DNA of 64,000 nucleotides from Methanomicrobiales archaeon (GTDB taxonomy: Archaea > Halobacteriota > Methanomicrobia > Methanomicrobiales > Methanospirillaceae). The notes under the pieces were generated by a model. That model saw only the letters and a list, made by a program, of their open reading frames with translations, made no database searches and was not told where the DNA came from. The stretch covers positions 24,001 through 88,000 of the forward strand of contig JAAYWH010000096.1 in assembly GCA_012516785.1 (NCBI GenBank), in the 5' to 3' direction. Position 1 is the first letter of the stretch; each line of letters opens with the position of its first letter. Made by a program: the position numbers and the translations under genes. This document shows positions 1 through 64,000 of this stretch, one piece after another.

Positions 1-912
1 CAGGATGCCATTGACAACACACCTGAACTCACCAATGCCCTGACGGCGGCTTTTGTACTCTCTACCCAATATATCAGCGAACACCCAAATGAGAGTGCGG
101 AAATTGTTGCAGACTGGCTTGCCGGGAAGGGCAATTTCACATATGGAAACATCACGGTCTCTTCCGTTGATGTTCTCCAGCGGGCATTCCCCACGGTCAA
201 ATTCGTGAATGAGCCGACCGATGAATGGAAGAATGACACTCTGGAATTCGTGTATGCTCAGAGAGAACTTGGTGTCCTGACTGGCGCGCTTGTCAATACA
301 ACTGATGCCGAATCACTCAGGCTCCTCTTCGACACCCGGCCTTATGAATCAGCACAGGTGATGATCCAGTCCGGGCAGATCACTACTCCTCTAACCCAGT
401 CAAAACCAATCTCTGTAGGATACCTTCTGTCCGACCATGATGCAGCATTGTTTGTCGCAGTAAAGAACTGGAAATATTTCCAGGATAACTACGGGATCGC
501 GCTGAAACCAAGGGATCTCACTGCATCCCGCCCCGATATCGCTGACCTTATTGTAAACGGTGTAACTGTTGCCGAGGTTCGGCTTGTCCCCGCAGATGCT
601 GGGCCCCAGCTGATGCAGCTTGCAAGTACCGATACCATCCAGTATGCCCTCGTCGGGAACCCTCCAACGATTGCTGCAATTGACAAGGGGACCCCGGTAA
701 AGATCATTATGGCTCTCAATAACGAAGGCTCCGGAATAGTTATTGCAGAAGACGCCCCTGCCAACGACTGGGATAGCTTTGTCACGTGGGCTGAAACCCG
801 GTCAGCCGGGGGGCAGCCTGTAAAGATAGCAGCCCCGGGTAAAGGATCCATCCAGGACGTGCTCCTCCGCTATGCCCTTGAAGAGAGTGGTTTATCAATA
901 AAGGAAGGATAA
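1..912 (+). CDS. ABC transporter substrate-binding protein, NitT/TauT (NMT1) type, 5' partial
   Basis: The reading frame is open from base 1, so the N terminus lies outside the window; 303 residues are visible. Residues 1-130 resemble the C-terminal lobe of an NMT1/SsuA-type binding protein (ISEHPNESAEIVADWLAGK, typical of the late helices). From about residue 137 a new start-like segment appears (ISVGYLLSDHDAALFVA, as at the mature N terminus of these proteins), continuing to KIAAPGKGSIQDVLLRYALE. That segment normally lies mid-domain, yet the protein stops there. It therefore looks like one binding protein followed by about half of a second. The permease follows 13 bp later. The substrate cannot be told; sulfonate, nitrate or pyrimidine-like compounds are usual for the family. 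The extracytoplasmic location is inferred from family. Confidence 0.85.
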   Translation, partial: QDAIDNTPELTNALTAAFVLSTQYISEHPNESAEIVADWLAGKGNFTYGNITVSSVDVLQRAFPTVKFVNEPTDEWKNDTLEFVYAQRELGVLTGALVNTTDAESLRLLFDTRPYESAQVMIQSGQITTPLTQSKPISVGYLLSDHDAALFVAVKNWKYFQDNYGIALKPRDLTASRPDIADLIVNGVTVAEVRLVPADAGPQLMQLASTDTIQYALVGNPPTIAAIDKGTPVKIIMALNNEGSGIVIAEDAPANDWDSFVTWAETRSAGGQPVKIAAPGKGSIQDVLLRYALEESGLSIKEG

Positions 913-925
913 CGTTTAGAGAATA

Positions 926-1693
926 ATGAGGAGCCCCCGTATCCTGCTCCTCCCGGTCCTTCTAATCGTGGGATGGGAGGTGGCAGCATATTTTATTGAT
1001 AATCCGTTTGTTCTCCCTTCACTCAGTACGGTTATTCCTATCCTCATCCATCCCTTTTCTACAGAATATACTCTTGGAACCGGAAGTCTGGTTGAGAATG
1101 CAGCGGCGAGTCTCTTCCGGGTTGCCTCAGGATTTCTTCTCGCCGCAATCATCGCTATCCCGCTGGGGATTGGGATGGGCAGATCCAGATTCCTCCACGA
1201 TTTTCTGGACAGCACCATTGAACTTCTCCGGCCGATACCCCCGCTGGCATGGGTTCCCCTTGCCCTGGCATGGTTCAAGATCGGTTTTGTCTCGATCGTG
1301 TTCATCATATTTATCGGAGCATTCTTCCCGATACTCCTGAACACGATAGACGGGGTAAAATCGGTCAAGAAAACATGGGTGGAAGTGGCAGAGACACTTG
1401 GTGCCCGGGAAACGGACGTACTTACGAAGGTGATCCTTCCCGGTTCAGCTCCTACGGTATGGACAGGGCTCCGGGTGGGGTTCGGGATCGCATGGATGTG
1501 TGTGGTAGCGGCAGAGTGGATGCCGGGAATATCCCTCGGACTCGGCTACCTTATCCTTTATGCTTACAATTTCGGACAGACGAACCTTATCATTGCAGGA
1601 ATGGTCGTTATCGGGGTGATTGGGATCCTTATCGACCAGGTCTTCCGGGCAGGGGAGCGGAGATGGTTCTCATGGAGATCGCTGGAACGCTGA
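926..1693 (+). CDS. ABC transporter permease, NitT/TauT (SsuC/TauC) family
   Basis: Integral membrane permease of 255 residues, the usual length for the SsuC/TauC family. About six hydrophobic segments are visible, the first near residues 5-22 (ILLLPVLLIVGWEVAAYF). The cytoplasmic EAA loop that docks on the ATPase is seen as EVAETLGARETDVLTKVILP, about residues 153-172. It lies between the binding protein and ATPase genes in one operon, so it forms the channel of that importer. The start ATG follows an in-frame stop; a purine-rich AAGGAAGGAT sits about 16 nt upstream, rather far for a Shine-Dalgarno site. The substrate is not determinable from sequence alone. Confidence 0.93.
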   Translation: MRSPRILLLPVLLIVGWEVAAYFIDNPFVLPSLSTVIPILIHPFSTEYTLGTGSLVENAAASLFRVASGFLLAAIIAIPLGIGMGRSRFLHDFLDSTIELLRPIPPLAWVPLALAWFKIGFVSIVFIIFIGAFFPILLNTIDGVKSVKKTWVEVAETLGARETDVLTKVILPGSAPTVWTGLRVGFGIAWMCVVAAEWMPGISLGLGYLILYAYNFGQTNLIIAGMVVIGVIGILIDQVFRAGERRWFSWRSLER

Positions 1694-1727
1694 CTCAGGC
1701 GGCAATTTTTGATGGAGTGAAGATAGA

Positions 1728-2516
1728 ATGACCCTCGTGATCCAGGACCTGTCAAAGGAATTCCCGGTACCGAACCAGGTACCAATCCTCGCGCTCTCAA
1801 CAATAAGCCTCACGGTAGGGGAAGAGGAGTTTGTATCGATACTCGGGCCTTCGGGGTGCGGGAAGACGACCCTCCTCCGGATTATTGCCGGGCTCGATTC
1901 TGCAACTTCCGGTTCAATCACCCTTGATGGTGAGACCATCGATCGCCGCAGTTCTCAAATGGCGATGATATTTCAGGAATATTCGCTGTATCCCTGGAGA
2001 ACGGTGATCGATAACGTCACCTTCGGCCTGGAGATGCAAAATACAGGAAAGAAGCCTGCTCGCGACATTGCAATGAAATACCTCAATCTTGTAGGGCTCG
2101 CTGAGTTCGCCGACAGGTTTCCTTATGAACTTTCCGGCGGGATGCGCCAGAGGGTAGCCGTGGCACGTGCTATGGCTATCGAACCTAAAATTCTCCTGAT
2201 GGACGAACCTTTTGGAGCGCTTGACGCCCAGACCCGGAACATGCTCCAGAAAGAATTGCTGGAGATCTGGGAGAAAACAAAAAAGACCGTACTCTTTGTT
2301 ACCCATAGTGTCGATGAGGCCGTCTATCTCTCTGACAGGATTGTTGTTCTCACCCCGCGGCCAGGCTGCATCCGCGAGATTGTCGAAAATCCACTTGCCA
2401 GGCCAAGGGACCGTACCAGCCCTGAATTTGCGCGGATACGCCGGCATGTTCTTGACCTTATCAACGAGAGCAGCCAACCAAAGGAAGATTTAATAGTGCA
2501 TCCTCCCTCATTATAA
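1728..2516 (+). CDS. ABC transporter ATP-binding protein, NitT/TauT (SsuB/TauB) family
   Basis: ATPase of the importer encoded just upstream. All nucleotide-binding motifs are intact: Walker A GPSGCGKTT (residues 40-48), Q-loop IFQEYSLYPW (81-90), signature LSGGMRQR (135-142), Walker B ILLMDE (155-160), D-loop GALD and the switch histidine in VTHS (H193). The length of 262 residues is normal. A GGAGTGA motif lies ahead of the start ATG. The Q-loop wording and the short C-terminal tail match SsuB/TauB-type subunits. It closes the operon; L10e follows after 31 bp with its own strong ribosome-binding site. Confidence 0.95.
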   Translation: MTLVIQDLSKEFPVPNQVPILALSTISLTVGEEEFVSILGPSGCGKTTLLRIIAGLDSATSGSITLDGETIDRRSSQMAMIFQEYSLYPWRTVIDNVTFGLEMQNTGKKPARDIAMKYLNLVGLAEFADRFPYELSGGMRQRVAVARAMAIEPKILLMDEPFGALDAQTRNMLQKELLEIWEKTKKTVLFVTHSVDEAVYLSDRIVVLTPRPGCIREIVENPLARPRDRTSPEFARIRRHVLDLINESSQPKEDLIVHPPSL

Positions 2517-2547
2517 AGAACCGATAATAAAAAGGAGTGACTGACTG

Positions 2548-3102
2548 ATGGTTCGAAAACCAGCAAAAATGTACAGGAATCTGGCAAAGAAGGCATATAC
2601 CCGAAGAGAATATATGGGTGGTGTCCCAGGGAGCAAGGTTGTCCAGTTCGACATGGGAAATCTTTCCCAGGAATTTCCCCTCGAGCTGAACATGATCGTT
2701 GAGGAGTCCTGCCAGATACGCCATAGTGCGCTCGAAGCGGCACGTATCAGCATAAACCGGAAGCTCCTCAAAGATGTAGGAAGAATGAATTTCCACCTCA
2801 AACTCAGAGTATTCCCGCATCACGTCCTCCGCGAGAACAAGCAGGCTACCGGAGCTGGCGCAGACCGTGTGTCTGAAGGGATGAGGCTGGCATTCGGAAA
2901 AGCAGTGGGAACTGCTGCCCGGGTAATGAAAGATCAGGTAGTCTTCACGACCTACACTACCCCCCAGTATCTCGACAAGGTGAAACTTGCCATGAAAGCA
3001 GGTAGCCACAAGCTCCCGTCACCCTCGTATTTCACTGTGGTGGATCGGAGCAGCAGCTCACCTTCCGAGATCCCGAGCCAGGCGGTCAACCAACCTGAAT
3101 AA
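2548..3102 (+). CDS. rpl10e: 50S ribosomal protein L10e (uL16 family)
   Basis: Large-subunit ribosomal protein of the archaeal/eukaryotic L10e (bacterial L16) family, which sits near the tRNA-binding face and the 5S rRNA. The start [20 protein letters not shown] and the phrases [15 protein letters not shown] and [18 protein letters not shown] are family hallmarks. Length is 184 residues; the last 25 or so (serine/proline-rich) look like a loose tail. An excellent ribosome-binding site (AAAGGAGTGACTG) precedes the ATG. A T/A-rich stretch at about 2488-2530, overlapping the preceding gene end, may supply its own promoter. Followed by a pyrimidine-rich run near 3105-3130 that could terminate transcription. 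Confidence 0.97.
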
Positions 3103-3176
3103 CACCTTTCCTATCTTTCCCCTTTTTCTGCTTTCAGACAGAAACGATTATAGATTTTCTTCGCCGAGTACTGGTG

Positions 3177-4013
3177 ATGGTTCTTCCGGAAGATGACCCG
3201 TTATTCAGGGCATTGTCTGCCGCCACCTGCCGGGCATTCCGGGAGGCTGTGACGACCCTTCCCCAGGATGTTGTTGAGGCACTGCGCTCTGCTGCCATGA
3301 GAGAGCCTTCAGCACTCGCGAAGAATGAGCTAAAAAACATCCTCGATAATATTGCCATTGCAGAACAGCGTGCCCTCCCTCTCTGTCAGGATACCGGTGT
3401 TCCGGTGGTATATCTGACAGTGCCACCGCATGTGCCCTATACGGAAACCCTCATTTATGCTGTAGGAGAGGGAGTACAAAGGGCAACAAGGGAGATACCA
3501 CTCCGGCCTAATGTGGTATCCCCCCTTAAGAGAGAGAATTCCGGAGATAACACCGGTCCCGGGATGCCAATTGTCCACGTCCGACCGGGCAGTTGTCTCT
3601 CGGTCACTGTGCTTCCTAAGGGAGCCGGGGCAGAGAATATGTCACGGCTTGCAATGCTCCTCCCCACAGAGAGTGAGAAAATTCCCCGGTTTGTCGCTGA
3701 GACGATGCTGATTGCCGGCGGAAGGCCATGCCCTCCTGTTATCCTGGGGGTGGGGATCGGCGGGACTTTTGACGGCTGTGCTGCACTTGCCAAGGAGGCT
3801 CTGCTCCTTCCCATCGATACTATGGACCCGTTTGAACAGAAGTTATGCGATGCCGTCAATGCCCTCGGGATCGGCCCTATGGGGCTTGGCGGTAAGACAA
3901 CGGCACTTGCAGTAAAAGTCAGGATGGCCGCGTGCCACACGGCATCGTTACCTGTTGCGGTGAATGTCCAGTGCTGGGCTGCCCGCCATTGCACGGTAGA
4001 GGTGCCATGGTGA
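3177..4013 (+). CDS. fumA: Fumarate hydratase class I, alpha subunit
   Basis: Catalytic 4Fe-4S half of the two-subunit class I fumarase, interconverting fumarate and malate. Family features include LPLCQDTGVPVVY, SPLKRENSGDNTGPGMP, GGRPCPPVILGVGIGGTFD and GGKTTALAVKVR. Cysteines in LPLCQD and in the C-terminal AACHTASLPVAVNVQCWAARHC are candidates for the cluster site. A GTG directly precedes the ATG (3174), so the start may be three bases earlier. A TATA-like GATTATAG lies around 3147-3154. The beta subunit starts 7 bp before this gene stops, so the two are translationally coupled. It opens a C4-acid metabolism block reaching to 9211. Confidence 0.95.
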   Translation: MVLPEDDPLFRALSAATCRAFREAVTTLPQDVVEALRSAAMREPSALAKNELKNILDNIAIAEQRALPLCQDTGVPVVYLTVPPHVPYTETLIYAVGEGVQRATREIPLRPNVVSPLKRENSGDNTGPGMPIVHVRPGSCLSVTVLPKGAGAENMSRLAMLLPTESEKIPRFVAETMLIAGGRPCPPVILGVGIGGTFDGCAALAKEALLLPIDTMDPFEQKLCDAVNALGIGPMGLGGKTTALAVKVRMAACHTASLPVAVNVQCWAARHCTVEVPW

Positions 4014-4555
4014 CCAGAACCTCCCTCACCACTCCTCTTGGAGACGAAGTCCTCTCCCTCCATGCCGGGGACCAGGTATTGCTCTCGGGGATAGTGTATA
4101 CGGCGCGGGATGAGGCACACCTCATGATGAAAGAGAGCGGCATCCCTTTTGACCCGGTCGGAGCAGCCATCTATCACTGCGGGCCAGTCATCCAGGATGC
4201 ACGAATTCTTGCAGCAGGGCCGACCACTTCTGCACGATTGAATGCCCTTACCGGATTCCTTTTAGACAGAGGAGTGCGTGCGCTCATTGGTAAAGGGGGT
4301 ATGGGGGCAGAGGTTGCACGAGCACTCATAGGCAGAGGGGTATATCTCTCCTGTACCGGGGGATGTGCAGTGCTTGCTGCCTCGAAAATGTCATTAAAAG
4401 GCGTCTATTTTGAAGAACTTGGGATGGCGGAGGCTATCTGGATCATCGAACTTGATTCACTTCCCCTCGTTGTTGGTATAGACTCCCATGGCAATGACCT
4501 CTTTGCTGATATTGCCCTGGGGGCAAACAAACAATTCCACAGAATGTTCACATAA
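4007..4555 (+). CDS. fumB: Fumarate hydratase class I, beta subunit
   Basis: Second subunit of class I fumarase, corresponding to the C-terminal domain of one-chain enzymes. The 182-residue product begins MVTRTSLTTPLGDEVLSLHA. It carries the typical SGIVYTARDEAHLMM, GPTTSARLNALTGFLLDRGVR, IGKGGMG and LGMAEAIWI segments. The ATG at 4007 was preferred over an in-frame ATG 75 bp upstream, because the extra residues lie inside fumA and have no family counterpart. Overlap with fumA indicates a coupled heterodimer. The KOR ferredoxin gene follows after 20 bp. Confidence 0.94.
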   Translation: MVTRTSLTTPLGDEVLSLHAGDQVLLSGIVYTARDEAHLMMKESGIPFDPVGAAIYHCGPVIQDARILAAGPTTSARLNALTGFLLDRGVRALIGKGGMGAEVARALIGRGVYLSCTGGCAVLAASKMSLKGVYFEELGMAEAIWIIELDSLPLVVGIDSHGNDLFADIALGANKQFHRMFT

Positions 4556-4575
4556 ACACAACAAAGGACCATGCC

Positions 4576-4848
4576 ATGAGACTGCAGATTGATGAACGGC
4601 GGTGCAAGGGCTGCAACCTCTGCACCCTAGTCTGTCCTTACCGGATCTTCAAGCCAGGAAAGCGGGCTAACCGGAGAGGGATCGTCGTCCCCGAACTCGA
4701 TCGTCCTGAGCGGTGTGCCAACTGCCGGCTGAGACACCTGTACGGGAGAACCCTCTGCGGGACCTGCCAGATGATCTGCCCGGACCAGGCTATCTCGTGG
4801 AAGGAAGATGAGGAACCAGTACCAAAAAAGGTGGCGATAGAGTATTGA
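4576..4848 (+). CDS. korD: 2-oxoglutarate:ferredoxin oxidoreductase, delta (ferredoxin-like) subunit
   Basis: Small electron-transfer subunit of 2-oxoglutarate synthase (KOR), 90 residues. The first cluster motif is CKGCNLCTLVCP (residues 10-21). A second set of cysteines, CANCRLRHLYGRTLCGTCQMICP (about 53-75), has a longer spacing than the classical CxxCxxCxxxCP. It passes electrons between ferredoxin and the thiamine-diphosphate centre. It is first in the korDABC gene set; korA begins within its stop codon. Identification rests on sequence plus the three KOR partners that follow. Confidence 0.93.
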   Translation: MRLQIDERRCKGCNLCTLVCPYRIFKPGKRANRRGIVVPELDRPERCANCRLRHLYGRTLCGTCQMICPDQAISWKEDEEPVPKKVAIEY

Positions 4849-5945
4849 CCCGGACTGAATTCATGCAGGGAAACACAGCCTGCGCGGAAGGGGCACTAGC
4901 CGCCGGTTGTCGTTTTTTTGGCGGCTATCCGATCACCCCTTCGACCGAAATAGCAGAGCATATGGCGCTTCGCCTGCCAAAAGTGGGCGGGGTATTCATC
5001 CAGATGGAGGACGAGATTGCGAGCATCGCTGCTGTAATCGGGGCCTCTTGGACCGGCGCTATGGCAATGACTGCGACAAGTGGCCCCGGTTTTTCACTGA
5101 TGATGGAGAACATCGGGTATGCGGTCATGACCGAGACCCCCTGTGTCATCGTGAACGTCCAGCGGGGAGGTCCTTCAACAGGGCAGCCAACGTTATCAGC
5201 CCAGGGGGACATGCTCCAGTGCCGCTTCGGTTCACACGGTGATTATAGTGTGATCGCACTCAGCCCGGCCAGTGTCCAGGAGATGTTTGATCTCACGGTC
5301 GAGGCATTTAATCTTGCAGAGCGCTTCAGGATTCCAGTCTTTCTCATGGCAGACGAGATTATCGGGCATATGAGGGAGCGGTTGATCATACCGGACCATG
5401 TCTCCTCGAATCAGAGAAAACCATACGAACCGGGATCCCTCCCATTCAAGGCAGGGGAGGATCATGTTCCAGGCTTTCCCGCATTCGGGAAGGGCTATGG
5501 GGTGCATGTCACCGGCCTCACCCATGATGAACGAGGATATCCCTGTGCGACAAGCCCAAAACTGCACGAAGACCTCGTGAAACGGCTGGTCGGGAAAGTC
5601 GAAGGTGCCCGTGGTTCAATAACTTCCTGCGATATCCTTAATCCCGATGCAGAGGTGGTTTTTGTCTCCTATGGAGCACCATCAAGGACCGTACAGCAGG
5701 TGCTCCATGATCATCCCGATGACAATATCGGTCATCTCAGATTAAAGATGGTCTGGCCTTTTGCCGAGATGGTTCTCGCCCGATTTACCAATGCAGAGGC
5801 TTTCATCGTACCCGAACAGAATCTCGGCCAGATAGCCCGCGAGATCGAACGCCATACTGACAAAGACGTGGTCACAGTCCCAAAACTGGGAGGCGATCTG
5901 CATACCCCTGGCGAGCTTTACGCGGTTGTGGAGGATCTCAAATGA
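4845..5945 (+). CDS. korA: 2-oxoglutarate:ferredoxin oxidoreductase, alpha subunit
   Basis: Alpha subunit of KOR, which reductively carboxylates succinyl-CoA to 2-oxoglutarate with reduced ferredoxin. Hallmarks: the N-terminal FMQGNTACAEGALAAGCRF and GGYPITPSTEIAEHMA, then TATSGPGFSLMMENIGYA and NVQRGGPSTGQPT. The start is a TTG overlapping the korD stop (TTGA); an ATG six codons later would cut into the conserved TEFMQGN start, so TTG is favoured. Length of 366 residues is normal. The 4-bp overlap with korB shows tight coupling. Confidence 0.95.
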   Translation: MTRTEFMQGNTACAEGALAAGCRFFGGYPITPSTEIAEHMALRLPKVGGVFIQMEDEIASIAAVIGASWTGAMAMTATSGPGFSLMMENIGYAVMTETPCVIVNVQRGGPSTGQPTLSAQGDMLQCRFGSHGDYSVIALSPASVQEMFDLTVEAFNLAERFRIPVFLMADEIIGHMRERLIIPDHVSSNQRKPYEPGSLPFKAGEDHVPGFPAFGKGYGVHVTGLTHDERGYPCATSPKLHEDLVKRLVGKVEGARGSITSCDILNPDAEVVFVSYGAPSRTVQQVLHDHPDDNIGHLRLKMVWPFAEMVLARFTNAEAFIVPEQNLGQIAREIERHTDKDVVTVPKLGGDLHTPGELYAVVEDLK

Positions 5946-6730
5946 GTGAGGAAGACTGGCTCAGGCAGGATCGGCTCCCTCATATTTTTTGTGCAGGGTG
6001 TGGCAATGGTACGGTCATCAACTGTACTCTTTCTGCTGTCGAACAGATTGGCTGGAAGAGACAAGAGACTGTATTTGTGTCAGGAATCGGCTGTTCGTCC
6101 CGGGCACCCGGGTACATCTCCACCGATTCGCTCCACACGACCCACGGGCGGGCACTGGCTTTTGCAACAGGGATCAAGCTTGCCAACCCTCAGCTGAACA
6201 TCGTTGTTTTTACCGGAGATGGCGATCTGGCAGCGATTGGCGGGAATCATTTTATCCATGCCTGCCGGAGGAATATCGATCTCACGGTAGTCTGCCTGAA
6301 TAATATGATCTACGGGATGACCGGCGGTCAGGGAAGCCCTACCACTCCAATGGGAGGTCTCTCCACCACCACTCCCTATGGTTCCGGTGAACCTGCCTTT
6401 GATCTCTGCGGCCTTGCTACAGCTGCCGGAGCTAACTATGTGGCTCGCTGGACGTCATACCATGTCAGGGAGCTCACCAGGGCAATCCTGACCGGTCTTG
6501 AGAATCCCGGTTTTTCATTTATTGAATCACTGGTGCAGTGCCCTACCAACTATGGCCGGAGAAACCGTTTCAAGCAGGTTGCCGACCAGATCGAGTACTT
6601 CAAGTCCCATACCATACTCGTCGAAAAGGCTGCCAGGATGAAAGAGAAGGGGGAGATGATCCCGCCAGAGATGATCCTGGCAGGAGAGTTTGTACGGAGG
6701 AACCGGCCTGCGCTGGGGGTCCGCCCATGA
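5942..6730 (+). CDS. korB: 2-oxoglutarate:ferredoxin oxidoreductase, beta subunit
   Basis: Thiamine-diphosphate-binding subunit of KOR, 262 residues. Visible motifs are FCAGCGNGTV with CxxC near residues 18-21, GIGCSSRAPGY, TTHGRALAFATGIK, the TPP/Mg loop GDGDLAAIGGNH, and CLNNMIYGMTGGQ. The GxGCSS and GMTGGQ signatures separate KOR-type enzymes from pyruvate oxidoreductases reasonably well, though 2-oxoacid specificity is still inferred. ATGA overlaps join it to korA upstream and korC downstream. Confidence 0.95.
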   Translation: MSEEDWLRQDRLPHIFCAGCGNGTVINCTLSAVEQIGWKRQETVFVSGIGCSSRAPGYISTDSLHTTHGRALAFATGIKLANPQLNIVVFTGDGDLAAIGGNHFIHACRRNIDLTVVCLNNMIYGMTGGQGSPTTPMGGLSTTTPYGSGEPAFDLCGLATAAGANYVARWTSYHVRELTRAILTGLENPGFSFIESLVQCPTNYGRRNRFKQVADQIEYFKSHTILVEKAARMKEKGEMIPPEMILAGEFVRRNRPALGVRP

Positions 6731-7266
6731 GGCACGAGATCCGATTCTCCGGTTTTGGCGGGCAGGGGATCATCCTTGCAGCTGTCATTCTGGGACGTGC
6801 AGCCGTCATGTATGACAACAAGTATGCCGTACAGACCCAGGTATACGGACCTGAGGCGAGGGGCGGAGCCTCCATGAGTGCGGTGATCATCGATGATGAA
6901 CCGATTCTGTATCCGAAGGTCGCGACACCCGATATTTACGTCATCATGTCCCAGGAAGGCTTCGAGAAGTATGGTATTGCTGCCACCGGCGAGGCTCAGA
7001 TGCTCGTGGACAGCACACTCGTCCATTCGCGTCCCTCCTGCCACTATATCGAGATCCCGGCCACCCGGGAGGCACGGGAATCACTGGGCAGGGATATTGT
7101 CGCAAATATCATCATGCTCGGTGCCCTCGTTGCCGCTATCGGGATCGTGAGCAGGAGCGCTATCGAGAAAGCAATCCTTGATTCAGTTCCAAAAGGAACC
7201 GAGGGCCTGAATGTGAAAGCGATGACACGTGGCTTTGAACTTGCCGAAGAGGCGATGAGCAGATGA
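6727..7266 (+). CDS. korC: 2-oxoglutarate:ferredoxin oxidoreductase, gamma subunit
   Basis: Gamma subunit of KOR, 179 residues from the ATG that overlaps the korB stop. It begins MRHEIRFSGFGGQGIILAA, the standard start of this family, and continues with the characteristic QTQVYGPEARGGASMSAVIID. The frame stays open 189 bp further upstream inside korB, but that extension is not family-like. The C-terminal half (NIIMLGALVAAIGIV, LNVKAMTRGFELAEEA) is also typical. It is followed with a 4-bp overlap by succinyl-CoA synthetase, which makes or uses the same substrate. Confidence 0.95.
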   Translation: MRHEIRFSGFGGQGIILAAVILGRAAVMYDNKYAVQTQVYGPEARGGASMSAVIIDDEPILYPKVATPDIYVIMSQEGFEKYGIAATGEAQMLVDSTLVHSRPSCHYIEIPATREARESLGRDIVANIIMLGALVAAIGIVSRSAIEKAILDSVPKGTEGLNVKAMTRGFELAEEAMSR

Positions 7267-8348
7267 AATTTCTTGAACATGAAGCAAAATCGGTCTTCTC
7301 TGAAAATGGAATCCCGGTTCCGAAGGGTTTTCTGATCCATTCAGCAGATGAACTTGCGGGATACCTGGAACAACTGCCACCCGAATTTGTCCTGAAGGCG
7401 CAGGTGGATGTGGGGGGACGCGGAAAAGCCGGCGGGATCCTCATGGCAGATCGGAAGAACGGAATTGAGAATGCTAAAGCATTGTTTGGAAAGAGTATCA
7501 AGGGTGTTGCGGTAAAGGAGATCCTTGCAGAGGAGCGGCTGGAGATTCAGCACGAGTACTATGCATCCATTGCAGTTGACCGCTCTACGAAGGAAGCCCT
7601 CATTCTGTTCACCGAAGAAGGAGGTGTTGACATCGAGATCCTGGCCAGGGAGCGCCCTTCTGCAATCAGGAGAGCGTCACTTCCCCTCCTGATGACCGAC
7701 ATCCCACCTTTCATGCTTCGGGACCTGCTCGGGGAAGCTCCCAGAGAAGCGGGAAAGGTGCTCCAGAGCCTGTATACTGCATTCTGCCGAAAGGATGCCA
7801 TTCTTGCCGAGATAAATCCTCTTGTGGCCACCCCTGCAGGCCTCTTTGCTGCAGATGCCAAGCTGATCGTAGATGATAATGCTCTCAGGCGACAGGGAAT
7901 ATCCTGCAACCGGGATATGACCGATCGCGAACGGGAGGCTGAAAGACACGGATTTTCTTATGTCGAGCTGGAGGGAAATATCGGGGTTATCGGGAATGGT
8001 GCAGGGCTGACTATGGCAACACTGGACCTGATCAGCTTCTTCAAGGGAAAAGCTGCCAACTTCCTTGATGTAGGGGGCGGGGCTGATCAGGAACGCGTGA
8101 TGCATGCCGTCCGGCTCGTTGCCGGTGTTCCCTCGGTAAAAGTGATCATTGTGAACCTTCTTGGGGGAATCACCCGCTGTGACGAGGTCGCCCGCGGAAT
8201 CATCGCAGCTGGCATCAGCCAGGAGGTCTTTGTCCGGCTTGCCGGAACAAACGAGGAGGAGGGGAGGAGTCTTCTCAGCGAGCGAGGATACCGGATGGTC
8301 GGTTCGATGGAGGAGGCGGTCAGGGCTGCAGTGGAGGCGGTCAGATGA
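7263..8348 (+). CDS. sucC: Succinate--CoA ligase (ADP-forming), beta subunit
   Basis: ATP-grasp subunit of succinyl-CoA synthetase, converting succinate, CoA and ATP to succinyl-CoA. Features: MKFLEHEAKSVFSENGIPVPKG, KAQVDVGGRGKAGGI, AEINPLVATPAGLFAADAKL, LEGNIGVIGNGAGLTMATLD and FLDVGGGADQERV. At 361 residues it is slightly shorter than bacterial SucC (about 390). It overlaps korC by 4 bp and sucD by 4 bp. The order kor-suc suggests the product is fed straight to KOR for 2-oxoglutarate, hence glutamate, synthesis. Confidence 0.95.
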   Translation: MKFLEHEAKSVFSENGIPVPKGFLIHSADELAGYLEQLPPEFVLKAQVDVGGRGKAGGILMADRKNGIENAKALFGKSIKGVAVKEILAEERLEIQHEYYASIAVDRSTKEALILFTEEGGVDIEILARERPSAIRRASLPLLMTDIPPFMLRDLLGEAPREAGKVLQSLYTAFCRKDAILAEINPLVATPAGLFAADAKLIVDDNALRRQGISCNRDMTDREREAERHGFSYVELEGNIGVIGNGAGLTMATLDLISFFKGKAANFLDVGGGADQERVMHAVRLVAGVPSVKVIIVNLLGGITRCDEVARGIIAAGISQEVFVRLAGTNEEEGRSLLSERGYRMVGSMEEAVRAAVEAVR

Positions 8349-9211
8349 TTTATGCAGACAAATCGGCCGGGATCATTGTTGCCGGAGCCACAGGACGCCA
8401 GGGTGCATTCCATATTGCGCTGATGAATGAATATGCAAAGACGGTAGGGGGGGCCGGAGTTGTTGCAGGAGTTACCCCCGGCAAAGGAGGTCAGGTCGCA
8501 AGCGGCGTTCCGGTTTACAACAGTATCAGGGAGGCAATGGCAGACATCGATGCAGAGGTGAGCGTAATTTTCGTCCCGGCTGCTGCTGCCGGAGACTCTA
8601 TCATGGAGTCAGCAAATGCTGGCCTTTCCCTGGCCGTGACCATCACCGAACACATCCCAGTCCATGATACCATGAACGCAATCGCTTTTGCAAAGCTCCA
8701 TGATTGTGCTGTCATTGGGCCGAATGGCCCCGGCCTGCTCTCTCCCGGAGAGATCAAGCTGGGGATCATGCCGTCTCATCTTTTCTCTCGCGGAAATATT
8801 GGTGTGATATCGAGAAGCGGGACCCTCACCTATGAAATTGTAGATGAACTCACAAAGGCTGGACTCGGCCAGAGCACGGTCGTAGGAATCGGAGGAGACC
8901 CGGTAGTCGGGCAAACCTTTTCTGATGTTCTTCGGCGTTTTGAGGAGGACCAGCAGACAAAAGCAGTTGTTCTCATAGGCGAGGTCGGCGGGGCTCTTGA
9001 AGAGGAGGGGGCACGCTCCACGGATCTCCCCATCGCGGCATATATCGCCGGCATCTCTGCTCCTCCCGAAAAGAGGATGGGGCATGCAGGTGCGATAATT
9101 GAGGGGGGAGAAGGTGACGCCCGTTCCAAGATAGAGCGGCTCCAAAAGATGGAGGTTCCCGTTGCGTCACGGCCATCCGAAATACCTGGGATCATCAAAA
9201 AAATTCTATAA
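8345..9211 (+). CDS. sucD: Succinate--CoA ligase (ADP-forming), alpha subunit
   Basis: CoA-binding and phosphohistidine subunit, 288 residues. Recognisable parts are the Rossmann-type IIVAGATGRQGAFHIALM, TPGKGGQVASGVPVYNSI, the ligase loop ITEHIPVHDTM, GPNGPGLLSPGEIKLGIMP and the active-site segment ISRSGTLTYEIV with IGGDPVVGQTF. The phosphorylated histidine is expected in GHAGAIIEGGEGDA near residues 242-255. Last gene of the fum-kor-suc run. A T-rich stretch (GATTTTTTC, near 9214-9222) right after the stop could end transcription. Confidence 0.95.
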   Translation: MIYADKSAGIIVAGATGRQGAFHIALMNEYAKTVGGAGVVAGVTPGKGGQVASGVPVYNSIREAMADIDAEVSVIFVPAAAAGDSIMESANAGLSLAVTITEHIPVHDTMNAIAFAKLHDCAVIGPNGPGLLSPGEIKLGIMPSHLFSRGNIGVISRSGTLTYEIVDELTKAGLGQSTVVGIGGDPVVGQTFSDVLRRFEEDQQTKAVVLIGEVGGALEEEGARSTDLPIAAYIAGISAPPEKRMGHAGAIIEGGEGDARSKIERLQKMEVPVASRPSEIPGIIKKIL

Positions 9212-9354
9212 CTCGATTTTTTCACAAGAGAGAATTCCCCTTTTTCACCCTCATCCGGAGATCTGAATAATGTCATTACGGCTACAGGATCTCTTATCAT
9301 TATCAGTGAACCCTCAAAAATCCGGAATTCCGTCTCTTAAGGCGTTTTATCCTG

Positions 9355-9370
9355 AAACAATATAAATTCA
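9355..9370 (+). promoter_or_regulatory. Probable archaeal promoter (TATA box)
   Basis: AACAATATAAATTCAG contains a clear TATA box (TATAAATT, 9361-9368) in an otherwise gene-free 198-bp gap, about 42-49 nt before the start codon at 9410. The expected transcription start, about 25 nt downstream of the box centre, leaves a leader long enough to include the AGGGTGGA ribosome-binding site at 9399-9406. Confidence 0.5.
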
Positions 9371-9409
9371 GAAACCAAAAAAGAACAGGTACATCAGCAG
9401 GGTGGAATT

Positions 9410-10237
9410 ATGAACAAAAACAGTTATGCTTCTCCTGACCCGATCGGGAAGGATGAAGGTACACCTGGCGTGGAGCGGTATCTCCATCCGGGAGAGAACC
9501 TCAGGATATATTCCTCCGATATCCAGATAAAAAAATTCAGGTTTGAATCATATCTTACAAACAAAAGGCTTTTTTTTATCGATCAAAATGACCGGGATCT
9601 GGGGATAACAGCTAAAGAGATTCCAGTGGAATCGATTGTAAGCGGCTATCTCGAAGAATCAACGCTCAGGGAACCAGTACTCGTGCTAACCGTCCGGACA
9701 TCTGATGATGATACGAGGACCATGAAGATGGTATTTGTCCATACCGGGGAGGATCGTGCGCGGGAAGCTGAAGACTGGGTCCATCTGATATCCCAGGCTG
9801 CATCAACCGCAGTTCCAGTATCTGACAGAGAAAGGGAACCTGCGATAGCGCCAGGAGCAAGGGCGTTGACCGACACTATCATCCTTCCTGCTCCTGGGGG
9901 GTCTGAAATAATCAGCGAGAAGAATGTACCTCCTCCCGCACAATCGTCTGCCCGATCAAGTCCCGATCAGGTTTCTTCAAAACCAGTACCAGAGCAGGGG
10001 CGGCCGACAACGGTATCATCACCTTCTCCCGATCTCATCCATTATTGTTATCATTGTGGGAAAAAACTGCCAGAAAACGCTAACTTTTGTCCATTTTGCG
10101 GAACGCGGGTCCATGAAACATCCCATGAAACCACATCCCACCTTCATCTGCCGATTCACCAGACCAGGGACCACAATGTCCCATCCCCCGAAGAGCCGAA
10201 AAAAAAAGCGGGCTGGAGACGATTTTTCGGTCGATAA
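9410..10237 (+). CDS. PH-like domain protein with C-terminal zinc ribbon
   Basis: A 275-residue protein of unknown role. Residues 20-130 look like a bacterial PH-type beta domain: GVERYLHPGENLRIYSSDIQ, then SYLTNKRLFFIDQ, VESIVSGYLEES and LTVRTSDDDTRTMKMVF. A low-complexity Pro/Ser linker follows (about 135-215). A zinc ribbon comes next, CYHCGKKLPENANFCPFCGTRV (two CxxC pairs, about 218-239). The end is strongly basic (KKKAGWRRFFGR). No signal peptide or membrane segment is evident. It has its own promoter and is monocistronic. Many Methanomicrobiales proteins of this PH + zinc-ribbon type are uncharacterised; membrane or nucleic-acid binding are only guesses. Confidence 0.75.
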   Translation: MNKNSYASPDPIGKDEGTPGVERYLHPGENLRIYSSDIQIKKFRFESYLTNKRLFFIDQNDRDLGITAKEIPVESIVSGYLEESTLREPVLVLTVRTSDDDTRTMKMVFVHTGEDRAREAEDWVHLISQAASTAVPVSDREREPAIAPGARALTDTIILPAPGGSEIISEKNVPPPAQSSARSSPDQVSSKPVPEQGRPTTVSSPSPDLIHYCYHCGKKLPENANFCPFCGTRVHETSHETTSHLHLPIHQTRDHNVPSPEEPKKKAGWRRFFGR

Positions 10238-10819
10238 CCAATTTTATCATCCATTTCCAATTTTCAACGCATTCAATTTACAAGAGGGATTTTTTTACTA
10301 TATCCTTCCTTCACGTTTGAAAAAGGGAAACATGGTCTCCCTATTGCCTGACGAGACCTGACAGCAGTGTGATCAGGCACAACAGAACTCTGATATGACT
10401 GCATACAATACGGAAAACCTGATCAAGCCATGTACCCCCTCGTCCACCAGAGAGAAAAAATGTTCCGGGGGTAATTCCGGTTCTCTGAGAAAATCAAGCA
10501 CACTACCACCTGGCTGCATACCTGAGTGATTTTTGACGAATACATGCAAAATTTTTGGTAGCTCACCCTGTTTTTCAACCGCCACTTTTTAGCCCCCGAT
10601 CATAGGAATTTACCAGGGCTGGGAACCATACTCACTCCCACCTGCCTTCCGATGACATCCCTTCTTATAAATCCAATCCTGTAGGGATACCAGGCGTTAA
10701 TTACTGATCCAGGTCTTTTCATCAAAAACGATAGTATGAATGCAGTTCATAAGAAAGGAATGATTAAATGATTTCCCGTCGTTTTTATTATGATTATACC
10801 GCTGGAGAATGACCATAAG
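10238..10819. other. Intergenic region, 580 bp
   Basis: Between the zinc-ribbon gene and the SAM synthetase gene. It begins with a T-rich tract (GGGATTTTTTTACTATATCC near 10286) that may terminate the upstream gene. A possible short reverse-strand gene lies at 10373-10585 (listed separately). TATA-like sequences occur at 10664-10673 (CTTATAAATC) and 10781-10790 (TTTTTATTAT), the likely promoter area for the SAM synthetase-his operon. No RNA gene was recognised. Confidence 0.5.
10373..10585 (-). CDS. Possible small hypothetical protein or gene remnant
   Basis: A 70-codon reverse-strand frame opening with GTG and preceded by a G-run (GGGGGC) about 6 nt upstream that could act as a ribosome-binding site. 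The product (MAVEKQGELPKILHVFVK at its start, LREPELPPEHFFSLVDEG in the middle) has a protein-like amino-acid balance. No family is recognised. Its C terminus (VISEFCCA) ends abruptly. It may be a real short gene, the relic of a longer one, or chance. Confidence 0.25.
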   Translation of the reverse strand: MAVEKQGELPKILHVFVKNHSGMQPGGSVLDFLREPELPPEHFFSLVDEGVHGLIRFSVLYAVISEFCCA

Positions 10820-12022
10820 ATGAAGAGAAATATCAGAGTTGAGGCGCTGCATCAGATTCCGCTCGAAAGACAGGGGATTGAGCTTGTCGAGAGGAAATGC
10901 CTGGGCCATCCCGATAGTCTTGCCGACGGGGTTGCGGAGGCCATCAGTAGGGCTTTGTCCCTTGCATATCTTGAAGAATGTGGCGCGGTGCTCCACCATA
11001 ATACCGACCAGGGTGAGATCGTTGCCGGCGAATCGATACCAAAATACGGAGGGGGGAAAGTCATAAGGCCGATTTATATGCTTATCGATGGCCGTGCTAC
11101 CCGGCAGTTCAATGGCATCAATATTCCCACTGATGCAATCGCTTTGGAGACGGCGCGAAAGTACTTCAGGACTACCCTTACCAACCTCAATCTTGAGCGC
11201 GATATCACGATCGACTGCAGACTGGGGACCGGGTCCACCGATCTCCGGGATGTCTTCAAGCCCTGCCAGGGGACTGCACCACGTGCCAATGATACGTCAT
11301 TTGGGGTGGGTCATGCTCCATTCTCTGAAACAGAGACCATTGTCCTCGGACTCTCAGATTATATCGATACGACCCTTCGGGCACGATACCCAGCGATAGG
11401 GCAGGACATCAAGATCATGGGCCTTCGCGCCGGAGATACGATCACCCTCACTATTGCTTCAGCAATGGTTGACCGCTACTGCAGCGGCCTCTCCCAGTAT
11501 ATCGAATATAAGGACATTCTCAAAGAGCACGCCGAAAAGGTGGCCAGGAAAATCACCTCCAGAAAAGTGAGCGTCCAGGTCAATACGGCCGATGATATCG
11601 ATACGGGAAGTGTGTTCTTAACGGTAACGGGCACCTCTGCCGAGATGGGAGACGACGGTTCCGTTGGACGCGGGAACCGGTGCAACGGGCTGATCACTCC
11701 GAATCGTCCGATGAGCATGGAGGCGACGAGCGGAAAAAATCCGATCAACCACATCGGAAAGATTTACAATATCCTCGCGACCATGCTCGCAAAAGAATGT
11801 GTAAAAGAAGTTGACGGGATTGAAGAGGTCTATATCCGGCTCCTCTCGCAGATAGGGCATCCCATCGACCAGCCTCTTGTTGCGAGCATACAGGTCCTGC
11901 CAAGGGAGGAGTTCCACGTGAGTGAAATCAGCCGGGACATTGAGGGTGTGATTGACTCAGGGCTGGCAAACATAACCTGCATCACTGAAAAGATTATCCA
12001 TGGGGAAGTTAGGACCTTCTGA
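10820..12022 (+). CDS. mat: S-adenosylmethionine synthetase, archaeal type
   Basis: Makes S-adenosylmethionine from ATP and methionine. The archaeal MAT family is sequence-divergent from bacterial MetK and about 400 residues long; this product has 400 from the ATG at 10820. The start [20 protein letters not shown], then [46 protein letters not shown] and [19 protein letters not shown] are family signatures. An ATG 30 bp upstream would add residues without family support; a GGAG lies 12 nt before the chosen start. It heads a run into the histidine genes, starting 25 bp after its stop. Confidence 0.95.
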
Positions 12023-12047
12023 CCAATCAGACAAGAGGAGAACAATC

Positions 12048-12926
12048 CTGTCATCGGAACTTTCATCCAAGGTGCGGCTTGCGATACCGAATAAAGGACG
12101 GATAGCCACGCCGGTAAAGGACCTTATGGAGAAGAGTGGGATCCACCTGCTCGACAGGGAAGAACGGAAGCTGATATCGAGGACACCTGATCCCCATATC
12201 GAGGTGCTTTTTGCGCGTCCCATTGACATCCCCGAATACGTTGCAAACGGGGCTGCAGATCTTGGAATTACCGGAAGGGACATGGTGTGCGAAAGACAGG
12301 CTGAGGTCGATGAGCTGCTGGACCTGCGATTCGGGAATGCCACTCTCGTGGTCGCAGTAAAAGAGGAGGACCATGCGAGGAAGATTCAAGACCTTGCCGG
12401 GCGAAAAATCGCGACAGAATTCCCCATAATCACCGAAAATCTCTTCAGGGGCGAGAAGATACCCATCACCGTTGTCCCTGTTGGTGGTGCCTGTGAAGTG
12501 ACGCCTTATCTTGGTATTGCAGATGCCATCCTTGATCTCTCAAGCTCCGGAGACACCCTCAGGTCCAACAGGCTGCGTGTGATCAGGAAGGTGCTTGACA
12601 CCAGTACCATCCTTATTGGAAACCGCGATTCGCTGGTGTCCAAGTCTGATAAGATCGATGAAGTGGTGCTTGCCCTTGAGAGCGTCGTCAGGGCGCGGGG
12701 GCAGTGCTATCTGATGATGAATGCAAAACGTTCCTGCCTCGAAGAAATAACCAATGTGCTTCCCGGTCTCTCCGGCCCGACGGTCATGGAGGTTGCTTCA
12801 TCTGATGATCTTGTTGCGGTTCATGCAGTTGTGAGCGAGGATCGGGTATATCGCTTAATCAACCGTCTGAAACGGGCGGGTGCAAGAGATATCCTTGTCA
12901 TGTCCATCGAGCGGATGATTCGCTGA
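12048..12926 (+). CDS. hisG: ATP phosphoribosyltransferase, long form (possible CTG start)
   Basis: First step of histidine synthesis: ATP plus PRPP to phosphoribosyl-ATP. Hallmarks are VRLAIPNKGRIATPVKDLME, DIPEYVANGAADLGITGRDMV, VPVGGACEVTPYLGIADAI and DLSSSGDTLRSNRL. The extra C-terminal regulatory domain (after about residue 215, TVMEVASSDDLVAVHAVV) marks the long form that works without HisZ. No good canonical start exists. The only ATG (12000) lies inside mat, and the GTG at 12072 has no ribosome-binding site. By contrast a GAGGAG at 12035-12040 is 7 nt before CTG at 12048. The chosen start is tentative; the coding identity is firm. Confidence 0.93.
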   Translation: MSSELSSKVRLAIPNKGRIATPVKDLMEKSGIHLLDREERKLISRTPDPHIEVLFARPIDIPEYVANGAADLGITGRDMVCERQAEVDELLDLRFGNATLVVAVKEEDHARKIQDLAGRKIATEFPIITENLFRGEKIPITVVPVGGACEVTPYLGIADAILDLSSSGDTLRSNRLRVIRKVLDTSTILIGNRDSLVSKSDKIDEVVLALESVVRARGQCYLMMNAKRSCLEEITNVLPGLSGPTVMEVASSDDLVAVHAVVSEDRVYRLINRLKRAGARDILVMSIERMIR

Positions 12927-12927
12927 T

Positions 12928-13647
12928 ATGAAGATATTTCCCGCTGTTGACATACTCTCGGGCAGGTGCGTCCAGCTCGTGCAAGGGAGAAGGGACACCG
13001 CTACCTCCTTTGGCCGGCCAATCGAATGTGCCCTGCGATGGATCAATGACGGCGCCCGTCAGCTCCATGTTGTAAATCTTGATGGGGCATTTGGCAACTC
13101 TGCCGCAAACCTTCCCCTGATCAGGGAGATTATCCGGAATACCGGGGTGACGATTCAGCTGGGGGGTGGCATTCGCTCATTTGAGGACGCGGCTGGGTGG
13201 CTGGATGCAGGAGTTGACCGTGTTATCATCGGGACCCTGGCGGTAAAAGATCCCGGCGTTCTTACTGACCTTGCTGATCACTATGGTCGAAGCAGAATTA
13301 TCGCCGGAGTCGATGCCAGGGGGGGATTGATTACTATCGACGGCTGGGACCGTACTGAGGGCGATTACATATGGTGGGCACGGATTTTTGAGGAGAAGGG
13401 TGCCGGAACACTGCTCTATACCAATGTCGATGTCGAAGGACTCCAGCGTGGCATAAGGCTTCCACCGGTCAGACACCTCATCGAATCGGTCGGGATACCG
13501 GTAATTGTGGCAGGGGGCATCTCAAGCAGTAACGATGTGAGAGTATTAAAAGAGATCGGGGCATATGGAGTAGTATTGGGATCAGCGCTCTATTCAGGGA
13601 TGCTCTCCCTGCGCGAAGCCCTGGAGGTTGCCGATGAGGAGGACTGA
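12928..13647 (+). CDS. hisA: Phosphoribosylformimino-5-aminoimidazole carboxamide ribotide isomerase
   Basis: Fourth step of histidine synthesis, a (beta-alpha)8-barrel isomerase of 239 residues. It starts [20 protein letters not shown] with the catalytic aspartate in AVDI (D8). The paired phosphate-binding motifs are [13 protein letters not shown] and [24 protein letters not shown] is also typical. One base separates it from hisG and it overlaps hisB by 14 bp, so hisG-A-B form one transcript, probably driven from upstream of mat. Other his genes are not in the window. Confidence 0.95.
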
Positions 13648-14215
13648 GGTATCACGCAGGACAAAGGAGACGAGCATCAATATAGTACTTGATCTGGATG
13701 GGTCAGGTAAAGTCCAGGCAGGAACCGGCCTGCCGTTCCTCGATCATATGCTTGAGGCAATGGTCCGCCATGGCAGGTTTGACCTCGAATGCACGGCTGC
13801 CGGAGACCTTGAAGTAGATTCACATCACACGGTAGAGGATGTTGGCCTGGTCCTTGGAGAGGCGATCAAAAAGACGATTGGAGAGGGTCGGGGCATCAAA
13901 AGGTTTGCTCATGCCATCGTTCCCATGGATGAAGCACTTGCAACAGTTGCCCTTGACTGCAGCGGAAGAGGATTTCTTGTTTTTCAGGGAGGTCTATCAC
14001 ATCCGGCACTGGGCTCCATCGAACGAGACAGCTTTGAACATTTCTTTCAGAGTCTTTGCGGGAAAGCGGGCCTGAATGCCCATATCCTCTTTCATGGGAG
14101 GAATGATCATCATCAGATGGAAGCTGTGTTCAAAGCATTCGGTATTGCACTTGGAGAGGCTGTTACAATAGTCCCGGGAAGAGATGATGTCCCGAGTACA
14201 AAAGGGCTCTTCTGA
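13634..14215 (+). CDS. hisB: Imidazoleglycerol-phosphate dehydratase
   Basis: Sixth step of histidine synthesis; a Mn-dependent dehydratase built of duplicated half-domains. Metal-binding motifs are intact: [20 protein letters not shown], and in the second half FEHFFQSL and [15 protein letters not shown]. Length 193 residues from ATG 13634; a TTG two codons earlier is possible. It starts within the last codons of hisA. GATGAGGAGG just after the ATG is coding, so translation is probably coupled to hisA. Product ends with the usual VPSTKG segment. Confidence 0.95.
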
Positions 14216-14244
14216 TACGTGTTGCTCTGGTTTCCGGAGCCGTT

Positions 14245-14688
14245 TCATTTGTGAATGTGCATTTGTGCGACAATAAGCGCCAATGCATCTCTTGCGGCAG
14301 ATTTCACTCCACAATTTTCATCCATGCAGGCCTTGAATAACGGCTCAATCGCATTGGGATCTCCCTGCTTGCCAAGAGTTCTCGCGGCAGTGATCCTTAT
14401 ATCAGGTTCTTCATGACTGAGCAACCCAATTAATGAATTGAAATCCGATCCAATCCTGTTGCTGAGATCGGCATTGGAATCATCGTCCGGTACCGAACCT
14501 TCCGGAACCGGATGCGTCCGATAAAAAATGAGTAAGGAGGACTGGTTATCAGATCCGCCTTTTATGGTAGTTTCCCCCCTGGTTAATTCGACTGTATCCG
14601 GCTTTTCAATGGTCAAATTACTCCCCAGCCCCTCATACGAGGGTAGTACCAGCTTTTTCTCCATCCTAAAAATTCGTACGCCCTTCAC
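14245..14688 (-). CDS. HEAT-repeat domain protein
   Basis: A 147-residue protein whose last 65 residues form HEAT-like helical repeats: FNSLIGLLSHEEPDIRITAA, ARTLGKQGDPNAIEPLFKA, then VKSAARDALALIVAQM. The DxxVRxxAARxLGxxGD pattern is the classical lyase-like/PBS HEAT signature, normally a protein-protein interaction scaffold. The N-terminal 75 residues are not recognised. The GTG start at 14688 or an internal ATG at 14664 (MEKKLVLP) are both possible; the latter removes eight residues. It converges with hisB from the opposite strand and has no operon partners. Confidence 0.65.
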   Translation of the reverse strand: MKGVRIFRMEKKLVLPSYEGLGSNLTIEKPDTVELTRGETTIKGGSDNQSSLLIFYRTHPVPEGSVPDDDSNADLSNRIGSDFNSLIGLLSHEEPDIRITAARTLGKQGDPNAIEPLFKACMDENCGVKSAARDALALIVAQMHIHK

Positions 14689-14870
14689 CTATGCACGGCA
14701 TTATTTCTGACGAATTAAACCGAATTATTCTATAATGTGAATATATTGGAAAAAAGCAACCGGGATAGGTGTACTGCTTGGTTAGTAATACTGAGCGAAA
14801 AGAAGATGTGCCACCTTGGTTTTGATTGCTGCTGTTTGTTCGTTTACTGTCCGTGAAGGAATTGATGGAG

Positions 14871-15077
14871 TTATGCGGACTTTACCGCAAGATCTACATC
14901 TTCTTCCTTGATTGTTTTTCTTCCCGCATGGATAGCAAGTCTGTTTGCTTCCTTGGTCAGGTTCGCGATGTACTCTTCCGCCTTCGCCACAAGGGCGGCA
15001 GCTGCATCGGAACCTACTCTCTCAGCACCATTCTTCTTTGCGATTCTCACAACTGCAGCAATAGGTAAATCTGCCAT
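14871..15077 (-). CDS. Archaeal histone
   Basis: A 68-residue histone-fold protein that wraps and compacts DNA as dimers and longer stacks. Three helices are visible: LPIAAVVRIAKKNGAERV, SDAAAALVAKAEEYIANLTKEA, and the C-terminal TIKEEDVDLAVKSA. The residues RLAIHAGRKTI before the last helix are the family signature (DNA-contacting RKTI loop). No tails are present, as usual for HMfB-like proteins. A strong TATA box lies upstream, and GAGGTAAA precedes the ATG. Confidence 0.97.
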   Translation of the reverse strand: MADLPIAAVVRIAKKNGAERVGSDAAAALVAKAEEYIANLTKEANRLAIHAGRKTIKEEDVDLAVKSA

Positions 15078-15099
15078 TATTTTACCTCATGACAAGATA

Positions 15100-15120
15100 T
15101 ATCAGGAAATATTTAAACAT
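15100..15120 (-). promoter_or_regulatory. Histone gene promoter (BRE/TATA)
   Basis: Read on the minus strand this is CGAAATGTTTAAATATTTCC, an A/T-rich TATA box (TTTAAATATT) with a purine-rich flank, in the 60 bp upstream of the histone start codon at 15077. The spacing predicts a transcription start only about 5-15 nt before the ATG, leaving a short leader with GAGGTAAA. Confidence 0.55.
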
Positions 15121-15280
15121 TTCGTGAATTAAGACCAGATATCCCTTAAATAGCCTATCGGGAACCACTTTGACCTGTTCTGAAAAAACGAATGTACAAT
15201 ATCCTTCATCCGGTTAAAATCCGTCTACGTTCTGAATGAAAAAATAACATGATTCCCGTTGAGGGCCACAAGCATAAAAG

Positions 15281-15305
15281 ATGAAAATGCCGGAGGCATT
15301 TTCAT
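15281..15305 (-). terminator. Perfect hairpin, probable terminator of the mtxX operon
   Basis: An 11-bp perfect inverted repeat (ATGAAAATGCC, three-base GGA centre, then the exact complement). It sits 28 bp beyond the mtxX stop on the minus strand. Nearly identical hairpins occur at 19891-19915 and 20025-20047, so this is a repeated element in this genome rather than an isolated hairpin. On the minus strand it is followed by CTTTTATG, a modest T-run. Confidence 0.6.
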
Positions 15306-15332
15306 ATAAAAACGGGCAGTATCTGTATGAAT

Positions 15333-16088
15333 TTACTTTAAAAGACATTCTGCCAGTCTGATCGCATGTGCATAGTGCGGTGTAGCGCGCGAAGTATCAA
15401 CGAAGATTTTATCGATATTCATAACTGGTGCGCCATGTCCATGCCCCGATCCGAGAAAGGTAAGCGTGCGAAAGATAAAATTGCCCGAAATACCATCTGG
15501 AGCGATGATTACCCCACACTCCTGGATCGCATCCTCTATCAGGATCTCAAAGTGTACTCCTCCGGACAGCCGTGCGACGAGCTCAGCATCGGCAAGACTC
15601 CGGTCGACATTGTGATGCCGGCCAAGATCACCCATCCGTCCTCCTGAAAGAATACCAATTTTTGTCGGAAGTCTGAATTTTTTTGCCAGCTCCTTCGCCT
15701 TAAGGGCAAGAGTCACCTTCTCTGCGATGGACCATCCTTCATCTACTCCTACCGGGGCCAGGAGGAACCGGTGATGATCGGTGGTCTCAAGGAGTGCAGC
15801 ACGCTCCAGGTGATCCACGCCAAAGGCTCTTTTTAAGGCGAGAAGGGTAGTGTTCGCCGGCAGTGTACCACGGATGGCAGCATCGATCCTCCCTTCAGCA
15901 AGATCCTGAACAAGGGCAATGCCGGGATCATGACTTTCCCGGACTGCAAGTCCCTGAGACGAGCATTCTGCCCCCTTTCGCGGTGTTGTATACACCACGA
16001 TCCGGCTGGAAACACTCTTCCCTGCAATGCTGTCAACAACCTTCCCTTCTTCTTCACCTGCACCAATTCCGATGATCTTCAGGGACAT
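15333..16088 (-). CDS. mtxX: MtxX / methanogenesis marker protein 4
   Basis: Methanogen-specific protein of 251 residues related to phosphate acetyl/butyryltransferases; its reaction has not been shown as far as I know. Conserved features seen here: [55 protein letters not shown] and [14 protein letters not shown]. The historical name comes from linkage to methyl-corrinoid methyltransferases in Methanosarcina. Here it is co-transcribed with marker 2 (10-bp overlap), both being near-universal in methanogens, which argues for a shared step in methanogenesis or cofactor maturation. Confidence 0.9.
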
Positions 16089-17089
16089 GATGGGGTATCG
16101 GAAAAGAGGTGCATAACACCATTTCTGGAAAAGTCAAACACGGTTGTGTCCTCTCCCTCATATGATATGGTCAGTTCACGACTGGAATTCACCACACCCA
16201 CCGAGTGAGCTGTCATTCCCACCTCAGAAAATATCCGGGTAATCTCTTTTTCATGTTCCGGCCGTGCTGTCAGGACAAAACCCATACCGGGATAACACCG
16301 TATCCATTGCTCGAAAGTAAGACTATGGGTATTGAGATCTGGTCTCGGTATATGGTCGAGATCGATCCGGGCTCCTTTTTCACTGACTTCCAGGAGCATC
16401 CCAAGCGTCCCGATAATTCCGGGATTGCTGATATCTTTTCCGGCTGTGACGAGGTGTTCTCTCCCCAGCTGTTCAAGAACCTGAATCTGTGCACGGACCT
16501 TTTCTCCAGACTTCATCGTAACAGAATCCCAGTTGAGAGCACAGGATGGATGGATTCTTCCATCGAGATCGATGGCAATGATGACAACATCGCCAGTATT
16601 GGCAGTATGACTGTATATGACCGCATCGCGGGCAGCAGTACCCAGGATGGCGACATCGATCACACTATAAGGGGTATCAGGATGCAGGTGTCCTCCCACG
16701 ATTGGGACGCCAAACTGGTACGATGCTGCATGCATTCCATCAAGCACGTCGTCCCTGATTCGTGGATCAGAGATGGAGAAAACATCAACCATCGCGATCG
16801 GTCGTCCTCCCATGGCGGCAATATCATGGATATTTACAAGAACTGAACAATACCCGGCCCAGTAGGGATCCGCCTCCATCAGGCGGCTCCAAATCCCGTC
16901 GGCGGCAAGGAGAAGAACATCTTGGCCATGCTCAATGACGGCTGCATCTTCGCCGAATGAAGCGATCACATTCGGGGCATCGATCCGTATTGCCCGAACC
17001 ATCTCGCCGATTGATCTCTTCCGCTTGACCCCTTCATATTCACGTACGGCAGTTGCAATCTTTGCTGTGGAGCAGCCATTCAAAACCAT
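16079..17089 (-). CDS. Methanogenesis marker protein 2 (AIR synthase/SelD-related)
   Basis: An ATP-binding protein of the PurM/SelD/HypE fold, 336 residues from MVLNGCSTAK. Visible fold markers are the N-terminal acidic loop SFGEDAAVIEHGQDVLLLAADGIW, SVLVNIHDIAAMGGRPIAMVDVF, GVPIVGGHLHPDTPYSV and AGKDISNPGIIGTLGMLLE. No selenocysteine or catalytic Cys of SelD type is seen in the glycine-rich start. The marker-2 family is confined to methanogens and close relatives; its substrate is unknown. It overlaps mtxX by 10 bp. An upstream ATG three codons earlier is an alternative start. Confidence 0.88.
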   Translation of the reverse strand: MVLNGCSTAKIATAVREYEGVKRKRSIGEMVRAIRIDAPNVIASFGEDAAVIEHGQDVLLLAADGIWSRLMEADPYWAGYCSVLVNIHDIAAMGGRPIAMVDVFSISDPRIRDDVLDGMHAASYQFGVPIVGGHLHPDTPYSVIDVAILGTAARDAVIYSHTANTGDVVIIAIDLDGRIHPSCALNWDSVTMKSGEKVRAQIQVLEQLGREHLVTAGKDISNPGIIGTLGMLLEVSEKGARIDLDHIPRPDLNTHSLTFEQWIRCYPGMGFVLTARPEHEKEITRIFSEVGMTAHSVGVVNSSRELTISYEGEDTTVFDFSRNGVMHLFSDTPSCP

Positions 17090-17171
17090 AGAACACACAT
17101 ATTCCGCTTGGTACTGATCAAATGGGGCATCATCAGAGATAATTTATTTGATACACAGATGAAAGTTAGGC

Positions 17172-18668
17172 ATGGACTGGGCATCAAAGTACCGCCCGAA
17201 GCACCTGGCAGACGTGGTCGGGAACAGCACTGCATTACAGCTCATGGCAGAGTGGGCCCGTTCCTGGACGTTTTCAAGCAAACCGCTGCTTCTCTATGGA
17301 AAACCGGGGACAGGAAAAACCTCGAGTGTCTACGCTCTGGCAGCAGATTTTTCCTGGGAGGTCATTGAGCTGAATGCCAGTGACCAGCGGACGAGAGATA
17401 TCATCAAAAAGGTTGCCGGTGCCGGTAGTGTCACAGGGAGCCTTATCGGTGCGTCACGAAAATTGATCCTGCTCGATGAAGCCGATAATCTTCACGGTAC
17501 GGCAGACCGGGGTGGAGCACGTGCAATTCTTGACGTGATGAGAGATACACGTCAGCCGCTGATCCTCATTGTCAATGAGCTCTACCAGGTGACCCCGGAG
17601 ATCAGGTCACATGCCGAACAAGTCCAGTTCCGCGCTCTCCCTGCACGGTCAATCATCCCAAGGCTCAGGTACATCTGTAGTGCAGAAGGTCTCAAGTGCA
17701 GCGAAGATTCCCTGAGGATTATTGCAGAGTCAGCAAACGGCGATATGAGAGCAGCCATCAATATGCTTGAAGCTGCGGCAATAGGACGCTCTTCGATTGG
17801 GGATAAAGAGGTATCTACCTCCCGGAAGGATGAGCGGGCATCGGTCTTTGACCTGATCAGCGCAGTCTATGGATCTGCCAAACCACAGAAGCTGATGCAG
17901 ATAGTATACGAAGTTGATGAAACCCCGGATACAATCGCCCAGTGGATCGAATCAAACATCGGGCATATCAAGGAAATGAACCGTTATTTTCAGGCGTACC
18001 ATTACCTGATTCGTGCCGATGAATACATAGGGCTGACGTATCGCCAGCAATATCATACCCTCTGGCGATATGCTACTGCTCTGATGGTTCTCGGGGTATC
18101 TGAATCGGCAGGGGGGAAGGGGATACATGCACGTATAACCTCTCCCGAACGATGGAGAAAGATAGGCAGTTACCGGAAGCAGAACATGGTTCGTACCGCG
18201 ATGCTTGCAAAGATTGGCAAATCTCTTCATCTCTCCCAATATACGCTCCGCGATTCCTACCTGACACCGTTTTCCCTCCTGGCCGATCGCGACCCCCTGG
18301 AATTCGCCCGGGCGTTCTCTCTTGATGCCGATGAGTTAAACCTCCTGATCCATGATAAGCCCAGATCACAGAAAGTGGTAAAAAATCTGATAGATGAGGA
18401 GCGGGTAAAGGAGAGAGAACGCGTAAAAGCCGGAAAATTGAAGGGAAAAAAAGAGTCTGAACCTTCAGCTGTAGTGGGGAGAAGTGCAGGGCCGCTGCCG
18501 ATCCCACCCAACGAGCCTGCTCCCGGACAGGATACGAAGGGGCTGCCGAAATCTCCTCTTCCTGGCAGTGAACCCCCCAGTGAAATGCGAAAAGACGGGA
18601 AAAATGCATCCGGCGATGAGAAACCGGAGGAAAAACGTACTCAAAAAACTCTCTTTGACGGGTTCTGA
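17172..18668 (+). CDS. rfcL: Replication factor C large subunit
   Basis: Clamp-loader large subunit, which opens the PCNA ring at primer-template junctions; 498 residues. AAA+ motifs: MDWASKYRPKHLADVVGN, Walker A GKPGTGKT (43-50), Walker B LILLDEAD (98-105), and sensor regions NELYQV and NGDMRAAINML. The C-terminal third is charged and low complexity (KERERVKAGKLKGKKE and a Pro/Lys-rich stretch). It ends in a PIP box, QKTLFDGF (491-498), that would dock onto PCNA. Its last 28 bp overlap the convergent UPF0146 gene. A weak AGTTAGG precedes the ATG. Confidence 0.96.
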   Translation: MDWASKYRPKHLADVVGNSTALQLMAEWARSWTFSSKPLLLYGKPGTGKTSSVYALAADFSWEVIELNASDQRTRDIIKKVAGAGSVTGSLIGASRKLILLDEADNLHGTADRGGARAILDVMRDTRQPLILIVNELYQVTPEIRSHAEQVQFRALPARSIIPRLRYICSAEGLKCSEDSLRIIAESANGDMRAAINMLEAAAIGRSSIGDKEVSTSRKDERASVFDLISAVYGSAKPQKLMQIVYEVDETPDTIAQWIESNIGHIKEMNRYFQAYHYLIRADEYIGLTYRQQYHTLWRYATALMVLGVSESAGGKGIHARITSPERWRKIGSYRKQNMVRTAMLAKIGKSLHLSQYTLRDSYLTPFSLLADRDPLEFARAFSLDADELNLLIHDKPRSQKVVKNLIDEERVKERERVKAGKLKGKKESEPSAVVGRSAGPLPIPPNEPAPGQDTKGLPKSPLPGSEPPSEMRKDGKNASGDEKPEEKRTQKTLFDGF

Positions 18669-19063
18669 CGTGTATGATACCGGTGAAGGGGAACTCCGCA
18701 TTCGATTATTTCACCACCCCTGCCATACCCTTCAAATCCAAGATGATAGATGAGGAGATCGACATCGATTCCTTCTGCAAGCCGGATCAGGGGGGGTACC
18801 ATCTCTTCTCCGGGACGGATCGAATATATCAGATCAATACCTTCATACAGACGGATATCCGGGGAGAAGATGTCATCAATAAGGAACGGGACATGGGAAG
18901 ACTGTCGGGGAGGTACAATGTCGGTGCAGAATACGTGAACACCTGATTTACTGAGTATCTCAGCGGCTGTAAAATTGGATCCTACCCCCACCTCAGCTGC
19001 TGAATGGTAACAGGACACAATATAGACCCCGATACAGCGTTCAATATGTTTATCAGTGCCCAT
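18641..19063 (-). CDS. UPF0146 family protein (SAM-methyltransferase-like fold)
   Basis: A 140-residue archaeal protein of the uncharacterised UPF0146 family. It shows the remnants of a Rossmann methyltransferase core: AAEVGVGSNFTAAEILSKSG, then VFCTDIVPP and IDLIYSIRPGEEMVPPL. The last of these is a well-conserved phrase in this family. No catalytic assignment is known to me. The 3' end runs 28 bp into the end of rfcL on the other strand. It is divergent from archaemetzincin, with starts only 16 bp apart, so the two share a promoter region. Confidence 0.8.
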   Translation of the reverse strand: MGTDKHIERCIGVYIVSCYHSAAEVGVGSNFTAAEILSKSGVHVFCTDIVPPRQSSHVPFLIDDIFSPDIRLYEGIDLIYSIRPGEEMVPPLIRLAEGIDVDLLIYHLGFEGYGRGGEIIECGVPLHRYHTRQNPSKRVF

Positions 19064-19079
19064 TCAGAGTATATTGGTG

Positions 19080-19628
19080 ATGGATCTCCTTATTTTTTGG
19101 GATTCCGGAGCACCTGCAGGCCTCGAGCTCCCAGTCATGCGTATGGTATCAGGAGTGCTTGAAATTCCCACGAGGGTATGTGCAAATCCACTCATCCTGA
19201 ACGGGTATGTGGGATCCCGTCATCAGACAGATGCCAGTGTCCTTCTGGATACGATCGATATGTTCAAGCAACGCCAGGGTATCAGGCACCTTATCCTGGT
19301 AGTCACTGGGAACGACATATTTTCCACCGGAACCACTTCATTGTTCGGCCTGGCCCGTCCTTCTGCAGGGGCAGCAGTCGTGTCCACAGCACGGCTGACC
19401 AATGAGTTCTATGGGAGAGACGGTGACGAGGATGACCTTATTGACCGGACAGTAAAGGAGAGTGCCCATGAGATAGGGCACCTCTTCGGCCTGGATCATT
19501 GCATGACGCCGGAATGTATCATGCACAACCCCCTGACCCTTGACGATCTCGAGCGTAAAAAACGCTGGTTTTGCCCGGAATGTAAGGGTCTCCTCGAAAC
19601 TGCCAACCTGGTGCATTCCCTCTCTTGA
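19080..19628 (+). CDS. amzA: Archaemetzincin (zinc metallopeptidase)
   Basis: Metzincin-like zinc protease, 182 residues from ATG 19080. The extended motif AHEIGHLFGLDHC is intact: H130, E131, H134 and H140 bind and activate zinc. It is followed by CMTPECIMHN, including the structural methionine. C141, C146, C165 and C168 form the second zinc site typical of this family. Targets are unknown. The longer frame beginning at 19056 overlaps the divergent UPF0146 gene and lacks support; a GTG directly precedes the chosen ATG. No signal peptide, so a cytoplasmic location is inferred. Confidence 0.93.
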   Translation: MDLLIFWDSGAPAGLELPVMRMVSGVLEIPTRVCANPLILNGYVGSRHQTDASVLLDTIDMFKQRQGIRHLILVVTGNDIFSTGTTSLFGLARPSAGAAVVSTARLTNEFYGRDGDEDDLIDRTVKESAHEIGHLFGLDHCMTPECIMHNPLTLDDLERKKRWFCPECKGLLETANLVHSLS

Positions 19629-19890
19629 ATCCTTCCTCTCCTTCCTCCCCTCACCCTATTCCCTCCCTGGAACCAGCTGGCAATATGAGCACCAGATACC
19701 CGGAGCTATTGAGATTACGTACGGAACATCAGGCGATACCTCATCATTTCCCCGAAAGGCTACGTCAGGGATCCCTTCTCACGGAATCGGGGGATATTTA
19801 AAAACAGAATCAGGTAGCCTTAATGGATATCTGAAGGATTGACAGGGATTTGGAGAATTACAGAAGTCCCCTGAGGGAGATACACAAGAG

Positions 19891-19915
19891 ATGATAATGC
19901 CGGAGGCATTTTCAT
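19891..19915. repeat. Hairpin element, second copy
   Basis: ATGATAATGCC, GGA, GGCATTTTCAT: the same inverted repeat as at 15281-15305 with one mismatch in the left arm. It lies about 150 bp beyond the L12 stop and 260 bp after archaemetzincin, so it could serve either operon as a terminator or be a dispersed short palindrome. Confidence 0.6.
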
Positions 19916-20024
19916 TGGTACCGCCTATGAGCCCCGATGTCGGGATGCGGGCATAATTTATGAAAATCACGAAGTGACTGTCATTCGAACAATCCATGAA
20001 CGTCGTTCATTCGAGCAGAAAGTG

Positions 20025-20047
20025 TGAAAATGCCTGAGGCATTTTCA
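20025..20047 (-). terminator. Hairpin element, third copy; probable terminator of the ribosomal-protein operon
   Basis: TGAAAATGCC, TGA, GGCATTTTCA: perfect 10-bp arms, 17 bp beyond the L12 stop codon. Read on the minus strand it follows a T-run (CCTTTTTTACAA). Same element as at 15281 and 19891. Confidence 0.65.
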
Positions 20048-20063
20048 TTGTAAAAAAGGTGTT

Positions 20064-20384
20064 TCAGCCGAACAGGGCACCGAGCCCTGCCATGCCGCTC
20101 TCTTCTTCTTCCTTCTTGTCTTCCGGAGCCGGGGCTGCGGCAGCCTGTGCAGTTGCAGCAGGAGCGGCTGCAGCAGCAGCCGGAGCCGCTGCAACAGCTA
20201 CCGGGGCAACGGCAGCCTTGCTGATAGCCTCTTCGATATTCACTCCATCGAGGGCTGCTACCAGGGCCTTGATTCGGGCGTCGTCAACAGCGATACCGGC
20301 AGCGGTAAGGACCGCTTTTATACTCTCTTCCTTGATCGGCTTTCCTGCCTTGTGCAGGAGAAGCGCTGCGTAGATATATTCCAT
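20064..20384 (-). CDS. rpl12: 50S ribosomal protein L12 (P1 type)
   Basis: Acidic stalk protein of 106 residues that recruits translation factors. The N-terminal dimerisation domain starts [17 protein letters not shown]. The middle is an Ala/Pro-rich hinge ([20 protein letters not shown]). The C-terminal [15 protein letters not shown] is the conserved factor-binding tail of archaeal P1/L12. Last gene of the L11-L1-L10-L12 order shared by archaea and bacteria, 25 bp after L10. Confidence 0.97.
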
Positions 20385-20409
20385 CTTTTATCACCTACTC
20401 TCGAATTGT

Positions 20410-21264
20410 TCAGGATCCCCCTACCAGAGTCTGGAGGGCGGCACTTTCCCTGTGCGCTTTTCCAATGATACCATCAATCACGTCTTTTTCGTAGACGCTT
20501 GCCTCAACCGCAAGCCCCCGGGCTTCCCTGACAGCCCGGCCAATGATCGGTGCCATGGTCTCCTTTGTGGGAATCACGGCATTGACCGACAGGTTGAAAG
20601 CCTGCTGTCCTGCAAGGGCGATCTGCCCGATGATCATATCCTCATCAATCGCAAGAACTGACGGTTCGTACACACTGCCTTCAAAGAATGCAGCCTGCAG
20701 AATCAGCCCGACGTCCATCGGTTTGACATCGAGTTTGGATAAGACATCAGCGAGCTTGGCACTGATCACCTCACCTTTCCGCACGACCGTTTTGGTCTCG
20801 CGGATCTTCACCTTGCCGGCTTCGATTGCTGCCGGAATACCCGCCTGTTGCAGCTCGCCAACGATCGGTCCAGGCCTGAAACTGGTCGGTCCCTTCTCAA
20901 CAATGATATCTTCAGGAGCCTTCTCGCCAGGCTTTGCCGCCATCTTGGTTTTCGTCTTTTCGAGCTTCTTGAACAACTTGAACGGATTTTCATTGGTGAA
21001 GATGATTGCAGAATGTCCGGAGATAAAATCCCCAAGGGCTTTTACATCCCCGCCCATCTCCTGGAATGCGTGCTCGATCAGGGTGTTCCTGGTCATTTTG
21101 AGCTTTGCTGATCCTTTCAGATTTCGCCGAATCTGCTGGAGCTGGGATGCGGGTATACCATACATATCGACAAGACCTGTCAGTGCGTACTTCCCAATAT
21201 CGGCCTTTATCTCTTCGACCTCTTTCCGCTTCCATGCCGGAAGGTGATGGGTGTACAGCGCCAT
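20410..21264 (-). CDS. rpl10: 50S ribosomal protein L10 (P0 / uL10)
   Basis: Stalk-base protein that anchors L12 dimers on the ribosome. It is 284 residues and begins MALYTHHLPAWKRKEVEEIK. The RNA-binding domain includes KMTRNTLIEHAFQEMGG and the insert domain includes FRPGPIVGELQQAGIPAAIE. The C-terminal helices would carry L12 dimers. It seems to lack the long acidic P0-like tail with the GLGALF end seen in many archaeal homologues (it ends QTLVGGS); that ending is here only on L12. Its start abuts the L1 stop (one shared base). Confidence 0.95.
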   Translation of the reverse strand: MALYTHHLPAWKRKEVEEIKADIGKYALTGLVDMYGIPASQLQQIRRNLKGSAKLKMTRNTLIEHAFQEMGGDVKALGDFISGHSAIIFTNENPFKLFKKLEKTKTKMAAKPGEKAPEDIIVEKGPTSFRPGPIVGELQQAGIPAAIEAGKVKIRETKTVVRKGEVISAKLADVLSKLDVKPMDVGLILQAAFFEGSVYEPSVLAIDEDMIIGQIALAGQQAFNLSVNAVIPTKETMAPIIGRAVREARGLAVEASVYEKDVIDGIIGKAHRESAALQTLVGGS

Positions 21265-21908
21265 TATAACAGCCTCTCCGCAGGACCCATGGTGGTCTTG
21301 ACAAAGACCGACCTGATGTTCATCGATCCCTGCTCGAGCACTCCCTCGATTTTCTTCAGGACCGCATCGATATTTTCTGCAATCTGTTCAGGGGGCATCT
21401 GCGTCGACCCGACTTTCACATGGAACGTCTTTTTATCTTTCGTTCGTACCTTTACAGATTTCCGAAGACGTTCCACCATCGGCCTAATGTCGGTTCCGCC
21501 AGGGATTGGGGTCGGCATCCGGCCTCTTGGCCCGAGACGGGGTCCAAGGAATCGGCCGACCTGTGGCATAACCCCGGTATCTGCAAGGAAGAAGCGGTAC
21601 TTTCCTGCAACCTGCCTTGCTTCACGTGGTTCGCCTCCAAGGCGTTCGATCTCTTCCGGGCCGATGATCAGGTCCACTCCTGCTTCGCGTGCCTGAGTGG
21701 TTATGTCACCCTTGCCAAGAACCGCAATCCCCACGGTCTTTCCCGTGCCATGGGGAAGAAGAATCGTCTCATCGATACGGTTCTTCGGCTGCGCCATATC
21801 GATATTCTTGAGATTGATGGTGATATCCACACTCTCAGAGAACTTCCGTTCCGGCGCCTTTTCAATGGCCGCTTTTACGGCCTCCAAAATTCTGGCCCTT
21901 TCTACCAT
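21264..21908 (-). CDS. rpl1: 50S ribosomal protein L1
   Basis: Two-domain L1-stalk protein, 214 residues, which helps release E-site tRNA. Typical phrases are DITINLKNIDMAQPKNRIDE, LPHGTGKTVGIAVLGKG, MPQVGRFLGPRLGPRGRMPTP and QIAENIDAVLKKIEG. In Methanococcus, L1 represses its own operon by binding a site inside its coding start. A 5-bp hairpin (GGCCG, TAAAAG, CGGCC) lies at codons 9-14 here, at a comparable place. Same operon as L10 and L12; L11 is 58 bp upstream. Confidence 0.96.
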   Translation of the reverse strand: MVERARILEAVKAAIEKAPERKFSESVDITINLKNIDMAQPKNRIDETILLPHGTGKTVGIAVLGKGDITTQAREAGVDLIIGPEEIERLGGEPREARQVAGKYRFFLADTGVMPQVGRFLGPRLGPRGRMPTPIPGGTDIRPMVERLRKSVKVRTKDKKTFHVKVGSTQMPPEQIAENIDAVLKKIEGVLEQGSMNIRSVFVKTTMGPAERLL

Positions 21909-21966
21909 ATGGTTCCTCCATAGTCCTCGACCACTTGTGATCTTCTATGGGTTGTAAGCCAATTCG

Positions 21967-22443
21967 TTACTGAGCAAGAACCGAGTCATACGTTCCGGCA
22001 TCAATCGCCGCAAGAATCTCCTTGGGGCGTTTGCCTTCAACGTTCACACCCATCGAAACACAGGTTCCGACAACTTCCTTGACCGCATTCTTGAGATCGT
22101 AAGAGAGCATGTCGCCTGCTTTCATCCGGGCGATTCTGACCGCGGCCTGCATCGGCAAGTCGCCAACCACTTTCAGGTTGGGTTCGGGGGATCCTTTCTC
22201 GATATGAACCTCTTTTTTGATGAGAGCCGTCGTGGGCGGAATTCCCACGGTGACCGTGAAGTTCTTCTTGTCATCGACTTCGATCTTCACCGGCACCTGC
22301 ATGCCGTTGAATTCAGAGGTCTTCTTGTTGATCTCATCGACAACTGCCTTCACGTTAATACCGAGTGGTCCGAGTGCGGGTCCGATCGGCGGACCTGCGG
22401 TCGCCTTGCCTCCGGATACTAATACCTCGACCACGTCTGCCAT
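21967..22443 (-). CDS. rpl11: 50S ribosomal protein L11
   Basis: Ribosomal GTPase-centre protein of 158 residues. The start [20 protein letters not shown] continues as [19 protein letters not shown], the universal L11 signature; the C-terminal rRNA-binding domain ends with [20 protein letters not shown]. It leads the L11-L1-L10-L12 genes. A leader of about 100 bp separates it from nusG and holds a perfect palindrome and TATA-like sequence, so it may have its own promoter besides read-through from ftsZ-secE-nusG. Confidence 0.97.
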
Positions 22444-22461
22444 GGTATCACCATGCTGTCC

Positions 22462-22480
22462 CGCTGAAACGGTTTCAGCG
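22462..22480 (-). promoter_or_regulatory. Perfect palindrome in the rpl11 leader
   Basis: CGCTGAAAC, one central base, GTTTCAGCG: 9-bp arms, 19 bp before the L11 start codon on the minus strand. No T-run follows, so it does not look like a simple terminator of nusG. Upstream on the same strand are CCTTTAAGTC (TATA-like, near 22510) and a TTTTTTAA tract. It could be an operator or an mRNA hairpin controlling the ribosomal-protein operon; role unproven. Confidence 0.45.
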
Positions 22481-22542
22481 TGGGTTAAAAAAGTTATACT
22501 CGTGAAGACTTAAAGGTTATAGCCTTAAGATGATGGGAGGAT

Positions 22543-23016
22543 CTATGCACTTTCCCCGCGGTCGACCACGCGGACATTGTCCCCTCTGACCGTGATGGGG
22601 ATGGGCAGAACACTTTCGTAGAGCTCGACCGTGATCTCTTCTTTGCCGGCATCTATTCGTTTTACGACTGCCTTCTCACCTTTGAAGGGTCCAGCGATGA
22701 GCTCAACAATGGTCCCTTCAGAGATACCGCTGACTACTGGTTTCGGTACGAGGAAGTGCGCAACCTCCTCAAATGTCGTCTCACCCCTCACCACAGTGCG
22801 CGCATGAGCAACCTTCTCTGCCAGCTGTTCGATCCGTGCAAGACTTTCAGGAGTCTCGACAAGTACATATCCCTTCAACTCATCAGGAACGATAATGGCA
22901 GTGACCTTCACATCAGTCGCCCCAGTATCAATGGCTTTCCTGATATTGTCGGCGACCGTGCGTTCCTGCTTGGATGTGGTCTTGATGGCAAAAATACGGT
23001 TGGTGTACTCTTCCAT
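22543..23016 (-). CDS. spt5: Transcription elongation factor Spt5 (NusG-like)
   Basis: Archaeal Spt5/NusG, 157 residues: an N-terminal NGN domain that binds the RNA polymerase clamp (RIFAIKTTSKQERTVADNI, YVLVETPESLARIEQL) and a C-terminal KOW domain (EGTIVELIAGPFKGEKAVVKRIDAGKEE read in parts). Annotated in older genomes as ribosomal protein L24-like or NusG. Sits directly after secE as in most archaea and bacteria (secE-nusG-rplK order), 5 bp apart. Confidence 0.95.
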   Translation of the reverse strand: MEEYTNRIFAIKTTSKQERTVADNIRKAIDTGATDVKVTAIIVPDELKGYVLVETPESLARIEQLAEKVAHARTVVRGETTFEEVAHFLVPKPVVSGISEGTIVELIAGPFKGEKAVVKRIDAGKEEITVELYESVLPIPITVRGDNVRVVDRGESA

Positions 23017-23021
23017 AGCAA

Positions 23022-23216
23022 TCAGGACAGAGGGATCATGCCGATATAGATCAGAAATCCAATAAGACCGACGATCAGAACACCAGCGGCCGCAACCAGT
23101 GCAATCTTCCTGAACTCCTCTTTCGTCGGGGTTCTCGCCAGCTTGAGGATCCGCCAGTACTTCCTGAACAGTTCCTCATTCACGTCAAATTTTATGTCGG
23201 GCTTTGCTATTTCCAT
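23022..23216 (-). CDS. secE: Preprotein translocase subunit SecE (Sec61 gamma)
   Basis: Single-span 64-residue subunit clamping the Sec61 channel. An amphipathic N-terminal helix (YWRILKLARTPTKEEFRKIA) is followed by one transmembrane helix (ALVAAAGVLIVGLIGFLIYIG). KLARTPTKEEF is the conserved archaeal/eukaryotic signature. It begins 6 bp after ftsZ and is followed by spt5, so division, secretion and transcription genes share one transcript. Confidence 0.95.
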   Translation of the reverse strand: MEIAKPDIKFDVNEELFRKYWRILKLARTPTKEEFRKIALVAAAGVLIVGLIGFLIYIGMIPLS

Positions 23217-23222
23217 GGGGTA

Positions 23223-24314
23223 TCACTTCAGAAAGTCGATTTCAAACTGCTTCTGAACTTTGGGGGTTATCTTCTCGTTTCTCCCATATATTTGTGGCGA
23301 CCGTACACCGGTTACTACCAGCATGGTCCTCATCTTGCTCTGCATAGAAGGATCAACCTGAGCCCCCCAGATAATACGCGCGCCCGGATCGATACGATCG
23401 TACACTTCCTGGATGACTCCTTCAGCCTCTGACATGGTCATATCAGGCCCTCCAATCACGTTCACGAGCGCAGCGGTGGCACCCGAGATATCGACATCAA
23501 GCAGGGGAGAGCGGATAGCCTTTTTCACCGAATCTGCTGCTTTATCTTCGCTGTCACTCTCCCCCACCCCGATCATGGCCACTCCGCCCCGTTCCATTAC
23601 AGTACGGACATCAGCAAAATCAAGGTTCACAAGCCCGGGCATGGTGATAAGTTCCGTGATCCCTTTCACTGCACGCATCAGGACTTCATCAGCAACTTTA
23701 AAAGCGGCATACAGGGGGAGGCGTGGGACGACTTCCAGAAGCCGGTCATTCGGCACGACGATAACGGTATCGGCCACATCGCGCAGTCGTTCGAGACCTG
23801 CTTCAGCATTTTCCATCCGGATCGCCCCCTCAGCCGTGAAAGGAAGGGTTACCACCGCAATGGTGAGCGCTCCCTCATCCCTTGCAGCCTTGGCAACGAT
23901 CGGGGCAGCGCCCGTTCCCGTGCCACCCCCAAGTCCTACCGTGATGAAGACCATGTCGCTGCCTGATACAATTTTCTTTATATCCTGTTCATTCTCGAGC
24001 GCTGCCTCCTCTCCGATCTGGGGGATGGATCCGGCACCGAGGCCCCTTGTTCGTTGCCTTCCAATGAGGATCCGGTGATCCGCAAGAGTCCTTGCAAGGT
24101 GCTGGGCATCGGTGTTCATTGCAATCAGGCTTGCCCCGTGGATACCCTCCTCCTTCATCCTTGTGATGGTATTTGACCCGCTCCCTCCGCAACCGATGAC
24201 CGTAATCTCGGTTTTGAGCTCTTTTAGAATCTGGTCAAGTTCCTCATTTTCAGAAAGGACTTTTGCAGGCTCAGTACTCACCTTGGTCAAAGCTTCTTCG
24301 ACGATCGATCTCAT
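23223..24314 (-). CDS. ftsZ: Cell division protein FtsZ
   Basis: Tubulin-like GTPase forming the division ring, 363 residues. Motifs: [14 protein letters not shown] (38-50), the tubulin signature [10 protein letters not shown] (129-138), and the T7 loop region [15 protein letters not shown] with its catalytic aspartate. I place the start at 24314, where ATGA overlaps the dtdA stop and the protein begins [15 protein letters not shown], as in FtsZ1-type archaeal homologues. An ATG 33 bp upstream is less likely. The C terminus ends [12 protein letters not shown]. First gene of the ftsZ-secE-spt5 series, translationally coupled to dtdA. Confidence 0.96.
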
Positions 24315-25630
24315 ATCAGTCTCTCCAATCCCGGGATTCGGATGCATGTTGTTGTCCTGGTTTGAACCATGTCCGATGTGATTTCACGGCCGTTGATTCG
24401 CACTGTTCTGCCATTCAGCAGTTCTCCGTACAAGGGGCCCTTTGGGATGCCCAGAATGCGCGCTTTTTCCGGGTCAAACCGTGTCCTGCTGATGATCAGC
24501 TGATCCCCGTCAACCGCCGTGGTTTCTCCACTACATATCAGTGTAACGCATAAGCTTATTAAATCATGTAGTATTCGCTCCGTGTTCTCCTCCGTTGTTA
24601 TGAATATCGGCAACACTGCAGATCCTTTTGACGAGAGGATGGCCACCGGAAGATTTCCTGCTCCCTCTTTCAGACCAGTGGGATTGATCCGGATTGTTTC
24701 ATAAAAAAGATCCTCCGGGAGTCTGATAACGTTCGGTATCCCGTCTTTTAAACGGGGAGAGATATCAATCCAGGCCCTGGGAGATATTTCCTCTGCCACT
24801 CGCTGGATCTCTTCCCAGGTAAACCAGGAAATATCTCGTAACTGGAGGAGCTGACGTTCTGAAAGGCGGGGAATACCAAGATTCGCTAGCACAATCGAGA
24901 GATGGTGCATTCCGGAAGGATCGACGGCTTTTTTATCGATATACACGGCTTTTGCCTGGCTTTTCTCTATGAGGCCAGCAATCATTGAAGGATCGAGGCA
25001 CTGAACATACCTGCTGTGAACGATATGGCCAAACGCCGTTCTGGACTGGAGGGCAATCTCTGTCTCTCTGCGTGCATAATGAGAGCCGCCAAGCCCTAAT
25101 ACGTTTATCGTCTCATGCGGATATGCCTCCAGGACACTCCGAGCTACCGCATACCCAGCCCTCATATCGGTCCATTCCTTCTCCGTACTCCCTATCTCAA
25201 CAAAGAACGAAGGTGTCGCCAGCTCAGTCGGGCCATGGTGGGTAACTTCGTATGTGATGTAGTATCCTTCAGGGGCATTTTTCTTCAGATTGCCGAGCAC
25301 GGCATGCATCCATTCAGGTGAAGCAACAGCAAGTGACTTGGCGAACCCGCCGAGGCCGGCATCCGCGATATTCCCGGTGACATGCACGGTCAGGACTGGG
25401 CGGGGATGTTCTGATGAATGCCTGGAGAGGAATATGATGAGATCACAATCAAGGTCCCTGTCAAGATGGTCAAGGCAGATCAGGCGGGAATTTGATTCAT
25501 GAATAATCAAATCATGCTCTTCTAGCGGATAAGGGCGCTTATGACCAGCCTCTGTCAGTAAATCTTCCAGGCAAGTCTGAATTGTCGTTCCCGCGGGATC
25601 GAGTCGGGAATGGACGAGCGCTATCTTCAG
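24311..25630 (-). CDS. dtdA: D-aminoacyl-tRNA deacylase, DTD2 type (probable CTG start)
   Basis: Removes D-amino acids mischarged on tRNA; archaeal/plant DTD2 (GEK1) family. Core motifs: [22 protein letters not shown] (residues about 130-152 read in parts), [25 protein letters not shown]. The first canonical start (25510) would drop 40 residues, but the frame continues upstream and encodes [17 protein letters not shown]. That is the expected family N terminus. It begins at a CTG (25630-25628) preceded by AAGGAGGTG about 4 nt away. With it the protein has 439 residues, normal for methanogen DTD2. No ATG, GTG or TTG lies in frame at that point. Confidence 0.92.
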
Positions 25631-25697
25631 AAGACACCTCCTTTACAAGAGACAGACATGGTAAACCCTATTTCTTTGGAAACATACTATTGTTACT

Positions 25698-25874
25698 ATG
25701 GACGAAGAGAAAATACGGTCAATTTTCGAGAGAGAGGGGATCGACAAGGAGATTAAATGCCCGGAAGCATTTGCTATTTCTGAAAAATACGGGGTCTCCA
25801 AGACCGACATTGCACGGTTCTGCAACACTCACGGAATAAAAATCCGGGCCTGCCAGCTGGGCTGCTTCAAATGA
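25698..25874 (+). CDS. Small HTH-like protein with C-terminal cysteine pair
   Basis: A 58-residue protein not recognised as a named family. It starts MDEEKIRSIFEREGIDKEI. The middle, CPEAFAISEKYGVSKTDIAR, reads like a helix-turn-helix. The end, GIKIRACQLGCFK, carries CxxxC next to the terminus, plus C21 and C43 further up. The TGA overlaps the moeA ATG (ATGA), so it is translationally coupled to molybdopterin synthesis. The start lies 67 bp from the divergent dtdA start. A DNA-binding or metal-sensing role for moeA control is conceivable but unproven. Confidence 0.7.
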   Translation: MDEEKIRSIFEREGIDKEIKCPEAFAISEKYGVSKTDIARFCNTHGIKIRACQLGCFK

Positions 25875-27076
25875 GCCTTTTTCTGACAACAGTACCAGTT
25901 GAAGAAGCAGTCAACACGGCACGGAGCCTCGCTATCCGCCTGTCCTCGGAAGAGATCCCGCTCAATGCTGCATTCGGCCGCGTTCTTTCTACCGATGTCA
26001 CGGCAGACATTGATATCCCAGGATTCACCCGATCATCGGTCGATGGATACGCTGTCAGATTCCGGGACACCACGGGGGCGTCGGAATCCCTGCCGGCCCT
26101 GTTCAATCTCTCCGGACGTGCTGCAATGGGAACGGAAGGAGTAAAAACACTCCCCTCTGACAGCGTTCTTTATGTCCCGACAGGTGGCCCGGTTCCCGTC
26201 GGGGGAGATGCGGTCGTAATGATTGAATATACCGAATCGATCGGGAACGATGTACTGGTAAAACGGCCGGCTGCACCGGGAGAAAATATCGTCCTTCAGG
26301 GAGAAGATTTCAAAGCAGGTGAGGTGATCCTTTCCCAGGGAACTGTGTTGTCATCCCGACAGATTGCAGCACTTGCTGCGGCCGGCAGGACAACGGTACC
26401 CGTTACAAGAAAACCAAAAGTAGGTGTGATATCAACCGGAAACGAACTGATCCCGGTGGGGGAGATTCCCACCGGGAGTCAGGTGCGGGATATCAACAGC
26501 TGGATGTGCGGGGCATTCCTCCAGTCAGCCGGATGTATCCCCGAATATTTTGGGATTGTAAAGGATGATCGTTCCCTGTTGCAAAAAATCCTCCAAAAGG
26601 CACTCTTGCTCTGTGATGCAGTCATCATCTCAGGAGGCAGCTCGAAGGATGACAGGGACCTCACTGCTGACCTGATCCGGGAATCAGGAGAGGTGCTTAT
26701 TCACGGGATAGCCATCGCTCCGGGCAAACCGACTATTATCGGGAGGTCAGGACAAAAACCCGTGATCGGTCTTCCCGGACATCCGGCATCTGCCTTTGTC
26801 GTTCTCCTGGTGATTGCCAGACCGCTTCTCATGGGAATGACCGGACAGGGTGACCAAGAGATGCTGACGAGGCGTCTGATGCTTGGGGAGAATATCCCTT
26901 CAACACGGGGAAGAGAGGATTATGTCAGGGTACGGATCCTGGAAGGGAAGGTATACCCGGAATTTGGAAAATCCGGCCTTGTCAATACCCTTATCAGGAG
27001 TGCCGGCCTTGTCAGGGTCCCCTCAGGGGTTGAAGGGTTGGAGGAAGGGGAATTGGTGGAGGTGATCCTCTGGTAA
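25871..27076 (+). CDS. moeA: Molybdopterin molybdenumtransferase MoeA (first copy)
   Basis: Inserts molybdate or tungstate into adenylylated molybdopterin, needed for formylmethanofuran and formate dehydrogenases. 401 residues, complete MoeA: N-terminal NAAFGRVLSTDVTADIDIPGF, SSVDGYAVRF, MoaB/Mog-like domain VGVISTGNELIPVGE, VIISGGSSKDDRD, and GKPTIIGRSGQKPVIGLPGHPAS, then the C-terminal beta domain. A second moeA-like gene follows with overlapping ends. Two paralogues are common in archaea and may separate Mo from W use (inference). Confidence 0.95.
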   Translation: MSLFLTTVPVEEAVNTARSLAIRLSSEEIPLNAAFGRVLSTDVTADIDIPGFTRSSVDGYAVRFRDTTGASESLPALFNLSGRAAMGTEGVKTLPSDSVLYVPTGGPVPVGGDAVVMIEYTESIGNDVLVKRPAAPGENIVLQGEDFKAGEVILSQGTVLSSRQIAALAAAGRTTVPVTRKPKVGVISTGNELIPVGEIPTGSQVRDINSWMCGAFLQSAGCIPEYFGIVKDDRSLLQKILQKALLLCDAVIISGGSSKDDRDLTADLIRESGEVLIHGIAIAPGKPTIIGRSGQKPVIGLPGHPASAFVVLLVIARPLLMGMTGQGDQEMLTRRLMLGENIPSTRGREDYVRVRILEGKVYPEFGKSGLVNTLIRSAGLVRVPSGVEGLEEGELVEVILW

Positions 27077-28929
27077 AGCGTTACCTGTCGGTCCTGCCGT
27101 TGCGGGAGGTGCTTGACATCATCTCACAAAAATTTCCTTCCCGTCGAATCTCTTTGGATATCCCTCTTGAAGAATCGGTAGGCAGGATCACTGCCCGCCC
27201 CCTTTTTGCATCCTACTCAGTTCCGGAAGCAGTCCTCGCTGCAATGGATGGTATTGCAGTCAGGAATGAAGATACGTGGGATGCGAGCGAGCAGCGTCCG
27301 GTTACCCTTACGAACTATGCAAGAGTAAACACCGGGAATGTGATCCCACCCATGTACGATGCGGTCGTCATGATAGAGGATGTTACCTTTGAAGGAGATA
27401 CTGCTGTAATCCGGAAAGCGGCTTCATCATGGCAGCATGTCCGTCCTGCCGGGGAGGATATTGCCGAATCGGAGATGATACTTCCCTCTTCACACCAGAT
27501 CCGGCCCCATGAGATTGGAGCTCTGGCAGCGTACGGGATATCTGAGGTTCCAGTCCTCACTGCCAGGGTGGGACTGATCCCTACGGGAAGTGAACTGGTG
27601 AGATCAGGGACAAGGCCTGCCCCGGGACAGGTCGTAGAGAGCAATACCGTGATGGCTGCGGCGTGGATCAGGTCTCTTGGTGCCGAATGCAGGCGATATC
27701 CGGTTACCCCTGATAAGCCTGAGATCATCTCTGAAAGGGTTTGCCATGCTGTTGCGGAAAATGATATTGTGATAATTTCAGCCGGGTCCTCAGCGGGAAC
27801 AAGGGATTATACCGCCGATGTTATTTCCAGTATGGGAGAGGTGCTTGTGCATGGGATTGCAATAAAACCCGGTAAACCCGCTATCATCGGAGCGATCGAT
27901 GGAAAACCGGTCATCGGGATGCCTGGCTATCCCCTCTCTGCCCTGACGGTAATCCGTGAAGTCATGATACCCCTCCTGCGACAGTACGGGCTCTCTTCGC
28001 CTTACACAGAAGATATTCAGGCCGACCTTGCTCTCAGTCTCCATTCAGATATCGGAACCTGTGAATATGTCCTGCTTGCAATAGGCCGGATTAAAGAACG
28101 CTGTATCGCAATCCCTCTCTCGCGAGGTTCAGGCGTCCAGATGAGCGGTGTGAGGGCACACGCATTTCTCCGCATTCCCCCCGATAAGGAAGGGTATGAG
28201 GCAGGAGAATCGGTAAAGGTCACCCTTATGATCCCGGAATCAGATGCGAACAAAACGCTTCTTATCTCCGGAAGCCATGATCCGGTGCTCGATCACCTGC
28301 TTGAGCTGACCCAACAGAAGGGCGTCATGCTGCACTCCTCCCATACCGGCAGTATGGGAGGAATCCTGGCGTTGAAGAGGGGCAGTTGCCATGCAGCGCC
28401 GATGCACCTTCTCCATTCTTCCGGTGAATACAACCTTCCTTATCTGAGGCAATACCTGCCTGGAGAAGACATCACCCTTGTCTGTGTTGCGGGGCGCGAA
28501 CAAGGAATCGCTTCCCGCGACGGGCTTACCCTCTCCGACCTCTCCACCCATACCTTTGTAAACCGGCAGAAAGGTTCAGGGACCCGTATGCTCCTTGATC
28601 ATGAACTGGGAAAACAGGGGATTGATCCCGGATCGATTCGGGGTTATGAACGAGAACTTACCACGCATATCGGGGTTGCCCTTGCGGTCAGGCAGGGGGA
28701 GGCTGACGCCGGCCTGTGCGTGTATTCTGCCGCCCGTGCTCTTGGCCTCTCCTTCGTTCCTATCGGAAAAGAGCGGTACGAGCTTGCTATCAGGACTGAC
28801 GATATGACTGATCCAAGGATAAGGACACTTCACGAGGCCATCAGGTCTGAACACTTCAGGGAGACACTCAGAGATCTTGGAGGGTACGATTCTTCCTGTA
28901 CAGGGCAGCTGCGGAGCACGCTTCCCTGA
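27070..28929 (+). CDS. moeA: MoeA fused to a periplasmic-binding-like (PBP) domain (probable CTG start)
   Basis: Second MoeA with a C-terminal extension, 619 residues. Residues 1-400 are MoeA (VPEAVLAAMDGIAVRNEDTW, LIPTGSELVRSGTRP, IISAGSSAGTRDYT, GKPVIGMPGYPLSA). Residues about 410-619 are a PBP-type ligand domain: TLLISGSHDPVLDHLLELTQ, VNRQKGSGTRMLLDHELGK, AVRQGEADAGLCVYSAA, as in ModE/LysR-like molybdate or oxyanion sensors. The family N terminus VKRYLSVLPLREVL lies upstream of the first canonical start (TTG 27100). CTG at 27070 with GGAGGTGAT directly before it fits best. Overlaps moeA by 7 bp. Confidence 0.92.
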   Translation: MVKRYLSVLPLREVLDIISQKFPSRRISLDIPLEESVGRITARPLFASYSVPEAVLAAMDGIAVRNEDTWDASEQRPVTLTNYARVNTGNVIPPMYDAVVMIEDVTFEGDTAVIRKAASSWQHVRPAGEDIAESEMILPSSHQIRPHEIGALAAYGISEVPVLTARVGLIPTGSELVRSGTRPAPGQVVESNTVMAAAWIRSLGAECRRYPVTPDKPEIISERVCHAVAENDIVIISAGSSAGTRDYTADVISSMGEVLVHGIAIKPGKPAIIGAIDGKPVIGMPGYPLSALTVIREVMIPLLRQYGLSSPYTEDIQADLALSLHSDIGTCEYVLLAIGRIKERCIAIPLSRGSGVQMSGVRAHAFLRIPPDKEGYEAGESVKVTLMIPESDANKTLLISGSHDPVLDHLLELTQQKGVMLHSSHTGSMGGILALKRGSCHAAPMHLLHSSGEYNLPYLRQYLPGEDITLVCVAGREQGIASRDGLTLSDLSTHTFVNRQKGSGTRMLLDHELGKQGIDPGSIRGYERELTTHIGVALAVRQGEADAGLCVYSAARALGLSFVPIGKERYELAIRTDDMTDPRIRTLHEAIRSEHFRETLRDLGGYDSSCTGQLRSTLP

Positions 28930-29344
28930 CTGCCTCTTCGGGGGTGCCGCAGCTGATCACCCCCGGTATCTCCCAGGTGTGGTATCCGGCAACGGTGATA
29001 CCCATCTTCAATGCTGCAGCGATCTCTGAAAGTGTTCCGTATCTGCCTCCTATGGCAACCACAGCGTCAGATGACTGGATCAGGACCATGTTTCTTGCAT
29101 GGCCAAGGCCGGATCTGACTATAAATGACAGATGGGGATTCTCTCCGACATTACCAGGAATAATCCCGACAGTGGTTCCGGATTCTTCCCTTGCGCCCCG
29201 GCAGGCTGCCTCCATAACCCCCGAAAGACCCCCGCAGATCAGGATCGCTCCCTTCCGGGCGATGCAGCGCCCGACCCGTTCGGCAGCAACTGCCTCACCC
29301 GGACTGCATGATCCAGGTCCGATTACGGCAATCTGGACTGGCAT
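28868..29344 (-). CDS. TIGR00725-type LOG-like Rossmann protein
   Basis: A 158-residue protein related to the lysine-decarboxylase-like/LOG nucleotide-processing family. Visible: MPVQIAVIGPGSCSPGEA, the GAILICGGLSGVMEAACRGA segment with the usual GGxxGxMEA, GIIPG, and VVAIGGRYGTLSEIAAAL, the family equivalent of PGGxGTxxE. Here GG-RYGT replaces PGG-xGT, as is normal for the TIGR00725 subgroup. The substrate is unknown. Its 3' end overlaps the end of the moeA fusion gene by 62 bp on the opposite strand. Confidence 0.82.
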   Translation of the reverse strand: MPVQIAVIGPGSCSPGEAVAAERVGRCIARKGAILICGGLSGVMEAACRGAREESGTTVGIIPGNVGENPHLSFIVRSGLGHARNMVLIQSSDAVVAIGGRYGTLSEIAAALKMGITVAGYHTWEIPGVISCGTPEEAVREACSAAALYRKNRTLQDL

Positions 29345-29379
29345 ATGGCCCTTTTGCCGCTTGTCAGGGAAGTCACCGG

Positions 29380-30816
29380 TTATGGTAATCCCCCCTTCGG
29401 ATTGATGACAAGGAGTTTTTCCTCGGTCATCTCCCTGATCGTGTAGCGGGGACCTTCTTTCCCGGTCCCGGATGCCTTGATACCCCCGTAGGGCATCTGG
29501 TCAACCCTGAAGGTGGGGATATCATTCACGATTACACCCCCGACTTCTGCCTCATCAAAGGCCTGGAGAATGAAGGGGAAATGATTGGTGAATACTCCCA
29601 TCTGAAGACCAAATTTACTCATATTGACTTCAGAGAGGGCTTCTTCGAACCGTGTATACTGGTGAAGGGTGATTACCGGAGCAAAGATCTCTTCGCAGTT
29701 GACCTGCATCGTGGGGGTAGTAGCGGCAAGCACGGACGGGGAGAAGAGAGCCCCTTTCCTTGTTCCGCCGTATAAAAGTGTTGCCCCTTCCTTCACTGCC
29801 TCCTGAACCAGGGTCTCCGCTCTGATTGCAGATTCGGTTGATATCAAAGGACCCACGTCTGTATCCGCATCTCTCGGGTCGCCTGTTTTCAGCGCAGCGA
29901 TCCGGTCAAGGATCATTGCCACCGCACTCCGGTAGATAGACTGCTCGATATAGACTCTCTGGACCGATATGCAGACCTGCCCGGCATTGGTAAATCCCCC
30001 GCTTACGATACGGGACACGGCATAGGGCAATTGCGCGTCGGAATGAACGATGACCGCTGCATTTCCTCCGAGTTCGAGAAGGACCTTCTTTCTTCCTGCA
30101 ATCTCCTTCAGGTGCCAGCCCACCTCAGGGCTGCCAGTGAAGGTGAGGAGCGCGATGCGGGGATCGCGGACCATTGCTTCTGCCTTTGCCGCTGAACAGG
30201 GGACAACACTCAGCATATCCGGGGGAAGGCCAGCCTTTAGTGCAAGCCTCCCAAGCATCAGCGAAGAGACCGGCGTCACCGAAGCCGGCTTCAGCACCAG
30301 GGGTGTTCCCGATGCGATGGCAGGCCCGATCTTATGGCACGCAAGGTTCAGCGGATAATTGAACGGGATGATAGCCAATGCAGGGCCGAGAGAGACGCGC
30401 CTTGTGATCCCGAATCTCCCCTCCGTATCAGGGGTCCAATCGAGAGGAAGGAATTCCCCATTGATCCTTTTCGCCTCTTCTGCCGATATGCGGAGTGTGA
30501 TGCACGCCCTTGCCACTTCCTGTTCTGCAACCTGACGGGTCTTCCCTCCTTCAAGGGTCAGGATCTTCACGAATTCAGGGGTGTTACTCTTCACGAGGTC
30601 AGCAAGTTCCGACAGGATACGGCTGCGTTCTCCCGAAGGGAGAGTTCGTGCAACCCGGACCGATCCTGCAGCGCAGGAGATCGCATCCCGGCAATCCTGT
30701 TCAACACCCTGGTGAACTTTCGCGAAAGGTTCTCCCGTGTAGGGGAAACAGATCTCTAGGGGGTCGATGGCACCGATCCGCCACTCCCCACCGATAAGAA
30801 ACGGATATTCATCCAT
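29380..30816 (-). CDS. Aldehyde dehydrogenase (lactaldehyde / GAPN-like)
   Basis: NAD(P)-dependent aldehyde dehydrogenase, 478 residues from the ATG at 30816 (GGAGT just upstream). Motifs: IIPFNYPLNLACHKIGPAIA, GSPEVGWHL, the general base in LELGGNAAV (E248), and the catalytic cysteine in GQVCISVQR (C282). Closest in style to the methanogen lactaldehyde dehydrogenase (CofA, proposed for coenzyme F420 side-chain lactate), but GAPN-type enzymes look similar. The substrate is therefore open. Divergent from ileS across 127 bp. The longer reading frame upstream of 30816 has no family match. Confidence 0.85.
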   Translation of the reverse strand: MDEYPFLIGGEWRIGAIDPLEICFPYTGEPFAKVHQGVEQDCRDAISCAAGSVRVARTLPSGERSRILSELADLVKSNTPEFVKILTLEGGKTRQVAEQEVARACITLRISAEEAKRINGEFLPLDWTPDTEGRFGITRRVSLGPALAIIPFNYPLNLACHKIGPAIASGTPLVLKPASVTPVSSLMLGRLALKAGLPPDMLSVVPCSAAKAEAMVRDPRIALLTFTGSPEVGWHLKEIAGRKKVLLELGGNAAVIVHSDAQLPYAVSRIVSGGFTNAGQVCISVQRVYIEQSIYRSAVAMILDRIAALKTGDPRDADTDVGPLISTESAIRAETLVQEAVKEGATLLYGGTRKGALFSPSVLAATTPTMQVNCEEIFAPVITLHQYTRFEEALSEVNMSKFGLQMGVFTNHFPFILQAFDEAEVGGVIVNDIPTFRVDQMPYGGIKASGTGKEGPRYTIREMTEEKLLVINPKGGLP

Positions 30817-30943
30817 CCCGGTACTCCTAACAGCGCTGCACATCTTTGAAGAAAATACTTTGTGGTCGCGGGGACAATATCTCTGGAATATACGCGCAGG
30901 CAGAGGTTGTCGCGGGTTTGTTACAAGCGTTCGGGGGATCCCG

Positions 30944-33900
30944 TTGAAGGAAGTCACCAGCAGTTACCATGCAAACGAGATTGAGGAATCGATCCGCCAG
31001 TTCTGGCTGGAAGAGGCGATCGTTGAAAAGACACGAGAACTCCACCTTTCAGACCCTGACTTTTTCTTTGTAGACGGGCCTCCCTATACGACGGGTAACA
31101 TTCACCTCGGCACGGCCTGGAACAAGATCATCAAGGACAGCATTCTCCGCTATACCAGGATGACCGGGAGAAATGTTATTGCACGCGCCGGTTATGACAT
31201 GCACGGGCTTCCTATCGAGGTGAGAGTCGAGCAGCAACTCGGATTTGTCTCAAAAAAAGATATCGAGCAATTCGGAATCGGGAACTTTATCGAGAAATGC
31301 CGGACTTTTGCCGCTGCCAACATGGAAGTGATGAGCAGGCAGTTCGAAGCGCTTGGCATCTGGCTTGATTTTGCCGATCCCTACCAGACAATGAAGCCGG
31401 AATATATCGAGGCTGCATGGTGGACACTTGCCCGCGCTGACGAAGAGGGGATGCTCGAACGGGGTCACCGGGTGGTCAACTGGTGTCCACGGTGTGCCAC
31501 CGCTATTGCTGACTCTGAAGTCGATTACGCCGATGTCACCGATCCATCGATCTATGTCAAGTTTCCCCTGACAGGAAAGGACCATGAGTACCTTGTCATC
31601 TGGACGACCACCCCCTGGACTCTTCCTGCGAATGTGGCGGTCGCAGTCCACCCCGACATCGTGTACGCCCGTGTCGAGGCGGTCAGGGACGGAGCAAAGG
31701 AGATTCTCTGGATGGCTGAGGATCTTGTCGAATCAGTGCTCCGGAAGGGCAGATATCAGGACTACCGGCTGATCGAAAAGATCAACGGTGTCGAACTGAC
31801 GGAACTGACCTATTCGTCCCCAATTGAAGATACGGTGACTCTCCAACGCACTATCGCGCACCGGGTTGTCACGGCTGATTTCGTCACTCTTGAAAATACC
31901 GGGATGGTGCACATTGCACCAGGACATGGATGGGATGACTACCTCCTCGGATGTCGTGAGGATCTGCCAATCATCTGTCCTGTCGATGCCTCAGGGCGTT
32001 TTACACGCGAAGCAGGGACTCTGGAAGGGATGTTCATCAAGGAGGCAGATCCTGTTGTCCTCCATGATCTCGGCCATCATCTCCTTGCCAGGGAGTCCGT
32101 GACCCACCGTTATGGACACTGCTGGAGGTGCAAAACCCCAATCATCTTCCGTGCCACCGAACAGTGGTTCCTGAAAGCATCCGCAATAAGGGACCGGATG
32201 CTCGACGAGGTCGAAAAAGTTCTCTGGTACCCTGAATGGGCAGGGAGTGCACGCTTTTATGACTGGATCAAGGAAGCCCGTGACTGGTGTATTTCTCGAC
32301 AGCGGTACTGGGGCATCCCCATCCCGATATGGGAATGCAAATCCTGCGGGACACACCGGGTATTTGGCACTTTCAGTGAGCTCGAAGAGGCAAGCGGGAG
32401 ATCCATCACTGATCCTCATCGTCCTTTTGTCGATGAGATCGCGGTCTCATGTAAATGCGGCGGAGAAATGCGCAGGGTCGAGGACATCTTTGACGTATGG
32501 TTTGATTCGGCAGTCGCTTCGTGGGCTACCCTCAGGTTTCCGGGAGAGAGAGAGGCATTTGAACGCCTGTGGCCGGCCGATTTTATCACCGAGGGGCAGG
32601 ATCAGACCAGGGGATGGTTCTACTCCCAGCTTGGCGCCAGTACCATTGCATTCGGATGCTCCCCCTATCGGAGTGTGCTGATGCATGGTTTCGCCCTGGA
32701 TGCTGAAGGCAGGAAGATGAGTAAAAGCCTCGGAAATGTCGTTACCCCTGACGAGGTGGTGACGACACAAGGGGTTGATGTTTTGCGTCTGTACGTACTC
32801 TCTTCAAGTGCTCCATGGGACGATCTCAAGTTCAACTGGGAGGGGGTAAAGACGGTGAACCGGGCGATCAACATCTACTGGAATGTCTACCGGTTCCCCC
32901 TTCCCTATATGATCCTTGACCATTATGAACCATATACCACCGCAGACGGGACATGGGATGATGATGCTCTCCGTTCAGGGCTGGGTTCCATGGCGCCCGA
33001 GGATCGGTGGATAATCTCCCGGATCAATTCCTGTGCTCTTATCGTCAGCAAAGCTATGATGGAGCGTCAGCTCCACCGGGCTACCCGGGCACTCATCCAG
33101 TTCATCCTTGAAGACCTTTCCCGGTGGTATGTCCAGCTGGTAAGGCCCAGAATGTGGCTTGAGGGAACCTCTGAGGTAAAGGCTACAGCCTACGAGACGA
33201 TGTACTATGTAATCCGGCGACTTTGCGGGCTCCTTTCACCATTTATTCCCCATATCACCGAGATGATGTACCAGAATATCCGGACATTGTCAGATCCACC
33301 GAGCATTCACATGACCGACTGGTGGGGGGGAGACGAGAGCCTCGTTGACACCGTGATAGAACATTCAATGGATATCGTTCGTTCTTTTGATGAGGCATCG
33401 GCCAATGCACGGCAGGCAGGGAAGAGAAAACTACGCTGGCCGGTCTCCGAGATCGTGGTCGTTACCGATGATGACGATGTCATCGCAGCTCTTGAATCAC
33501 TCTCATCAATCTGCAAAGATCGGGCAAATGCACGGGCTGTCCGCGTAGTCCGTGGAACATATGACCGGATCGGATGGAAGGCCGAACCAGTGATGAAAGC
33601 CCTTGGCCCGGCATTTGGAAAGAATGCCCCGATAGTGCGCGAACTGATAAGGTCCGCAGATGCCGCTGCCCTGAAGTCACCCCTTGACAAGGGTGAAACG
33701 GTGACCCTTGCTGGAAGCGACGGGGTGTACCCGATCCAGCCCGGCTATGTCGCCTTTCTAGAAGAACTTCCCCCCAATCTCTTTCAGGCGCCTATGGAAC
33801 GGGGAACAGTCTATGTGGATGTCACCCTCACGCCTGACCTTGAAGCAGAAGGGTATGCCCGCGAAGTGATCCGGCGAATTCAGGAGATGCGGCGGCAAAG

Positions 33901-34162
33901 GGATCTGAATGTCGAGGATTACATCACGGCAGGCATTGTCATAGATGATGAACGAGTATGCTCACTTCTCCAGGGAAGATGGGAAGACGTAATCCAGGAG
34001 GAGGTACGTGCGGGATCGATCAGGATCTCCCCAGGATCCTCGTTCTCCATGAATGGATCATTTGAACTCGAAAGAGACTGGGACATCGAAGGTATCCAGG
34101 CAGTGATCGGCATATCAAAGTTCACGGATCAAACCGGAAAGAAACAGACGGCCTTCAGGTGA
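30944..34162 (+). CDS. ileS: Isoleucyl-tRNA synthetase
   Basis: Class I synthetase charging tRNA-Ile, 1072 residues. HIGH-type motif GNIHLGT (H54), editing domain with WTTTPWTLPANVAV, and KMSKS at about 591-595 (GRKMSKSLGN). The C-terminal anticodon and zinc-region end is present. The start is placed at TTG 30944 (MKEVTSSYHANEIEE, as in other methanogens), behind GGGGGATC. The frame is open for another 177 bp upstream, but that part encodes non-family sequence over the divergent gene's start. Its last 48 bp overlap the convergent Thg1-like gene. Confidence 0.96.
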   Translation: MKEVTSSYHANEIEESIRQFWLEEAIVEKTRELHLSDPDFFFVDGPPYTTGNIHLGTAWNKIIKDSILRYTRMTGRNVIARAGYDMHGLPIEVRVEQQLGFVSKKDIEQFGIGNFIEKCRTFAAANMEVMSRQFEALGIWLDFADPYQTMKPEYIEAAWWTLARADEEGMLERGHRVVNWCPRCATAIADSEVDYADVTDPSIYVKFPLTGKDHEYLVIWTTTPWTLPANVAVAVHPDIVYARVEAVRDGAKEILWMAEDLVESVLRKGRYQDYRLIEKINGVELTELTYSSPIEDTVTLQRTIAHRVVTADFVTLENTGMVHIAPGHGWDDYLLGCREDLPIICPVDASGRFTREAGTLEGMFIKEADPVVLHDLGHHLLARESVTHRYGHCWRCKTPIIFRATEQWFLKASAIRDRMLDEVEKVLWYPEWAGSARFYDWIKEARDWCISRQRYWGIPIPIWECKSCGTHRVFGTFSELEEASGRSITDPHRPFVDEIAVSCKCGGEMRRVEDIFDVWFDSAVASWATLRFPGEREAFERLWPADFITEGQDQTRGWFYSQLGASTIAFGCSPYRSVLMHGFALDAEGRKMSKSLGNVVTPDEVVTTQGVDVLRLYVLSSSAPWDDLKFNWEGVKTVNRAINIYWNVYRFPLPYMILDHYEPYTTADGTWDDDALRSGLGSMAPEDRWIISRINSCALIVSKAMMERQLHRATRALIQFILEDLSRWYVQLVRPRMWLEGTSEVKATAYETMYYVIRRLCGLLSPFIPHITEMMYQNIRTLSDPPSIHMTDWWGGDESLVDTVIEHSMDIVRSFDEASANARQAGKRKLRWPVSEIVVVTDDDDVIAALESLSSICKDRANARAVRVVRGTYDRIGWKAEPVMKALGPAFGKNAPIVRELIRSADAAALKSPLDKGETVTLAGSDGVYPIQPGYVAFLEELPPNLFQAPMERGTVYVDVTLTPDLEAEGYAREVIRRIQEMRRQRDLNVEDYITAGIVIDDERVCSLLQGRWEDVIQEEVRAGSIRISPGSSFSMNGSFELERDWDIEGIQAVIGISKFTDQTGKKQTAFR

Positions 34163-34888
34163 GGAGAAGACTGGCGGTTCAGAGATACACTTGACTGAGG
34201 TACGGATAGTTTTTACCATCTTTTTTTCGACCGGGTTGAACCCTTCAATCTCTTTTGCAGTCTTGTAAACGAAAATGCCACGCCGTTGCCATGCCGGGGT
34301 TTTCGCGAGATTGAGTCCCCGTGAGAACATCATCTCATGCAGTTCAGAAGAGGAAAGGCCCTTTAACAGCTGGGCGGCCTCATGGGAATCTTTTCCCTCT
34401 CCAACCAGGGTCTGATAACAGTATGAGTTGCTATGATTCCTCCATGCCTCTGCCTGCCGGTCGATGAGATACTGGAGAGCATAGTGGGGGCTTACCTGGA
34501 TGATCCGGGCATCAAACGCAACAGGAAACGGGGATGACATCTCGATTGTCAGGGCACTTGCAGCATAGGATGCGGTTATCGAGTCGATCTTCTCCACTCT
34601 GCCTGAGTAAGGAACATGTGAAAAATAGAGGTTTATCTCATCAGAAAAGGTAAAAGCGAGATCCGGGGAGAGTCCACTGGAGGTGATAAGCTGTTCGCTG
34701 ACACGGGCCATAGCCCGGGCAAATCGGTCGTCGAAAGGCCGCATCAGTCCCCACTCTTCTGCTACCCGGTGAAATCCCCGTCCGTCAAGACGCACAAATA
34801 CAGGAGGTACAGAAAGCAGGTTGCTGAATATTTCGCGCCTTTTCATATCATGAATCCCGTATTCGATAAAATTCTTCCATCCGGGCAC
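34115..34888 (-). CDS. tRNA-His guanylyltransferase-like protein (Thg1/TLP family)
   Basis: A 3'-5' nucleotide-adding polymerase family member, 257 residues. The palm-like catalytic start PPVFVRLDGRGFHRVAE carries the first metal aspartate. FTFSDEINLYF supplies the second acidic pair. LLKGLSSSELHEMMFSRGLN is a later family segment. The eukaryotic Thg1 HINNLYNT motif is here HSNSYCYQ, so this is more like the archaeal/bacterial TLPs that repair tRNA 5' ends. Either 34888 or ATG 34846 (MKRREIFSN) may be the start. Converges on ileS with a 48-bp overlap. Confidence 0.85.
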   Translation of the reverse strand: MPGWKNFIEYGIHDMKRREIFSNLLSVPPVFVRLDGRGFHRVAEEWGLMRPFDDRFARAMARVSEQLITSSGLSPDLAFTFSDEINLYFSHVPYSGRVEKIDSITASYAASALTIEMSSPFPVAFDARIIQVSPHYALQYLIDRQAEAWRNHSNSYCYQTLVGEGKDSHEAAQLLKGLSSSELHEMMFSRGLNLAKTPAWQRRGIFVYKTAKEIEGFNPVEKKMVKTIRTSVKCISEPPVFSSPEGRLFLSGLIREL

Positions 34889-34989
34889 TTGCTGGCACTC
34901 TCATACGTGGGACCATTCAGCAGGAAAGCATCCCAGAAAAACCGGACAGGATTCTCCCGGAAGGGGAGGATCCGAATCCTGGCTGGTTA

Positions 34990-35247
34990 TCAGATATCTT
35001 CAGCCCTGAAAGCACCCGGCAGGTGGCGGATGAGAACAATGTCCCCGATGCTCCTGATAATCCGGAAGGGTATCTTCAGTCCCTTGTAATTCTTGATATC
35101 CACCAGCTGCTGGTTCAGCTTCCCCACGACGATCGATTCCATCTTCTTTGATTCGACGTCAATCAGGACATCCTCCACTTCACCGACAAAAACACTCTTC
35201 TCGGTGTAGACCTTGCGATCGAACATTTCGGTAATCTGATTTTTCAT
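34990..35247 (-). CDS. PRC-barrel domain protein
   Basis: An 85-residue single PRC-barrel: beta-rich FDRKVYTEKSVFVGEVEDVL, DVESKKMESIVVG and GLKIPFRIIRSIGDIVLI. PRC-barrels occur in photosynthetic reaction centre H subunits and in RimM. Stand-alone archaeal copies are frequent and of unclear role, perhaps binding RNA or membrane protein partners. Start M at 35247 (MKNQITEMF) preferred over 35256. It diverges from the site-2 protease gene across 49 bp of A/T-rich promoter DNA. Confidence 0.8.
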   Translation of the reverse strand: MKNQITEMFDRKVYTEKSVFVGEVEDVLIDVESKKMESIVVGKLNQQLVDIKNYKGLKIPFRIIRSIGDIVLIRHLPGAFRAEDI

Positions 35248-35257
35248 CCTAATCAAT

Positions 35258-35290
35258 GAATGATATATACTATTCGCATAAAAATATACT
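35258..35290. promoter_or_regulatory. Divergent promoter region, PRC gene / site-2 protease
   Basis: A 49-bp gap holding TGATATATAC (35261-35270) and AAAAATATAC (35280-35289). The first box lies about 30 nt before the protease ATG at 35297, which has no Shine-Dalgarno sequence (ACTCCTTTT), suggesting a leaderless or near-leaderless transcript. The reverse gene at 35247 may use the same A/T-rich segment. Confidence 0.4.
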
Positions 35291-35296
35291 CCTTTT

Positions 35297-36430
35297 ATGA
35301 ACGGCTCGCTGAAAATCGGGACCTTTTATGGGATTCCCATCCAGCTGCACTGGACATTCCTCCTCATCATTCCCCTCTTTGCCTGGATCATCGGGAGTCA
35401 GATCCTCCAGACAACGGACTTGATCAGCACGATCTTCCGGATCCCGATCGATACGAGCATTATTTCTGCAGGATACATGCCCTATATCCTCGGGGTTATC
35501 GTCTCGATCGGGCTTTTTTCCGGTGTCCTTATACACGAGCTGGCACATTCCATCCTGGCCAGGAGCAAGGGTATCAAAATAAACGGCATCACCCTGCTTA
35601 TTTTTGGAGGAATATCTTCAATGGAGGAGGAGACACCTGATCCGAGGGTAGAACTGCCGATGGCTGCGATCGGTCCCCTCACAAGCCTGGTTGTGGGTAT
35701 CCTTTGCATTGCTGCCACGTATATTGCTGGAGCATATACCGGCAATCCTCCTGTAGCGGGAGTATTCGTCTTCATGTTTGGCTACCTGGGCCTCTTGAAT
35801 GTGTTCCTGTTTGCGTTTAATCTCCTGCCTGCCTTCCCGATGGATGGTGGAAGAGTCCTCCGTGCATTTCTGGCCCGGTCGATGTCACTTCCGAAAGCTA
35901 CCCGTATTGCGGCAGACGTTGGCAAAGTCTTTGCGGTACTCTTCGGCATAGCCGGGGTAGTTATCCTGAATCCGATCCTGATCCTTATCGCATTCTTTAT
36001 CTATATCGGGGCAAGTCAGGAATCAACGGCAATAAAGTACAATTTTCTCCTCAAAGATGTCAAGGTCAGTGATATTATGGCAGTCGGTGTGCTGACAGTC
36101 TCCCCGGATCTCCCGGTCAGGGAAGTGATTGACCTGATGTATTCAACAAAACACCTTGGTTTTCCGGTTGAGGAGAAGGGCCATGTAACCGGGATGGTGA
36201 CGCTTGCTGATGTGCACAAGATCCCTGCTCTTGATCGGGATGCAATGCTGGTCCGGGACATCATGACCCGGGGAGTGATTGCCCTCCCACCAGGTGCTCC
36301 CGTTATCGATGCCCTCCGGATCATGTCAGGGAATAATATTGGTAGGATCCCAGTGATGGAGGGTGACCAGCTCCTTGGCATCGTGACACGAACAGATATT
36401 ATGAAGGTTATTGAGCTGAAGGACGTGTAA
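35297..36430 (+). CDS. Site-2 protease family membrane metalloprotease with two CBS domains
   Basis: Intramembrane zinc protease, 377 residues. HELAH (80-84) in a transmembrane helix gives two zinc histidines and the catalytic Glu; NLLPAFPMDGG (175-185) gives the third ligand, Asp183. About six hydrophobic spans are seen up to residue 235. Two CBS modules follow (KVSDIMAVGVLTVSP, then VRDIMTRGVIALPPGAPV), usually adenine-nucleotide sensors. Such enzymes cleave membrane-bound regulators; the archaeal substrate is unknown. The 3' end overlaps the convergent radical SAM gene by 23 bp. Confidence 0.93.
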   Translation: MNGSLKIGTFYGIPIQLHWTFLLIIPLFAWIIGSQILQTTDLISTIFRIPIDTSIISAGYMPYILGVIVSIGLFSGVLIHELAHSILARSKGIKINGITLLIFGGISSMEEETPDPRVELPMAAIGPLTSLVVGILCIAATYIAGAYTGNPPVAGVFVFMFGYLGLLNVFLFAFNLLPAFPMDGGRVLRAFLARSMSLPKATRIAADVGKVFAVLFGIAGVVILNPILILIAFFIYIGASQESTAIKYNFLLKDVKVSDIMAVGVLTVSPDLPVREVIDLMYSTKHLGFPVEEKGHVTGMVTLADVHKIPALDRDAMLVRDIMTRGVIALPPGAPVIDALRIMSGNNIGRIPVMEGDQLLGIVTRTDIMKVIELKDV

Positions 36431-38066
36431 ATGCAAGGAGGTGATCGACAGGGGTTGTTCCGGCTATCCCGTGGAATGCGGCAAGTCCCGGAAGTGGCCT
36501 TGCTCCCACAATCCTCGCAGCAGCAGCAGGACCAATTCCAGGTATCCATTTCAGAGCTGTGCTGGGGAGGAGATTTACCTGAACGGGTACCGGTAAACCA
36601 GTTAGGGATCGCATCCCGTGGTCCACGACCACTGTATCAAGGACCGTATGCCTCTTAAGACGAACGGGTATTCCCACAAGGATGGGATAGGATCCCATCT
36701 GCCGCCCGAAAGAGAGAGCTCCCTCTTCCTCGATGATAACGTTATGCAGGATCGTGCCAATGGGGTACACCTGCCTCAGCATTGGCAGATCAAATTTTTT
36801 CCGGACATACTCTTTGAATGCCCTGAACTGGGAGGTATGCTTCCCAAGAGTGTTATCGTCATAAGCCTGTGTCCCTTCGAACGGCATCAGCTGGCGTATA
36901 TTTACGCGTCTGACCAGAAGCCCCGATGCGAGGACGCGGTCGAGGAACTGTTCATTCAAAAGAAAGGTTCTTTTTGTCTCTCCGGCAAGTCCGGCAATAA
37001 AATTCAGGCCGGGAAGCAGATCGGGTATGCCCTCCTTCCGATCTCCTCCGACTTCGTTTACAATCCGGATCGCTTCCATCACCTCATCAGGATCTGCTTT
37101 AAGATTGTTCGTCCTGACTACGATCGGATCAGCAGTCTCCATGCCGAATGCAGCAACATCCCCTGGAGTATGGTACCGGACAATCTCCTCGAGCGCCTTG
37201 CGTCCTGCTTCCGGATGCCGTGCAAGGGTACCCGGATTGATATTGTCGATATGAAGTGTTTGCAGCCCGGGGGCGGCTGACCGGATAGCCTGAAACAGTT
37301 TGCCGATAAGTTCCGGCTGTGGCCGCGGAAATTCCCCTTGGCCGGCACCATAGGTGAGAAGGTCAGGTTGTCTTCCCAGGCGGAAATGCCGGGCTCCGGC
37401 AGCATACAGTGCTGATATTTCGTGATAAATCCCCTCGATCGTCCGATAACGGGGATGTCCGTAGAATGGCTCGGTGCAGAAGGAACAACCGCCAGTCACC
37501 TGACGTGTACATCCGCGGGCTGTCTCGACCTCGCACATGATGTGCGGGAAGGCAGGGTGCTGACGGATAATGCTACTCCCGGTTACTGCCCAGGGATCAG
37601 AACGTTGATAGGAGTGATTACCAGGTATTGTTCCACCAGAAAGCCAGTCGTCAAGGGATTCTGCAGGTGAACCGGTAAGGTGGTGATCGAACCCCGAGAT
37701 CATCTTCCGGACTGCCCGCTCGCCTCCACCTCCCGAATAGCCAAAAAGGACAGGACCGGTGATAAGCCGGTTCATTCCCCTGAGCTGTGTTCCGATCTGC
37801 TGGATCTCAGTGAGAGTCGCGGGAGTTCCTCCAAGGTATTTGCCGGGTACCGTCACACCGGCTATCATGATTGCAATGCCGCCGGGGACGGGAGTAAGAA
37901 TGCTTGGATTCTCCCTGACCTGGTCGATGGTAACGTAGCGCGGCTCGATTCCATGCGCTGTTAAGACCCCGGCTATCGTTCGTACATAAGGAGAGATATA
38001 CGGGGGCACCCCAAGACACGCGGGTTCATCAACGTACCCATCGATGATCACTGCATCAGCATTCAT
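36408..38066 (-). CDS. Radical SAM protein, COG1031-like, with C-terminal helix-hairpin-helix
   Basis: A 552-residue Fe-S enzyme. The N-terminal part (MNADAVIIDGYVDEPACLGV, PYISPYVRTIAGVL) resembles the cobalamin-binding-like region of B12-type radical SAM proteins. ARGCTRQVTGGCSFCTEP holds the cluster cysteines with an unusual first spacing (C-x7-C-x2-C). GMETADPIVVRTNNLKADPDEV is typical of the barrel. The end has an HhH motif (LKWIPGIGPAAAARIVGAR), implying nucleic-acid contact. Function unknown to me. It overlaps mptE by 11 bp, so it may act in the same process or merely share the transcript. Confidence 0.85.
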   Translation of the reverse strand: MNADAVIIDGYVDEPACLGVPPYISPYVRTIAGVLTAHGIEPRYVTIDQVRENPSILTPVPGGIAIMIAGVTVPGKYLGGTPATLTEIQQIGTQLRGMNRLITGPVLFGYSGGGGERAVRKMISGFDHHLTGSPAESLDDWLSGGTIPGNHSYQRSDPWAVTGSSIIRQHPAFPHIMCEVETARGCTRQVTGGCSFCTEPFYGHPRYRTIEGIYHEISALYAAGARHFRLGRQPDLLTYGAGQGEFPRPQPELIGKLFQAIRSAAPGLQTLHIDNINPGTLARHPEAGRKALEEIVRYHTPGDVAAFGMETADPIVVRTNNLKADPDEVMEAIRIVNEVGGDRKEGIPDLLPGLNFIAGLAGETKRTFLLNEQFLDRVLASGLLVRRVNIRQLMPFEGTQAYDDNTLGKHTSQFRAFKEYVRKKFDLPMLRQVYPIGTILHNVIIEEEGALSFGRQMGSYPILVGIPVRLKRHTVLDTVVVDHGMRSLTGLPVPVQVNLLPSTALKWIPGIGPAAAARIVGARPLPGLAAFHGIAGTTPVDHLLAFTRPSAQ

Positions 38067-38676
38067 ATCCGATCAGCCGGAGAAGACGACGGGCCCACAT
38101 CAGTTTTCCTCTCTTCATGGGACCCACGTTCATGTCGTCTAGTTCAAATCCCACAAAAACAATCCGTTCTGCTCCGAGCGCATCGGCAGCGAATGCTGCA
38201 CGGTCCCCATCAGAGAAACCGCCAAAATTATGAAGAGGAAGGACTGGCTGCGACTGGGTGGTACCGACAACTGGCCCAGGGAAAAGGGGAACCCAGTACT
38301 GCAGTAGAGGGATATTATCCCCATGGGCATGGATGACCATAATCGTTCCCTCTCGATTCATCTCAAGAAAGGACTCTGCCGCCCCATCCAGGTCAGTAAA
38401 GACTGCGTCCGGCCGTATACCGGACTCATACAGGACACCAGCTGCTGCATCGGCTGCAAAGATGCTCCCTTCCATATGATCGGTTTCATCAGGGAGGGTG
38501 GGGGCATTTCCGCATACAGTGACGATCCGGCCCCTGCAAAGGGATGAAAGGAGGCTGCAGTCATCCTTCGCAATCAGGGACGCGAGGATGCGGGCAGCCC
38601 TCTCATCATCCTCCCTTATGATACCAAAATATTCAAGAATTTCCTGATAATAGGGCTCCCATTCCTCAAATTCCAT
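38056..38676 (-). CDS. mptE: 6-hydroxymethyl-7,8-dihydropterin pyrophosphokinase (MptE)
   Basis: Activates hydroxymethyl-dihydropterin for tetrahydromethanopterin (or archaeal folate) synthesis. 206 residues from ATG 38676: MEFEEWEPYYQEILEYFGI, CGNAPTLPDETDHMEGSIFAADAA, PDAVFTDLDGAAESFLEMN, VIHAHGDNIPLLQYWVP and FELDDMNVGPMKRGK. The PDAVFTDLDG and HAHGDN motifs mark the archaeal MptE (COG1634) rather than bacterial HPPK. The frame stays open upstream but into the DHH gene's end. Middle gene of a three-gene minus-strand operon. Confidence 0.92.
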   Translation of the reverse strand: MEFEEWEPYYQEILEYFGIIREDDERAARILASLIAKDDCSLLSSLCRGRIVTVCGNAPTLPDETDHMEGSIFAADAAAGVLYESGIRPDAVFTDLDGAAESFLEMNREGTIMVIHAHGDNIPLLQYWVPLFPGPVVGTTQSQPVLPLHNFGGFSDGDRAAFAADALGAERIVFVGFELDDMNVGPMKRGKLMWARRLLRLIGYEC

Positions 38677-40132
38677 TTCTGACCTCGCTTTCAAGGCCGA
38701 CAATGTTTGCAAACCTGCCCAGGAGTGGTTCCGTGACAAGGGAGAGGAGATCCACTTTGGATTTGGCGAGGCTGAAAAAAGAGAGGGGGATAACGGCTGC
38801 GGCCATGGTTGGGTGCCCCCCTGCTTCCCCCATCGTCCCAAATGCCTCCTTGAGAACGTTGCCGATATGGAGCCGGACATCCCGGTTCCGGGCTGACATG
38901 ATGATCGCTTCATCTGAGATGCCATAGATAAGCGCCGTGTTGACACCTTCAAGAGTTATCAGGAGGTCTGCTGCCTGGGGAAGTGCATCCCTGTTCCTGA
39001 TAAAACCGACATTGGAGAAGAGATACCCGCTCTGGATCTTCCTGTTCGCGATCGCGGTTCCGAGAATATCGAGCGTTTCTTCAGAGAGCGAGGGTGACAT
39101 AATCTGGTCGAGAAGTGAATTGTCGGTGAGGGGGAGGAGAAAGGCCGCGTTAATCAGATCCTGTGGAGTGACATTCCGGGAAAAATCGCGGGTATCCGAC
39201 CGAATCCCATAGAGAAGACCGGTGGCAACCTGTTTGTCAACACTGATATCCAGCTCCTGCAGATACTGGGAGAGGATACTGGCAGTTGCCCCAATGCCTG
39301 GCCTGCTGTCGACAAATAGTGCAGGCGATTCAGCAAGTTTGCCATCCTCATGGTGGTCGATCACGATATGCACCCGTGTTTTCGAGGGAAGAGTATTATT
39401 CACGCCCGGGGCGGGAGAATCAACAAGGGCAAGGTAAGTACATTCCTGGAGTACCGCGGGATCCATCTTCTCCATCTTGATCTCAAGGAGGTTGACAAGG
39501 GTCCGGTTTGCCTGGTGCCCGATAATCCCATCATAAAAGATCCGGCATACCAGCCGGTTCGGGTTGGCATTTTTCGCGATGACGGCAAGGGCGAGCGCAC
39601 TTGAGATGGCATCGGGATCGGGATTTTTATGGGTGATAATCCCGAGAGTTCCCTCCCATGAAGAGAGGAGGGAATAAAGGCGCTGGGAGACGCGATTGGC
39701 ATACACCTTGTTGATCTGGTAGACTGCAGCCTTGGCCATCAGCTGGTTCTGGTTGAGGACAAAATCTGCCCCGGCCTCTTCCAGGTTTCGCGCAACAAGG
39801 GGATCTGTAGCCCGGGCCATGATCCGGGAATGGGGGTACGCTACCCTGAGCGCTTTAACAGCAGCAAGGTTGGCTTCGTTATCACCGGTAAGGACAAACG
39901 CGATCTCAATCGCAGGAATGCCTGAGAGGAAATCCAGGGCGGAGATGTCACGGCGCACAGCATCGATCCTCTGGTCCCTTAGTTCCCTGACGCGATCCTC
40001 ATTTTTATCCATCACGAGAACATTCCCCGTACTGCTCTGCAATTCCTGCAGTACATGGTATCCCGTGCTGCCGCATCCCAGCACGGCATACAATACCCGT
40101 TCCCTGCTCCCATTCTGCGCCGAATCTGCCAT
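38666..40132 (-). CDS. TrkA-N / DHH-DHHA1 phosphoesterase
   Basis: A 488-residue two-part protein. Residues 14-140 form a TrkA-N/RCK NAD-binding fold (LYAVLGCGSTGYHVLQEL, NVLVMDKNEDRVRELRD, FVLTGDNEANLAAVKAL). Residues about 160-480 form a DHH phosphoesterase: ITHKNPDPDAISSALALA, VIDHHEDGKL (DHH), and the DHHA1-like GGHPTMAAAV. It may hydrolyse nanoRNA or cyclic dinucleotides; c-di-AMP is an attractive guess because of the RCK domain, but this is inference. Overlaps mptE by 11 bp. First gene of the operon with mptE and the radical SAM gene. Confidence 0.88.
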   Translation of the reverse strand: MADSAQNGSRERVLYAVLGCGSTGYHVLQELQSSTGNVLVMDKNEDRVRELRDQRIDAVRRDISALDFLSGIPAIEIAFVLTGDNEANLAAVKALRVAYPHSRIMARATDPLVARNLEEAGADFVLNQNQLMAKAAVYQINKVYANRVSQRLYSLLSSWEGTLGIITHKNPDPDAISSALALAVIAKNANPNRLVCRIFYDGIIGHQANRTLVNLLEIKMEKMDPAVLQECTYLALVDSPAPGVNNTLPSKTRVHIVIDHHEDGKLAESPALFVDSRPGIGATASILSQYLQELDISVDKQVATGLLYGIRSDTRDFSRNVTPQDLINAAFLLPLTDNSLLDQIMSPSLSEETLDILGTAIANRKIQSGYLFSNVGFIRNRDALPQAADLLITLEGVNTALIYGISDEAIIMSARNRDVRLHIGNVLKEAFGTMGEAGGHPTMAAAVIPLSFFSLAKSKVDLLSLVTEPLLGRFANIVGLESEVRNGI

Positions 40133-40249
40133 ATCAGATTAGATGTAAACCCGACAGGATATAATGGTTACAATTTTATGAGTGCCTCCAGGGTTTCGGA
40201 ACACGTTACATGCTCCATTTCCCGATCCGGGCAAGAAATCATGCGAACT

Positions 40250-40266
40250 CGAAAGGTTTATCAATG
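40250..40266 (+). promoter_or_regulatory. tRNA-Lys promoter (BRE/TATA)
   Basis: CGAAAGGTTTATCAAT: a purine-rich BRE-like CGAAAG followed by TTTATCAA, centred about 37 nt before the mature tRNA end at 40297. It is the only good promoter-like sequence in the 160-bp gap behind the divergent DHH gene. Confidence 0.5.
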
Positions 40267-40296
40267 AGGCACAACCAATGGTATAGGTCAAATCAC

Positions 40297-40370
40297 GGGC
40301 TTGTAGCTTAGTTCGGAAGAGCGACGGACTCTTAATCCGTAGGTCAAGGGTTCAAATCCCTTCAGGCCCG
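40297..40370 (+). tRNA. tRNA-Lys (anticodon CTT)
   Basis: A complete 74-nt cloverleaf. Acceptor arms GGGCTTG and CAGGCCC pair throughout (one T-G wobble). The anticodon stem ACGGA/TCCGT encloses the loop CTCTTAA, so the anticodon is CTT, reading AAG lysine codons. The T arm AAGGG-TTCAAAT-CCCTT is standard and the discriminator base is G. CCA is not encoded (CTG follows), and there is no intron. TGTTTTCCCGATTTT downstream could end transcription. Confidence 0.95.
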
Positions 40371-40760
40371 CTGTTTTCCCGATTTTGGCGTAACTTGTGA
40401 GGTACGGTCCGCTTCCTATTCTTTGCAGTGGAAAATCCTTTAATTCTGGAGTTCCCATCATCCTTTTCCCCGCCGTAAATGTTCAATTTACATTTCAGTG
40501 AGTTCATGAGACATTTCAGTGCTATTCCTGAAAAGGGAATAGAATCTGCTGCAGAAACAAAAACCAGGTTACAATAACGATGGAAAATCATCAGGCATCA
40601 CAGAGGGATAAAGTCCAAATGCAGAACGTTTTGCAAAATCTTTATTCTGCATGGATCTGGCAGATGATAAATAAACGACACATTAGGGAGCATCTGCATC
40701 CTTATTGGCCATTTATAGTTTAAAAGAGGGCTCTGGTGTCGGCAGATTTTACAGAACACT

Positions 40761-40773
40761 CATTTTAAATAAG
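40761..40773 (+). promoter_or_regulatory. msvR promoter (TATA box)
   Basis: CATTTTAAATAAG contains TTTTAAATAA, centred about 29 nt before the ATG at 40797, where no ribosome-binding site is seen; a leaderless or very short leader transcript is likely. Confidence 0.45.
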
Positions 40774-40796
40774 GGTGAAGCAAGATAATAAAAGAC

Positions 40797-41636
40797 ATGC
40801 AGGAAGCGGATTTCCTGAACAACGCAGAGTATCCACTGGATTCACCAACAGAGGATGTTCTCTTTTTTTCAACACGACACAAAAAGGTGGCAATCAGCAG
40901 TCCGGTAAAGGTGCTTATTCTCAATCTGGTAAAAAGAGGTCCAACACCCCTGGAGATTGTCGTTGAACGAAGCGGGAAAGCCAAGTCGACCATCACAAAA
41001 CATGTCCAGGATCTCGAAGAGGCAGGACTTATTGCCACCCATACCAATCCGGATGACAACAGGCGTCGGATTCTTACCCTCTCTGCCGATGAGATCGGCC
41101 GTCTGACAGCCCCTGAAAGTCGTGTGAGACCAGGAATATACTATATCCCAAAACTTCATTCTTCCTTCGACGGAGAGGAAATCGCTCGGTTCTTCCGTTT
41201 CCTTCTTGTCAGCTTCCGCGTAAAAGCGATGGCCATCGGAATCAACATAGATCCGGTGCTGAAACAGGCTGGCATCCACATAGGGGAGGTGCTTGCCCCT
41301 GTTGTGGCGGATGAGAGCATCGAGGGTGTCGTGAAGAAGATCGCCCAATTCTGGGAGATGCATCACCTTGGCACCGTAGCTCTCCGCAGTACATCACCTC
41401 TTTCAATCGAGGTGAGGGATTGCTTTGAATGCAAGGATCTCCCGGTTACCGGGCATGAAGCCTGCCCCTTCGATAATGGTGTAATTACAGCAATCTTCTC
41501 TGACCATCTGAAGAGCCCGGTGACAGTAGTTGAGGAAGAATGTTATTCAAAGGGGAATGATCGATGCCTCTTTGTGATCACGCGCTCATCAGAGCACAGT
41601 TCATTGGTCGCCGGGACGAAAGAATCCGGACAGTAA
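40797..41636 (+). CDS. msvR: MsvR-type transcriptional regulator (HTH plus V4R domain)
   Basis: Redox-responsive regulator family found in methanogens, 279 residues. Residues 30-100 are a winged HTH (PVKVLILNLVKRGPTPLEIV, GKAKSTITKHVQDLEEAGLI). Residues 130-265 are a V4R domain with cysteines C209, C212, C223, C249 and C257. Known MsvR proteins use cysteines of this domain to switch DNA binding between oxidised and reduced states. No obvious TTCG-type MsvR boxes were seen upstream. Monocistronic: tRNA-Lys lies before it and a T-run after it. Confidence 0.85.
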   Translation: MQEADFLNNAEYPLDSPTEDVLFFSTRHKKVAISSPVKVLILNLVKRGPTPLEIVVERSGKAKSTITKHVQDLEEAGLIATHTNPDDNRRRILTLSADEIGRLTAPESRVRPGIYYIPKLHSSFDGEEIARFFRFLLVSFRVKAMAIGINIDPVLKQAGIHIGEVLAPVVADESIEGVVKKIAQFWEMHHLGTVALRSTSPLSIEVRDCFECKDLPVTGHEACPFDNGVITAIFSDHLKSPVTVVEEECYSKGNDRCLFVITRSSEHSSLVAGTKESGQ

Positions 41637-41649
41637 ACTACCTTCTGTA

Positions 41650-41673
41650 GTGTCTTCAAGAGGACTTTTTTTG
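41650..41673 (+). terminator. Probable msvR terminator
   Basis: A weak stem (GTCTT, CAAG loop, AGGAC with one wobble) is followed directly by TTTTTTT at 41666-41672, 14 bp after the msvR stop. Archaeal termination depends mainly on the T-run. Confidence 0.45.
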
Positions 41674-42019
41674 GGGATATTGCCGCTAAACAATAATATA
41701 TTCACCGTGTATTCGGGAAAGTGGAACGTATCTCCCGGTCTCCCAGTAATCGCACTGTGAGATCACAACATTTGCATCAAAGAGCAGTCGCATTCTTCAG
41801 AGAGGGTGAAGAGGATCGGCAAGTCAAGGGGCACTAAGATGCACCGTATTACCTGATCGGATTGTGTATTATTCGAAAAGATCTATTACTTTCCTCAGTC
41901 TCCTGCCGATCTGCATCGATTAATGGAACGTTCATGGAAATTGCCTCATTTGCGCTGAGGAGAATTCCATTGTATGGATTCTCTTATGTTATAAAACCAG
42001 AAAAAGTGGTAGGCGGTCA

Positions 42020-42100
42020 TTGGGGGGTGACCATCTCCAGCGAGATCCCAAAAACGAGATGGAGATATTTTGGGGGGGTAATCTCCATTTATGAGATCTC
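42020..42100 (+). repeat. Tandem-like module with mutually exclusive hairpins
   Basis: Two related blocks, TTGGGGGG..ATCTCCA..GAGATC at 42020-42047 and again at 42070-42098. The two ATCTCCA copies (42033-42039 and 42081-42087) can each pair with the single TGGAGAT at 42060-42066, and CCCAAAA (42047-42053) can pair with TTTTGGG (42068-42074). Outer arms GTAGGCGGT (42009-42017) and ACCGGCCTAC (42101-42110) nearly close the whole element. This is consistent with a switching RNA, but the function is unknown. Confidence 0.5.
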
Positions 42101-42135
42101 ACCGGCCTACGCAGGAGAAAGGTTTCTCTTGGTTA

Positions 42136-42171
42136 GCGATGAGATTAATCGATCAGATTAATCTTAATCGC
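42136..42171. repeat. Imperfect 36-bp palindrome
   Basis: GCGATGAGATTAATC, spacer GATCA, GATTAATCTTAATCGC: arms of 15-16 bases match with one insertion. Each arm also contains the small palindrome GATTAATC. It could be an operator for a dimeric regulator such as the nearby MsvR, or a terminator of a transcript covering the module just upstream. Confidence 0.5.
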
Positions 42172-42231
42172 ATGATATTTGTTACCCCCTCAAAGTTTAT
42201 AATTTTATTGCTTTCGAACTAATGGTGAATA

Positions 42232-42312
42232 ATGCATGACAATCCTGATCGCCAGAAGAAACACAATCAGGTGAGCGTTTCTCCAGGAGACAGATCAATG
42301 GAGAATAATTAG
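42232..42312 (+). CDS. Possible 26-residue leader peptide or decayed gene start
   Basis: ATG at 42232 opens a 26-codon frame ending in TAG (42310). The product starts MHDNPDRQKKHNQVSVSPGD. CAAAGTTTATAATTTTAT (42190-42207) is a good BRE/TATA about 30-40 nt upstream. The same frame continues after two stops into a hydrophobic stretch (LILLTAFIIVIG, near 42417-42452). This may be a degraded membrane-protein gene ahead of the K+ channel. There is no ribosome-binding site, and chance is a real alternative. Confidence 0.2.
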   Translation: MHDNPDRQKKHNQVSVSPGDRSMENN

Positions 42313-42614
42313 AACGGTCTTACGATGTATGCTCTCCCATCGACCAGATCATCATCCGAATGGGTCGTCCAAATTCCTTTCAAATACTAAAGGCAGCCCC
42401 CCAATAACCATACTCTGATCCTCCTGACAGCCTTTATTATTGTCATTGGATCAGGATACCCGGGGGGCTCCCACATTGGTATTGCCTTGTTTCATCACGA
42501 TGGCAAGTCCCGGCTTCTTCCTCATGAGGGGGATACCTCGCTTCTTGATCCATTTTCACTCTTCCGACACCTGTTCCCAAGGTTTGATATCGGAAAGAAA
42601 GTCCATGTACTGAT

Positions 42615-43454
42615 ATGGCACTCTCCCTCTCCCGGATGCAGTCATACTTCCTCCTGCTCGTCTCCATCCTCCTCCTTGGTACGTTCGGGGTGATGATCGT
42701 AGAGGGACTTCCGGCTTTTGACGCATTCTATTTTGTCATTGTCACCATCGCGACGGTTGGATATGGTGACATCGCTCCAGCAGATGTCTATGGGAGAGCC
42801 ATCACGATACTGATCATCATTGCAGGGGTGGGCACCTTCGTTGCAGTCTTTGCCGACATCATGGAGAACCTTATCTCGCGGGAAGAGAGGAAATCCCGGC
42901 GAAGAAAGATCAACATGATCGTAGGGCTCTTTTTTTCTGAGTTTGGAAACGGAATGCTCCGGACTCTGTCTTCGGGCGATGCCTGCATCGAAAGTATCCG
43001 GAAAGAGCTCCTTATCTCAGCAACATGGAACTCTGCAGATTTTGAACGATTGAAGAACAAACTTGAGAACCATGCATATTGCATTGAGACAGATGCGGTG
43101 AACCTTGTTGAACTGAAGGAAACTCTCTCCAAGAAGAAGGAGTTTCTTATGCTTCTTCTTGAAAATCCAGTGATATTCGAGCATGATTCTTTTACGGATA
43201 CTCTCCAGGCTTTCTTCCACCTGACAGAAGAGTTGACATTCCGGGAAGATCCAGCTCACCTTTCCCCACCCGATACAACCCATCTCCTCAATGATATCAA
43301 CCGAGGATACAGGCTCCTGGTTTTTGAATGGGTGACTTACATGGAACACCTGAAGGAACATTACCCGTTCCTGTTCTCCCTTGCGATGCGTACCAACCCA
43401 TTCGATCCGGAAGCCCATGCTGAGATTCGCGATCAGGAGCAGAGAGAGAGATGA
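42615..43454 (+). CDS. Two-transmembrane potassium channel
   Basis: Tetrameric K+ channel subunit, 279 residues. First helix YFLLLVSILLLGTFGVMIVEG (11-31), pore helix FDAFYFVIVTIA, selectivity filter TVGYGD (47-52), second helix AITILIIIAGVGTFVAVFADI. The cytoplasmic part after residue 85 is helical and charged and does not show the RCK Rossmann pattern (no GxGxxG) expected of MthK-type channels, so gating ligands are unknown. ATG 42615 or 42636 may start translation; neither has a clear ribosome-binding site. A 978-bp gene-poor region lies upstream. Confidence 0.9.
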   Translation: MALSLSRMQSYFLLLVSILLLGTFGVMIVEGLPAFDAFYFVIVTIATVGYGDIAPADVYGRAITILIIIAGVGTFVAVFADIMENLISREERKSRRRKINMIVGLFFSEFGNGMLRTLSSGDACIESIRKELLISATWNSADFERLKNKLENHAYCIETDAVNLVELKETLSKKKEFLMLLLENPVIFEHDSFTDTLQAFFHLTEELTFREDPAHLSPPDTTHLLNDINRGYRLLVFEWVTYMEHLKEHYPFLFSLAMRTNPFDPEAHAEIRDQEQRER

Positions 43455-43635
43455 GATGCCCCCCCTTCTCTTTCCCTTTCGTTGGAGATTCGAAACAGAG
43501 ACATCCTCCTTTGAAGCAGATTCTCCTCTCTTGGTCTCTCTACAGGTCAAATATGAGATGTCTTCAGACTCCGGGTCAACAAGAATCGATACATTGAAGT
43601 GGTGCCCTGCTGTCAGTTAACAAAGGAGGAGACTG

Positions 43636-44268
43636 ATGTACTGTCCCAGATGCGGAAAAGAGACAGAACAGTCGGGAAATTTTTGCCAGTCATGCGGCAT
43701 CAGCTTCAAAGACCTTACCCGTAGACCTTTTACGAAGAAACGAACAGGGACAATAAAAACAGAGAGTTTCTCCGGTCTATCCGGCCGATTTCTCGGCGGA
43801 CTGATCGATCTCTTCTTTCTGATCCTCTTCGATCTGATGGTGGCAGCAGCCATGGGTATCATCTCTTGGCTCCTGTCAAGACCTGACCCGGTTTCAGAAT
43901 CAGTAAGGATGTTGTACCAGTATTATTATCACCAGCCAAGAACGAATGCTGCCGGACAGGTGGTTAACGCAGTCATCCCCCCTCAGATCCTCCTTTCTGC
44001 CCTGATCTTTCTCATTATAGTTCCCTGGATCTATTCTGCTTATCTTGAGAGCTCACGCAACCAGGCAACACTCGGGAAAATGGCAATCAGAGCTGCTGTC
44101 ACCGACCTGCAGGGGAACCGCATTACCTTTGCCCGCGGATCGCTCCGATTTTTTGGCAAGGTGCTCTCAGTCCTGACGATATTCATCGGGTTCATTATTA
44201 TTGCATTCACTGCTTATAAGCAAGGACTCCATGATAAAATTGCAGGAACCCTTGTCTTCAGGCAGTAA
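43636..44268 (+). CDS. Zinc-ribbon RDD family membrane protein
   Basis: A 210-residue protein. The N-terminal zinc ribbon is MYCPRCGKETEQSGNFCQSCG (two CxxC pairs, residues 3-20). A basic linker and an RDD domain with about three to four hydrophobic segments follow. The domain begins SGLSGRFLGGLIDLFFLILFD (R and D of the RDD motif) and later reads NQATLGKMAIRAAVTDLQGN. RDD proteins are of uncertain function; some are ion antiporters. AAAGGAGGAGACTG just before the ATG is an excellent ribosome-binding site. A related RDD gene lies at 48070. Confidence 0.85.
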   Translation: MYCPRCGKETEQSGNFCQSCGISFKDLTRRPFTKKRTGTIKTESFSGLSGRFLGGLIDLFFLILFDLMVAAAMGIISWLLSRPDPVSESVRMLYQYYYHQPRTNAAGQVVNAVIPPQILLSALIFLIIVPWIYSAYLESSRNQATLGKMAIRAAVTDLQGNRITFARGSLRFFGKVLSVLTIFIGFIIIAFTAYKQGLHDKIAGTLVFRQ

Positions 44269-44294
44269 CCATGGTTTAGCGCCTTCATTCATTT

Positions 44295-44355
44295 CGTCAG
44301 TCTGCCTGACGGTGTATATGCTGATCTTGTCCTTGGGGCATCCCGAAAGCCCCTA
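44295..44355 (+). terminator. Tandem hairpins after the RDD gene
   Basis: CGTCAG-TCTGC-CTGACG (44295-44311) and GGGGC-ATCCCGAAA-GCCCC (44336-44354) lie between the convergent RDD and mini-protein genes. They may terminate either transcript; no strong T-run follows. Confidence 0.4.
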
Positions 44356-44360
44356 GTAGT

Positions 44361-44549
44361 TTAATCATATTTCCCTTTCAGCCCGGCCCACCCGGTATAC
44401 CCGCAGTAAATGCAGCCCTCTCCTTCGCAATGACGGCACTTTTTGGCAGGTGCTTTCACAGGGACGCACCCTTTCTTGTCACAGTATATACACCCGAGAC
44501 CCTCGCAATGAGAACAGGTGACCTCAACATAAGATACTTTTTCGACCAT
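44361..44549 (-). CDS. Cysteine-rich mini-protein with two DnaJ-like zinc modules
   Basis: A 62-residue protein with two near-identical modules: CSHCEGLGCIYCDKKGC and CRHCEGEGCIYCGYTGW. Each gives CxxCxGxGCxYC, very like the CxxCxGxG repeats of the DnaJ zinc domain. It probably binds one or two zinc ions and may chaperone or bridge a partner protein. The rest (MVEKVSYVEVT, LKGKYD) is short. Convergent with the RDD gene and transcribed alone. Function unknown. Confidence 0.7.
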   Translation of the reverse strand: MVEKVSYVEVTCSHCEGLGCIYCDKKGCVPVKAPAKKCRHCEGEGCIYCGYTGWAGLKGKYD

Positions 44550-44734
44550 GGTTTGCAGGAGAGCTATAGCAGCCGATGTACATTAAACGTTATTGAAAGG
44601 ATGGATATGGTTTCACCTCCGCTTTCGATTTAGGAGCCGAAGGGACTCGGAGAAAAGGGAAAGGACTCAAAAAAAAGGTCATAGAGAGAACAGGCTGGAG
44701 ATGCCGAAGTCCCCTGATGTCAGGAACATTACAA

Positions 44735-46387
44735 TTAATCGTATCTTTCTAGTACCGCTCCCTTATCAGCCTGGCCTACCATTCTGGCATAGCGGGCAAG
44801 AATCCCTGCCAGTTTTTTTTGTTTCGGGGCAAAGAACGCCTTGCGCCGTTTCAGTTCAGCTTTCGACAGATGCAGGTCAATTCTCCGCTCCCGTATATCG
44901 ATCTCGATACTATCCCCATCATGCACGAGACCGATGGGACCTCCTGCTGCTGCTTCTGGCGAGACATGCCCGATACAGGGACCCCGGGTCCCACCAGAAA
45001 ACCTCCCGTCTGTCACAAGAGCAACTCGGGTATACCCTAGCCCCATCAGCGCTGATGTCGGGGAGAGCATTTCAGGCATCCCCGGGGCCCCGCGTGGCCC
45101 CTCATAGCGAATTACGACCACATCACCTTCCCGTACATGGCGGGAGAGGATTGCATCCATTGCCTCTTTCTCCCCATCAAAAACCCTTGCCGGGCCCTGG
45201 TGGTGCCACATCTCATGGCTGACCGCTGCCGATTTCACTACGGCTCCCGTGGGTGCAAGGGTTCCCTTGAGAATCCTCAGTCCGCCTGCGGGATTCACCG
45301 GTGTTTCGACAGACTGAATGATTGACACAGCCGGGATCCTGGCTTTGCGTGCTATCTCCTTGATGGAATTTCCGGACACTGTCGGAGCATCTTCAAGCTC
45401 GCGCTGAAGTGCATTGAGTACTGCCGGTATTCCCCCTGAACGATGCAGGGCAAGGACCGAATGGGGGCCTGCCGGCATCATGTGGCACAGGTGGGGGATC
45501 CGGCAGCCGATTCGGTTGAATGCATCAATGTCAAGGGGAACCCCGGCTTCAGTGGCAATAGCCATGAGATGGAGGACCGTGTTGGTGCTTCCCCCAAGCG
45601 CCATGTCCACCCGGATGGCATTCTCCAGGCTTGCAGTGGTGATGATATCACGAGGGGCAACTCCCTCTTTCACAAGGCCTACCGCCCGTTCTCCAGTCTT
45701 GCGTGCTATTCGCAGCTTTTCGGCGTCTACTGCCGGTGCTGCAGCACACCCGGGAAGAGACATCCCCATTGCTTCAGTCATGCATGCCATGGTATTTGCT
45801 GTATAAAGCCCCTGGCAGCTGCCACAGCCGGGCATGGCGCAACACTCGAGTGTGCAGAGCTCCTCCTCCTCCATGGTCCCTGCTGCAACCTTCCCTACGC
45901 CTTCAAATACATCGATGAGAGAGAGTTCCTTTCCTTCATCATAACCGGGCAGCATGGGACCCCCGGTGAGAAGTATAGAGGGAATATTGGTCCGGGCAGC
46001 TGCCATCAGCATCCCGGGGACAATCTTGTCGCAGGTACCGACCATGACCAGCCCATCAAACCGGTGGGCTTCAGCCATCAGTTCTATCGAGTCGGCAATA
46101 TTCTCCCGCGAAGGTAACGAATACCTCATCCCCTCATGTCCCATCGCAATGCCATCACAGATTCCGATGACCCCAAATTCAAAAGGAACCCCGCCCGCGG
46201 CGGCGATCCCTTCCCGGACCTTGACGGTCAGAGAACGGAGGTGGGTATGTCCGGGCACGATATCGTTCCATGCATCTGCTATCCCGATAAACGGCCTGTC
46301 AAATTCCTCATCGGTGACCCCAAGCGATCGGAGCAGCGCCCGGTTGGGTGCACGTTGATAGCCCTGCTTGACTTCATCACTCCTCAT
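44735..46387 (-). CDS. ilvD: Dihydroxy-acid dehydratase
   Basis: Third common step of valine/isoleucine synthesis; an Fe-S dehydratase of 550 residues. It starts [20 protein letters not shown], the usual methanogen start; ATGs 9 and 45 bp upstream are less likely. Cluster cysteines lie in [13 protein letters not shown] and [39 protein letters not shown] marks the C-terminal substrate loop. It lies downstream of cfbB on the same strand (112 bp apart) with no other branched-chain genes nearby. Confidence 0.96.
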
Positions 46388-46499
46388 CGTATGCATATCT
46401 GTCCCTGGAAAACTGGTAGGTGTTGATCTCACTTTATGACTTTGTGGCGATCTTTGCCTGGAAAGGGGCTACACCACAAGGATATGCGAACAGGGGTGC

Positions 46500-47837
46500 T
46501 TATGATTTCCGGCACCGGGCAGCCGCATCCACAAAGGCAGCAACAAACCGGCCGGAGAAATAGGAGTGGGTATAGACGCCGATTGTCTCGTTGCAGAAGA
46601 GTCCGTCATTCCCGTCAACGATCCCTTTTCCCCGGGTAAGTCTGACACAAAAACGGGCATCTCTCTCCGGGTCTATTGTTGAATAATGAAATTCATGGCC
46701 CCGGACCTGACTACCAGGTACCGACATTCGGGGACCTCCCAAAAAGGTGCCGTCAGAATATCCGAGTGCCTGGATTTGGCTGGTCATCTCTGCCCTTGCC
46801 GGCAGGATCCCGGCCATTGGATATTCACCCCCTTCCAGAAGAAGATATTCGGAGAGATAGAGGAGCCCTCCACATTCACCGTATACCGGAATCCCATTTT
46901 CAGCGGCACCTATCAGCATAGAGCGGCATGGAGATGCAGCAAGAGCCGGGGCATACAGTTCGGGATAGCCGCCACCGAAGTAGTAGGCATCGGCTTCAGG
47001 CAGCGGATCTCTGATGGGGGAGAACATGACCAGATCTGCGCCTGCAGCATGTAAAGCATCGAGATTATCCTGATAGTAAAAGCAGAATGCGGCATCCGAT
47101 GCGATGCCGATACGAACCTTTGCCTCGGGTGATCGCTTCTGAGGGATATCGGGGGGTAAGGGGGGGGCAGATGACGCAACAGAAAGAAGTCCCTCCATAT
47201 CGCAGGAACTGCCGACCACATCAAGTGAACGGGGTTCTTCTTCAAGCTCAAATGCCATTTTCAGGCCAAGGTGACGACTCTCCACCGTGAGGCACGGATC
47301 GCGCGGGATCCATCCGTATGCGGGGACCGTGAGATTCCGCTCAATCATCGTGCGGTGACGGGAACTTCCCAGGCGGTTGAAGATAATCCCCCTCAGGTCA
47401 AGGGTACGGTCAAATGATCTGAACCCTCCAATGAGGGCATGCGCGCTCCGCGACATCCCTCGCACATCGACCACCAGAATGGCAGGTGCCTTGAGGATGC
47501 GCATCACATGGGCGGTGCTCGCATCATCAGTCCCATCAAGCCCGTCAAATAATCCCATCACCCCCTCGATGATGGCGATATCGGCACCCTTGCAAGCCCT
47601 TAAAAATGTCTCTCTTACCCCGTCCTCTCCCATCATGAAAGGATCGAGGTTATGGGAGATCCGCCCGGTGATACTGGAATGATAGGTGGGATCGATAAAA
47701 TCAGGCCCAACCTTGAAAGGTTGTACAATCAGCCCCCGTTTCCGGAGAGACTGCATAAGCCCCCTTGCAACGGTTGTCTTCCCACATCCGCTATGGGTTC
47801 CAGCAATTACAATCCGAGGGATGCCCTGGGCAGTCAT
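46500..47837 (-). CDS. cfbB: Ni-sirohydrochlorin / cobyrinate a,c-diamide synthase
   Basis: Glutamine-dependent amidase for acetate side chains of tetrapyrroles. In methanogens it serves coenzyme F430 (CfbB) and may also serve cobamides (CobB/CbiA); sequence alone does not separate the roles. 445 residues from MTAQGIPRIVIAG. P-loop GTHSGCGKTT; IIEGVMGLFDGLDGTDDAST; class I amidotransferase half with YFGGGYPELYA and the nucleophile in YGECGGLLYLSEY. The C-terminal catalytic His is in GHEFHYS. Monocistronic or with ilvD. Confidence 0.93.
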   Translation of the reverse strand: MTAQGIPRIVIAGTHSGCGKTTVARGLMQSLRKRGLIVQPFKVGPDFIDPTYHSSITGRISHNLDPFMMGEDGVRETFLRACKGADIAIIEGVMGLFDGLDGTDDASTAHVMRILKAPAILVVDVRGMSRSAHALIGGFRSFDRTLDLRGIIFNRLGSSRHRTMIERNLTVPAYGWIPRDPCLTVESRHLGLKMAFELEEEPRSLDVVGSSCDMEGLLSVASSAPPLPPDIPQKRSPEAKVRIGIASDAAFCFYYQDNLDALHAAGADLVMFSPIRDPLPEADAYYFGGGYPELYAPALAASPCRSMLIGAAENGIPVYGECGGLLYLSEYLLLEGGEYPMAGILPARAEMTSQIQALGYSDGTFLGGPRMSVPGSQVRGHEFHYSTIDPERDARFCVRLTRGKGIVDGNDGLFCNETIGVYTHSYFSGRFVAAFVDAAARCRKS

Positions 47838-48069
47838 TCCTGCATGATATTCCACAATTATTCTGGTCGTCCCGGGAGGTTAATTCCGTTTGCCCGGGAT
47901 AAACTCTCCTCCAATTCTGAATACACCACATATCAGGGTCACTATCCACAGAGAATGGGATCGGCGTTCTCCCAGCAAATCCATTCATATCCGAAGGATA
48001 CAGATATCGTGAACCGAATGAGAGAGTTATTAAAAAATGCGGCTGATGGTACCTAGAAGAGGATCTGAA

Positions 48070-48537
48070 ATGGGAGATGAAGACGATGAGATTGCGACCC
48101 TCCACCTCGCGCGATGGGACTCGAGGTTCTGGGCTTGGCTGATCGATTTTATTCTTGTCAGCCTTGTCCTGAATATCTTCTCCAACCCGTTCCATTTCTT
48201 CAGTGGAATCCTGGCGGGGAATCCGTTTGACTTCCTGGTACGAAGTACCGGATTTCTCATCTACTGGACCGTTATGGAAGGGTATACAGGCCAGTCGATC
48301 GGAAAGATGGTGATGAACCTTAAGGTTACCGACCGGTCAGGAAAACCCGTCAGGTTCCCCGCAGCATTCATTGAGAGCTTCGGAAAATCCTTTCTCCTTC
48401 CGTTCGACTGCCTGATTGGATGGTTCGGAATGCCAGGGAAGAAACTCAGGCTCTTTAACAGGGTCTCCGGGACTATTGTCATCAAGACCGACTACCAGGA
48501 GCCGGCGGGCATACGGTATGTCCGTGAACATGAATAA
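48070..48537 (+). CDS. RDD family membrane protein
   Basis: A 155-residue RDD protein without zinc ribbon. The domain opens ARWDSRFWAWLIDFILVSLV (R..D..D pattern in the first helix). A second hydrophobic segment is FLIYWTVMEGYTGQSIGKM. LKVTDRSGKPVRFPAAFIES and FNRVSGTIVI complete it. The ATG at 48070 has GAGGATCTGA just upstream and is preferred over 48037. It is a paralogue of the gene at 43636 in domain type. Function unknown; ion transport is a family-level guess. Confidence 0.85.
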   Translation: MGDEDDEIATLHLARWDSRFWAWLIDFILVSLVLNIFSNPFHFFSGILAGNPFDFLVRSTGFLIYWTVMEGYTGQSIGKMVMNLKVTDRSGKPVRFPAAFIESFGKSFLLPFDCLIGWFGMPGKKLRLFNRVSGTIVIKTDYQEPAGIRYVREHE

Positions 48538-48777
48538 CCAGAAGGAAGGGTTGGAAGGCATCCCTTTTTTCGTCGATGCAGAGAGGGAATCCCAACTCCC
48601 TGCTACCAAAATGGTGTGACAATCCCCTGACCCCCTCGGCATATGCCCTGACATGAGGGAACTATTCAGATTTGGGATTATAGGAGCAGAACAACTTTTA
48701 AAAAGGATGCATACGGTGTCTGGAAAAGGACAATTCTGCGGGGCAACCATCCCCTCTTCCCATCGTCAATACTCCGT

Positions 48778-51210
48778 TCACCCGATACCCCACATCGCGA
48801 GCGTTGTCCTGGAAGGATCGATATCGGTCCATGACCACCCCAGTGCTTCGATGATCCGGGATATCGGCTGCTGGAGTGTCTTCTGGAGCATCAGCTCCCA
48901 GTCTACCTGGAATTCTGAAGGGACCTGATCTCCATATTCAAAACAGAGCACGTCGGTCTTCTTGTACTTTTCCTTTACATTCCTGATATAGACCCTTTTT
49001 GGCTTACTTCCCTTAGCAAACTCCATGCCCAGATGCTCATTGGCATATTTTGCCCCGCGGATATGGGCATCATCGGTCTGGTAATCGAGCAGGTCCTTAC
49101 CGATGCCTCCCGGAATCCCGATCTCATCAAGGCTGTACCTTCCAGCGCGGTAGCTCTTGATCACCTCTCCAAGATACGTTTTGATCGTTTCATACTGTTC
49201 GCCATGAAGGATCATCTCCATCACGCGTTTCTGAACGGTTTTTGTGATCTGGGGATAATCGCTCCTTCGTATCTCGAACCCGACCACATCGATCTCATCA
49301 ACGGTTTTGCCTTCCTTCCAGATGAGGCGGCCTGCATACCGCTTCTTCTTTCCGGCCTGGAAAAAGCGCTGGTAAATCTTTTCGAACTTGATGGAGAAGT
49401 AATGGGTATCAGCGTTCAGTTCCTGCCTGGCGAACCGTGAGTAGCTCGCATTCACTTCACGTTCAATCCCCCGCGCTCTCTCGATGGTGTTTTCAACAGA
49501 TCCGGGAGGAATAAGCACCATGCAGGAATCAGTATCACCGTAAATGACATGATACCCCATTTCCTCAATCACACCGCGGGTGTGCTCAATGATAGCCCTC
49601 CCGACAGAGGTGATTGCCGCACCGATCTCACGGTCGTACAGCCGGAACCGCGTGTACCCGCTCACCCCGTAGTAGGTATTCATGATCACTTTCAGGACAT
49701 TCTGCTGAATGTCATAGATGACGTATTCATCGGATCCGAACGGATATCGGTTCCTCTCTCTTTTCTTTTCTTCGCGTTCACTCAGCAGATCGGAAAGGAT
49801 ACTCCGTGTCAGACCATCAGGGGCTTTTCTGAAACGGATACCATTGGGAGCTTTCAGCTCACCGGCAGGGTCCTTTGTCTCAGGCGATGCGTTGATGGTC
49901 ATCATGGCCATGGGGTAGAGAGAGGCAAGGTCAAGTACCACAACGTTCTCCCGGACGCCGCGACTCGGTTCAAATACGGTAGCCCCTTCAAACTCCTCGG
50001 ATGCGGCAAATCCTTTGGAGGGGAGCACATAGCTGCCATGCGCTTTCCTCAGCACGAAGACATCGATGACACTGGATGAGTTGAGGGTCCGATCAAGCGG
50101 ACAGCCGACATACCGGGCTATCTCCCGGTAGAACTCGATGATCCGGTTCTTTTCATTGATGGCTACACACAGTTCTACATCCTTGAAGTTATACTCGACG
50201 AGAAGGCAGGGATCCCTCTTCCAGAGGTCACTGATCGTCCCGGTATACCGCACCTTCGTCTCTCCTACCTCTGCTTCCGCTACGGCATCCAGCCGGTAGG
50301 ATTCGCGCTGGGTTGCATGCATCTTCCGGTATGCCTGGAGCAGATCAAATACCGACCGGCCCCGGATAGCATTCCGCTCGGTCTGGCCACCGAGCCTTGC
50401 GAGGGAGGCAGGGTCCATCCCAAGGGCTTCCATCCGCTTCAAGAGGTAGGGCAGGTCAAATTCGAGGAAATTCCAGCCTGACAGGATATCGGGGTCTTTC
50501 TCCCTTAAATACGATGCAAAACCCTCAAACATCTCCTTCTCATTCGCAAACATCCTGATGGTATGCCGATCCCTGCTGAAACATCCATTCCTGAGACTTT
50601 CCTTGTCCGAGAGAACCGAGAGATCACATCCATCTCTCCCTCCACTCCAGATGAGGCTCGTGTAGTGATCATCAAATGAATCATGGCAGGTGATACAGAT
50701 GACCGCGTCACGTCCCGGTTCAGGGAAACCACGGATATCCTCACACTCAATATCGAGTATGCAGATCCGGGCATTACTGCTGATATCTGCCGGAGCGATC
50801 TCCCGGTAATCAGCGGAATCTGCAGGGATCTTGATCCCCCCGGTAAGCCCGGTGTCGATCATGAACCTGGTTGTAAAGGGGATGTCGGCTTCAAAATGGG
50901 TAAACCGTTCACGGATATCCCGGACATCTCCGGGCCTCACGGTATAGATCCGGATAAGTGGTTCTCCCCTGATGGAGCGATACACCTTCCCCTCTTCAAG
51001 ACTGGCATTCACAGGGATCGATCCGGCGATAGCCTGATGCTGCAGAACGTAAAAATAAGGCCGGAATCCGGTTATCTCGACATGGCGGGCTCTCTTCTCC
51101 AGGTCACGCCCGAAAATATGAATGACTGGGCAGTCGGGGCCGGTCGAATATTCGACCTGGACGATGTCCAGGGTTGTATCCACAGCGAAGTGTTCGGTCC
51201 CTTCCGTCAT
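48778..51210 (-). CDS. polB: DNA polymerase, family B
   Basis: Replicative/repair polymerase with 3'-5' exonuclease, 810 residues from MTEGTEHFAVDT (51210); ATG 51246 or 51300 are longer alternatives. Exonuclease motifs: ICILDIECED (Exo I), SGWNFLEFDLPYL (Exo II) and YNFKDVELC (Exo III). Polymerase motifs: DLASLYPMAM (motif A), KVIMNTYYGVSGYTRF (B) and YGDTDSCM (C). No intein interrupts any of these motifs, which are the usual insertion sites in archaeal polB. It starts 43 bp after the malate dehydrogenase stop. Confidence 0.95.
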   Translation of the reverse strand: MTEGTEHFAVDTTLDIVQVEYSTGPDCPVIHIFGRDLEKRARHVEITGFRPYFYVLQHQAIAGSIPVNASLEEGKVYRSIRGEPLIRIYTVRPGDVRDIRERFTHFEADIPFTTRFMIDTGLTGGIKIPADSADYREIAPADISSNARICILDIECEDIRGFPEPGRDAVICITCHDSFDDHYTSLIWSGGRDGCDLSVLSDKESLRNGCFSRDRHTIRMFANEKEMFEGFASYLREKDPDILSGWNFLEFDLPYLLKRMEALGMDPASLARLGGQTERNAIRGRSVFDLLQAYRKMHATQRESYRLDAVAEAEVGETKVRYTGTISDLWKRDPCLLVEYNFKDVELCVAINEKNRIIEFYREIARYVGCPLDRTLNSSSVIDVFVLRKAHGSYVLPSKGFAASEEFEGATVFEPSRGVRENVVVLDLASLYPMAMMTINASPETKDPAGELKAPNGIRFRKAPDGLTRSILSDLLSEREEKKRERNRYPFGSDEYVIYDIQQNVLKVIMNTYYGVSGYTRFRLYDREIGAAITSVGRAIIEHTRGVIEEMGYHVIYGDTDSCMVLIPPGSVENTIERARGIEREVNASYSRFARQELNADTHYFSIKFEKIYQRFFQAGKKKRYAGRLIWKEGKTVDEIDVVGFEIRRSDYPQITKTVQKRVMEMILHGEQYETIKTYLGEVIKSYRAGRYSLDEIGIPGGIGKDLLDYQTDDAHIRGAKYANEHLGMEFAKGSKPKRVYIRNVKEKYKKTDVLCFEYGDQVPSEFQVDWELMLQKTLQQPISRIIEALGWSWTDIDPSRTTLAMWGIG

Positions 51211-51253
51211 GGTTGCTTTGCCGGGGGTATAGCAGTGAGGACTCATGATATAT

Positions 51254-52120
51254 CTAAATCCCAAGATAACTGCAAAGACCCATGACAAAGGTGCCTGCAT
51301 TCTTCATCTTCTCTCCCTCCCAGGCATCAAGGTTCCATTCTTTTATCGAGAGTACTCCCTCTTTCCCAATAATCGCAGGGACACCGAGAGAGCACTGTGA
51401 GAATCCGTATTCCCCGTCAAGGATGCAGGAGCAGCTGAGGCATGCCCTCTCGTCCCTCGCAATGATCCTGATGAGCTTGGCAAGGTGCCAGGCCGGGCCG
51501 AAGACCGTCCCTCCTTTCCCCTTGATCACTTCCATGCTTGCCGTGCAAAGTCCTGTAAGGATCTCATCCCTGAGCTGTTCCTGAACCGGTGTTGAGAGAC
51601 GCGAGAAGAGGGGAACCTGATGCTCCCCGTGCTCGCCAATCACCCACGGCGTTCCCTCTATCCCGTGAGTGCGAAGCGCTAAACCAAAGCGGGAACTATC
51701 GAGATCTCCGCCGAATCCAATGCATTGCCGCGGTTCCAGTCCACTGGATCTGCAAAGGTAATAATTATTGATGTCCATCGGATTGGTGACAGTAATGAGG
51801 ACTCCTGAAAAACCCTGGAGCGCCTGGGTGCATACCTTAGCAGCCGGAAGGTTCGCGGAGAGCAGATCGGCCCGGGTCCTGACACCGGGATTGCGTGGGA
51901 TTCCCGCGGAAAAAACACAGATATCAGCGTCCTTTACCTGGTTCCAATCGGTCTCTATTCCTATATCGATCCCAGTATGGGAGAGGTCGAGTATCTGGGC
52001 ATCAAGAAGGGATTTTGCCGTGTCGAAGAGCACCAGCTCATCGGCAAGACCGAGTATGGTCGAGAGATATGCGGTCTCCCCGCCAATCCTCCCCACGCCA
52101 AGGATGGCGAGCCTGGTCAT
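51254..52120 (-). CDS. mdh: Malate dehydrogenase (lactate/malate dehydrogenase family)
   Basis: NAD(P)-dependent oxidoreductase of the LDH/MDH superfamily, 288 residues from MTRLAILGVGRIGGETAY. The Rossmann GxGxxG is GVGRIGG. Catalytic histidine lies in GEHGEHQVPLF. ITVTNPMDI and GFGGDLDSSRF are the substrate region; the arginine near IPRNPGVRTRADL closes over the substrate. Malate is the likely substrate because the window also holds fumarase, but lactate specificity cannot be excluded by eye. Divergent from pyrD, upstream of polB. Confidence 0.9.
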   Translation of the reverse strand: MTRLAILGVGRIGGETAYLSTILGLADELVLFDTAKSLLDAQILDLSHTGIDIGIETDWNQVKDADICVFSAGIPRNPGVRTRADLLSANLPAAKVCTQALQGFSGVLITVTNPMDINNYYLCRSSGLEPRQCIGFGGDLDSSRFGLALRTHGIEGTPWVIGEHGEHQVPLFSRLSTPVQEQLRDEILTGLCTASMEVIKGKGGTVFGPAWHLAKLIRIIARDERACLSCSCILDGEYGFSQCSLGVPAIIGKEGVLSIKEWNLDAWEGEKMKNAGTFVMGLCSYLGI

Positions 52121-52180
52121 AATCATCAATATTGGGGACGCGTGAATATAATATTCGTACTGGAGATTCGGAGATTGACA

Positions 52181-53065
52181 GTGAGGATAGTACCGGGAGA
52201 GGTACGGATAGGAAAGGTGGTGCTCTCAAACCATCTCATGCTTGCCGCGGGGATACTGGGAACCACCGGATCTTCGCTTGCACGCATACTTGATTGCGGC
52301 GCTGGCGGAGTGGTCACCAAGTCCATCGGGCCGTATCCCTGTGAGGGGCACCCCGGTCCGTGCGTTATTGAGACTTATGGGGGGCTCCTCAATTCCATGG
52401 GCCTCCCCAACCCATCACGCGAATTTGCACTGGAGGTAGAGCCGCTTGCAGGGAAAACGGTGATTCTCAGCATCTATGGAGGCAATCCTGATGAGTTCCG
52501 GATGGTGGCTTCATGGTTTACCGGGACGGCTTCCGCATTTGAGCTGAATCTGAGCTGTCCGCATGCGGCAGGATATGGATCTGCATTGGGAACGGACCCT
52601 GCTCTTGTGGAAGCATGTACGCGGGCAGTAAGCAGCCTCGGGATACCCACCTGGGTGAAGCTCACTCCGAATGTGACTGATATCACCCTCTGTGGGAAGG
52701 CGGCTGAACAGGGGGGGGCCTCTGCCATTGTTGCAATAAATACGCTGAAGGCCATGAGAATCTCAACCGATCTGAAGCGGCCGGCACTGGGAAACCGGTA
52801 TGGCGGGCTTTCAGGGAAGGCAATATTTCCGGTTGCTCTCCGATGCGTATACGAACTCTACGAGTCATGCCGGATTCCGATCATCGGGTGCGGCGGGATA
52901 TCCTCCGCCAGTGATGTGATTGAGATGATGATGGCCGGGGCTTCTGCAGTCCAGATTGGAACCGCGGTTAAGGATGATCCCGGTATTTTCCGGTCGATTG
53001 CTTCTGATCTCTACCAGAGTGATGGGGTCCCTTCCGATTCCATTGTGGGGTGCGCCCATGAGTGA
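52181..53065 (+). CDS. pyrD: Dihydroorotate dehydrogenase, class 1B catalytic subunit
   Basis: Fourth step of pyrimidine synthesis, an FMN beta-alpha barrel. 294 residues if the GTG at 52181 is used (GGAG seven bases upstream); TTG at 52175 is an alternative. Motifs: NHLMLAAGILGTTGSSLARI, GGVVTKSIGPYPCEGHPGP, FELNLSCPHAAGYGSALGTD with the class 1B active-site cysteine, NRYGGLSGKAIFPVALRCVY and IIGCGGISSASDVIEMMMAG. It overlaps pyrK by 8 bp, its electron-transfer partner. The frame continues into the divergent mdh gene but is not family-like there. Confidence 0.95.
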   Translation: MRIVPGEVRIGKVVLSNHLMLAAGILGTTGSSLARILDCGAGGVVTKSIGPYPCEGHPGPCVIETYGGLLNSMGLPNPSREFALEVEPLAGKTVILSIYGGNPDEFRMVASWFTGTASAFELNLSCPHAAGYGSALGTDPALVEACTRAVSSLGIPTWVKLTPNVTDITLCGKAAEQGGASAIVAINTLKAMRISTDLKRPALGNRYGGLSGKAIFPVALRCVYELYESCRIPIIGCGGISSASDVIEMMMAGASAVQIGTAVKDDPGIFRSIASDLYQSDGVPSDSIVGCAHE

Positions 53066-53822
53066 GGAGCCATTGCAGGTAGTACAGATCACCACGATAA
53101 CCAGGGAAACCCCTACGGTAAGGACGTTCTCATTCTCACCGGGATTTTCTTTCCGGCCAGGCCAGTTCGTGATGGTGACGATCCCGGGCATCGATGAGAT
53201 ACCGATGGCGCTTTCGCGGGCTGATGCCATCACCGTGCAGAGAGTGGGTGATGCAACCGGGGCGCTGTTTCAGGCCGGGCCCGGGGATAAGCTGGGGATC
53301 CGGGGGCCGTTTGGAAACGGATTTCCTGGAAAAAAAGGCACCCTGGCCATTGCCGGGGGAGTCGGTGCCGCACCGCTCCGCCCACTGGTCATGAAAGGGT
53401 GTGTTGATTGCCTTCTCATTGGGGCAAGAACAGCTGATGAACTATTGTTTATCCCTGAACTTTCCCGGAAGAGCAAGGTCCTCCCTGCAACGGACGATGG
53501 AACAACCGGGTTTCACGGGCCTGTGACAGGACTCCTTGGGGAGATACCCCTCTCAGAGTACACCCAGATTTGTATCTGCGGCCCGGAAAAGATGATGAAA
53601 GCGGCCCTGCATGCCCTTGATGCTGCAGGAATGACCAGAAAGAGCTATTTCAGCCTCCACCGTTACATGAAGTGCGGCATCGGAGTCTGCGGATCCTGCT
53701 GTATCGACCCCGATGGGCGCAGGGTCTGCCGCGATGGGCCGGTTTTTCCTGGCGATTCGCTCCTTCACTCAGAACTCGGAAAATACACCCGGGATGCGAG
53801 CGGGAGGAGAAAAACGGTCTGA
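53058..53822 (+). CDS. pyrK: Dihydroorotate dehydrogenase electron-transfer subunit
   Basis: FAD and 2Fe-2S subunit that passes electrons from dihydroorotate oxidation to NAD; 254 residues. FAD-binding: FRPGQFVMVTIPGIDEIPMA; NAD-binding: LAIAGGVGAAPLRPLV; CGPEKMMKAAL. The C-terminal cluster has C206, C211, C214 and C224 (CGIGVCGSC, then CIDPDGRRVC), the typical PyrK spacing. Coupled to pyrD by an 8-bp overlap. After its stop come A/T-rich sequences belonging to the fdhC promoter region. Confidence 0.95.
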   Translation: MSEEPLQVVQITTITRETPTVRTFSFSPGFSFRPGQFVMVTIPGIDEIPMALSRADAITVQRVGDATGALFQAGPGDKLGIRGPFGNGFPGKKGTLAIAGGVGAAPLRPLVMKGCVDCLLIGARTADELLFIPELSRKSKVLPATDDGTTGFHGPVTGLLGEIPLSEYTQICICGPEKMMKAALHALDAAGMTRKSYFSLHRYMKCGIGVCGSCCIDPDGRRVCRDGPVFPGDSLLHSELGKYTRDASGRRKTV

Positions 53823-53954
53823 TCGACCCTGACCAAGAACTATTTATACAAAGATTTTTATCCTCATGGTGTTTTTCCAGTGGAGTTCTCCCTTTTAAAC
53901 TTTAAAAACATGAATTGTGCCCCTGAAAACAATTAGAAAGTTATTAATAACACC

Positions 53955-53975
53955 AGAAAAGATTTTAATTTTGAC
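53955..53975 (+). promoter_or_regulatory. Probable fdhC promoter
   Basis: CAGAAAAGATTTTAATTTTG (53954-53973) gives a BRE/TATA-like GAAAAGATTTTAAT about 70 nt before the fdhC ATG, allowing a leader of roughly 40 nt that holds the GAGAGGTG ribosome-binding site (54022-54029). Other A/T boxes at 53840 and 53940 make the exact choice uncertain. Confidence 0.35.
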
Positions 53976-54037
53976 CCTATACGAAAAGTGAGTTTGGGGT
54001 TATTGGTTAAGGTAGACATTCGAGAGGTGTGAAAAAA

Positions 54038-54952
54038 ATGGTATTTCATCCCCCAGTCGCCATCGTCGCCAAAGCCGGCGATGCTGGGAAATACAAGGTA
54101 GGGCTGCCCGCCTGGAACATGATCCTTCGTGGATTTATGTCAGGGGCGTATATCGCCATGGGTGGTGCCCTCGCCACAATCTGTACAACAGGTATCGTGG
54201 CATCTGATGCCGCCCAGGCCTTTGGGACAGCCAGTGCAGGGTTTAATGCCCTGATTCTGGGAGCGGTGTTCCCTGTTGGGCTTATCATAACCGTGCTCAC
54301 TGGTGCAGAACTCTTCACTGGTGACGCAATGCTCGCCCCGATGGCAGCATTCATCCACAAGATCAGCTGGGCTGCCGTGCTCAACCTCTGGGTGTGGGTG
54401 TATATTGGAAACCTCATCGGTTCGATCGTATATGCATATATCATGGCATATGGACCGTTGAGCGCATGGAACGCTGCTGGAGCCGGAACTGTGACCGCAT
54501 TCGGCATGAGGGCAATAGGGATTGCCTCATTCAAGGTGCAGTATGTAGGTGCCGCGGCACTCTGGTCTGCGTTCCTGAAGGGTGTTGGATGTAACTGGCT
54601 CGTCAACCTGGCTATACTGCTCGGTATCTGCGCCGATGACCTTATTGGCAAATTCTTCGGGATCTGGTTCCCGATCATGGCCTTCGTCTCCACCGGATTC
54701 GAACACTCCATCGCCAACCAATACTTCATCTCCGCAGGTATCTTCACAAACGGCATAGGAACCGCCGGAGGATTCTCCGAAGCCCAGGCAGCAGCCGCCG
54801 CCAAGTATCTTGGGTATGCCAACCTGAACTGGGTCGGCTTCTGGATGAACAACATGATCGTCGTCACAATAGGTAACATCGTCGGGGCACTCTTCTTCGT
54901 CGGTGTCATCTACTGGGTTGCCTTCCGCAAAGAGATCGCCGCCCTGAAGTAA
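54038..54952 (+). CDS. fdhC: Formate/nitrite transporter family channel (FdhC)
   Basis: FNT-family pentameric channel for formate, 304 residues. Six hydrophobic segments are visible, e.g. GFMSGAYIAMGGALATICTT, ALILGAVFPVGLIITVLTG, and WMNNMIVVTIGNIVGALFF. ELFTGDAMLAPMA matches the FNT TGN/TGD loop, and GVGCNWLVNLAI is the second signature. GTG at 54029 (MKKMVFH) is an alternative start, but it would use up the ribosome-binding site GAGAGGTG. No formate dehydrogenase genes adjoin it, unlike the fdhCAB arrangement of several methanogens. An OB-fold membrane protein gene follows 14 bp later. Confidence 0.95.
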   Translation: MVFHPPVAIVAKAGDAGKYKVGLPAWNMILRGFMSGAYIAMGGALATICTTGIVASDAAQAFGTASAGFNALILGAVFPVGLIITVLTGAELFTGDAMLAPMAAFIHKISWAAVLNLWVWVYIGNLIGSIVYAYIMAYGPLSAWNAAGAGTVTAFGMRAIGIASFKVQYVGAAALWSAFLKGVGCNWLVNLAILLGICADDLIGKFFGIWFPIMAFVSTGFEHSIANQYFISAGIFTNGIGTAGGFSEAQAAAAAKYLGYANLNWVGFWMNNMIVVTIGNIVGALFFVGVIYWVAFRKEIAALK

Positions 54953-54966
54953 CCTTACGTGAACTG

Positions 54967-55500
54967 ATGAGTAACGGAAAAATACGGCCGAGGGTTTCGA
55001 TCATCGCGATCGCGGTGTTCGTGATCTTCACCATTCTTTTATTGATCGCCTATTTCCTCAGCAGGAACTGGCAGATCCTGCTCTGGGGCATACCCACCCT
55101 GATCCTGCTCCTGGTCATCCCTGTAGCACTCAATTACATGAGCCAGAAACAGTATTCGGACCTTACCCCCTTATACGAAAAGGAAGCTCGCCCGGTCAGG
55201 ATCAAATTGATCAACCCGGGTATGATTGGAGATCCGGTAAGGATCGAGGGAGTTGTCGAACGGGTATATTTCCAGTTCCTGAACCGGCCTCAGTTTCTTA
55301 TCGCTGACAGGAGCGGGGAGATCTCGGTGAAAATGTTCACCTCTCCTAGTCAGAAGATCGAGAAAGGCGACGTGGTGGAGGTTCTCGGACTCGTCATGAA
55401 ACGGTATGTGGTCGGTGGGGATCCGGTGATCAACTGCGTCTCCATCAGAAAGGTTGACAAATCCATCGAGACGAACAAGAACGACAAGAAAAAATCCTGA
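54967..55500 (+). CDS. Membrane-anchored OB-fold protein
   Basis: A 177-residue protein with two hydrophobic helices at the N terminus (VSIIAIAVFVIFTILLLIAY, then ILLWGIPTLILLLVIPVAL). A soluble OB-fold-like domain follows (PVRIEGVVERVYFQFLNRPQ, FLIADRSGEISVKMF, KGDVVEVLGLVMKRYVV), resembling tRNA_anti/stomatin-associated OB modules. The basic tail is KNDKKKS. It is cotranscribed with fdhC (14-bp gap), followed by a GC hairpin terminator. Function unknown; a link to formate channel assembly is only suggested by position. Confidence 0.7.
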   Translation: MSNGKIRPRVSIIAIAVFVIFTILLLIAYFLSRNWQILLWGIPTLILLLVIPVALNYMSQKQYSDLTPLYEKEARPVRIKLINPGMIGDPVRIEGVVERVYFQFLNRPQFLIADRSGEISVKMFTSPSQKIEKGDVVEVLGLVMKRYVVGGDPVINCVSIRKVDKSIETNKNDKKKS

Positions 55501-55530
55501 ACCGGGGAGATCCCGGTCTTCAATCTTCTT
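55501..55530 (+). terminator. Terminator of the fdhC operon
   Basis: ACCGGG, GAGAT, CCCGGT (55501-55517): a perfect 6-bp GC stem right after the stop codon, followed by CTTCAATCTTCTT, a T-rich tail. Confidence 0.65.
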
Positions 55531-56016
55531 AAAAGGGAACGTTTTCATCCGATTATCACGAACACGCCAACCCTGGCTTTTTTACCCAATAGCACTATCC
55601 TGGATATCACATACCCTTCATTGGCGGGAAAAAGAACTGGTACGAAGAGGGCGGTGCTTTCTATCAATCTTCAGTGCGGTGATGCTGAATGTGCTCCTGG
55701 GACAGAGCGATGACCATTGTGTTCAGGTATGGGGAAGACGGATGGCCCCGATCCATTAAAAACTGACTGCTTCCCACATCTCCCTCCGTAATGCCACGTG
55801 TCCTGAAAAACGCTCCGCAGACGATTCATTGACCGATTTGAGAAGCAGGCACCACATTGAGTCTACCCGTGTCAAACAGAGGGGCAGAGACAGACAGGAA
55901 CCGCTTCTGCTTATCTGACCCCGAGAATGGTCTTAAAGGGGCTGTGGTGAAAATTTGTGAAACCAGTTCTATCGGTTATCTTATAGGTACATTCCTACTA
56001 TTATTATGGTGATTTC
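55531..56016. other. Intergenic region, 486 bp
   Basis: Between the fdhC operon terminator and the pscS operon. No convincing gene: the open frames are short and lack ribosome-binding sites. TCGGTTATCTTATAGGTACA (55972-55991) contains a TATA-like TCTTATAG about 35 nt before the small gene at 56017 and is the likely pscS-operon promoter. Nothing else recognisable. Confidence 0.5.
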
Positions 56017-56196
56017 ATGTCAAAACGGGCCATCGATGCTGTTTTTGAGGGGCTCTTCCTCCTGACCGACATCAGGGTCATGCTCAGAGAGACTGCGCCC
56101 CAGCATGCTCTTGACGAGAGCCAGCGTGAAAAGGTCCGCTCCCTCCTTGACGCCCTGGAGAAAGAATTGGCAGTATTGCGGGAGGAGCTTGCCTGA
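56017..56196 (+). CDS. Small helical protein coupled to SepCysS
   Basis: A 59-residue protein, not recognised. It starts MSKRAIDAVFEGLFLLTDIR. The second half, ALDESQREKVRSLLDALEKE then LAVLREELA, is strongly amphipathic and could form a coiled coil or helical hairpin. Its stop overlaps the pscS ATG (TGATG), so the two are translated together. In other methanogens SepCysS works with a helper, SepCysE, in a complex with SepRS and tRNA-Cys. This short helical protein could be a reduced functional analogue, purely an inference from position. Confidence 0.7.
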   Translation: MSKRAIDAVFEGLFLLTDIRVMLRETAPQHALDESQREKVRSLLDALEKELAVLREELA

Positions 56197-57377
56197 TGAA
56201 ATGCACAGGGACGATCGATGTAAGGGATGTTGATGAATCCAGCATCAACATCGACCCGATCCAGGTAGGAGGCCGACTCACTCCCGATGCAATGAAAGCG
56301 CTGATTGCGTATGGTGACGGGTATTCAGTCTGTGACCAGTGCAGGAAACCATTCAGGCTGGACTATATCAGGACGCCCCCTATCGCTCAATTCCATCGTG
56401 ACCTTGCCTCTTTCGTCAACATGGAGATCGCAAGGGTTGTCCCGGGGGCCCGGAGAGGGTTCCAGGCCGTGGCTGATGCGTTCATCTCTCCGGGAGATCC
56501 GGTCCTCATCACAGCCCTCTCCCATTACACCGAAGTGCTTGCAATCGAAGGGAGGGGAGGAGTGATCAGGGAGATTCCGAAAACCGGATCAAATATCATC
56601 ACCTCCGAGCAGGCCGCCCAGAAGATCGAGGAGGTGACAAGGGAGTTCCATCGTTCACCAACTCTCCTCTTCCTCGATCATTTCGATTACCAGTATGGGA
56701 ACCGACATGATGTCGCGGGGATTATCCGGGTAGCCCACCAGTATGACATCCCGGTGCTCTATAATGGTGCCTACTCGGTCGGAATCATGCCTGTGGATGG
56801 AAAAAAGATCGGTGCTGACTTTGTTGTCGGATCCGGGCATAAGAGCATGGCAGCACCAGCACCTTCCGGCATGCTCGCTACAACCTCTGAATGGGCGGGA
56901 CGGGTATTCCGGACCACGGGTGTCACGACCGATGTGACCAAGAGAACGTTCGGGATCAAGGAGATCGGCATGATGGGCTGCACATTGATGGGCGTCACCC
57001 TGATGGGGATGATGGCCTCGTTTCCTCATGTCAGGGAACGGGTGACCCACTGGGAAGAGGAGCTCGCCAATGGACGGAAGGTTGTCGATGCACTCATGTC
57101 GATCGAGGGGACATTGATTAAGAGTGAGTACCCGAGGAACCATACCCTGACCCGGGTTGACACCACCGGTTCATTTGACCGGGTGGCACAGGTTCACAAG
57201 AAACGTGGGTTCTTCTTCTCAAGCGCCCTGAAAGGAAAGGGAATAGCGGGAATCATCCCGGGAGCAACAAAGGTCTGGAAATTCAATACGTATGGAATGA
57301 CCGGTTCGCAGGCAGAATACCTTGCTGCTGTCTTCAGGGACATCGCAAGGGAGAATGGTCTCGCTGTCACGGACTGA
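56196..57377 (+). CDS. pscS: O-phospho-L-seryl-tRNA(Cys):Cys-tRNA synthase
   Basis: PLP enzyme converting phosphoseryl-tRNA-Cys to cysteinyl-tRNA-Cys, the indirect cysteine route of methanogens; 393 residues. The PLP lysine is K216 in VGSGHKSMAAPAPSG. LLFLDHFDYQYGNRHDV and NGAYSVGIMPVDGKKIGADF are family segments. Conserved cysteines for sulfur handling are C46 and C49 (CDQC) and C262 (MMGCTLMG). The partner SepRS gene is not in the window. Ends 11 bp into the convergent amidotransferase gene. Confidence 0.93.
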   Translation: MKCTGTIDVRDVDESSINIDPIQVGGRLTPDAMKALIAYGDGYSVCDQCRKPFRLDYIRTPPIAQFHRDLASFVNMEIARVVPGARRGFQAVADAFISPGDPVLITALSHYTEVLAIEGRGGVIREIPKTGSNIITSEQAAQKIEEVTREFHRSPTLLFLDHFDYQYGNRHDVAGIIRVAHQYDIPVLYNGAYSVGIMPVDGKKIGADFVVGSGHKSMAAPAPSGMLATTSEWAGRVFRTTGVTTDVTKRTFGIKEIGMMGCTLMGVTLMGMMASFPHVRERVTHWEEELANGRKVVDALMSIEGTLIKSEYPRNHTLTRVDTTGSFDRVAQVHKKRGFFFSSALKGKGIAGIIPGATKVWKFNTYGMTGSQAEYLAAVFRDIARENGLAVTD

Positions 57378-57942
57378 TGCTACCCTCGATTGAACAGGTG
57401 AGGAACCGATCGATGACCCAATTGTTTCTCACCTCCGGGTGAAACATCACCCCGTATATTGTTTTATCCGGATGCCGGACGATCTGGATACACTGGTCAG
57501 ATACGGCAAGAACTTCCAGGTCCTGCTTGCTGCTACATGCAAGAGTATGGATCTCGTAAGCAGAAAATGAGCCGGATCCCTGGAAAATAGGGTCGTTCCC
57601 GATCACGCTGACTTCAGTCATCCCTATCTCAGTACATGGCCTGAGAGTTCCTCCAAAGATGGTGCAGATCACTTCCATGCCTGCACAGATTCCAAGGACT
57701 GGCAGACTGGTCTCCTTCAGCCAGGAAAAAGCACCGGGTTCTGCAAGAAAGGCAGTATCAGCAAGGGGTGTCCCGCAGAGTATGACGGCTTCAGCCCGTG
57801 AGAAGGTATGGTCGTTCAGGGAACGGAAATGCACAGGAATAACGTCATTACCCGAATGGCGCACAATTCGGGCAACCGGCCTGACAAACTCATCGAATCC
57901 CAGCGAACCATTCCGATAACAGAGATCGATCAAAAGGATCAT
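57367..57942 (-). CDS. Class I glutamine amidotransferase-like protein
   Basis: A 191-residue GATase-1 domain protein. The nucleophile is C86 in LGICAGMEVI; the His-Glu pair is H168 and E170 in GVMFHPEV. The domain resembles stand-alone GMP synthase subunit A (GuaAA). However, the elbow is GICAG rather than GICLG or GICYG, and ILCGTPLADTAF replaces the usual ILSGGP. Rather than a GuaA synthetase half, its neighbour is a Dph6-like ATP-pyrophosphatase, which it overlaps by 4 bp, suggesting an ammonia-donating pair. Confidence 0.8.
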   Translation of the reverse strand: MILLIDLCYRNGSLGFDEFVRPVARIVRHSGNDVIPVHFRSLNDHTFSRAEAVILCGTPLADTAFLAEPGAFSWLKETSLPVLGICAGMEVICTIFGGTLRPCTEIGMTEVSVIGNDPIFQGSGSFSAYEIHTLACSSKQDLEVLAVSDQCIQIVRHPDKTIYGVMFHPEVRNNWVIDRFLTCSIEGSISP

Positions 57943-58619
57943 TTGCCCACCAGCCTGGCATGGATAATGCGATAAAAGCCTCGATAATTGTGGTATTCTG
58001 ATAATGCCTCCGTGATCTCTATGCTCTTCTTAAAGAATGGGGCATCCAGGACGAACGTCTCGTATTCTCCTCCTTCGCCAGTGAGAGTGATACCGTATCG
58101 TTCCCTGTACTGGTTCAGCAGGACAACAGAGGTACGATCGAGAGGTCTGCCAAGCCATTTCTCATCGAACGGTTCAGAGAATACTCCTGAGATGATCACC
58201 CTGAATCCATTCCCTATGAGTGAATCAAGGTAGGATTCCTGGTCGGTATACCAGAGGGGATTGAAACACCAGAGTCCAAGGGTGTTGCAGATCCGCTGGA
58301 CCCGGGCGGCCTGGTATACTGACAAGATTGCACCGGTCACCACCCCTTCGATCCGATGCTTTTTCCGGGCGCAAACAAGGGCGGCCTTGAGATCTTCGAG
58401 TTCCTCCTCCTCCACTCCTTCCGTCGGCATCTCGACCAGCGGAAGTTCTGCGGCTTCTGCCTGGAGCGGGACGAGGGATACGTTTGGAGTATGGAACATG
58501 TAGCTCTCCTCGTTCCGAGGCCTGAGTGCAATGAGGCAGGCCACCTCTTCTCTCTCCATTGCCATCATGCACGCGAACAGCGAATCTTTCCCGCCAGAAC
58601 AGAGCACACCAAGCCTCAT
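57939..58619 (-). CDS. Diphthine--ammonia ligase-like ATP-pyrophosphatase (Dph6 family)
   Basis: Adenine-nucleotide alpha-hydrolase fold, 226 residues from ATG 58619 (GGAGGAG just upstream). The PP-loop is SGGKDS (8-13). EEELEDLKAAL, EGVVTGAILSVYQAARVQRI, and LTGEGGEYETFVLDAPFF are the archaeal Dph6/MJ0570 signatures. Dph6 amidates diphthine on elongation factor 2, normally with free ammonium. Here a glutamine amidotransferase gene follows with ATGA overlap. Divergent from the PEBP gene. Confidence 0.87.
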   Translation of the reverse strand: MRLGVLCSGGKDSLFACMMAMEREEVACLIALRPRNEESYMFHTPNVSLVPLQAEAAELPLVEMPTEGVEEEELEDLKAALVCARKKHRIEGVVTGAILSVYQAARVQRICNTLGLWCFNPLWYTDQESYLDSLIGNGFRVIISGVFSEPFDEKWLGRPLDRTSVVLLNQYRERYGITLTGEGGEYETFVLDAPFFKKSIEITEALSEYHNYRGFYRIIHARLVGK

Positions 58620-58721
58620 CACCGCTCCTCCGCTGTCATGCTTCACCTAACCTGTGAGTTTTCGGGGGCCATAACATTTTAGTGGTCAGAGTACCCGTAA
58701 CCATCACTATAGGTATCTATC

Positions 58722-59186
58722 ATGAACCCGATCGAAATCACTTCAGAAGCTTTCAGGGAGGGAGCGCGGATCCCGGATGAATTTACCTGCAAAGGTGCGA
58801 ACCTCTCACCACCGATATCATTTGGCCCGATGCCCCCGGGGACAAAGAGCATCGTGGTCATCTGCGATGATCCAGATGCCCCTTCCGGACTCTTTACGCA
58901 CTGGATCCTCTACAACATCCCAGCCGGAACAGAGCATATATCAAAAGGAGTGCCCAAAAAACCGGTGCTGATCGACGGAAGCCGGCATGGTACAAACAGC
59001 TACGGAAGAATGGAATACAGCGGCCCCGCCTGTCCACCAGGGACTACCCATCATTATCACTTCGATGCATATGCACTGGATATGGTCCTTGCGCTGCGGG
59101 CACCAGTTACCCGGAGGGATATCGGGCATGCAATGGAGGGGCATATTCTGGGGAACGGTTCGCTGATCGGATTGTTCTCACGATAA
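58722..59186 (+). CDS. PEBP family protein (YbhB/YbcL, Raf-kinase-inhibitor-like)
   Basis: Phosphatidylethanolamine-binding-protein fold, 154 residues. Family markers: GARIPDEFTCKGANLSPPISF, SIVVICDDPDAPSGLFTHWI (the DPDAP anion pocket), NSYGRMEYSGPACPPGTTHHYHF and the C-terminal HILGNGSLIGLFSR. Prokaryotic members are of uncertain role, perhaps small-molecule binding. No signal peptide, so cytoplasmic. Transcribed alone between divergent dph6 and msrA. Confidence 0.92.
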   Translation: MNPIEITSEAFREGARIPDEFTCKGANLSPPISFGPMPPGTKSIVVICDDPDAPSGLFTHWILYNIPAGTEHISKGVPKKPVLIDGSRHGTNSYGRMEYSGPACPPGTTHHYHFDAYALDMVLALRAPVTRRDIGHAMEGHILGNGSLIGLFSR

Positions 59187-59378
59187 TCGTCCAGGTTCGA
59201 CAGGGGGGCCAGGATACCCCCATTTTCGGTATAAAAAACACATCCACATTAATTTCAGGGAGGCATGATTCCTGAAGAGATCCTCCCTGTTCCAGGAAGG
59301 CTCCTGATGCTCGTCCGGAACACCTTTCCCGGTTCCCCCAAACACACCTTGATACCTGACTAGTGTTCATGCGATACT

Positions 59379-59864
59379 ATGGAGAGTGGAGAGAAGGCCA
59401 CATTTGCTGCCGGATGCTTCTGGGGTGTTGAGGCAGCATTCCGGGAGGTGAAGGGCGTGATCTCAACACGCGTCGGATATACCGGGGGACACGCAAAAAA
59501 TCCGACCTACGAGGAGGTGTGCTCGGGGAAGACCCGTCATGCCGAGGCAGTTGAGGTTGTGTTCGATCCTGGAACTGTTTCATACCGGGAACTCCTCGAC
59601 TTGTTCTGGTCGATCCATGATCCTACCCAGCTCAATCGGCAAGGACCTGATTATGGAACCAACTACCGGTCTGCCATTTTTTACCATACCCCTGGACAGA
59701 AGATCCTGGCAGAAGAATCAAGGAAGAGACTCGCCGAATCCGGTCGCTATGTGAGACGACCTGTGGTGACGGAGATTGTGCCTGCCGGCCCATTTTACCC
59801 GGCAGAGGAATATCACCAGCAGTTCTATGAAAAACAGGGGAGGGGGAGCTGCCGGATCGGGTGA
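59379..59864 (+). CDS. msrA: Peptide methionine-S-sulfoxide reductase MsrA
   Basis: Repairs methionine-S-sulfoxide; 161 residues. The catalytic motif is GCFWG with C13. [57 protein letters not shown] and [12 protein letters not shown] are all standard. The resolving cysteine is probably the single late one (GSCRIG, near the C terminus). Part of oxidative-damage defence in this anaerobe, as is the redox regulator MsvR in the same window (no physical linkage). Convergent with the gene at 59879. Confidence 0.96.
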
Positions 59865-59878
59865 CGGTACTCCCGCGA

Positions 59879-60427
59879 TTAACCCGTTTTTTCAGCCTCC
59901 TCGATATCTTTCCTGAAAACGACCTTCATCTCGCAGTTCCGGTCCCCCTGGCACATCGCCCTGACAAACCTGAGGGTATATAGAGGATTCAATTCCTCGA
60001 CAAGTGCGATAGAGAAGGCAAGACAACGGTTGAATATGTCAGCCGGGGGTTCGGACAGCTCTTGCTGCCGGAGCAGAAATGGGCACTTGCGTATGAGTAG
60101 AACAGAACGATCGTTTTCAAACGAGATATGCTCGGACTTGAACTCCGGGCCGAAAAAAATTACGTTTAAAATCTCTAGGGTCGAAATAAGTTCCCGGGAG
60201 TCCCCCACGGGCAGTGAACACGTCCAGGCCACCTCCTTTGCCTCGTGAGCGAGGGCGACCCAGACCTGCTGCTCCAGCCGGTCGTAATCAGCACCGACAA
60301 CCTCCCGGAACACCATGCCATAGGCGAACGGGATCCTGGCAGCGATGTTCGCTGCTATCCGCCATCGCATCTCGTAGGGGACAGGCATCTTTCTTTGCAT
60401 ACCACTCACATTTGGGTGTCGCATCAT
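59879..60427 (-). CDS. Uncharacterised cysteine-containing protein (possibly ATC-hydrolase/V4R-like)
   Basis: A 182-residue protein. The C-terminal half has RKCPFLLRQQ, NRCLAFSIALVEELNP and RAMCQGDRNCEMKVVF. This spaced-cysteine layout with a final CxGxxxC resembles the L-2-amino-thiazoline-4-carboxylate hydrolase family and also V4R-type sensor domains. The N-terminal half (ANIAARIPFAYGMVFREVVG) is helical. It lies 71 bp after, and on the same strand as, an HTH gene, so the two may form a split regulator. Function assignment is tentative. Confidence 0.6.
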   Translation of the reverse strand: MMRHPNVSGMQRKMPVPYEMRWRIAANIAARIPFAYGMVFREVVGADYDRLEQQVWVALAHEAKEVAWTCSLPVGDSRELISTLEILNVIFFGPEFKSEHISFENDRSVLLIRKCPFLLRQQELSEPPADIFNRCLAFSIALVEELNPLYTLRFVRAMCQGDRNCEMKVVFRKDIEEAEKTG

Positions 60428-60498
60428 CTCCCCCGTTCTGTTTCATCCGGAGACGATGGGATCCCTGAAAACAACAGGATCTCCTCGTGAATCCCGGT

Positions 60499-60789
60499 TC
60501 AGAAGAGGTCGCCGGGATCAGGCCTGATTTTCAGTTCGTCATAGACCCTCAGGCTGTTCTCGGTGAGGTTCACCCTCGCGATCTCTTCCGGGTATCTTTT
60601 GTCAGGGTCACGTTCGATCGAGAGCAGACCCACCCGCTCCATGTAGAGGAAGTTGTCATGGATGGTGTCAAGGGATATCCCTGTACGGGAAGAGAGGGCA
60701 TGGGGAGTTGCAGATCCTGAGAATTCGGCCTCGAGGAGCCATATGATCCATTCCTCATTGTTCCGTATGAAATGTGGTGGTGCCTTCAT
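60499..60789 (-). CDS. Winged-helix DNA-binding protein
   Basis: A 96-residue winged helix: EEWIIWLLEAEFSGSATPHA, then LSSRTGISLDTIHDNFLYME (helix-turn-helix) and RVGLLSIERDPDKRYPEEIA (wing), VNLTENSLRVYDEL. Pattern is like MarR/PadR or methanogen-type HTH regulators that lack a sensor domain. It is upstream of the cysteine-rich protein at 59879 in the same direction. Divergent from the amidohydrolase at 60916 by 126 bp, so autoregulation or control of that gene is plausible. Confidence 0.75.
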   Translation of the reverse strand: MKAPPHFIRNNEEWIIWLLEAEFSGSATPHALSSRTGISLDTIHDNFLYMERVGLLSIERDPDKRYPEEIARVNLTENSLRVYDELKIRPDPGDLF

Positions 60790-60915
60790 CGGTTTGCCTC
60801 AACACAGGACGATTGATCCTTTATTTTGCGGGAAAGAACCATAAAGTTCGTGATCGTCACGCAGGGAAGGAATACCCGAACGTTCATCTTCCGGCGTCCC
60901 AAATCCGTACACTAA

Positions 60916-61746
60916 ATGAGTCGACACCCGTTCCTGATCTCTATACCTCACGGGGGAATACGAGTCCCGGCAGAAGTGAGTGAAATGGTATGCCTCACGA
61001 AATCCGAACTCGTTTTCTACAGTGATCCCGCAACCCGGGCGTTGTACCGGTTCCGTGAACGGGTGTCCGCCTTTCTTGATACTGACATCTCGAGAATGAT
61101 CGTGGATCTGAACCGAGCCCCGTACCATCTTCCCCCGAAGCATCCAGATGGGGTGATCAAGCAGAAGACCGTTTTTGGAACCCCGGTATACAGAAACGGA
61201 TCCATTCCTGATATCAGAATCGTCCATCAGTTATTAATGGAGCATTACTTCCCCTATCATGCAGCAGTCGATCAATACCTGGATCCAGGCCAGATCGCTT
61301 TCGCACTGGATTGCCACTCCATGCTCCCGCATGGTCCTCCCGGCCACAGGGATGCAGGGCGAGAGCGTCCTCTTATCTGCCTTGGAAATAATGGTGACCT
61401 TCAGGGAGAACCCCGGCCAGGAAGTCTCTCTACCTGCCCTTCCGCATGGATCCAGGCTCTCGCCACGGCATTCCGTGAAGAATTTGGCGCAAAGGGAGAA
61501 GTTGCCATCAACCGTCCGTTCTCAGGGGGATTTATCACGAATGCTCACTTCTGGCACAAAGGGATCCCATGGATCCAGGTCGAGGTGAACCGGGATCTTT
61601 ACGAGCGGGGCGAAGCGGATTCAGCCTTGTCGGTGATCGACCAGGAAAAACTGAACTTCACCGGTGAGCGCATCTGGAACGCCCTCTGTTCATTCTGGGA
61701 TGGTCTGGAGACTTCCGGAGACTGCATTGACGAGACTATCCAATGA
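60916..61746 (+). CDS. N-formylglutamate amidohydrolase family protein
   Basis: Zinc-type amidohydrolase, 276 residues. Signatures are FLISIPHGGIRVP (metal-binding His), DISRMIVDLNRAP, FALDCHSMLPHGPP and INRPFSGGFITNAHF with IPWIQVEVNRDLYE. In bacteria the enzyme frees glutamate from N-formylglutamate in histidine degradation. No hut genes are visible here, and the archaeal substrate is unknown; hydrolysis of another N-formyl or N-acyl amino acid is possible. Convergent with the DUF1848 gene (11-bp overlap). Confidence 0.85.
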   Translation: MSRHPFLISIPHGGIRVPAEVSEMVCLTKSELVFYSDPATRALYRFRERVSAFLDTDISRMIVDLNRAPYHLPPKHPDGVIKQKTVFGTPVYRNGSIPDIRIVHQLLMEHYFPYHAAVDQYLDPGQIAFALDCHSMLPHGPPGHRDAGRERPLICLGNNGDLQGEPRPGSLSTCPSAWIQALATAFREEFGAKGEVAINRPFSGGFITNAHFWHKGIPWIQVEVNRDLYERGEADSALSVIDQEKLNFTGERIWNALCSFWDGLETSGDCIDETIQ

Positions 61747-62785
61747 TACCAGGATGAATAATCCCCCTTCTCTTGTCCTCGCAGTAGATACGGTAATTCT
61801 TCTCTGCACGGAGGGGCGATGAGGTTGCATAGCAGTAGCGGCACCCGTGGATGCACGTGGAATAACAGCCGATGTCCTTACTCACCACGCATCCGCACCT
61901 GCTTCTCTGGCCTGGATCCTTCAGCTCGCGTTTTCGCCTTTCCCTGGTTGCAGATTCGCGCGGGGGTAACAGGAAGTCCATAAGATACTGGTCACTTGAG
62001 AATTCTCTGGTGATCTGATCAAGCGAGATGCACTCGCCATGAGCGATGCCATACCCTGTAAGGTCAATTTCTTCGCCGCAGGCCAGTATCTCGAGCCCCC
62101 ATTCTTCGTTCAGCTGCGAAAGCCCTGATGCAAACAGCCGTATCTCTTCTGATGAGAATTCCCTGATTCCGGAGAGTCCACACTTCGCAAGGTTCCTCTG
62201 CACTCGTGGATACCTGGCGATATCGATAAAGCTGATGACCAGCCGTTCAGTAAACCGTGCAATCTGATCGCCGATGCTTCCGATCCTTTCCAGCAGGTCA
62301 TCGATCGTTACCGTATCACTCACCAGGAGCGGATCAAACCGCCACGTGAGTCTGCCTCGTCCGATCAGGGAGGAGATCTCAGCAAAGGTCCTGATCCGTT
62401 CTCCGAGCGGAGGAATTCCGGGTTCAAGATCTTCCCTTGTATAATCGTTCAGGGTAAAGAGAAAGAGACTCTGCCGTCCATCTTTGGTGAGATTGGCAAG
62501 CGAAGGGATGAACGGGCGTGGGTTCTTCGACCAGAACACAAACACCCTGGTGTTGACGAAAGAGACGGGTATGATCCGGCCATCAAACGGACTCTTCCAT
62601 GTCACATACCCTTGTTTCAGACGCTCGATGAACCAGTCTCCGTACAGTGCCGGGATGTCGGTGGAACGGCTTGCAGAGACAATGATCGGGGCAATTGCAT
62701 CGACCAATGGCGCGGGTGAACCCTGAAACCTCACAGCGCCGGTTTCCGGATCAAGCCGCACCCGGTCCCAGCCTTTCCATTTCAT
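61736..62785 (-). CDS. DUF1848 protein with C-terminal radical-SAM-like cysteine motif
   Basis: A 349-residue protein of the DUF1848 family. The N terminus contains IVSASRSTDIPALYGDWFIE and VFVFWSKNPRPFI. The middle, LTWRFDPLLVSDT, is barrel-like. Near the C terminus GCVVSKDIGCYSTCIHGCRYCYA includes CxxxCxxC (CIHGCRYC), the radical SAM cluster motif, normally found at the N-terminal end of such barrels. GGAGGAGAAAGGTGC precedes ATG 62785. The reaction is unknown; a DNA-repair lyase-like role is only a structural analogy. Confidence 0.82.
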   Translation of the reverse strand: MKWKGWDRVRLDPETGAVRFQGSPAPLVDAIAPIIVSASRSTDIPALYGDWFIERLKQGYVTWKSPFDGRIIPVSFVNTRVFVFWSKNPRPFIPSLANLTKDGRQSLFLFTLNDYTREDLEPGIPPLGERIRTFAEISSLIGRGRLTWRFDPLLVSDTVTIDDLLERIGSIGDQIARFTERLVISFIDIARYPRVQRNLAKCGLSGIREFSSEEIRLFASGLSQLNEEWGLEILACGEEIDLTGYGIAHGECISLDQITREFSSDQYLMDFLLPPRESATRERRKRELKDPGQRSRCGCVVSKDIGCYSTCIHGCRYCYATSSPLRAEKNYRIYCEDKRRGIIHPGIIG

Positions 62786-62981
62786 GCACCTTTCTCCTCC
62801 TGATAATCCTTCAGATTGATCACGGTTCAAGCATGATAATAACGCCGCTGCACCCGCGTCATTGCTTCTGCCATCCAGGGAAACCGGCCTCCCTGCCTCT
62901 TTTTTAGGAGGAAACGATTAGATTAATGAAAAAGGAAGCAATATAGAACATAAGGCAAAGGGAGCGCAGGAACAGTTACAA

Positions 62982-64000
62982 ATGGGTATCCGTTTTTTTC
63001 GTGGGGAGAAGATCCGGTTCGAACATGAGTACCACCAGCTGAAGGAGATTGTTGAACTAATCAGGAAAGAGTACCAGAAAGAGCCGGTATACATTCTCAC
63101 GAATGTCCTGGTCGCCAACAGGCAGCTTGATTGCGTACTCCTGACACGGTCAGGTCCCATTATCCTCGAGCTGAAAGCATTCTCAGGCAGAGTCCAGGGC
63201 CTGGAAAACGGGCCCTGGGATGTGATGACAAAGGACGGGAATATCCCCCTGCCAAACCTGTTCGTACAGGCAAAACTCCAGCGACAGGACCTGATCGACC
63301 GCCTTATCCCCATTTACGAGGAGCACCTCCCTCATATCAATGGCAATAACCTCAGGAAGCTCAGATCCTGGATCTATTTCTCCCGGGGAACTGTCTATCC
63401 TGACGGTCAGATCGATTTCCGGAGGGTGAAATGGTTCCGGATTGTTACAGCCGACTCCCTCCTCGATACAATGAGGTTTCCTGATTCCGGGTATACGCTC
63501 CGTATCCAGGACATGGATGCGATTGTAAACGGGCTCCATCTCGAGGAATATGAATTAAGTAATGGCCATTCTGTTACTCCAGCACCCGCTGATACGAATC
63601 AGAGCAACAGGCTGAGCAAGGGATTTCTCGCTGCGATTGTGATTGGAGTTGTTATCTGTGCCATCATCCTGCTTCTTTTCCTGGTCCCCGGTGCAAAGGT
63701 CGCATTCCTTTCCAGCGTCAATGGTATCATTACTGTTGTTGGGGGGCTGATCAGTCAGGGTTCCCGTGAATTTATCAAGGTGGAGAGTACCCCTGCAGAT
63801 TCACAGGAGGCGATGATATACTTAAACCAGATCCGTGTCTCGGGGGGAATCCTGCCTGTTCCTTTCGATGAACAGGCCTATCAACTGGCTCTTGCCAGGG
63901 CAGAAGACATGGCTACCTACCGGTATCTGGATTACAAGAATCCTGAGACAGGGAGCACGGCGATATTAATGAAATCCAGATTTGGCATCAATCCCTGGGA
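62982..64000 (+). CDS. NERD-domain / transmembrane / CAP-like protein, 3' partial
   Basis: Runs off the window end; 339 residues seen. Residues 10-190 form a nuclease-related (NERD) domain: D50 in RQLDCVLLT and E63-x-K65 in IILELKAF match a PD-(D/E)xK-type core. Residues 214-237 are a transmembrane helix (GFLAAIVIGVVICAIILLLF). From about residue 275 the sequence resembles the CAP/SCP (PR-1-like) domain: YLNQIRVSGGILPVPFDEQA, ALARAEDMATYRYLDYKNPE. The start is ATG 62982; no close ribosome-binding site other than GGGAGCGCAGGAAC. Function unknown; see findings. Confidence 0.75.
   Translation, partial: MGIRFFRGEKIRFEHEYHQLKEIVELIRKEYQKEPVYILTNVLVANRQLDCVLLTRSGPIILELKAFSGRVQGLENGPWDVMTKDGNIPLPNLFVQAKLQRQDLIDRLIPIYEEHLPHINGNNLRKLRSWIYFSRGTVYPDGQIDFRRVKWFRIVTADSLLDTMRFPDSGYTLRIQDMDAIVNGLHLEEYELSNGHSVTPAPADTNQSNRLSKGFLAAIVIGVVICAIILLLFLVPGAKVAFLSSVNGIITVVGGLISQGSREFIKVESTPADSQEAMIYLNQIRVSGGILPVPFDEQAYQLALARAEDMATYRYLDYKNPETGSTAILMKSRFGINPW

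Follow-up and report, generated by a model that had tools for sequence, protein, structure and literature searches.

The dtdA gene of an uncultured Methanoregulaceae archaeon is very likely translated from a CTG start codon, and sequence comparisons within its genus indicate that ribosomes probably reach this codon from a short, near-leaderless upstream cistron by termination–reinitiation, dtdA being read as the second cistron. The gene lies in the window, the 64-kb stretch of DNA that we analysed, which comes from a fragmented genome assembly of 122 contigs. The genus is uncultured, and near relatives of the window are metagenome-assembled genomes (Methanoregula sp. RA.bin51, Euryarchaeota archaeon ADurb.BinA087 and Methanoregulaceae archaeon OWC_0046). 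Comparisons within the genus used the ten genomes whose contigs span the dtdA 5′ end, among which the window genome is denoted G000.

Counted from the CTG, dtdA (positions 24,311–25,630, minus strand) comprises 439 codons. Its product is a predicted DTD2-type D-aminoacyl-tRNA deacylase, an activity assigned through a match to the Pfam profile PF04414 (tRNA_deacylase; E = 4.7e-65, 219.4 bits against a curated cut-off of 33.6). The NCBIfam equivalog cut-offs are not reached by this protein (PRK14866.1-3, 538.9 against 612 bits; PRK03995.1-4, 212.7 against 272 bits); these models for DTD2 look narrow, and the product is better described as a member of the Pfam family than as the named equivalog. 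Orthologues were found in 100 of the 108 genomes of the family.

The minus strand reads, in order, a Shine–Dalgarno (SD) sequence AAAGGAGGTG (25,644–25,635), the tetranucleotide TCTT and the CTG (25,630–25,628), followed by the codons AAG ATA GCG CTC GTC CAT TCC CGA CTC GAT CCC GCG GGA. The SD is read directly from the sequence, unlike the anti-SD, because a search of the source assembly for the 3′ end of the 16S rRNA found none. Five codons before the CTG, a TAA (25,645–25,643, also present in G005 and G009) closes the dtdA frame on its 5′ side, with four sense codons between them, none of which is ATG, GTG or TTG. On the 3′ side, the first standard start is TTG 25,510, exactly 40 codons downstream. 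The sequence-only reading had described an SD four bases ahead of the CTG and a frame free of ATG, GTG and TTG for 40 codons, and on both counts it was right. Within this SD, the 8-nt AGGAGGTG occurs six times on both strands of the 64-kb window, and the dtdA copy is the only one that precedes, by no more than a few bases, an NTG that opens a long open reading frame (ORF) devoid of any other start. The pattern GGAGGTG-N3-5-CTG has 34 matches genome-wide versus 15 for a reversed-pattern control; across the 30 loci inspected, only the dtdA and moeA2 sites lie on the sense strand and open an ORF of more than 100 codons that has no upstream standard start. One more site of this pattern, at window position 34,679 on the plus strand, runs antisense to a gene. 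The remaining genus members also carry a G-rich, SD-like stretch 5′ of the dtdA start, weaker than the AAAGGAGGTG of G000.

Comparison of start codons across orthologues, which the sequence-only reading had proposed as a check, revealed an NTG at the aligned position in all ten genus genomes: CTG in six (G000, G005, G009, G011, G003 and G004), GTG in three (G007, G010 and G001), TTG in one (G008) and ATG in none. The proteins of the other CTG genomes share 95% (G005), 91% (G009), 75% (G011), 70% (G003) and 61% (G004) identity with that of the window. Because six genus members have CTG at the same position and none has ATG, we regard a base error as excluded and initiation at the CTG as very likely. 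Codon 1 is constant in the CTG clade, while neighbouring internal leucine codons differ: in G000, G005, G011, G003 and G004, respectively, position 5 reads CTC, CTC, TTC, CTT and CTC, and position 10 reads CTC, CTC, TTA, CTT and CTG. The 72 outgroup sequences, drawn from the family and order to which the genus belongs, carry ATG at this codon in 62 cases and TTG in 2, and most of the remaining 8 seem to begin a few codons away. In the outgroup genome G018 (locus L012, approximately 1,470–1,501), the dtdA frame holds no ATG, GTG, TTG or CTG after the stop that closes it upstream and before the conserved N terminus; the sequence here reads CAT ATC AGG AAT AAA AAG ATC..., and an ATC start or an assembly error is possible.

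The SD had been taken to lie in plain intergenic DNA, a reading that overlooked a short ORF upstream of dtdA. This leader ORF (25,627–25,659, minus strand) runs for 10 codons from ATG to TGA, contains the SD and overlaps the dtdA start codon as CTGA. In all ten genus genomes, an invariant TTTACCATG opens the ORF in frame, and its TGA overlaps the dtdA start as CTGA, GTGA or TTGA. The leader consists of 10 codons in G000, G005, G009, G011 and G004, 12 in G003, 15 in G007, G010 and G001, and 18 in G008; the distances from the leader ATG to the dtdA start (29, 35, 44 and 53 nt) are all 2 modulo 3. The spacer is the least conserved stretch of the region, and its length changes are all multiples of three. 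The leader frame is free of stops in all ten genomes, and some other frame holds a stop in eight of them. The frame is conserved and the peptide sequence is not, so it is the frame, in about 6–8 lineages and four length classes, that speaks for coding selection on the leader. As controls, we counted ATG-initiated ORFs of 3–20 codons ending at an overlapping start: the 52 outgroup dtdA genes with NTGA contained 8, and 122 gene–genome pairs from 50 other orthologue groups contained 28, 7 of the latter being the real dtdA/ftsZ overlap. Given this background of 15–23% per lineage and roughly six independent lineages, a leader ORF in ten of ten genomes would very rarely arise by chance, in a comparison whose lineages are related and that was devised after the pattern had been noticed. 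The proposal that an SD and a CTG start serve dtdA therefore stands in part: the orthologues strongly support the start, but SD plus CTG is probably not the entire mechanism, because the SD lies within the short leader ORF, which in all genus members ends in a stop overlapping the start.

A putative TATA box, AATAGTAT (25,684–25,691, minus strand), occupies positions −32 to −25 relative to the leader ATG and is conserved in the genus, where this spacing is constant; SD-less genes on these contigs are weakly enriched in A+T around −35 to −29. Together, these features suggest a dtdA transcript start at or near the leader ATG at 25,659, an arrangement that would place the dtdA start 29–53 nt from the transcript 5′ end. 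The adjoining block carries GTAAACCCTATTTC (25,661–25,674, plus strand), a putative BRE/TATA element containing a TTTAC motif. Many outgroups have a related TTTAC motif upstream of dtdA, but without the leader ATG. The motif probably belongs to the promoter of a divergent plus-strand gene, a 58-amino-acid ORF starting at 25,698, which would account for conservation of the block outside the genus; the leader ATG, which adjoins this block, could thus be incidental. The 58-amino-acid gene (25,698–25,874, MDEEKIRSIFEREG...) lies immediately 5′ of moeA1, is conserved across the genus as well as in G018 and G024, and encodes a protein with no Pfam match.

In the mechanism that we favour, the transcript would begin at or just 5′ of ATG 25,659, and a ribosome would translate the 10–18-codon leader and terminate at its TGA, which overlaps the dtdA start (NTGA, −4-nt spacing). 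The SD inside the leader would hold this ribosome for immediate reinitiation on the CTG, which the ordinary initiator Met-tRNA would read to yield the N terminus Met-Lys-Ile-Ala-Leu.... NTGA is the most common spacing of coupled or closely spaced genes, and ribosome delivery by short upstream ORFs has been proposed (PMC12548453). Termination–reinitiation coupling has experimental support in Haloferax (PMC6728339), and in E. coli a gene is translated more strongly when a synthetic short ORF carrying an internal ribosome-binding site precedes it (PMC13255528). The NTGA overlap that marks such coupling is present in all ten genus members, and an SD near the restart codon, common but not obligatory in coupled genes, is represented by AAAGGAGGTG in G000 and by weaker G-rich stretches elsewhere. 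Coupling of the RNA-unfolding type was considered and rejected: in the eight genomes folded, no shared hairpin hides the dtdA start, and the predicted structures are not clearly better than those of shuffled sequences in seven, G010 alone giving z = −4.1. The initiator tRNA is ordinary, with a CAU anticodon, an intact GGG/CCC anticodon stem and an A1-U72 pair. No initiator with a CAG anticodon or an altered stem was detected in the assembly, which is about 90% complete, and the sole CAG tRNA was called as tRNA-Leu. We thus rejected a special CUG-reading initiator, which the ordinary initiator also makes unnecessary. With the ribosome delivered to the site, the dtdA start codon would be under weaker selection, and in this genus ATG may have been replaced through drift by GTG, TTG or CTG; coupling by the leader would thus account for the ability of this codon to leave ATG.

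The principal alternative, which we consider unlikely, is plain SD-led initiation at the CTG, in which a strong SD offsets the weak codon and the upstream ATG frame is a coincidence. The 8-nt AGGAGGTG is well spaced in G000, where the SD alone might suffice, and the upstream block is conserved in outgroups that lack the ATG. The CTG-clade members G011 and G004, however, have weaker SDs (AAGGGGAT and GGAAGGAAGGAT), and all ten genomes, over four lengths, retain the leader frame with its stop overlap, against the control background given above. CTG also performs very poorly in de novo initiation: CUG reaches about 0.86% of AUG in E. coli and accounts for 0.024% of bacterial starts (PMC11497404), and only 2 AUG-to-CUG start switches were recorded in 61,358 (PMC5622118).

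Translation of dtdA from elsewhere, either from TTG 25,510 to give a truncated protein or from an in-frame site further upstream, is very improbable. An ORF finder does take TTG 25,510 first, and some orthologues are open upstream, but the TTG would discard 40 codons that have homologues in the orthologues, TAA blocks the upstream frame in G000, G005 and G009, and the others have no standard start within 32 codons. A different N terminus in orthologues, named earlier as grounds for abandoning the CTG, is excluded by the NTG that the genus orthologues carry at that exact position. Programmed frameshifting at the leader end, which would exploit the direct overlap of the two frames to fuse the leader to dtdA, is extremely improbable, as the codons before the overlap (GTC TTC, TCA CTC, GCC TTC, GCA CCC and GAC CGG) share no slippery site and outgroup proteins start at the same methionine position. 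A sequencing or assembly error at 25,630, the true base being A, G or T, has a negligible probability. The fragmentation of the source assembly might favour such an error, and a C/A error had been raised at the outset, but CTG recurs in six separate assemblies, the other five encoding proteins at 61–95% identity to that of the window, and three of the CTG genomes are different named public records.

A second conserved CTG start is found at moeA2 (27,070–28,929, plus strand; Pfam MoeA_N and PBP_like), where it overlaps the moeA1 stop as CTGGTAA (27,070–27,076). The start is CTG in the window and in seven other genus members (8 of 8 checked), GTG in G018 and ATG in G024. The first base of this CTG is the third, fourfold-degenerate base of a CTN leucine codon of moeA1, and the overlap thus does not force a C. 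The earlier view of this CTG as a product of overlapping coding needs therefore fails, all the more with GTG and ATG in the outgroups, and dtdA loses the rank of strongest of three cases that it had been given, the moeA2 CTG being equally good. Among the 79 orthologue groups on the contig, conserved CTG starts occur in dtdA and moeA2 only; a general excess of CTG starts was rejected, the other flagged CTG columns that we inspected being an antisense ORF or positions judged internal. The C-terminal PBP-like domain of moeA2 is LysR-substrate-like and fused to MoeA.

Downstream, the dtdA stop overlaps the ATG of ftsZ (23,223–24,314, minus strand; Pfam Tubulin/FtsZ) as ATGA (24,314–24,311) in 14 of the 15 genomes compared, whereas G008 has TAG. 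A mechanical ORF list sets the ftsZ start 11 codons further 5′, at ATG 24,347. The leader ORF, dtdA and ftsZ are thus joined by two 4-nt overlaps, NTGA at the dtdA start and ATGA at the ftsZ start, and the latter may likewise hand ribosomes from dtdA to ftsZ. In this arrangement the gene of a proofreading enzyme would come first in a coupled series that includes ftsZ.

For annotation, start finders restricted to ATG, GTG and TTG would shorten dtdA by 40 codons. A bolder proposal, which we put forward tentatively and hold to be possible rather than probable, is that, with this genus-wide leader cistron, it hardly matters which start codon follows: an archaeal ribosome that has just terminated on NTGA would reinitiate at CTG nearly as well as at ATG, buffering the decay of start codons, and the same logic would apply to the moeA2 CTG. 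If a coupled leader lets CTG persist for long, the locus offers a direct test of laxer start-codon inspection by reinitiating archaeal ribosomes, and leader coupling, if true, predicts where further hidden CTG starts and leader ORFs occur.

Comparison with known systems places dtdA among several precedents. The window protein belongs to the same family as other archaeal DTD2/dtdA products (PF04414) and shares their conserved N terminus at the start codon, but it is the long methanogen form, of 439 amino acids with an extra C-terminal region, and its start codon differs. As in NTGA termination–reinitiation coupling (PMC6728339 and PMC12548453), stop and start overlap at −4 nt and the SD lies within the upstream ORF; here, however, that ORF is a 10–18-codon leader without a conserved peptide, and the restart codon in the genus is CTG, GTG or TTG, never ATG. 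Synthetic bicistronic designs and 'nonsense' leader ORFs (PMC13255528 and PMC12548453) similarly have, directly 5′ of a gene, a short ORF that is dispensable and contains an SD by its stop, whereas the dtdA leader is natural, archaeal, probably near-leaderless and conserved in its genus. Finally, the dtdA CTG resembles the rare prokaryotic CTG/CUG starts (PMC11497404 and PMC5622118) in being presumably read as methionine by the ordinary initiator tRNA, but differs from them in its conservation over six species and in its tie to a coupled leader ORF.
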